A stretch of 24,111 nt of DNA, from positions 1-24,111 of IMG/VR virus record IMGVR_UViG_3300038360_000125; one strand, given 5' to 3'. The stretch comes from a virus. Of this stretch, positions 1 through 24,111 are shown in pieces; positions within the stretch are counted from its first letter, which is position 1; every line of letters starts with the position of its first letter. A model generated the notes under the pieces. That model did no database searches, had not been told where the DNA came from, and was given only the letters and a program-made list of their open reading frames with translations. The position numbers were made by a program, and so were the translations under genes.

Positions 1-1437
1 GCTCAAACTGCTGCTGTACGTCCTTCTAGTGACTATGCTTATTTCTACAATTTAGATTGTGATGAGTTTATGACTGGAGGCGCAGCTCAAAAGACCTATA
101 TGCTAGGTATTAGTGGTGAAAGACCTGTAGGATCTGCTGCTACTGGAGACAGTAACGATGCGATCATTAAGGGATCTTACAGTAACTATGCTGCATGTGA
201 TGCTAATTTTATTATACGTGGTGTAAACACTAGCGTTACAAATAGGAATGGCGGAACATTAGGCATGACTGAAGGAGCTGCAATTGGTGCGGCTAATAAG
301 AGTGGTGGAACATCACCTACTGTTAGAGGCATGACGATTAGAGCAGAGAACTACGGTACAAATGCTACCGAGTTCGGTGTTTTAGATGTTAATGCTTCTG
401 ATGAAGTTGGTGCTGGAACATTGCGTTATGGACTTCGTGTTCGTAGCACAGATGCTTCTAGTGTAGCAGCTCTTGATGCTGGTATTTTGCTATCAAACAC
501 ATCTACCTATGGTTTCGACTATGGTATGGATATGAATGGTGCAACTATTGGTACTGCTGATATTCGTTTGAATAACGGCGCAACATTAGCTAATGGTGCT
601 GCTGGTACGTTAACTATCACTGAAACAGCTATTGATTTAGTTGGTGCTTTAGCCGCTGATGCTCTTACGTTATCCGACGTTCTGACATTTAGCGATGGCG
701 CTACTATCGATAATACTGCAGCTGATACTTTAACACTAACTGAAACTACTGTTGCTATTGATGGAATCTTAACGGTTTCTGGAAACACAACGTTAGGTGA
801 TGCAGGCACAGATACTATAACTTTTACAGCCAAACAGGTTGGACAACTTTATAGAAACGAAACTGGCGTTGATGCTAAATCGTTAAAGATGCACAACCAT
901 GATACTGCAGCCACTATGAATAATGAGTTCAAATATGAAACCATTAATACTAGTGGTGATAACTATGGTACTTGGAATGAGTGTCATATCGCAGCAACAG
1001 GTACAGCGACTTTGCGCGCTCAAACCAATGTTGCTGTAGTTGAGTCAACATTTACTGCTACTGACACAACTTTGATTGGCTCGTACAGTCAGGTTCGTGG
1101 AGATGGAGACATAGCTGGAAACTCTTTTGTTTCTGGTATGTATAGTATTGTTGGAGCTTCTGCTGCAATGACTGCTACCCATGTAAATGCTCTGTGGTTA
1201 GATACGCATATGGCTAATACTGTTACAGGTTCTTATGAATTGTTATACATGACTGAAAATGGTGCTACTGCACTAGATCAGGTTATGTACATGAGAACTC
1301 CTGGAGCGGTTGCTTTCGCTGCATTTGATACATGTAGCGCATTTATTTCTAACTCTGTAGTAAATAGTGGTACAGAAAAGAAAATTAAAATTACTATTGA
1401 TGGCGTTGTTTATTATATCAATGCTAGAACTGGTTAA
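1..1437 (+). CDS. Beta-rich virion-associated protein of unknown function, 5' truncated by window edge
   Basis: The frame is open from base 1 with no stop, so the ATG at 70 is probably internal and the gene begins left of the window. The visible product (about 478 residues) is rich in Gly, Ala, Thr, Ser and Asn, has almost no charged stretches and reads like a repeated beta-strand protein. Two near-repeats sit roughly at residues 190-215 and 232-255 of the visible chain (GATLANGAAGTLTITETAI and GATIDNTAADTLTLTETTV). It precedes the tail genes and ends at a strong terminator, so a capsid-surface, decoration or fibre-like virion role is likely from position. No enzymatic motif was recognised. 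The major capsid protein itself is an alternative, but the repeated, low-charge composition argues against it. Confidence 0.8.
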   Translation, partial: AQTAAVRPSSDYAYFYNLDCDEFMTGGAAQKTYMLGISGERPVGSAATGDSNDAIIKGSYSNYAACDANFIIRGVNTSVTNRNGGTLGMTEGAAIGAANKSGGTSPTVRGMTIRAENYGTNATEFGVLDVNASDEVGAGTLRYGLRVRSTDASSVAALDAGILLSNTSTYGFDYGMDMNGATIGTADIRLNNGATLANGAAGTLTITETAIDLVGALAADALTLSDVLTFSDGATIDNTAADTLTLTETTVAIDGILTVSGNTTLGDAGTDTITFTAKQVGQLYRNETGVDAKSLKMHNHDTAATMNNEFKYETINTSGDNYGTWNECHIAATGTATLRAQTNVAVVESTFTATDTTLIGSYSQVRGDGDIAGNSFVSGMYSIVGASAAMTATHVNALWLDTHMANTVTGSYELLYMTENGATALDQVMYMRTPGAVAFAAFDTCSAFISNSVVNSGTEKKIKITIDGVVYYINARTG

Positions 1438-1450
1438 TTTTAATATAACC

Positions 1451-1491
1451 GAGTGCTGAATTCACTTGTGGTTTTTGGCACTCATTTTTTT
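1451..1491 (+). terminator. Rho-independent terminator after the first gene
   Basis: GAGTGC (1451-1456) pairs with GCACTC (1478-1483), extended by a T-G pair. A run of seven T (1485-1491) follows at once. It lies 13 bases past the stop of the first gene and before the ribosome-binding site of the next. Confidence 0.85.
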
Positions 1492-1511
1492 AATTTAGAG
1501 GAGATCAAATA

Positions 1512-1802
1512 ATGACAATTTCAAAAGAAGATTTACAAAAACACGCACAAGAAATCCATGTTGAATTAACTAAGGTTCTTGAGAATCTACAGAAAGTAGA
1601 ACAAGAAAGAACTGATTTGATTGTAAAGAAGAATGCAATGGTTGGTGCAATCGAAAGTACAAAGATTTTATTGGCTAAGGAAGAAGAACTTTCTAAGCCA
1701 AAAGAAGAAGCAAAGGTAGAAATACCTAATTCAATTCCACAGCAGACAGACGAAGTCAAAGAAGCTGAAGAATTGGTAGACGAAAAGGTAAAAGGGGAAT
1801 AA
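1512..1802 (+). CDS. Small charged coiled-coil phage protein
   Basis: A 96-residue protein preceded by a strong Shine-Dalgarno (GAGGAGAT). Residues 5-65 are a predicted coiled coil: Lys/Glu-rich heptads with Leu, Val and Ile spacing (ELTKVLENLQKVEQER). The segment around AMVGAIESTKILLAKEEE resembles the small coiled-coil proteins often found among phage head and tail genes. The last 30 residues are acidic and low complexity. It has no catalytic motif, signal peptide or membrane segment. It lies between two terminators (1451-1491 and 1790-1811), so it may be transcribed in a different amount from the tail genes. Its function is unknown; a virion-assembly helper is possible but unproven. Confidence 0.8.
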   Translation: MTISKEDLQKHAQEIHVELTKVLENLQKVEQERTDLIVKKNAMVGAIESTKILLAKEEELSKPKEEAKVEIPNSIPQQTDEVKEAEELVDEKVKGE

Positions 1803-1811
1803 TCCCCTTTT
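1790..1811 (+). terminator. Intrinsic terminator hairpin overlapping the stop codon
   Basis: AAAAGGGGA (1790-1798), loop ATAA, TCCCCTTTT (1803-1811) is a perfect 9-bp stem whose 3' arm ends in four T. The loop contains the TAA stop of the coiled-coil gene. The short T tract suggests partial rather than complete termination, leaving some read-through into the tail genes. Confidence 0.65.
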
Positions 1812-1831
1812 CATAATAAAGGAGAGAAGCA

Positions 1832-2092
1832 ATGGCTTATTCAGTAAGTAGTTTGAGTAGAATATCATCTAGTGCAAATGGTACAGCACCAATACATTGG
1901 TCGTATTATAGTGCTACTGATTCTTTAGCAACTATAGTTACATCTGCTTATTTCAATGATGCAATTGTTGATCTAACTAATGGTGTTGGTAAATTTAAAA
2001 TTAGCGATGTTTTACATATCGAAGGTAGTGATGATCGCGGTAAATATTATGTTACTGCTGTAACTACAAATGTAACCGTAGCAGCATATTAA
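1832..2092 (+). CDS. Small virion-type protein, short paralogue of the next gene
   Basis: An 86-residue protein with ribosome-binding site AAAGGAGAG. It starts MAYSVSSLSRISSSANGTAP and contains the pattern W-S-Y, D-S-L-A-T, Y-F-N-D-A, then F-K-I-S-D-V-L-H-I-E-G-S-D. This layout (short serine-rich start, YFNDA block, then a beta hairpin announcing a quantity that is shown or made by the gene) recurs in small phage structural proteins near capsid and tail genes. About half of its residues match the first 85 residues of the following gene, so the pair is a tandem duplication. It lacks the C-terminal 100 residues of its neighbour. A capsid-surface or head-fibre role is inferred from position only. 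Confidence 0.75.
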   Translation: MAYSVSSLSRISSSANGTAPIHWSYYSATDSLATIVTSAYFNDAIVDLTNGVGKFKISDVLHIEGSDDRGKYYVTAVTTNVTVAAY

Positions 2093-2106
2093 TTTAGGAG
2101 AATAAA

Positions 2107-2667
2107 ATGGCTTATTCAGTAAGTAAATTAAGCAGAGTTAGTTCAACAGCTAATTCAACGGCAGATATATTATGGTCGTATAGAGCTACAGATGAATCAT
2201 TGGCATCAATGAAGGCATCTGGTTATTTTAATAATGCAATGGAAGATCTAACTAATGGTAGAGGCCGTTTTAAAAGTGGTGACATTATCTATTTAGAAGG
2301 TAGTGATGGACCTGCAATAGTTCGTATAACATCAGTAGCATCTAGTGTAACTGTAGAGGATTACATTAATGGTAATTCCATCAAAGACTCTTCTATTAGT
2401 TTAGAGCATTTAGATACAGCAATGACACCGAGTCATATTGTTAAGTTTGCTGGAGTTTTTATCACTACAGGTGGAAATGCAGTTGAAGATAAAGAAATTG
2501 TTGGTGTTGTAGCTAATGATATTGTTCACGTTCAGTTGAAAGATAGTACAGCAGGAGCTTCTATCGAAAGAGTTTCAGCTGCACTTAATAAAATTACAGT
2601 TGTTTACAGCGTTGATCCAGAAAATTTAACAACTGTGTATTACACAATATTTAGAGCTGCAGCTTAA
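2107..2667 (+). CDS. Virion-type protein, long paralogue with extra C-terminal domain
   Basis: A 186-residue protein with Shine-Dalgarno TTAGGAG. Residues 1-85 repeat the preceding gene (MAYSVSKLSRVSSTANSTAD, then YFNNA and GDIIYLEGSD). A linker, YINGNSIKDSSISLEHLD, leads to a second beta-rich domain at about 105-186 that ends in hydrophobic strands. The linker form N-G-x-S-I-x-D-x-S-I-x-x-x-H-L-D is common where phage fibre or decoration proteins join an anchoring domain to a trimerising or receptor-facing part (family knowledge). Its position just before the tail tube genes suggests a surface virion component. Function unknown. Confidence 0.75.
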   Translation: MAYSVSKLSRVSSTANSTADILWSYRATDESLASMKASGYFNNAMEDLTNGRGRFKSGDIIYLEGSDGPAIVRITSVASSVTVEDYINGNSIKDSSISLEHLDTAMTPSHIVKFAGVFITTGGNAVEDKEIVGVVANDIVHVQLKDSTAGASIERVSAALNKITVVYSVDPENLTTVYYTIFRAAA

Positions 2668-2682
2668 TATAAGGGGTGATAT

Positions 2683-3264
2683 ATGGCTGCTTATACAAAA
2701 GTACAGATAATTGCTAATGCTATTGCATTGCTTGGTAAAGGTCCGATTGCTACGATTTCTAGCGGTGGTGATTTTGCTTCTTTTGCAGAAAACATGTACG
2801 ATTTAACGATCTCCTCCGTGTTAGCAAAAGGTAATTGGAGATTTGCCACCGCTATTGTTGCATTATCTCAATTAGTAGCAGAACCACCGGTTGATGATTG
2901 GCAATATGCTTATCAATTACCGGCAACATATTTAGCTTTGGTTAGATTATATCCAGATAGTAGGCAATTTCAAATATATGAAAACAAACTTATGTATGCT
3001 AATTTTAATAGTGCTTCTATTGAGTATAGATTTCTGCCTGATGCTTCTAGGTTTCCCCCACACTTTGTTGAGTTTTTCACATATTATTTAGCTTCTGTAA
3101 TAGCTTTAACCGGTGGTTTAACTGGCGACATAGTTACGCGATTAGAGAATAAAGCTGATAAAGCTTTAGGTAGTGCTTTAGCTACTGAAGGTGCATCTAA
3201 TCCTAATTATGCAATAAGAGGTGTACCGTATATTCATGTGCGTGGTGCAATAGGAGGTAAGTAA
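2683..3264 (+). CDS. Tail tubular protein A (T7 gp11-like)
   Basis: A 193-residue protein, close to the 196 of T7 gp11. It starts with the typical helical segment of this family (TKVQIIANAIALLGKGPI) followed by a D-L-T-I-S-S-V-L-A-K-G-N-W-R-F-A block, where new-tail-subunit proteins carry a conserved W-x-F/W-A motif. Then comes the W-x-Y-A-Y-Q-L-P-A block (residues about 73-81), which is diagnostic of tail tubular A/gatekeeper proteins. Known role: a ring between portal and nozzle that completes the short tail. It is followed directly by the nozzle gene with a one-base TAATG overlap, matching the T7 11-12 gene order. Ribosome-binding site AAGGGGTG. Confidence 0.88.
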   Translation: MAAYTKVQIIANAIALLGKGPIATISSGGDFASFAENMYDLTISSVLAKGNWRFATAIVALSQLVAEPPVDDWQYAYQLPATYLALVRLYPDSRQFQIYENKLMYANFNSASIEYRFLPDASRFPPHFVEFFTYYLASVIALTGGLTGDIVTRLENKADKALGSALATEGASNPNYAIRGVPYIHVRGAIGGK

Positions 3265-5210
3265 TGCCGAATATGATGCACTTACAATCAAACTTCACTC
3301 TTGGTGAGATAGATGAACGCTTACATGCTAGAGTTGATCTTGATATCTTAGGTAAAGGTGCTAAACGTGCGCGCAATGTTGTTGTATTACCTCAAGGTGG
3401 AGTTAGACGTAGATTCGGTACTAAATATACAGCAACCTTAGCAATAGCTACAGCAGCATCAGAATCACGCTTATTTATGTTTGAGTTTGAAGATGAAACA
3501 GAATACCTGTTACTTTTTGAACACTTAAGTCTTAAAATATACCATGATGACGCATTAGTATCTACAGAAGTTAGTCCTTATACTGCTGCTCAACTTCCAA
3601 GTATTAAATTTACTCAGGGCTCAAATAATTTTGTTACTGTTCACCCTGATGTAGAACCATATGTTTTAGAACGAGTTACAGCACATACTTCATGGTCTTA
3701 TGCAGCCATAGCATTTACATGGATGCCAACTAATGATTTTAATATGGATTATGATGCACTTACGTTTACACCAAGCGGAACTACTGGAACTATTACATTA
3801 ACAGCTTCAGGTGGAACATCATTAACTGCTGATCATGTTGGAGGGTTGTTCTTTGGTAATGAAGGAACACTAAGAATCACAAGTGTTAATGTTGGTGCGC
3901 AAACGTGTGTTGGAGATACTATAACAGATTTTGCTGATACAAGTGCAATATCTGGTAAACATGCAGTTCTTAAAGAACCTGTATGGTCTGCTACACATGG
4001 TTATCCAAGGTGTGCAACATTCTTTCAAGATAGATTATGTTATGGTGGCAGTGCTGCATTACCACAAGGCGTATGGATGTCAAAGATCAATGATTATGTT
4101 GATTTCAATGATGGTGAAACAGAGGTTCTTGCTATAAATTCAATTGGTGTGTTTATAAATACAGATAATGCTAATGTTGTTGAGGATATGATTGCAGAAA
4201 AAGCTTTTATGGTATTTACTAGTACCGGCCTTGTTGCAACACCAATGCTTAATAATTCTCCTATAACTCCTACAAATATAGTATTTAACTTACAAAACAG
4301 TAATGGAATCGGTGGAGCGCGACCCGCATTATTTGATAATAAGGTTATTTATCTTGATAAAGGCGGAAAGGTTCTTTGGGGTTGTTCATTTGATGTGCAA
4401 TTAGGTGGAACAACAAGTAGTGATCTAAGTTTGTTTTCTCAATCATTGTTAGATGATCCTTTAGATATGGCGGTATATAAAAACCCATCAATCGATAATG
4501 GTTTATATCTAATTTTGGTTAATGATAATGGGACATTGGCTATTTTACAATCAATTGCTGAACAGAATGTACTTGGTTGGACATTATGTACTACTGATGG
4601 TGAGTTTAGACATATAGCAACCTCAAGAGACATTGTTTATTTTATTGTTGAACGTGAGATTGATGGTAATACAGTTTTTTATATTGAGAAATTAGATTTT
4701 AGTTTGTATATGGATGCAACAAGCGTACAAGATTTAGGTGCGCCTGGTACTGCTGTTAGTGGATTAGATCATTTAGAAGGTGAAGAAGTTCATGTAATAG
4801 GCGATGGTAAGTTACAAAATGGTCATTCAAACCCAAAAACTGTAGCTAGTGGAGCTATAACCTTAGACAACGCTGCTACTGATGTTGAGATAGGTTTGAT
4901 TTATGATCCTTCGGTTATTCCATTACCAGTAAGTATTGCAACACAAAATGGAAATGATCTATATTTAGCAAAAAGAATAAAGACTTTTTGGGTAGATTAT
5001 TATCAAACATTAGGCATTTATGTTAACGATCAATTAATACCATTTATAAAACTGGATGTGAGTCAATTTGATACAGCACCAACACCTGTAACTAATTTTT
5101 CAGAAGTAACCCCGATGGTTGGCTGGGATCCAAGGGCAGAAGTAGAAATAACGCAAAAAGATCCGTACCCTATGATACTTAGGGGTGTTGGTCAAGAATT
5201 GGAGATTTAA
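3264..5210 (+). CDS. Tail nozzle / tail tubular protein B-like (T7 gp12 position)
   Basis: A 648-residue protein whose ATG overlaps the preceding stop (TAATG). The N terminus holds the family signature: Q-S-N-F-T-L-G-E-I-D-E-R-L-H-A-R-V-D-L (residues 8-26), then R-N-V-V-V-L-P-Q-G-G-V-R-R-R-F-G-T (about 37-53). These two blocks mark a large family of short-tail nozzle/stabilisation proteins. The remainder is beta-rich, with F-Q-D-R-L-C-Y-G-G (about 254-262) and W-M-S-K-I-N-D-Y-V-D-F-N-D (about 271-283), also typical of the family. The protein should form the distal tail tube that closes the virion and docks the fibres. It is shorter than T7 gp12 (794). The family call is confident; strict homology to T7 gp12 is less certain. 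Confidence 0.85.
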   Translation: MPNMMHLQSNFTLGEIDERLHARVDLDILGKGAKRARNVVVLPQGGVRRRFGTKYTATLAIATAASESRLFMFEFEDETEYLLLFEHLSLKIYHDDALVSTEVSPYTAAQLPSIKFTQGSNNFVTVHPDVEPYVLERVTAHTSWSYAAIAFTWMPTNDFNMDYDALTFTPSGTTGTITLTASGGTSLTADHVGGLFFGNEGTLRITSVNVGAQTCVGDTITDFADTSAISGKHAVLKEPVWSATHGYPRCATFFQDRLCYGGSAALPQGVWMSKINDYVDFNDGETEVLAINSIGVFINTDNANVVEDMIAEKAFMVFTSTGLVATPMLNNSPITPTNIVFNLQNSNGIGGARPALFDNKVIYLDKGGKVLWGCSFDVQLGGTTSSDLSLFSQSLLDDPLDMAVYKNPSIDNGLYLILVNDNGTLAILQSIAEQNVLGWTLCTTDGEFRHIATSRDIVYFIVEREIDGNTVFYIEKLDFSLYMDATSVQDLGAPGTAVSGLDHLEGEEVHVIGDGKLQNGHSNPKTVASGAITLDNAATDVEIGLIYDPSVIPLPVSIATQNGNDLYLAKRIKTFWVDYYQTLGIYVNDQLIPFIKLDVSQFDTAPTPVTNFSEVTPMVGWDPRAEVEITQKDPYPMILRGVGQELEI

Positions 5211-5212
5211 CA

Positions 5213-5686
5213 ATGGCATCAACTTATGGTAGTAATTTTAATCAAAATAAAAGACAGATACAAAATCCTAGAATGACGCAGATAGGTGCTGGTGTTCAAG
5301 CTGGAACATCATTGCTTGATATGTTTGCTCAAGCTAGTTCTGCTAAACAACAAGAAAGATTACTTGATCTGCAACAGGGTCAGGAAGAAATACAGAGCGA
5401 ACAGCAGGGTATTGCAAGAGCAAGACAGGTTAGACAGGTAACTGCTCAAGCGACAGCTCAAGCAGCTGCTAGTGGCGTTAGTGTGGCATCTGCATCAGTA
5501 CAAGCTGTTAACCGATCATCTTTCGATGCTTTCCAGCAAGATAATGATATTGAAGCACTTAATATATCGCTTAGCAAGGCTAGAACAGCAGCACAAAAAT
5601 CTATGATAGAACAAAAAGAATATTCTGGAATGTTCGGAGATTTTTTAAGCATTGCTGGATCAATAGCTATGATTGCTATGTTATAA
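5213..5686 (+). CDS. Internal virion protein (T7 gp14-like ejectosome component)
   Basis: A 157-residue protein rich in Gln, Ala and Ser. A long helix at about 40-140 (QQERLLDLQQGQEEIQSEQQ) leads into the block T-A-Q-A-A-A-S-G-V-S-V-A-S-A-S-V. This A-x-x-G-V-x-x-x-S-A-S-x-x-x-V pattern is typical of gp14-type internal virion proteins, where the helical part is thought to build the outer-membrane channel during DNA ejection. A short hydrophobic C terminus (FLSIAGSIAMIAML) could insert into membrane. T7 gp14 is 196 residues, so this copy is compact. It is followed by gp15- and gp16-like genes in the T7 order. Shine-Dalgarno TTGGAG lies 8 bases before ATG. Confidence 0.8.
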   Translation: MASTYGSNFNQNKRQIQNPRMTQIGAGVQAGTSLLDMFAQASSAKQQERLLDLQQGQEEIQSEQQGIARARQVRQVTAQATAQAAASGVSVASASVQAVNRSSFDAFQQDNDIEALNISLSKARTAAQKSMIEQKEYSGMFGDFLSIAGSIAMIAML

Positions 5687-5701
5687 ACGAAGGAATTTAA
5701 G

Positions 5702-7966
5702 ATGGCAGATTTACCACAGACAAAACGACAAGTAATGGCAGCATCTTTTCAGGCACCTGATGTTCAGTCTGCAACATTATCAGCAGTTGATAGATTATCA
5801 AGGTTTGCAAATAGAACAGTTGCTCAAGTAGGACAAGCTAGAAAACAAGAATTAGCTGGGGAAATGGCACAGGCTACAGTTACGCTTAGTCAAAACAATA
5901 CACGTATATTAAATCAGATTGCAGATGATCCTAGTCCAGATTCAGGTAAGAATTATGATAAACTTTTTGGTGCTTCTGTTACAGGTCAACGTAAGACAAT
6001 CTCAAAAGATAACTTAGATAAGTTTGATGCACTTACTTCTGAATATGCAAGACGCGGACAAAATGTTACTTATGGTTTAGCTAGAAAGTCATCACAAAAC
6101 ATATTACAAGAAAACTTTCTTGAGGCATACAACACCAGATTTAAAGATGCAAAGATATCATCAAGACAAGGTGAGGTTGTAACCACTAAAACAGGTAAGC
6201 CAGTATTAGACAAAGATGGTAATCCAGTACCAATGAGTGCAAAACCAGTTAGTGATTTAAACCAAATGATCCAAGATGCTGTTAGTAGTAATCTTATATC
6301 TGGTAGTTATGGTGCTAACTTATACAAATCAACCCATGATGAAGTTGAACAACAAACATATCTAGGGCAGTTTGATAAAGTATTACAAGGCGGTGATTTA
6401 GAAAAGACAGCAAAGTTCATTCAGTCATTAAATGATAATAAGAAAATTGATCCACAACTCAAAGCATCATTAATACCGCAGTTCAAGAAAATGGAAGCAG
6501 ATGCTTTAACTGGTGCTGGTATAACCTTGTCGAATCTTAAAGAAGATGTAAAAGGTGTTAATGAGCAAATACGTGATGGTGATGTAAACATAAACGATCC
6601 TAAAACTTCACAATTACTTGATAGATTACAAATAGCAGGTAGTAAGAGCGTTCAGACAACTAAGAATCAGTTTGCTATATCTCAACAGTTCCATGATATG
6701 TCACAACTTGCATGGTCGTTAACCCCACAGCAAATGGAACAAAAGATACAAGAATTAGACAAAAAAACAGATAATCCACAACAGGCATTTATTCAATCTC
6801 AAGTTAAAACCCAAATGATGCAGTTTATGAATAAACGACATAACATGTTGTTTGGTAAAAATTCTGATCCAAGAGCTGCGGTTAATGAAAGCCCTACTGT
6901 AATAAATGCTGTTAAAGCTAGAAAAGTAGCTGCATTTAACGAAGATGGAGAAAAGAGTCAGGGTACTAATATACCAGATATAAGTATAACAAAAGCAGCA
7001 TTAACCGCACAAAGAGCAATGAATGTACCAGCAGATCAAACAAGAGTTTTTACAAACTCACAAATTGAATCAATTAGAGGTGATATTAATAATCTAGTAG
7101 ATGAACAAGGTAGACCAGATATTGATTCAAGATTGAATTATGTATCTAATCTTTATAATTCACTACCACAATATACTGATAAGATTAATCGTGAACTTTC
7201 GCTCAAGAATGTTGGTGAGGGATTGATGGATTTAGCTAACTTACCAGAATCTTCTGCTAAATATGCTAAGTATGCTTATATGGGATTATCTAATGCAAAA
7301 GAACTAAAATCAGAAAAAGGTTTAGGTAAGAACGAATCATACAATGCATTCTTTAAACAAGCAAAATCAACATTAGCACCATTAGATAAAACAATTGATC
7401 CAACGCAAATAGAGTTTAAAAACAATCTTGCGAGCAGGGTTGCTCTAGTTGGTATGGCGTTACATCAATCAGGAGTTCATAGTGCATTAGCTATTAGTGA
7501 TGCAACTAAATTAGCTTATAAAACACTATATGCAAATAAATATTCAGTAATAGATAAACAAGCGCGTGTTCCTATAGAGGTTCCAGTTGATACTGCTAAA
7601 ACAGCAATGAAAGCAATGGAAAAACATATACCTAATACAGAATTTAACAGGCTGGGAACATACAAATTAGATACAAAAGAAATTGCTGATGAAGATAAGA
7701 AGCAAGATGAAAATACAATAAGAGCTGGTTATTGGAAAACAATAACTGGTGATAAAGGTTTGTATTGGACTACATTGTTGCCTAATAACAGAGAGATAAT
7801 TCCAACTATTAAAGGAACAAACAAGCGTTATGAAATTAGATGGGATGATCTCAGTGATCCGTCTAGTGATGTTAATAAAACTATGGCTGTATATACAGCA
7901 GGATCTAATTTTAAATTACTTCATAAGTCACTTTCTGAAATAACAAAAGAAAAAGGACTTATCTAA
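5702..7966 (+). CDS. Internal virion protein (T7 gp15-like ejectosome component)
   Basis: A 754-residue protein, nearly the length of T7 gp15 (747). It is almost wholly alpha-helical, Lys/Gln/Asp-rich and soluble looking, with no membrane segment. The N terminus carries V-D-R-L-S-R-F-A-N-R-T-V (about 28-39), a feature seen in many gp15-like proteins. In T7 this protein lies inside the capsid and with gp14 and gp16 forms the trans-envelope conduit for genome entry. The call rests on size, helical character and position between gp14-like and gp16-like genes; no single diagnostic motif was seen. The stop overlaps the next ATG (TAATG), so translation is probably coupled. Confidence 0.75.
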   Translation: MADLPQTKRQVMAASFQAPDVQSATLSAVDRLSRFANRTVAQVGQARKQELAGEMAQATVTLSQNNTRILNQIADDPSPDSGKNYDKLFGASVTGQRKTISKDNLDKFDALTSEYARRGQNVTYGLARKSSQNILQENFLEAYNTRFKDAKISSRQGEVVTTKTGKPVLDKDGNPVPMSAKPVSDLNQMIQDAVSSNLISGSYGANLYKSTHDEVEQQTYLGQFDKVLQGGDLEKTAKFIQSLNDNKKIDPQLKASLIPQFKKMEADALTGAGITLSNLKEDVKGVNEQIRDGDVNINDPKTSQLLDRLQIAGSKSVQTTKNQFAISQQFHDMSQLAWSLTPQQMEQKIQELDKKTDNPQQAFIQSQVKTQMMQFMNKRHNMLFGKNSDPRAAVNESPTVINAVKARKVAAFNEDGEKSQGTNIPDISITKAALTAQRAMNVPADQTRVFTNSQIESIRGDINNLVDEQGRPDIDSRLNYVSNLYNSLPQYTDKINRELSLKNVGEGLMDLANLPESSAKYAKYAYMGLSNAKELKSEKGLGKNESYNAFFKQAKSTLAPLDKTIDPTQIEFKNNLASRVALVGMALHQSGVHSALAISDATKLAYKTLYANKYSVIDKQARVPIEVPVDTAKTAMKAMEKHIPNTEFNRLGTYKLDTKEIADEDKKQDENTIRAGYWKTITGDKGLYWTTLLPNNREIIPTIKGTNKRYEIRWDDLSDPSSDVNKTMAVYTAGSNFKLLHKSLSEITKEKGLI

Positions 7967-9798
7967 TGGCATTATGGGTACCTGAAGCACCAGAAGATAC
8001 AGTCGATACACGCATACCAGCTAATGTACACCAGATACCTTTTACAGAAGAAACTTTCAATACTGTTAAAGAATCAGCAACTGCTGGTTTTGGTTTAGTT
8101 ACTAAAGCCGCAGCTCATCTTGAAGCTCGAGCAGCAGATGAAAAGTTAGTTGGATTACCACTTATTAGCGCGTTATTACCTAAGGGTACAACTCCGCAAA
8201 TAAATCCTCCTGCTGATAATCCAATATTAACTGAAGATGAAGCAAATGCTATTGACCCACCAAGGGAAATAGATGGTAAAACATATGGTGGATATAAAGG
8301 GCCAACTCATAACAGCATTGTCCAAGAAAACAAAAATGATCACGAGTCATTAGAATATCAATCTTGGTTTTCATCTCAGGAAAATCCATCACATGCATCT
8401 CAAGCATTACAAGGATTGATTGGAATAGGGGCGAGTGCCGTTAATCCAATATTCTGGTTAGCTGGTGCTCCTTTAGAAGCTGCAGGAGTTGCTGCTAGTA
8501 TTGCTGAAAGATTTGGACTTAAAGGTTTTCAAGCCGCTATTGTTCATGGTGCTACAGCTATGCCAGTATTTAATGCAGTTCAAGATATAGATAGTGCAGT
8601 ACATAAAGATCCATATAGTTTATGGAACATACCAGAAGGCATACCAGAAGGTGCTGTATTTGGTGTTTTAGCACATGGTGCAAAACTAGGTATTAACAAA
8701 ATAAGAAATTCTTCTGTTCCCCATCTAAAATCAAAGTTTGCTAAAGATGCTGGAATAGATAAACCAGAAAAAAGAGAGGAAGAACATGAATCACAAAGAG
8801 AAATGTCGCCAGAAGCACATGACAATATTGTTGTTTCTGCTGTTAGTCAATTAGAGAAAGGTAAGAAAGCTGATGTAGGAACATTATTGCGTGATGCATA
8901 TGCAGATAAATGGAATGAGGATTTTGGTGAGAAAGCGCGAACCGATCCAAAAGGTTTTGCTGAAGATACTAACGAACTTCAATCAAGACTTGATGAGGCA
9001 CAATCTAAATTAGACTTGATAAATAATAATTTGGAAAAAAATGTAATTAATGATTTGAATCCAACGGGAGGATTGTTTGCTGATTATACTCCAGAAAAAA
9101 GAATGAAAGCTAAATTAGCTGATAACATCACAACGCTTGATAAAACATCTAATAAATCCCCTAATGACATAATAACTGTTTATCGTGGTGCGCCAGAAAA
9201 TCAAAAAGGTATAAATGAAGGTGATTTCATAACAACGGATGAGGAATTGGCAAAGTCTTATTCTGGCAATAAAAATGTTTTAAGTAAAAAAGTAAAGATG
9301 AGTGATGTTTTAGATGATATGAATGAACCATTAGGTGGAGAATATATTTATCGACCAGAATCATCTGAATATACCGACTTATTGCTTGATAAAGAAAGCT
9401 TAAGTATGGCGGTATCTGATATGCAGGACATGGTTAATCGTAGACTAAACCCTATTGTAAAACCAGACATGAAAGAATGGGCTGATTATTCAAAGAAGGC
9501 TAATAGTGAATCTTCTTATGCTGAAGCACCAAAAGAACCAGTTAAGCCGTTTCCAGCACCAGAAGAAAAAGAACAGTTAATTGATGATGCTGATGCTACT
9601 GGTATTAATTCTAAAAAGACAGCAGCAAACATAGCTTTAAAAGATAAACGTATTGCAGAAGCAGGTAAGATTTATGACGATATAATAAGCAATGAAAAAG
9701 GAAAAGATGGTGCGCCAGATGTTTCTGATATTGAAGCACAGCATGACGCAAAGTTGAAAGATTTAAAAGAAGTTGAACAATGTGCAGGTAGAGAATGA
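7966..9798 (+). CDS. Internal virion protein, gp16-like N-terminal part, with embedded ART-like domain
   Basis: A 610-residue protein. Residues 130-245 contain hydrophobic, Ala/Gly-rich helices (LIGIGASAVNPIFWLAGAPL), as in the membrane-interacting parts of ejection proteins. S-P-E-A-H-D (281-286) followed by A-V-S-Q-L-E-K-G-K-K-A-D-V is a segment common to phage internal/polyvalent proteins. Residues 401-465 look like an R-S-E class ADP-ribosyltransferase fold: VYRG (405-408), GDFITTD with EELAKSY (419-432), then GEYIYRP (458-464). A T7 gp16 lytic transglycosylase motif was not found. The C terminus is charged and helical. The stop overlaps the next start as ATGA. The context says ejectosome; the enzyme-like insert is inference. 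Confidence 0.75.
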   Translation: MALWVPEAPEDTVDTRIPANVHQIPFTEETFNTVKESATAGFGLVTKAAAHLEARAADEKLVGLPLISALLPKGTTPQINPPADNPILTEDEANAIDPPREIDGKTYGGYKGPTHNSIVQENKNDHESLEYQSWFSSQENPSHASQALQGLIGIGASAVNPIFWLAGAPLEAAGVAASIAERFGLKGFQAAIVHGATAMPVFNAVQDIDSAVHKDPYSLWNIPEGIPEGAVFGVLAHGAKLGINKIRNSSVPHLKSKFAKDAGIDKPEKREEEHESQREMSPEAHDNIVVSAVSQLEKGKKADVGTLLRDAYADKWNEDFGEKARTDPKGFAEDTNELQSRLDEAQSKLDLINNNLEKNVINDLNPTGGLFADYTPEKRMKAKLADNITTLDKTSNKSPNDIITVYRGAPENQKGINEGDFITTDEELAKSYSGNKNVLSKKVKMSDVLDDMNEPLGGEYIYRPESSEYTDLLLDKESLSMAVSDMQDMVNRRLNPIVKPDMKEWADYSKKANSESSYAEAPKEPVKPFPAPEEKEQLIDDADATGINSKKTAANIALKDKRIAEAGKIYDDIISNEKGKDGAPDVSDIEAQHDAKLKDLKEVEQCAGRE

Positions 9799-12347
9799 CG
9801 ACTACATATAATAAATTATTATCGACAAAGTGTATGACAGGAGTTTTTGCAGGTTCTGATGCATCTACGCACTCAACAAAAAAAGAAGTACTAAAAGATA
9901 TTGCGGATAAAATAGATGAATTAAAAGAAGGTGGGTTTAGTGGAAATGCTAATCAAGAAGCTTTTAGACAGATAACACAAGAATATGCGTTAGCTAGAAA
10001 ATATGAAGTAGCAGTAAAACTAAAGCAAAGTGATTCTGTTAATAAGGCAATGAATTTTCTACGTGGTACTGGTGAGACAGATCTATCTTTACCACTTAAA
10101 GCTATGATTAACGGACTAACTGCAAAAGAAAGAGATTATGGTAGGAAACATGCTTTAACTTATAAGATGGAAGCAATATATGATGATCGTATGGGTCGTA
10201 TGTATGATGCCATGGATAAAGATGATGTATTAAAACATTATGATGATCATAAGTGGATGAGTGAAAACGAAGGTGAGTTTGCTGAAGAAATAGCTAATCC
10301 TCAATCATCAAAGAATGAAGCAATAAGAAAATTAGGTAAACACATAAATTCGCTTTATCAAGAAGTAAGAAATGATGGGTATGAAGCATTAATACCTAAA
10401 AAGTTATTAGATGATTTTATAGGATCAATGCGTTATAACGTACAGAATATTTTATCTCCTACTGGTTCTGTAACTGGTGATCTTGCATGGAAAGCTGCAA
10501 ACCCATTTACAGATTCAAGACCTGTTGCGTTATCAAGATTTAAAAAAGAAATAACAAGTTCATTAGATGCCAAAAGGTCGTTTCCTTTAATATGGAATGA
10601 TCCGGTAAAAATGAATGATGTGTTAGAAAAAGAATTTTCACACATAACCCTAGACGCTGTTACAGAGAGCAAGAGCAAAAAAAATGATGTTGCTATGGGT
10701 GGAAGTAAAAGAATAAATCATTATAAAGATGGATATGAGACAACAAGAATTAATAAAATATATGGAAGTGGTGATCTTCGTTCTATGATAGAGCAGACAG
10801 TTAAGGGTGCTAGTAAAATGGAAACCTTAGCTAAAGATATGTCACCAGATGTTTATGGTACTTATGGCAAGATTAAAGATGAAATAAATAAAGATATTCT
10901 TAAACAACCAACCCAGAAACAAGCAAAATTAACTAAAAACTTAAATAGTATTGATAAATACTTTAATGAGGTTACAGGTGTTGCTTCTACTCCTGCAAGT
11001 GCTGCTGGGGCAAGAGCAGCTGATGCAACATTAAATGCAATTAATATAACCACAAAAGCTGGATCTATATTCTGGACACCTATGGATTGGTCTGGCGTTG
11101 TAACTGCACAAACATTACGCGGTGTTAATCCAGTAAAATCTTTATTAAGAGCACCAGCATTTGCAATAGGTAGATTATTAAGAGTTAATACCCATGAATC
11201 AGTTACAGATGCTTTAGGAAAATGGTCTAGGGTTTGGACTGGTCATGCTTCATCGCATTATGCAGCTTCTGGTGGATCAGTTGGTAAGGTTGGACATTCC
11301 GCTATGAATGCAATGTATAAGCGTACTGGTGTTCTTGCAAATGATAGGGCGTTACGTGATTCTACAATGGATTTCATGACTAGGGATTTATTCTCATATA
11401 AAGGAAAAAGATTTGATAGATTAAGTAAAGCACAAAAAACCGTTCTCGGACAGTATTTAACAAGCGATGAGTGGGATGTTGTTCGTAAATACCATGCACA
11501 AGACAAAGACGGAACAAAGAGAATAACACCAGATGAATATTTAGAATATACCAAAGCAGATATATCTAAATTAGTTGGACTAAAGCCAGAGGAAATATCA
11601 GATAATTTACTTAAGAAAACACAAATAGGTTTGCGTAGAAGCATTATAGGTATGCTCGATGATCAGGCATCTTTTGTTTATCAAGGTGATAATACAACAG
11701 TTAATGCTTTGTTGAGAGTTGGACAAAAACCAGGAACAAGAGCAGGAATGGCAGCAAGAATATTTGTCAGTGGTTTTTCATGGACTGGTGGGAATGTTAA
11801 TACCATTCTCGCACGGCAATTTGCACGCTTTATGCAACCCGGAATGAGAGGCAGTGCATTTACTACAAGTATGTCTTATATAGCTGCTATTTATGCAACT
11901 AAATATGTATCAACATCTTTACAGAATTTAGTAAAGGGTGAGAAACCGCCTGATCCATTTAGTCAAAAATTTGCAATAGAAGCAGGAACAGAATCAGCAG
12001 CCTTAATGGGTCGGGCTGCAGAAGCAATAATTAAAGCGCGTGATCTTGGTGAATTTACGCATAACATAGAGGGTCAAGGATTTAAACGTACTTCTGATGT
12101 TATTTCAATTAGTCATAAGATTTTTACTGGCAAACCATTTGGTAGCAAATTATATGATCTTGTTGCTAATAATATGCCTGTAGCTAATTGGCCTGTAATT
12201 AAAACAGCAATGGATCTAACTGTAAATTCATATATTCATTCAATGATTGATCCTGATTACGCACAGAAACAAGAAGATATAGCTGACAAATATGGTGAAG
12301 AATATTTTGGCCCATTAAAGCCAGAAAATAGATTGAGGGCAGAATAA
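9795..12347 (+). CDS. Internal virion protein, gp16-like C-terminal part
   Basis: An 850-residue protein whose ATG lies in the ATGA overlap with the preceding gene. The Shine-Dalgarno (AGGTAGAG) sits inside that gene. Residues about 640-740 carry the pattern G-Q-K-P-G-T-R-A-G-M, then R-I-F-V-S-G-F-S-W, then R-Q-F-A-R-F, a weakly hydrophobic helix (SYIAAIYATKYV) and K-G-E-K-P-P-D-P. This is the conserved C-terminal region of large internal virion and polyvalent phage proteins. Other helical segments (DWSGVVTAQTLRGVNP, about 427-442) also fit this family. Together with the previous gene (1460 residues in sum) it occupies the place of T7 gp16 (1318). Predicted role: the inner-membrane end of the DNA ejection channel. 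Family placement is from memory of motifs, not a search. Confidence 0.75.
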   Translation: MTTTYNKLLSTKCMTGVFAGSDASTHSTKKEVLKDIADKIDELKEGGFSGNANQEAFRQITQEYALARKYEVAVKLKQSDSVNKAMNFLRGTGETDLSLPLKAMINGLTAKERDYGRKHALTYKMEAIYDDRMGRMYDAMDKDDVLKHYDDHKWMSENEGEFAEEIANPQSSKNEAIRKLGKHINSLYQEVRNDGYEALIPKKLLDDFIGSMRYNVQNILSPTGSVTGDLAWKAANPFTDSRPVALSRFKKEITSSLDAKRSFPLIWNDPVKMNDVLEKEFSHITLDAVTESKSKKNDVAMGGSKRINHYKDGYETTRINKIYGSGDLRSMIEQTVKGASKMETLAKDMSPDVYGTYGKIKDEINKDILKQPTQKQAKLTKNLNSIDKYFNEVTGVASTPASAAGARAADATLNAINITTKAGSIFWTPMDWSGVVTAQTLRGVNPVKSLLRAPAFAIGRLLRVNTHESVTDALGKWSRVWTGHASSHYAASGGSVGKVGHSAMNAMYKRTGVLANDRALRDSTMDFMTRDLFSYKGKRFDRLSKAQKTVLGQYLTSDEWDVVRKYHAQDKDGTKRITPDEYLEYTKADISKLVGLKPEEISDNLLKKTQIGLRRSIIGMLDDQASFVYQGDNTTVNALLRVGQKPGTRAGMAARIFVSGFSWTGGNVNTILARQFARFMQPGMRGSAFTTSMSYIAAIYATKYVSTSLQNLVKGEKPPDPFSQKFAIEAGTESAALMGRAAEAIIKARDLGEFTHNIEGQGFKRTSDVISISHKIFTGKPFGSKLYDLVANNMPVANWPVIKTAMDLTVNSYIHSMIDPDYAQKQEDIADKYGEEYFGPLKPENRLRAE

Positions 12348-15300
12348 TGGTAGGTATAGATGTTAATGATACAATCCCACGTAATCAGTACACAGCTACA
12401 GCTGGACAAGTTACGTTTACATATAACTTTCTTATTAAAGCACAAACAGATCTTAAGGTTTATCAGCGTGTTGCTGGATCAACTCCTGATGATACTGCTG
12501 ATATATTAATCATAACTGTAGATTATACGGTTACAGGTGTTGGAACTGAAACTGGTGGTACAATAGTTCTTGTGACTGGTGCAACAGTAGGGGATATATT
12601 AACTATTGAGCGAGATATGCCTCTTGAGCGTGCGTCAGTTTATAATACTCAAGGTGTTATTGGTTCTGTTGATCTTGAGGATGATATGGATAGAACTGTC
12701 TTAATGATCCAGCAAAATGAGATGCAAGATGAGGTTAGAAATATCTCATATGCGCGCTCTGCGATTATTGCTGCTAAAGATAGAATTACACCAATACTAG
12801 GATCTTTAGAGTCATGGAGAATGAACGAAGGTGAGACGGCAATAGAGGCGTTTACAGGGGCTACACCGGGCGATATTCAAGATGTATATGATGACTTTGC
12901 TTCACACGTTGCAGGCAAGGGAGCGAGTTTAATAGGCCTTCAAACACCAAGCACGAGCAATCTACAGCAATGGATCAATACTATAGGTACAATTGCCATC
13001 CAAGATTCGGATAGTGTGTCAATTACCGGTGGTTCAATAATTGGAATTACAGATTTAGCAATTGTCGATGGTGGTACAGCTGCAAGTTCGGCAGCACACG
13101 CTAGAATAAATCTAGGTTTGCAAATAGGTGTCGATGTTCAGGCTTATAATGACAATTTAACTGATTTGGCTAATGTTAGTACAGTTGGTTTAATGAGTTA
13201 TACAACTAATGGCATAGCTTCAAGGACGATTACTGGGACTGATGATCAAATTAATGTTACGTTTGGTAATGGCGTTAGTAACAATCCTTTGCTTGCTATA
13301 AGTGATAACCCAAAAATACCTGGAACAGCATATATGCGTGTTCCACGTGGAACAACTGCGGAACGTCCTATAACCCCTGAAAATGGAATGATTAGATATG
13401 ATACTGATAAAGCTGTTGGCCAAATGTACGAAGATAGCGAATGGCATGATTTAATTGGCGATAGTGATGGAGCACCTAGAGATGCAACTTATATTACCCA
13501 AACGCATGATGATGGTTTAAGTAATGAACAAGCATTGGGAGATCTTAATACTGGAATATTAAAGTCAACCGCTGTAACTGGTGTTGTATCAATAGCTGTT
13601 AATGGAACTGATTATATTTCTGCGCTAGCATTTGATTCAAGCCCGCAACTTTCTATTGCCTTAGATGCTAATAGTAAGAAAATTAATAATTTAGCTGATC
13701 CAACCGCAGCCCAAGATGCTGTTACCAAAAGCTATGCAGATGGTTTGGCTAGCTCACATTATTGGCAAAGAAATGTAACAACATTAAGTCCTCTTACTGC
13801 TGGTGATAATGTTGATATAGGAACTGGAACATTAACAACAACTAAACTAAATGCTTCTACTGGATTAGTGAAAACTTCTGCGGGAACCATTAGTTATATA
13901 ACAGATAGTTCTACAAATTGGGATAGTGCATACACTAAACGAGTAGATACTTGGACAGCACCTTTAGGATTTGCTGGTAATACTGCATCAATAACTCAAG
14001 CTGGTGCTGCTGCTGATGGTTATTTATCATCTACAGATTGGAACACATTTAATAACAAACATCCTGATATTACATGGGGCGATGGTTTACAGTTTTCTGC
14101 AGGCACAGCCTCTGTTGATTACAATACAACCAATCTAAAAATAACTGCTACAAAGTTAAATACTGTTCAAGATATAGCTGTGGCATCAGCTCCTGAATTT
14201 GATGATGTAACAATTACCGGATTGTCTGGAGACATTATAACATCTAGTAGCGTTGAAACTTCAATAGAAGAATTAGATAGTTATGTTTATAACATGGGAT
14301 TAGATTCAGAAAATCTTACCGGTTTTGTCAATAGAACAGATAGCACAATAAGCTGGAGCGATACAACTCCCGATAGAACATTAACAATATCTCCTGTGTC
14401 AGGTTCTTTTGAATTTTATGAGTTGGGGGTGAAATACACAAAAAGCGGATCGGAAACTCACCAGATAGGAACAGACGAGGGATTGCATATAATCTATTAT
14501 AGTGGTGGTTCTCTAACTTCTATTGCCAACCCAACAGATGCTGAAATAGTAACAGCTATTGAAACCAAGGCTTTAGTAGCATATGTGTACTGGGATGCAA
14601 CTAATTCGCTTGGTGAACTTTTTGAAGAACGTCATGGAATAAATATGAGCAGTAATACTCATTCATATTTACATTTCACATTTGGAACCAGATGGTTTAG
14701 CGGTCTAGCTTTAGGCGATTTTGTAATAGGTGATGGTAGCTCTAATACCCATGCTCAATTCTCTATAGCAACAGGTAAGATATTAGATGAAGATATAACA
14801 AACACAACTAACACTCTTGCTTATACAGTTGGTGCTGAGGTTTGGTATTTAGATGGGACTGATTGGAGAAAAACAACAAATGCCGGATATTCTGTACTAA
14901 CAACAGGGACAGGGCGTTTAGCTTATAATAATTCAGGTGCCCAAACAGAGGTTGGTGATAATGATTATGTTTTGTGCCACATATTCGGTTGGAATGCTAC
15001 TGACGGAAACCCGATTTCAATACAAGGACAAGCGACATATGACAAACTAAAAGATGCCAGAGAGGGGGCGCAAACAGAAATATCAAATTTAATATTATCT
15101 GGTTTACCGGGTCCTGAAATGAAACCTGTGGGTACTGTGATTTTTAATACCAAAGATACTTTTGGCAACGCTGTAAAAGCAAGAGTTGTACAAACTGATC
15201 TTGGCGATAATTATGTTGATTTTAGATATGATCCTTTAAGTCCAGCTCAACCTGCAACTGATCATGGTTCCTTGGTTGGTTTAGAGAATGACGATCATGA

Positions 15301-16891
15301 CGGCCACCCTTGGTTATTAGGTCGATCTGGTGGGCAAGTTCAAATCGGTGGTACTGATGCTAGTGATGACCTTACGCTTCAATCAACATCTAATGCAACA
15401 AAAGGGTTGATTAACTTAGGAACAGCTTCGGCCTATAGTGAGCTAGAAGATTCCATGATACTTGGTGGCACAACTGCCGCAGTAACTATTAATGGAACTG
15501 CTCACACTTCTAAGATGGCAACTATTCAAGATACAACAGCTAATGCTGATAATTTAGCATTGATACGAAATTCTAATGATGATGCTGATGGTGTTAATTT
15601 ATATACTTACAGGAGTAAAGGAACATATGGCTCTGAATCAGCGGTTGATCCTGATTGTATTTTACTGGATTTAAGGGCGCACGGGCATGATGGAACTGAT
15701 TACCTAGATGCTGGCGGAATGCAAATTGTCGTCCATGATACAGTTGCAAGTAACTCAATGTATTCACAGATACGATTTAATGTGGCTCATGACGATACAT
15801 CTTCAACAAATGTTATGATTATTGGTTCTGTTGCAAGCGCACCAGAAAATGCACGAGTAAAAATAGGGTATAGGTGTTCACAAACAGGTGATGCGACAAC
15901 CCCATTAACAATACGTGATGATGATGTTACAGGTCAAGGTCAAGTTACCATCGTTGATAGAGCTGTTGCCTCTACAGATAACACATGTATTGCTGCAATG
16001 TCTGGATTTGGTAATGATATTTCTGGCACAACAGGAAGGTTGTGGTATTTAGGTAGCAATAGCAGTTCTAATCAAGATATTGCGTTTCATTCATATTTAG
16101 GAAATATGACGATTGGAACAGCTAATCAGCATAATCTTGAGTTTTATATTGATGGTGCAGTTAAATCTTATTTTGATACTGGCGGACGTTTAGCAATAGG
16201 TGCCGGAGTAACTCCATTAGCATTATTTCATGTAGAAGGGGTGGGAACTAATATAATTACAACTGGAGAAGTTGTCGGGTATTTCAAACAAACAACTGCC
16301 TCCACTCACTCAGCAATAGCGGTAGATGCTTTAGCAGGGCAAGATGCTTCTGTTTATTTAGCCCAGGCTGGAAGTTTAAAGTGGCACTTAAGGATGGATG
16401 ATGCTGGGTCAACCTATGAGTTTGAATTAAGAAATGATTCAAACACAACTCATTTTAGAGTTAAACAAGGCGGAGAAGTTTATTTTCCAGCCGTATATTC
16501 TGATACTGTGACATCTTCTCGTGACCTAGAAATACAGTCAGACGGTCAAATAGGTTATGTTTCTTCATGTTTGGCCAGCAAAACAAATATTAAAACAGTT
16601 TCTAGTGCTAATTGGATTTATGACATTAGAGCTGTAACTTATGAGTCAAAAAAACCATGTGGGGAAAGTGATTGCATAGAAAAGTTTGGTTTTATTGCCG
16701 AAGAAATTGATGAAGTTCTTAAAACTAATAATGTGCCAAATAGTTTTATTTATAAAAATGATGATGAGGTTGTAGGCATAAACTATAAAACAATGATAGT
16801 TCCATTATTAAAAGCAGTTCAAGACCAAAAAGCATTGATTGATAATCTTGAGGCAAGATTATCTGCAATAGAAGAACAACAGCAAGGTTAA
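12347..16891 (+). CDS. Tail fibre with T7-like adaptor and C-terminal S74 intramolecular chaperone
   Basis: A 1514-residue protein. Residues 1-130 form a virion-anchoring adaptor typical of short-tail fibres (D-Y-T-V-T-G-V-G, then G-D-I-L-T-I-E-R-D-M-P-L-E-R). A long, repetitive beta-rich shaft follows, including MRVPRGTTAERPITPENGMI near residue 330, a common fibre module. The C-terminal 110 residues (about 1405-1514) match the peptidase S74 chaperone: Ser1407 and Lys1412 in the V-S-S-C-L-A-S-K-T-N-I-K block, F-G-F-I-A-E-E-I-D-E-V, then a terminal coiled coil (LIDNLEARLSAIEEQQQ). In this family the serine-lysine pair cuts off the chaperone after trimer folding. The usual Asp after the serine is Cys here. 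The start overlaps the preceding stop (TAATG). Likely the main receptor-binding fibre. Confidence 0.92.
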   Translation: MVGIDVNDTIPRNQYTATAGQVTFTYNFLIKAQTDLKVYQRVAGSTPDDTADILIITVDYTVTGVGTETGGTIVLVTGATVGDILTIERDMPLERASVYNTQGVIGSVDLEDDMDRTVLMIQQNEMQDEVRNISYARSAIIAAKDRITPILGSLESWRMNEGETAIEAFTGATPGDIQDVYDDFASHVAGKGASLIGLQTPSTSNLQQWINTIGTIAIQDSDSVSITGGSIIGITDLAIVDGGTAASSAAHARINLGLQIGVDVQAYNDNLTDLANVSTVGLMSYTTNGIASRTITGTDDQINVTFGNGVSNNPLLAISDNPKIPGTAYMRVPRGTTAERPITPENGMIRYDTDKAVGQMYEDSEWHDLIGDSDGAPRDATYITQTHDDGLSNEQALGDLNTGILKSTAVTGVVSIAVNGTDYISALAFDSSPQLSIALDANSKKINNLADPTAAQDAVTKSYADGLASSHYWQRNVTTLSPLTAGDNVDIGTGTLTTTKLNASTGLVKTSAGTISYITDSSTNWDSAYTKRVDTWTAPLGFAGNTASITQAGAAADGYLSSTDWNTFNNKHPDITWGDGLQFSAGTASVDYNTTNLKITATKLNTVQDIAVASAPEFDDVTITGLSGDIITSSSVETSIEELDSYVYNMGLDSENLTGFVNRTDSTISWSDTTPDRTLTISPVSGSFEFYELGVKYTKSGSETHQIGTDEGLHIIYYSGGSLTSIANPTDAEIVTAIETKALVAYVYWDATNSLGELFEERHGINMSSNTHSYLHFTFGTRWFSGLALGDFVIGDGSSNTHAQFSIATGKILDEDITNTTNTLAYTVGAEVWYLDGTDWRKTTNAGYSVLTTGTGRLAYNNSGAQTEVGDNDYVLCHIFGWNATDGNPISIQGQATYDKLKDAREGAQTEISNLILSGLPGPEMKPVGTVIFNTKDTFGNAVKARVVQTDLGDNYVDFRYDPLSPAQPATDHGSLVGLENDDHDGHPWLLGRSGGQVQIGGTDASDDLTLQSTSNATKGLINLGTASAYSELEDSMILGGTTAAVTINGTAHTSKMATIQDTTANADNLALIRNSNDDADGVNLYTYRSKGTYGSESAVDPDCILLDLRAHGHDGTDYLDAGGMQIVVHDTVASNSMYSQIRFNVAHDDTSSTNVMIIGSVASAPENARVKIGYRCSQTGDATTPLTIRDDDVTGQGQVTIVDRAVASTDNTCIAAMSGFGNDISGTTGRLWYLGSNSSSNQDIAFHSYLGNMTIGTANQHNLEFYIDGAVKSYFDTGGRLAIGAGVTPLALFHVEGVGTNIITTGEVVGYFKQTTASTHSAIAVDALAGQDASVYLAQAGSLKWHLRMDDAGSTYEFELRNDSNTTHFRVKQGGEVYFPAVYSDTVTSSRDLEIQSDGQIGYVSSCLASKTNIKTVSSANWIYDIRAVTYESKKPCGESDCIEKFGFIAEEIDEVLKTNNVPNSFIYKNDDEVVGINYKTMIVPLLKAVQDQKALIDNLEARLSAIEEQQQG

Positions 16892-16902
16892 GAGGAATAA
16901 AT

Positions 16903-17277
16903 ATGTACAGTTTTGGCAAAAGATCATTAGAGCGGCGCGAACAATTGCATCCAGTTTTGCAGAAAATATTGGATAGAGCGATAGAAACATCACCTCTTGA
17001 TTTTACTATTTTATGCGCATATAGAAATTCAGAAGAACAGCAAATAGCTTATGGAAAAGGATTTAGTAATAAACAATTTCCTAATAGTAAACATAATCAC
17101 CTTCCTAGTACAGCAGTTGATATAGCCCCATACCCTATTGTTTGGGAAGACATAAAACAATTTCAAATATTGGGATGTCACATAATGATGACAGCCTATT
17201 ATATGGGTGAGTCTTTGAGGTGGGGTGGTTTTTGGTGTAAGCCGAAAGACTACCCACATTTTGAGTTGAGGAGATAA
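16903..17277 (+). CDS. Endolysin, peptidase M15 (L-Ala-D-Glu / D-Ala carboxypeptidase type)
   Basis: A 124-residue protein of the zinc M15 family. Visible motifs are L-H-P-V-L (15-19), the arginine motif in C-A-Y-R-N-S-E-E-Q (38-46), the zinc motif S-K-H-N-H-L-P-S-T-A-V-D (His64 and Asp73) followed by I-A-P-Y-P-I, and the second zinc histidine in D-Y-P-H-F-E-L (His119). The S-K-H-N-x-x-P-S-x-A-V-D-x-A-P-Y-P-I form is typical of phage endolysins that cut peptidoglycan peptide stems. There is no signal peptide or transmembrane arrest sequence, so release should depend on a holin; a holin-type gene follows directly. Ribosome-binding site AGAGGAAT. The small size is normal for the family. Confidence 0.93.
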   Translation: MYSFGKRSLERREQLHPVLQKILDRAIETSPLDFTILCAYRNSEEQQIAYGKGFSNKQFPNSKHNHLPSTAVDIAPYPIVWEDIKQFQILGCHIMMTAYYMGESLRWGGFWCKPKDYPHFELRR

Positions 17278-17281
17278 TAAT

Positions 17282-17680
17282 ATGTTAGGTTTAGACGTAC
17301 TAGGTGGAGTTATAGGTTTTGCATTACCAGTGGTTTCTGATTTGGTTAAGAGCTTATTTGGCAAGAACAAAGGGCCACAGGCAACACTAACAACATTAGC
17401 AACAACAAAACCAGAGGTAATACCTGAATATGTAAAAGCTAATGCTGCTCTTTTGGAAGCAGAAACTAAGTATTTTAAAAGAGATATGCCGGAAGATTCA
17501 ACGAGAATGCCTATTTGGGTGCTAGCTTTAAGAGGAGCTATTAGACCGATTGGTACATTGATTTGTTTTTTATCATTAGCACTTAATAAGTTTGCAAGTT
17601 TAAATTTAACACCAGGCACAGAGGCATCATTTTGCTTTATATTAGGTGCCTGGTTTGGTAGTAGAGTAAGAGGACACTAA
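17282..17680 (+). CDS. Holin-type membrane protein (3-TM, GTA-holin-like)
   Basis: A 132-residue protein. Hydrophobic segments lie at about 3-20 (LGLDVLGGVIGFALPVVSDL), 78-105 and 107-126 (SFCFILGAWFGSR). The block W-V-L-A-L-R-G-A-I-R-P-I-G-T, a polar helix before it, and the end G-A-W-F-G-S-R-V-R-G-H are typical of the three-TM holin family found in phages and gene transfer agents. It directly follows the cytosolic endolysin, with AGGAGATAATA as ribosome-binding site, and would release it across the inner membrane. No overlapping antiholin start or spanin pair was seen. Holin function is inferred from family resemblance and neighbourhood. Confidence 0.82.
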   Translation: MLGLDVLGGVIGFALPVVSDLVKSLFGKNKGPQATLTTLATTKPEVIPEYVKANAALLEAETKYFKRDMPEDSTRMPIWVLALRGAIRPIGTLICFLSLALNKFASLNLTPGTEASFCFILGAWFGSRVRGH

Positions 17681-17681
17681 A

Positions 17682-18776
17682 ATGACAGCAATTAATATAG
17701 GGGATATTAGCCCAAGAGATCAATATACAGCAACATCATTGCAAACTACATTTACATATAACTTTCCTATTGATGCAGAAGCAGATTTAGAAATATATCA
17801 AACGCCAAAAGGAAATGTTGCAAGTGAAAGTGCTGATTTATTAACATTAACTACAGATTATACTGTTACTGGTGTAGGTGTTGCTACAGGTGGAACTATA
17901 GTTCTTGTGACTGGTGCAGCTACAGGTGACATATTAACTCTTCAGCGTGATAAAACATTAGCAAGAACATCTGTATTTTCTCTTAATGCTGATATTCCAT
18001 CAGAAATATTAGACGAAGAATTTAATAGTCAGTTAATGATGATTCAGCAAGTAGATATGAAGGTTGAAAAACTTTTGCTTAAATATCAAAATCCAGCTGT
18101 TATTGATTCAACTGAGGATAGAGATTTACCTGTATTAGCCGCTAGTCAAGCATGGGTTATGAACTCTGCTGGTACAGCGCTTGAGGCGATTACAATAGAA
18201 GAAAATGGTACAGCAGATTTGTTACGAGCTGATCTTGCTAGTGAAACAGAAGGTTCTGATGGTTCTTTGTTAGTTGGTTATTATAGTGGTGATGATGGGT
18301 CAACAACAGTACATGCAAAACTTGATAGTGTTTCGTCTGATATTTCTGTAAATACTGCTGATATAACAGTAAACACTGCTGGTATAGCTGCCAATGTTGC
18401 TGATATAGCAACAAATGCCGCTGATATAGCAAGTAATGTGGTTGATATTGCTGCAAATACAAGTGCTATAGCTAATCTTGGTTCCCAAATTAGAGCATCT
18501 GCTAATGTTACTGGTGCTACCGGATCTATAAATAACTCTTCTCATGTAACATCTGTTACAAGAACCGCTACCGGAAAATATACATGTGTTATAGATAATG
18601 CTATGTCAGATACAAATTATATTGTTTTAGGTGGATTAGAATCTACTTCCAATTATATGTGGCGAATTAATACTATTACTTCAGCAACTCAATTTGATTT
18701 TTATGTAACAGGAACAGCAGGAACACCAAATGATCCTGATTCATTCTGGTTTGCAGTAGTTGGAGATCTTGCTTAA
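17682..18776 (+). CDS. Second tail fibre sharing the adaptor domain, with heptad-repeat stalk
   Basis: A 364-residue protein. Residues 1-130 closely match the adaptor of the long fibre (both contain D-Y-T-V-T-G-V-G and G-G-T-I-V-L-V-T-G-A), so both should dock on the same tail site. The middle (about 223-271) holds seven consecutive 7-residue units of the type x-N-x-A-D-I-A (VNTADIT, VNTAGIA, ANVADIA, TNAADIA, SNVVDIA, ANTSAIA), a likely trimeric coiled coil. The last 90 residues are a compact beta-rich tip without S74 chaperone or enzymatic motif. The lysis genes separate it from the first fibre. It may be an alternative fibre, a side branch or a mixed-trimer partner; the sequence does not decide. 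Confidence 0.85.
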   Translation: MTAINIGDISPRDQYTATSLQTTFTYNFPIDAEADLEIYQTPKGNVASESADLLTLTTDYTVTGVGVATGGTIVLVTGAATGDILTLQRDKTLARTSVFSLNADIPSEILDEEFNSQLMMIQQVDMKVEKLLLKYQNPAVIDSTEDRDLPVLAASQAWVMNSAGTALEAITIEENGTADLLRADLASETEGSDGSLLVGYYSGDDGSTTVHAKLDSVSSDISVNTADITVNTAGIAANVADIATNAADIASNVVDIAANTSAIANLGSQIRASANVTGATGSINNSSHVTSVTRTATGKYTCVIDNAMSDTNYIVLGGLESTSNYMWRINTITSATQFDFYVTGTAGTPNDPDSFWFAVVGDLA

Positions 18777-18778
18777 TT

Positions 18779-20116
18779 ATGGTACAGAATGCAATTGATA
18801 TAAATTTACCGCATAATTTTAAGCCAAGGCATTATCAGGCACCTATATATTCAGCATTCTTCAAGAGAAACATTAAGAAGTTTTGCTGTCCATGGCACAG
18901 ACGCGCCGGTAAAGATAAAACCTTCTTAAATCTATTAGCAATGGCAGCGTTTCAGCGCGTAGGAAATTACATATATTTGTTTCCAGAATCAACGCATGCT
19001 CGTAAAGTAATTTGGAAAGGTATAGATTCACAAGGCCAAAGGTTCATAGATCACTTCCCTAAACAACTAATCAAGGGAAATCCCAATAATACAGAAATGC
19101 TGATTGAGTTTATTAATGGCTCTACGTTCCAATTAATGGGCTCTGACAGGTACGATTCACTTAGGGGTATGAACCCTGTAGGTATCGTTAATTCGGAAGC
19201 TGCCGATCACCATCCTGCCGCCTATGACATATTAAGTCCAGTATTAGCAGAAAACAATGGCTGGGTGGTGTTTCAAGGAACACCAAAGGGTGAAAACCAC
19301 TTCTACGATATCTATATGAATGCAATAGATAATGAGTCTTGGTTTACCTCATTATTGACCGTTAACGATACAAGAAGACATGATGGGTTACCAGTCTTTT
19401 CGGATGAAAGGATAGAAGAAGAACGGCGTGATGGTAAATCAGAGGAGTTTATACAACAAGAGTATTACTGTAGCTGGACTGCTGCTAATGTTGGGTCATA
19501 TTATGGAAAGTGGTTAAAGGATGCAGCAGAACAAAAACGTATATTTGATTTTGAGATAGAACCATTATTACCGGTATATACCTTTTGGGATATCGGCGTT
19601 CACGATGCAACAGCCATATGGTTTATGCAATTCGTTGGGGCTGAAATGCGCATGGTCCATTATTACGAACAATGTGGGATAGGACTACCAGAACACATTA
19701 AATATGTGAGACAATGGGGAGAGAAGAATCAGGTAAGATTTGGTGATCATTTTGCACCATTCGATATTAATGTTAAGGAATTTGGTACAGGTCGCACTAG
19801 ACTAGAAATAGCTAGAGATAGTGGTATAATGTTCAGAATAGCACCGCAGCTAAGTATTATGGATGGAATAGAGGCTGCGAGGTTATTATTACCTAGGGTG
19901 TATTTCAATAAAAAAGAATGCGCTTTAGGGTTAAAGATGCTTAAGCAGTATCATAAGGAATATGATGAGAAAAGACAGTGCTTTAAGGGTAATCCAGCAC
20001 ATGATTTTTCATCGCATGGCTCAGATGCTTTTAGATATTTTGCAGTAAGCTGGCAGGCTTATTTTGCAGATCAGAGAAAGGGTGGAGCAATTAAATATAA
20101 GAAGTATCAACCATGA
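18779..20116 (+). CDS. Terminase large subunit (packaging ATPase-nuclease)
   Basis: A 445-residue protein. The ATPase domain shows Walker A in P-W-H-R-R-A-G-K-D-K-T (38-48), Walker B with the catalytic acid in V-G-I-V-N-S-E-A-A (Glu140), and the coupling motif F-Q-G-T-P-K-G (165-171). The RNase H-like nuclease domain shows three acidic points: F-W-D-I-G-V-H-D (Asp271), F-G-D-H-F-A-P-F-D (Asp323/329) and H-G-S-D-A-F-R-Y (Asp416). It cuts and pumps the genome into proheads through the portal. No small-terminase gene is apparent upstream, where the second fibre sits instead. The ribosome-binding site (GGAGAT) lies inside the end of the fibre gene. Confidence 0.95.
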   Translation: MVQNAIDINLPHNFKPRHYQAPIYSAFFKRNIKKFCCPWHRRAGKDKTFLNLLAMAAFQRVGNYIYLFPESTHARKVIWKGIDSQGQRFIDHFPKQLIKGNPNNTEMLIEFINGSTFQLMGSDRYDSLRGMNPVGIVNSEAADHHPAAYDILSPVLAENNGWVVFQGTPKGENHFYDIYMNAIDNESWFTSLLTVNDTRRHDGLPVFSDERIEEERRDGKSEEFIQQEYYCSWTAANVGSYYGKWLKDAAEQKRIFDFEIEPLLPVYTFWDIGVHDATAIWFMQFVGAEMRMVHYYEQCGIGLPEHIKYVRQWGEKNQVRFGDHFAPFDINVKEFGTGRTRLEIARDSGIMFRIAPQLSIMDGIEAARLLLPRVYFNKKECALGLKMLKQYHKEYDEKRQCFKGNPAHDFSSHGSDAFRYFAVSWQAYFADQRKGGAIKYKKYQP

Positions 20117-20307
20117 TTTTATCAACAAATGTTTTAAAGTATTTTGAATTAGCCGATTTAATTATAATGATAATAGGTGTGGGCATTTATATTAGAATAA
20201 TAATAGTGTTAGATGAAATAAAAGCGCATCTAAAGCTTAGTGATTACCAAATTAAAGAGATCAATAAAGATTTGGACGATGTAAAATTATCGCGCAAAGA
20301 AAAGTGA
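20113..20307 (+). CDS. Small single-TM protein downstream of terminase (T7 gp19.5-like position)
   Basis: A 64-residue protein whose ATG overlaps the terminase stop as ATGA, so translation is likely coupled. Residues about 13-34 form one hydrophobic helix (LADLIIMIIGVGIYIRIIIV). Residues 35-64 are a charged amphipathic helix (LKLSDYQIKEINKDLDDVKL). In T7 a small membrane protein of unclear function also follows terminase. An N-terminal membrane anchor plus coiled coil would also fit a short i-spanin, but no lipoprotein partner was seen. Its end overlaps by 21 bases the converging 34-residue frame on the other strand. Confidence 0.7.
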   Translation: MILSTNVLKYFELADLIIMIIGVGIYIRIIIVLDEIKAHLKLSDYQIKEINKDLDDVKLSRKEK

Positions 20308-20391
20308 GATAACAATAGCGACACATATAATTACGATCGCTATTGTCAACTGCAATAAAAACTTTTCTTCTTTATCTAGTTTGTTATACAT
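20287..20391 (-). CDS. Very small membrane protein (34 aa), last gene of leftward operon
   Basis: Read on the reverse strand, the ATG at 20391 overlaps the stop of the upstream SSB-like gene as TAATG, the classic sign of translational coupling. The peptide starts with a charged segment (MYNKLDKEEKFLLQL) followed by one strongly hydrophobic helix (TIAIVIICVAIVISLFF) and ends in Ala-Arg. This is the normal layout of a small single-span membrane protein. It converges with, and overlaps, the end of the rightward 64-residue membrane protein. It has no independent Shine-Dalgarno, so it is a prediction from coupling and composition only. Confidence 0.5.
   Translation of the reverse strand: MYNKLDKEEKFLLQLTIAIVIICVAIVISLFFAR
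20297..20369. repeat. Nested inverted repeat at the convergent gene junction
   Basis: Outer arms AAGAAAAGT (20297-20305) and ACTTTTCTT (20361-20369) enclose inner arms ACAATAGCGA (20312-20321) and TCGCTATTGT (20337-20346), all perfect. It sits where the late rightward and early leftward units collide, so a bidirectional terminator-like function is likely. The T tracts are interrupted, so strength is uncertain. It also lies within the 34-residue frame. Confidence 0.6.
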
Positions 20392-20795
20392 TAAAATGGT
20401 ATATCGTCGTTAAACTCATCACCCATTACAAATGATGCAATTTCAATAAAATTATCTTTATTGATTTTAATAAGAAATTTACCCGGTGAGTTTACAAGAT
20501 TTTTTTCTGTCATAGCATCTTCGTTATATTCTTTACCTATAAACTCAAGAAATTCTTTTATTTGTTTAATGTGCCATCCGTGTTTATCATGTGATGGTTC
20601 TGAAACATTAAACCATTTCTTAACAGTAAATGCTTTGCCCTTCTTGTCAACAAATCCAAATACTATTAAAATACATGGATTGCCTGTCTTAGATATTATT
20701 TCTTTTACAGAGTTTATTATAAAACTATAAACTCCTTCTTCACATGGTTTTAATAATTCGTGTAGTTCTTCATCGCTATATACTGGTATTTTCAT
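20391..20795 (-). CDS. SSB-like single-stranded DNA-binding protein (DUF669-type) with DDIPF tip
   Basis: A 134-residue protein. The core (about 18-112) has the pattern of the phage ssDNA-binding family that accompanies Sak4-type ATPases: E-G-V-Y-S-F-I-I-N, then a K-K-W-F-N-V-S block, then H-I-K-Q-I-K-E-F-L-E-F-I-G. The last residues, E-F-N-D-D-I-P-F, reproduce the acidic-hydrophobic C-terminal tip of bacterial SSB (DDDIPF), the docking site for many host repair and replication proteins. It should coat ssDNA and feed the neighbouring ATPase in recombination or annealing. Shine-Dalgarno AAGGAG sits 8 bases before ATG. Its stop overlaps the start of the 34-residue gene. The SSB-like role is well supported by tip and neighbour; the fold assignment is from memory. 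Confidence 0.8.
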   Translation of the reverse strand: MKIPVYSDEELHELLKPCEEGVYSFIINSVKEIISKTGNPCILIVFGFVDKKGKAFTVKKWFNVSEPSHDKHGWHIKQIKEFLEFIGKEYNEDAMTEKNLVNSPGKFLIKINKDNFIEIASFVMGDEFNDDIPF

Positions 20796-20814
20796 TTTCG
20801 TTGCTCCTTAGTTG

Positions 20815-21015
20815 TTATATTAAATTATTTAAGTAATGTGGGCGTAAAATATCTTTTAATTTAATGGCAAATTTAGCTTGTGTTAAATCATGGTTCATTA
20901 GTTTTAAATACGTATACAACACACTATGCAAATGACGTAATTCATCTTTTGTTTCAATTTCAATATTTACCCGTGAGAATTTGTCAATATTCCATTCTTC
21001 AATAGTTACTTTCAT
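20815..21015 (-). CDS. Small protein of unknown function between Sak4-like and SSB-like genes
   Basis: A 66-residue protein. The ATG at 21015 is chosen because AAGGAAAAG lies just upstream and the preceding gene stops one base before it. A start 19 codons further upstream would overlap that gene without a good ribosome-binding site. The product begins with beta-like strands (KVTIEEWNIDKFSRVNIEIE), followed by a helix D-E-L-R-H-L-H-S-V-L-Y-T-Y-L-K. It has no known motif, no cysteine pair and no membrane segment. Lying between two ssDNA-handling genes, an accessory recombination role is possible but not shown. Confidence 0.75.
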   Translation of the reverse strand: MKVTIEEWNIDKFSRVNIEIETKDELRHLHSVLYTYLKLMNHDLTQAKFAIKLKDILRPHYLNNLI

Positions 21016-21016
21016 T

Positions 21017-21712
21017 TTACTTTTCCTTAGTTGGTTTCTTAGGTTCTGGTACATCACCAAAATATTCATCAAGTTTATTTAAAATTAATTGTAGATCATT
21101 CGGTATAAATTTATCTTGGAATAAATCCATAGGTGATTTAGCTACGTTATTACCATCATTCTTTGTTAAGAAAACATGCTGTTCATCAACCACTAATGAA
21201 TTCAATACAATCGTAAACATACCCTCTAATGTTATCTTATCATCAAGCATTTTACCAATTGTTTTGCACTTAGTTCTGCCTTCTGCGTCTCTTTCAGAAT
21301 GACTTAGAAAGAAAACATTTAAGTCTGATCTTGTTTTGGCAGCATCATTAATAACTGTCCATGCATGTTTAGCAATGTCTGTGAACTTATCATATCCACG
21401 TTCTGTTGCTCTATGCATAAATTCATTAGCCATAATATATTGAAAGTCATCTATGATTAAGTTTTTAATGTGGGGCTGACTATCAACATATTTAATTATT
21501 TTAGATATGTTCTCTTGTTTATCTGATACATATATGTTTCCTGTTATTTCGCCATCACCCTTGATTACTGTCTTATAGTTTTTCTTCCAACCCCTAAACG
21601 GTAATGGTTTGTCTAGTACATTTATAATAAATGTTTCTTTTGGTTTAAGTGTTCTAATGGCGGTGCTTTTACCGCTGCCACTTTCACCTATTATTAATAT
21701 GGGTGTTCCCAT
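21017..21712 (-). CDS. Sak4-like RecA-fold ATPase (phage recombination)
   Basis: A 231-residue protein. Walker A is G-E-S-G-S-G-K-S-T (9-17), Walker B is N-L-I-I-D-D-F (84-90), and a polar sensor-like strand V-F-F-L-S-H-S-E lies at 133-140. The segment T-L-K-P-K-E-T-F-I-I-N-V-L-D-K-P-L-P-F-R-G-W (21-42) is characteristic of the small phage ATPases grouped with Sak4/AAA_24. These are single-domain RecA-core enzymes that stimulate annealing of SSB-coated DNA. The SSB-like gene two positions downstream fits this partnership. The C terminus is Lys/Pro rich. Ribosome-binding site AGGAGATAAGACA. A generic phage NTP-binding protein of the same fold is the only realistic alternative. Confidence 0.87.
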   Translation of the reverse strand: MGTPILIIGESGSGKSTAIRTLKPKETFIINVLDKPLPFRGWKKNYKTVIKGDGEITGNIYVSDKQENISKIIKYVDSQPHIKNLIIDDFQYIMANEFMHRATERGYDKFTDIAKHAWTVINDAAKTRSDLNVFFLSHSERDAEGRTKCKTIGKMLDDKITLEGMFTIVLNSLVVDEQHVFLTKNDGNNVAKSPMDLFQDKFIPNDLQLILNKLDEYFGDVPEPKKPTKEK

Positions 21713-21723
21713 TGTCTTATCTC

Positions 21724-21963
21724 CTATTTATATTTATCTTCTTCTGTAAAAGTTTCTGTTATACCATTTTTTAAATCATCATATGTTATTTTCTTTGTGA
21801 AAACTTGAGGAATTATAAGTTCTTCTCTTAGGATAATAATACCCTCTGGTGCGTCTATTCCTATTTTGATTTTCGTGTCTTTTATCTTTAAAATAGTAAC
21901 ATAAATATTACCGTTAATTACTAGTGTTTGACGTTCTTTCCTTTCTAATACTAACATTCCCAT
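21724..21963 (-). CDS. csrA: CsrA/RsmA-family RNA-binding translational regulator
   Basis: A 79-residue protein. Residues 3-50 follow the CsrA pattern closely: M-L-V-L-E-R-K-E-R-Q-T-L-V-I-N-G-N-I-Y-V-T-I-L, then K-I-K-I-G-I-D-A-P-E-G-I-I-I-L-R-E-E-L. The two RNA-contacting regions (strand 1, MLVLxR, and strand 5 with Arg before the Glu pair) are kept. CsrA proteins are dimers that bind GGA motifs near ribosome-binding sites to block or help translation. The C-terminal tail of about 28 residues (IPQVFTKKITYDDLKNGITE and on) differs from the short helix-tail of cellular CsrA. The first ATG (MGMLVL) fits the Shine-Dalgarno AAGGAG at 8 bases; the family's usual Met is the third residue. It is in the middle of the early operon. 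Confidence 0.9.
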   Translation of the reverse strand: MGMLVLERKERQTLVINGNIYVTILKIKDTKIKIGIDAPEGIIILREELIIPQVFTKKITYDDLKNGITETFTEEDKYK

Positions 21964-21968
21964 GATAT

Positions 21969-22145
21969 TTACTCCTTACTACACCTACTACATCCTGTTG
22001 TTTGTTGTAAAATTCCTATGCTAATTGCATATCTAATATTTTCAAGTCTAAAGTAATCATCCCAAAGTCTAAACATATCCACCCCCTTTTTGCTTTTCTT
22101 GTCAGATGGATATATTAGGGCTGTCGTTTTGCCTGCTTTACTCAT
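21969..22145 (-). CDS. Small unknown early protein (58 aa), two possible starts
   Basis: The reverse-strand ATG at 22145 directly follows the upstream stop (TAAATG) and has AGGAAAG before it. The product starts MSKAGKTTALIYPSDKKSKK and ends G-C-S-R-C-S-K-E, a short Cys-x-x-Cys that could bind metal. An in-frame ATG at 22076 (residue 24, MFRLWDD) is preceded by a purine-rich AAGGGGGTG, so a 35-residue form may also be made. The final codons AAG-GAG-TAA form the Shine-Dalgarno of the csrA gene. No family was recognised. It is supported by tight packing and ribosome-binding sites rather than homology. Confidence 0.65.
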   Translation of the reverse strand: MSKAGKTTALIYPSDKKSKKGVDMFRLWDDYFRLENIRYAISIGILQQTTGCSRCSKE

Positions 22146-22295
22146 TTAGCTTTCCTGATTATTTTCTGTCGTTCTTTTGTTGCGTAATCTTTTATAATAT
22201 TCATTTCCTGCGTCTCCTATTTTAAATATTTCCTCTATAATTCTATCTGTATATTTATGTTGATTGCTTACTATCTGCTTCTCGTATGATTCCAT
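22146..22295 (-). CDS. Small unknown early protein (49 aa)
   Basis: The reverse-strand ATG at 22295 lies one base past the upstream stop, with GAGGAT as ribosome-binding site inside that gene. The peptide (MESYEKQIVSNQHKYTDRII and on) is highly charged and helical, with E-E-I-F-K-I-G-D-A-G-N-E-Y-Y-K-R-L-R in the middle and a polar end. It has no membrane segment or known motif. Its stop TAA abuts the next ATG. Gene spacing of zero to one base on both sides is the main evidence that it is real. Confidence 0.65.
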   Translation of the reverse strand: MESYEKQIVSNQHKYTDRIIEEIFKIGDAGNEYYKRLRNKRTTENNQES

Positions 22296-22296
22296 C

Positions 22297-22488
22297 TTAC
22301 AATCCTCTTGTCTCGTTCATGTCTCTTGCTCGCTCTCTATTATCAGCATCTATTAAGTCTTGTACGCTTCCTCTGCTGCATTTAGCTCTGTAGAACTTTG
22401 GATTATTGTAATAGTCATCTATTTCGTCTATTTGGCGAGATTGCTGATCTTCATGTAATGCTTTTAATTCTTCATTATGTGTGCTCAT
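22297..22488 (-). CDS. Small charged early protein (63 aa)
   Basis: The reverse-strand ATG is preceded by AAAGGAGTAATAATC, the repeated leader of this operon. The product is very hydrophilic (MSTHNEELKALHEDQQSRQI, then D-E-I-D-D-Y-Y-N-N-P-K-F-Y) and rich in Asp, Glu and Arg, probably helical and soluble. It has one cysteine and no known motif. Such small acidic phage early proteins often bind host proteins, but nothing here points to a target. It sits in the middle of a run of short coupled genes. Confidence 0.7.
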   Translation of the reverse strand: MSTHNEELKALHEDQQSRQIDEIDDYYNNPKFYRAKCSRGSVQDLIDADNRERARDMNETRGL

Positions 22489-22597
22489 GATTATTACTCC
22501 TTTATTCCTTTGTTAACATTAATAGTTGCCCATGTCATAGTTACTATATATAAGGCTAGTAAACTGTATGTAAATATTTCCATGATTATTACTCCTT
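22486..22597 (-). repeat. Repeated Shine-Dalgarno/start leader in the early operon
   Basis: A 17-bp string (AAGGAGTAATAATCATG on the coding strand) is identical at 22486-22502 and 22581-22597, directly before two neighbouring genes. A close variant (AAGGAGTAAATATCATG) precedes csrA at about 21961-21977. Each includes the stop codon of the upstream gene or lies just beside it. Confidence 0.8.
22494..22583 (-). CDS. Tiny membrane peptide (29 aa)
   Basis: Reverse-strand ATG with perfect leader TAAGGAGTAATAATC. The peptide MEIFTYSLLALYIVTMTWAT is one hydrophobic span, followed by a polar tail ending K-E. Its last codons, AAG-GAG-TAA, are the Shine-Dalgarno of the following gene. It is too short for homology, but start signal, stop/SD overlap and clear membrane-helix composition all support expression. 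Confidence 0.6.
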   Translation of the reverse strand: MEIFTYSLLALYIVTMTWATINVNKGIKE

Positions 22598-22735
22598 ACA
22601 CCAGCACAACATTTCAATTTGGCTGCGAAGTATAACTATAACATTTAAGCTTACATTATCAGTGGCATCTGAGTTAGATTCACAAACCTCTTCTAGCTCC
22701 ATTATTTTCTTATCAATCTCTTCCTCAGTTCTCAT
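22589..22735 (-). CDS. First gene of the leftward early operon, small acidic protein (48 aa)
   Basis: The reverse-strand ATG has the Shine-Dalgarno ACAGGAGTG, about 25 bases downstream of the predicted transcription start of the strong leftward promoter. The protein begins with an acidic helix (MRTEEEIDKKIMELEEVCES) and has a second amphipathic helix L-N-V-I-V-I-L-R-S-Q-I-E-M-L, ending C-W-C-K-E. It contains three cysteines, two of them as Cys-Trp-Cys. The last codons AAG-GAG-TAA again serve as ribosome-binding site for the next gene. No family was recognised. Confidence 0.65.
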   Translation of the reverse strand: MRTEEEIDKKIMELEEVCESNSDATDNVSLNVIVILRSQIEMLCWCKE

Positions 22736-22769
22736 GTCTTTCACTCCTGTTTTTAACAATTACAACCAC

Positions 22770-22798
22770 ACTATAGTAAATCCAATTTACTATGTCAA
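22770..22798 (-). promoter_or_regulatory. Strong sigma70-type leftward promoter (PL-like)
   Basis: On the reverse strand TTGACA (22798-22793) is followed after exactly 17 bases by TATAGT (22775-22770): a perfect -35 and a 5/6 -10. It reads into the early operon starting at 22735. The spacer is filled by a palindromic operator. It matches the rightward promoter at 23348-23376 in 27 of 31 positions. Confidence 0.9.
22773..22793. promoter_or_regulatory. Operator dyad inside the leftward promoter
   Basis: TAGTAAAT, CCA, ATTTACTA (22774-22792), extended by one more A-T pair, is a perfect 9-3-9 palindrome spanning the spacer between -35 and -10. A protein bound here would block RNA polymerase. The small HTH protein encoded at 22809-23033 is the obvious candidate. 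Confidence 0.82.
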
Positions 22799-22810
22799 GT
22801 AAAATTTACT
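22798..22810. promoter_or_regulatory. Second dyad next to the leftward promoter
   Basis: AGTAAA, A, TTTACT is a perfect 6-1-6 palindrome beside the -35 box and overlapping the stop codon of the HTH gene. It reuses the AGTAAA half-site of the neighbouring operator at closer spacing, so it may be an auxiliary site or a chance echo. Confidence 0.5.
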
Positions 22811-23033
22811 ACTTTTTTTGTAAAAAATCTAAAACCGTTATTTTTCCTTTAGTTAGAACCTCTATTTTCTTACGGAAATTAATACCCATAAGAAATTCCC
22901 CTCTCTCTACCTTCTTATGTCTCCATACGCTTATGATTGTGCGTGTGCATCCAATTGCTTCACAGAAGCGTGCTACATTACCTGCTGCTCTAATAGCTTC
23001 CTCTAACTTTAAATGTATTTTTGTTCTTCTCAT
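22809..23033 (-). CDS. YdaS/Cro-like helix-turn-helix regulator
   Basis: A 74-residue protein. The ATG at 23033 is chosen over a GTG nine codons upstream because AAAGGAACATAAT lies before it and the upstream gene ends two bases earlier. Residues about 11-40 form the helix-turn-helix: L-E-E-A-I-R-A-A-G, N-V-A-R-F-C-E-A-I-G-C-T-R-T-I-I-S-V-W-R. The rest (GINFRKKIEVLTKGKITVLD) is the typical end of YdaS/Cro-type phage regulators, where the gene ends with K-I-E-x-L-T-x-G-K-I-T-x-x-D. It lies between two nearly identical outward promoters that both carry palindromic spacers and probably represses them. Whether it acts as CI-like maintenance repressor or Cro-like early repressor cannot be told. Confidence 0.82.
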   Translation of the reverse strand: MRRTKIHLKLEEAIRAAGNVARFCEAIGCTRTIISVWRHKKVERGEFLMGINFRKKIEVLTKGKITVLDFLQKK

Positions 23034-23035
23034 TA

Positions 23036-23275
23036 TTATGTTCCTTTTTTTAATTGCCACAGCACGTCAATCCACCATAGATTAAATACAACTTTTTTAT
23101 GACAAGTAAATTCTATCTTTCCAGATGTATTTTTAATATCTTCATATGAAAAAAGATTATATCCTCCTGTTCTTCTAACATCTATTCCAAACCAATCAGT
23201 GTTTTCCGTATTTGGCTTAGCCATACCTCCTTTTTTCATAAAATTAATAGCCTCATTAAATTCAACTAAATTCAT
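23036..23275 (-). CDS. Unknown protein cotranscribed with the HTH regulator
   Basis: A 79-residue protein with ribosome-binding site ATAGGAG, 8 bases from ATG. It starts MNLVEFNEAINFMKKGGMAK, then a D-W-F-G-I-D-V-R-R block and an aromatic C-terminal part (VVFNLWWIDVLWQLKKGT). The last codons include AAAAAAAGGA, the ribosome-binding site of the HTH gene. The N terminus vaguely recalls the F-x-E-A-x-x-x-M-K-x-G start of the DUF2829 family, but the rest does not fit. The function is unknown. Its position as first gene of the regulator operon suggests a role in the switch, immunity or anti-defence. Confidence 0.7.
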   Translation of the reverse strand: MNLVEFNEAINFMKKGGMAKPNTENTDWFGIDVRRTGGYNLFSYEDIKNTSGKIEFTCHKKVVFNLWWIDVLWQLKKGT

Positions 23276-23330
23276 CTAAAAAACTCCTATTTATTATGTA
23301 ATAAACCCCATATCTAATGATGTTTTAAAA

Positions 23331-23359
23331 ATAATAGCAAATAAAAGTTGACATAGCAA
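23331..23359 (-). promoter_or_regulatory. Candidate leftward promoter of the regulator operon (PRM-like)
   Basis: On the reverse strand TTGCTA (23359-23354) and TATTAT (23336-23331) are 17 bases apart. Its -35 lies inside the spacer of the opposing rightward promoter, so the two are back to back and overlapping, and would compete or share control by the same operator. Confidence 0.6.
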
Positions 23360-23376
23360 GTTTAATTTACTATAGT
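23348..23376 (+). promoter_or_regulatory. Strong sigma70-type rightward promoter (PR-like)
   Basis: TTGACA (23348-23353), 17 bases, TATAGT (23371-23376). It is nearly the same sequence as the leftward promoter at 22770-22798. It reads into a short structured leader, tRNA-Thr and the zinc-ribbon gene. Confidence 0.9.
23354..23372. promoter_or_regulatory. Operator-like imperfect dyad inside the rightward promoter
   Basis: TAGCAAG, five bases, TTTACTA has the same 7-5-7 geometry and place (between -35 and -10) as the perfect operator of the leftward promoter (TAGTAAA, five bases, TTTACTA). The left half differs at two positions, which would predict weaker binding. Confidence 0.72.
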
Positions 23377-23382
23377 GTTCAA

Positions 23383-23474
23383 GTAGTTTAGCGACACATG
23401 GCTATCTGGTGTGTGCAATCCTTCTAGATAGTCATTACCTTGACCCCGGTTGTTTTATGCACAACTGGGGTTTT
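23383..23474 (+). ncRNA. Short structured transcript (about 90 nt) from the rightward promoter
   Basis: The predicted start is about seven bases after the -10 box and the predicted end is the terminator at 23443-23474. It contains a stem CTATCT (23402-23407) with AGATAG (23426-23431), then the terminator hairpin. A nine-codon frame (ATG 23398, MAIWCVQSF, stop 23427) lacks a ribosome-binding site. It may be a stand-alone small RNA or an attenuating/antitermination leader for tRNA-Thr and downstream genes. It contains no GGA motif, so it does not look like a CsrA sponge. Confidence 0.55.
23443..23474 (+). terminator. Intrinsic terminator or attenuator upstream of tRNA-Thr
   Basis: ACCCCGGTTGT (23443-23453), seven-base loop, ACAACTGGGGT (23461-23471) form an 11-bp stem with one G-T pair, followed by T to 23474. 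The T tract is only four long, so read-through into the tRNA is plausible. Confidence 0.7.
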
Positions 23475-23483
23475 GGTAGAAAT

Positions 23484-23556
23484 GCCCGTGTAGCTCAATC
23501 GGTAGAGCTATTGTCTTGTAAGCAATGGGTTGTAAGTTCGAATCTTACCGCGGGCT
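23484..23556 (+). tRNA. tRNA-Thr (anticodon UGU)
   Basis: A complete cloverleaf of 73 bases. Acceptor GCCCGTG pairs with CGCGGGC, D stem GCTC/GAGC with loop AATCGGTA, anticodon stem ATTGT/GCAAT with loop CTTGTAA (anticodon TGT, reading ACA), a 5-base variable region, and T stem GTAAG/CTTAC with loop TTCGAAT. The discriminator is T and CCA is not encoded. It would supplement decoding of ACA, a codon used heavily in the threonine-rich fibre and virion genes of this phage. Confidence 0.95.
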
Positions 23557-23575
23557 TATTAAAGGATAGCGGGTT

Positions 23576-23591
23576 AATCTTTAATTGAGGG
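23576..23591 (+). repeat. Leader repeat, copy A (contains Shine-Dalgarno of zinc-ribbon gene)
   Basis: AATCTTTAATTGAGGG, exactly repeated at 23804-23819. In this copy GAGGG is the ribosome-binding site for the ATG at 23599. Confidence 0.8.
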
Positions 23592-23598
23592 AAAAATT

Positions 23599-23790
23599 AT
23601 GTATTGCCCATATTGCAATGAAGAATTATTTCATCACGATATTTTTGGATTAGGAACATTCAAGGGTATCCATACAAAGAAAGGTGATATTTATAAATGT
23701 GAGAATGAAAAATGTAATATGTTAGGGGAACGTTTTTTTACATTAAAATCAGAAAAAGACGATGTATTGCATGAGGGTATGCCATGTTAA
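23599..23790 (+). CDS. Phage zinc-ribbon protein
   Basis: A 63-residue protein. C-P-Y-C (3-6) and C-E-N-E-K-C (34-39) form two Cys pairs able to bind one zinc. Between them lies H-H-D-I-F-G-L-G, then K-G-D-I-Y-K-C. The end L-H-E-G-M-P-C matches the L-x-E-G-Y-P-C end common in a family of small phage zinc-ribbon proteins of unknown function. The Shine-Dalgarno TTGAGGG lies in a repeated leader. It is downstream of tRNA-Thr and may share the rightward promoter. Nucleic-acid or protein binding is plausible; no direct evidence of target. Confidence 0.8.
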   Translation: MYCPYCNEELFHHDIFGLGTFKGIHTKKGDIYKCENEKCNMLGERFFTLKSEKDDVLHEGMPC

Positions 23791-23803
23791 AAGGCAATAA
23801 GTC

Positions 23804-23876
23804 AATCTTTAATTGAGGGGTCTTTTGTTAATAGTATTTAATGAGTTAAAATAAAAAGGTGGACTCCTCAATTAAA
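23804..23876 (+). repeat. Leader repeat copy B plus inverted copy: 15-bp stem
   Basis: AATCTTTAATTGAGGG recurs at 23804-23819. TTTAATTGAGGGGTC (23808-23822) pairs with GACTCCTCAATTAAA (23862-23876), with a single G-T pair, around a 39-base AT-rich loop. No good start codon follows copy B; TTG at 23826 would give only nine residues. It may be a 3' structure for the zinc-ribbon mRNA or a duplicated leader whose gene was lost. Confidence 0.75.
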
Positions 23877-23894
23877 TAGGTCTAGTAAAGGTAT

Positions 23895-23920
23895 AAAATA
23901 GGTCTAATTAGACCTATTTT
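23895..23920. repeat. Perfect 26-bp palindrome
   Basis: The left arm AAAATAGGTCTAA is followed directly by its exact complement. A further copy of AAATAGGTCTA lies at 23874-23884, exactly 22 bases (two helical turns) before the equivalent part of the palindrome (23896-23906). It could be a regulator-binding site for the promoter just downstream, or a bidirectional terminator (stem with A and T flanks). Confidence 0.85.
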
Positions 23921-23935
23921 CCCATCAGGGAAAAA

Positions 23936-23944
23936 TGGTATAAT
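23936..23944 (+). promoter_or_regulatory. Extended -10 promoter
   Basis: TGGTATAAT is a perfect extended -10 element (TGnTATAAT). No good -35 is seen; the palindrome at 23895-23920 overlaps where it would be, as expected for a promoter under activator or repressor control. Confidence 0.65.
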
Positions 23945-23960
23945 TAATAAAAAAAGGATT

Positions 23961-23975
23961 ATGAAATTAAATTAA
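23961..23975 (+). other. Four-codon mini-ORF with Shine-Dalgarno
   Basis: ATG-AAA-TTA-AAT-TAA is preceded by AAAAAAAGGATT and lies 10 bases or so after the predicted start of the extended -10 promoter. It may be a translated leader or just AT-rich chance. Confidence 0.3.
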
Positions 23976-23984
23976 AAAAAACAG

Positions 23985-24013
23985 TTGACAAAAAAGAGGA
24001 GAAGGTTTAATTT
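23985..24013 (+). promoter_or_regulatory. Candidate promoter of the terminal small RNA
   Basis: TTGACA (23985-23990) is a perfect -35. Candidate -10 hexamers are TTTAAT at 15 bases (24006-24011) or TAATTT at 17 bases (24008-24013). The -10 is weak, so a factor may be needed or transcription may come from the upstream extended -10 promoter. Confidence 0.5.
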
Positions 24014-24017
24014 AATT

Positions 24018-24111
24018 ACTGACAACGAAAACGCGTGAGAGAACCCAAGAGCTTAGATTAGGTTGGTATACGCGTACCAGTTGTCCCGAAATAAGCTACT
24101 TGGGTTTTTTT
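24018..24111 (+). ncRNA. Structured RNA with interleaved helices ending in a terminator
   Basis: Helix one: GACAAC (24021-24026) with GTTGTC (24080-24085), and ACGCGT (24031-24036) with ACGCGT (24070-24075), separated by symmetric 4-base loops (GAAA and ACCA). Helix two: AACCCAAGAGCTTA (24042-24055) with TAAGCT, one bulged A, CTTGGGTT (24092-24106). The arms interleave, giving a pseudoknot or two exclusive folds. An inner hairpin TGGTA/TACCA (24064-24079) competes with helix one. No reading frame is present. It is a stand-alone small RNA or a regulatory leader of a gene beyond the window. Confidence 0.6.
24042..24111 (+). terminator. Strong intrinsic terminator at the window end
   Basis: A 14-bp stem with one bulge (AACCCAAGAGCTTA / TAAGCTaCTTGGGTT), closed by at least seven T (24105-24111). 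The loop is 36 bases and itself folds. Confidence 0.8.

Follow-up and report, generated by a model that had tools for sequence, protein, structure and literature searches.

A divergent CsrA-family gene in the early recombination operon of a podovirus fragment, with a candidate autoregulatory leader

A small gene for a CsrA-type regulator, placed on the minus strand of a podovirus fragment among recombination genes, raises the question whether the phage directs such a protein to mRNAs of its host, to the genes transcribed together with it, or to its own message. The window, by which we mean the whole stretch of DNA that was analysed, corresponds to an entire IMG/VR virus record, 24,111 bases long, and its plus strand encodes tail tubular proteins, internal virion proteins, an endolysin, tail-fibre genes and the large terminase. 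A 2020 survey reported csrA in 30 of 2517 phages (PMC7366521), a 2021 survey of phage csrA genes included IMG/VR (PMC8450108), and in one phage collection 91 records matched E. coli CsrA. This kind of phage protein is already known, and the gene described here is a new divergent member of it (Table 1).

Table 1. Features of the csrA locus, with positions in the window, strand and basis
Feature	Position	Strand	Basis or remark
SSB-like protein	20391..20795	(-)	phrog_378, E 9e-7
Small ORF between sak4 and SSB	20815..21015	(-)	no confident family
Sak4-like ssDNA annealing protein	21017..21712	(-)	phrog_2872, E 3.3e-81, 273 bits; relative of HK620 hkaL
Phage csrA	21724..21963	(-)	79 aa; PF02599 (58.1 bits), PHROG CsrA-like, Foldseek to solved CsrA
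C-terminal tail IIPQVFTKKITYDDLKNGITETFTEEDKYK and stop codon	21724..21816	(-)	replaces helix after R44-E-E-L; pLDDT about 60
58-aa ORF directly upstream of csrA	21969..22145	(-)	ORF list
csrA Shine-Dalgarno AAGGAG, second candidate CsrA site	21972..21977	(-)	sequence; adjoins and overlaps stop region of upstream ORF
Candidate CsrA site ACAACAGGATGT in csrA leader	21990..22001	(-)	9/12 to RUACARGGAUGU
49-aa early ORF	22146..22295	(-)	ORF list
63-aa early ORF	22297..22488	(-)	ORF list
First early-operon ORF	22589..22735	(-)	start ATG with AGGAG
Leftward pL-like promoter TTGACA-17-TATAGT and palindrome AGTAAATTGGATTTACT	22770..22798	(-)	11/12 promoter match
HTH regulator, CI/Cro position between promoters	22809..23033	(-)	phrog_409, E 2e-5; phrog_35 repressor, E 1.6e-4
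Rightward pR-like promoter, near copy of leftward	23348..23376	(+)	11/12 promoter match

The earlier note had taken the ORF, which occupies exactly the interval given in Table 1, for a CsrA-family regulator and had proposed an HMM search, and this assignment is borne out. The Pfam CsrA profile matches the protein at E 8.5e-16, well over its cut-off (58.1 bits against 27), and the PHROG profile "CsrA-like regulator" matches at E 1.3e-11. The cut-offs of the NCBIfam csrA equivalogs NF002469 and TIGR00202 were both missed (52.0 against 73 bits and 51.3 against 70.1 bits, respectively), for which reason we do not call the protein an orthologue of cellular csrA; such scores are what one would expect of a divergent homologue. 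The nearest PDB chains by sequence are CsrA/RsmA, and a single-chain AlphaFold model, built with 50 phage relatives, has a pLDDT of approximately 95 in the core. When this model was compared with the PDB by Foldseek, the best 15 matches were all CsrA, RsmA or RsmE, mostly with an rmsd of 0.8–1.5 Å over approximately 48 residues, so that the predicted fold is shared with bacterial CsrA/RsmA (E. coli CsrA; 2bti, 1vpz, 2jpp), with central beta strands and with beta1 and beta5 left free for a partner subunit. The critical RNA contacts of CsrA are L4 and R44 (PMC7652899), and both are present, R44 being invariant across 50 sequences; of the features on which the earlier assignment hinged, the RNA-contacting arginine is present and the fold is predicted for the single chain. 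The further invariant or near-invariant residues shared with the bacterial proteins are also retained in the alignment (M1, L2, R6, I14, G33, A36, P37, E46). In this alignment Met1 of CsrA corresponds to the second Met of the ORF, at 21957; with AAGGAG spaced by 8 nt, the first Met is the more likely start of translation. Judged by sequence and model, the ORF is a genuine, divergent CsrA-family gene. Direct relatives of the whole 79-amino acid protein were not found in IMG/VR, phage and plasmid records, and in a tree it sits on a long branch, with few columns informative for its origin.

The protein departs from bacterial CsrA/RsmA in Glu5, in the absence of the canonical C-terminal helix and in its 30-residue tail. 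Column frequencies over 49 phage relatives, which have Thr or Ser at position 5, contain no other case of Glu5 (0/49). Following R44-E-E, the segment IIPQVFTKK, which carries a Pro, and the tail stand where a Y-x-x-I-x-x-E-K helix is normally found; Thr/Ser5 and this helix are usual in the family but do not strictly define it. The earlier note had also described the tail as unusual. A long tail of approximately 30 residues past R-E-E-L does replace the usual end, but phage CsrA tails range from none to approximately 75 residues (F116/phi297 type), and are longer in a few, so that a long tail alone does not set the protein apart. A resemblance of the tail to that of a related phage (L114; FTKKITYDDLK vs YPKYLTEEDLK) reached p 0.017 as a single comparison and is not significant, because it was the best of about 100 comparisons. 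On the alignment, what is distinctive in this CsrA is Glu5 together with the lost canonical helix after R44, and these two changes may alter RNA binding. They could be taken to mean that the protein poisons host CsrA by heterodimerising with it or targets other RNAs, and the long branch in the tree would fit such a divergence; since L4, R44, E46, G33, A36 and P37 are all present and the predicted fold is canonical, we consider this quite unlikely.

The csrA gene belongs to a compact early operon on the minus strand (20391–22759), in which the leftward transcript would carry several small ORFs, csrA, the Sak4-like gene, a small ORF and the SSB-like gene. The recombination setting named by the earlier note is therefore present, with the Sak4-like gene directly downstream and the SSB-like gene further on. 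The leftward and rightward promoters pair as a 52-nt inverted repeat with 79% complementarity, and the layout, in which outward-facing, near-identical promoters surround a block of HTH genes, is that of a lambda immunity region. Besides the HTH regulator, the immunity-like region (22770–23376) also holds a 79-aa ORF. The palindrome AGTAAATTGGATTTACT is a possible operator, and the strong leftward promoter of the csrA operon may be under repressor control. This layout suggests a temperate phage, although the fragment contains no integrase. The left operon of HK620 (pL-N-cIII-kil-Sak4-SSB-abc2) follows the same plan, with small ORFs, Sak4 and SSB behind a leftward promoter, but lacks csrA. Furthermore, the Shine-Dalgarno sequence (SD) of csrA adjoins the stop codon of the preceding ORF and that of sak4 overlaps the csrA stop codon, which makes translational coupling likely at both genes.

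To judge which messages might be bound, the gene leaders were compared with the CsrA SELEX consensus, RUACARGGAUGU (PMC7652899). The earlier note had pointed to the first leader of the operon as close to a CsrA site; this leader (ACAGGAGTG) is a poor candidate, its best match being 6/12, and the leader of csrA itself is far better. Its site ACAACAGGATGT, which falls within the 3'-terminal part of the preceding ORF, is with 9/12 the best match among the 26 gene leaders in the window, in which the other early leaders do not exceed 7/12; by the same measure the E. coli csrA leader scores 8/12. The pattern ACA(N)GGATGT (ACA.?GGATGT) occurs a single time in the 24 kb, both strands counted, at the csrA leader. 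Counted from GGA to GGA, this site lies 20 nt upstream of the csrA SD, within the range of 10–63 nt over which a CsrA dimer can bridge two sites (PMC7652899). In E. coli, four sites in the csrA leader, one of them covering the SD, mediate the repression of CsrA translation by CsrA itself (PMC7652899). The site upstream of csrA thus predicts autoregulation, perhaps coupled to sak4. AGGA or GGAG does precede every early gene, as the earlier note had observed, but this is an ordinary SD, shared by most late genes. Likewise, the "repeated 17-bp leader" turned out to be a 17-nt segment of SD plus start codon, AAGGAGTAATAATCATG, rather than a CsrA hairpin. Its three copies (21961–21977, 22486–22502 and 22581–22597) precede early ORFs including csrA and give the impression of duplicated translation-initiation cassettes. 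A search for RNA families in the vicinity of csrA, among them CsrB-like RNAs, returned only a tRNA-Thr and one chance-level match.

Whether csrA leaders carry such sites in phages generally was assessed with 61 non-redundant phage csrA genes and 291 other SD-led genes from the same loci. Matches of at least 8/12 were found in 27 of the 61 csrA leaders (44%) compared with 51 of the 291 others (18%; p 1.6e-5); none of 300 flank-shuffled consensus patterns equalled this result, and the effect was also present outside the SD. In an independent set the figures were 22/60 (37%) and 55/282 (20%; p 0.0043, matched P 0.0008), with the signal coming from the SD region alone (non-SD P 0.35) and with 12.7% of shuffled patterns equalling the result, which makes it not clearly consensus-specific. 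The replication is weaker and confined to the SD, so that the enrichment was only partly replicated. The genes at +1 and −1 of csrA across phages were not enriched for CsrA sites (P 0.33 and 0.66), and GGA hairpins with stems of at least four pairs in csrA leaders were not significant (P 0.155). Taken together, the leader comparisons support the predicted autoregulation in the present phage and, to a moderate degree, in phages generally, and they do not support control of neighbouring genes. The idea of the earlier note that CsrA times its own operon accordingly divides: it holds as a prediction for csrA itself, and it does not extend to the adjacent genes. A wider form, in which CsrA would repress translation of other early recombination genes such as sak4 and SSB late in infection, could draw on the position directly upstream of sak4, on the stop/SD overlap that permits coupling and on the good site in the csrA leader; with the low scores of the other early leaders and the unenriched neighbours against it, we regard this form as quite unlikely. 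An incomplete literature search found no published report of the autoregulation prediction or of the leader test.

The distribution of csrA bears on whether the gene matters to its carrier. Among 50 phage contigs with a related Sak4, nine carry csrA, all of them among the first 21 tested, which are the closer Sak4 relatives; genomes with Sak4 relatives are mixed (Pasteurellaceae, Pseudomonas, Psychrobacter and metagenome bins). One further csrA contig was found via the terminase, and there csrA is immediately followed by RecT and a RecE-like exonuclease. The closest whole-phage relative (terminase 50%, Sak4 62%) has no csrA match, which indicates that csrA is dispensable in the lineage and could be read as recent acquisition of a passenger without a role in the present phage. 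This reading is very improbable, since csrA recurs in the related phages and since its invariant positions are all intact at 25–50% identity to relatives, which needs long purifying selection. In the 16 csrA-positive phage contigs in which an annealing protein could be detected, the two genes lie within 5 kb in 10 (3.7 expected, p 0.00075) and on the same strand in 15, a closeness that may only reflect csrA being an early gene. F116 and phi297 (RsmM type), VvAW1 and Vibrio phage 219E41.1 likewise have a single small csrA at a comparable early position, in the first three alongside exonuclease, annealing or SSB genes in the early operon; the tails of all four are unrelated to the present one, and the annealing protein families differ. 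PTXU04_00028 is likewise a phage CsrA that has diverged and whose C-terminus is altered, but it follows holin and lysozyme genes and has no consensus-like leader site (best 4/12). Its place in a lysis-gene block means that the recombination context of csrA is not universal.

From sequence and model we read a CsrA family member of the predicted fold, with L4 and R44, encoded in a recombination operon of the lambda pL type; what goes beyond a family member with intact RNA-contact residues we infer. Our preferred reading, to which we assign a probability of roughly 0.55, is that of an autoregulated, early-made and host-directed translational regulator. The protein would be made early in infection from the leftward promoter, probably under repressor control, would dimerise and bind host mRNAs at GGA motifs close to their ribosome binding sites, and would overlay or compete with the host CsrA regulon such that expression of metabolism, motility or defence genes favours phage growth. 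Once enough CsrA is made, it would bind ACAACAGGAUGU and AAGGAG of its own mRNA and halt csrA translation; sak4, being translationally coupled, would perhaps be dampened as well. A benefit exerted through the host is suggested by the smaller plaques seen in 2025 upon knock-down of PTXU04 csrA (PMC11879866) and by the repression of three CRISPR-Cas systems in Serratia by RsmA (PMC8450108), and retuning of the host, as the earlier note had proposed, is plausible. In the literature that we found, an influence on phage growth is reported for a single phage CsrA, and an RNA target is known for none. Mobile-element CsrA proteins that act on or can replace host Rsm are also encoded by plasmids, namely RsmQ of Pseudomonas, which assumes control of host translation on a global scale (PMC9928087), and pMBA19a CsrA of Sinorhizobium; these differ from the present protein in being plasmid-borne and experimentally characterised. 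A narrower proposal has phage CsrA act chiefly as a repressor of host defence mRNAs, of CRISPR-Cas or otherwise, with phage RsmA homologues serving as anti-CRISPRs (PMC8450108), and an early-type promoter is consistent with it; as no direct test of a phage CsrA against CRISPR was met in the literature found, we hold it to be unlikely.

The autoregulated, host-directed regulator remains the reading that we prefer, and were its feedback confirmed, phages would import the Csr feedback circuit together with the protein, and the locus would offer a simple target for studying how phage CsrA competes with host CsrA. Phage CsrA proteins are common; what the present locus adds is a leader with two predicted autoregulatory sites, immediately upstream of a recombination gene. 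In a bolder version, which we think has a slim chance, the Glu5-carrying, helix-less CsrA would have changed RNA specificity or be dominant-negative on host CsrA and, autoregulated via a dedicated site, ACAGGAUGU, would also throttle the coupled Sak4; if true, the ACAGGAUGU circuit would build a translational timer into phage recombination.

Several minor observations were made in other csrA phages and elsewhere in the window. In a related phage (L019, csrA at 781–969) the csrA leader holds GCACAGGATGTGC, in which a GGA triloop is closed by a stem of 5 bp; this reads as a textbook CsrA site and lies 31 nt ahead of the start codon. One phage contig (L246) has two different csrA genes approximately 1 kb apart (1076–1240 and 2179–2415) with quite different tails, and a csrA-carrying Sak4 phage encodes an RtcB-type RNA ligase approximately 1.1 kb downstream of csrA (L289:11180-12391). 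In the window, the tRNA-Thr (TGT) gene at 23484–23556 lies a short way downstream of the rightward early promoter and may for this reason be the first gene of the rightward transcript. Moreover, ATCTTTAATTGAGGG repeats (23573–23591, 23801–23819 and 23862–23876), one of them an inverted copy, flank a 63-aa CxxC-containing ORF and are possible regulatory or terminator elements.
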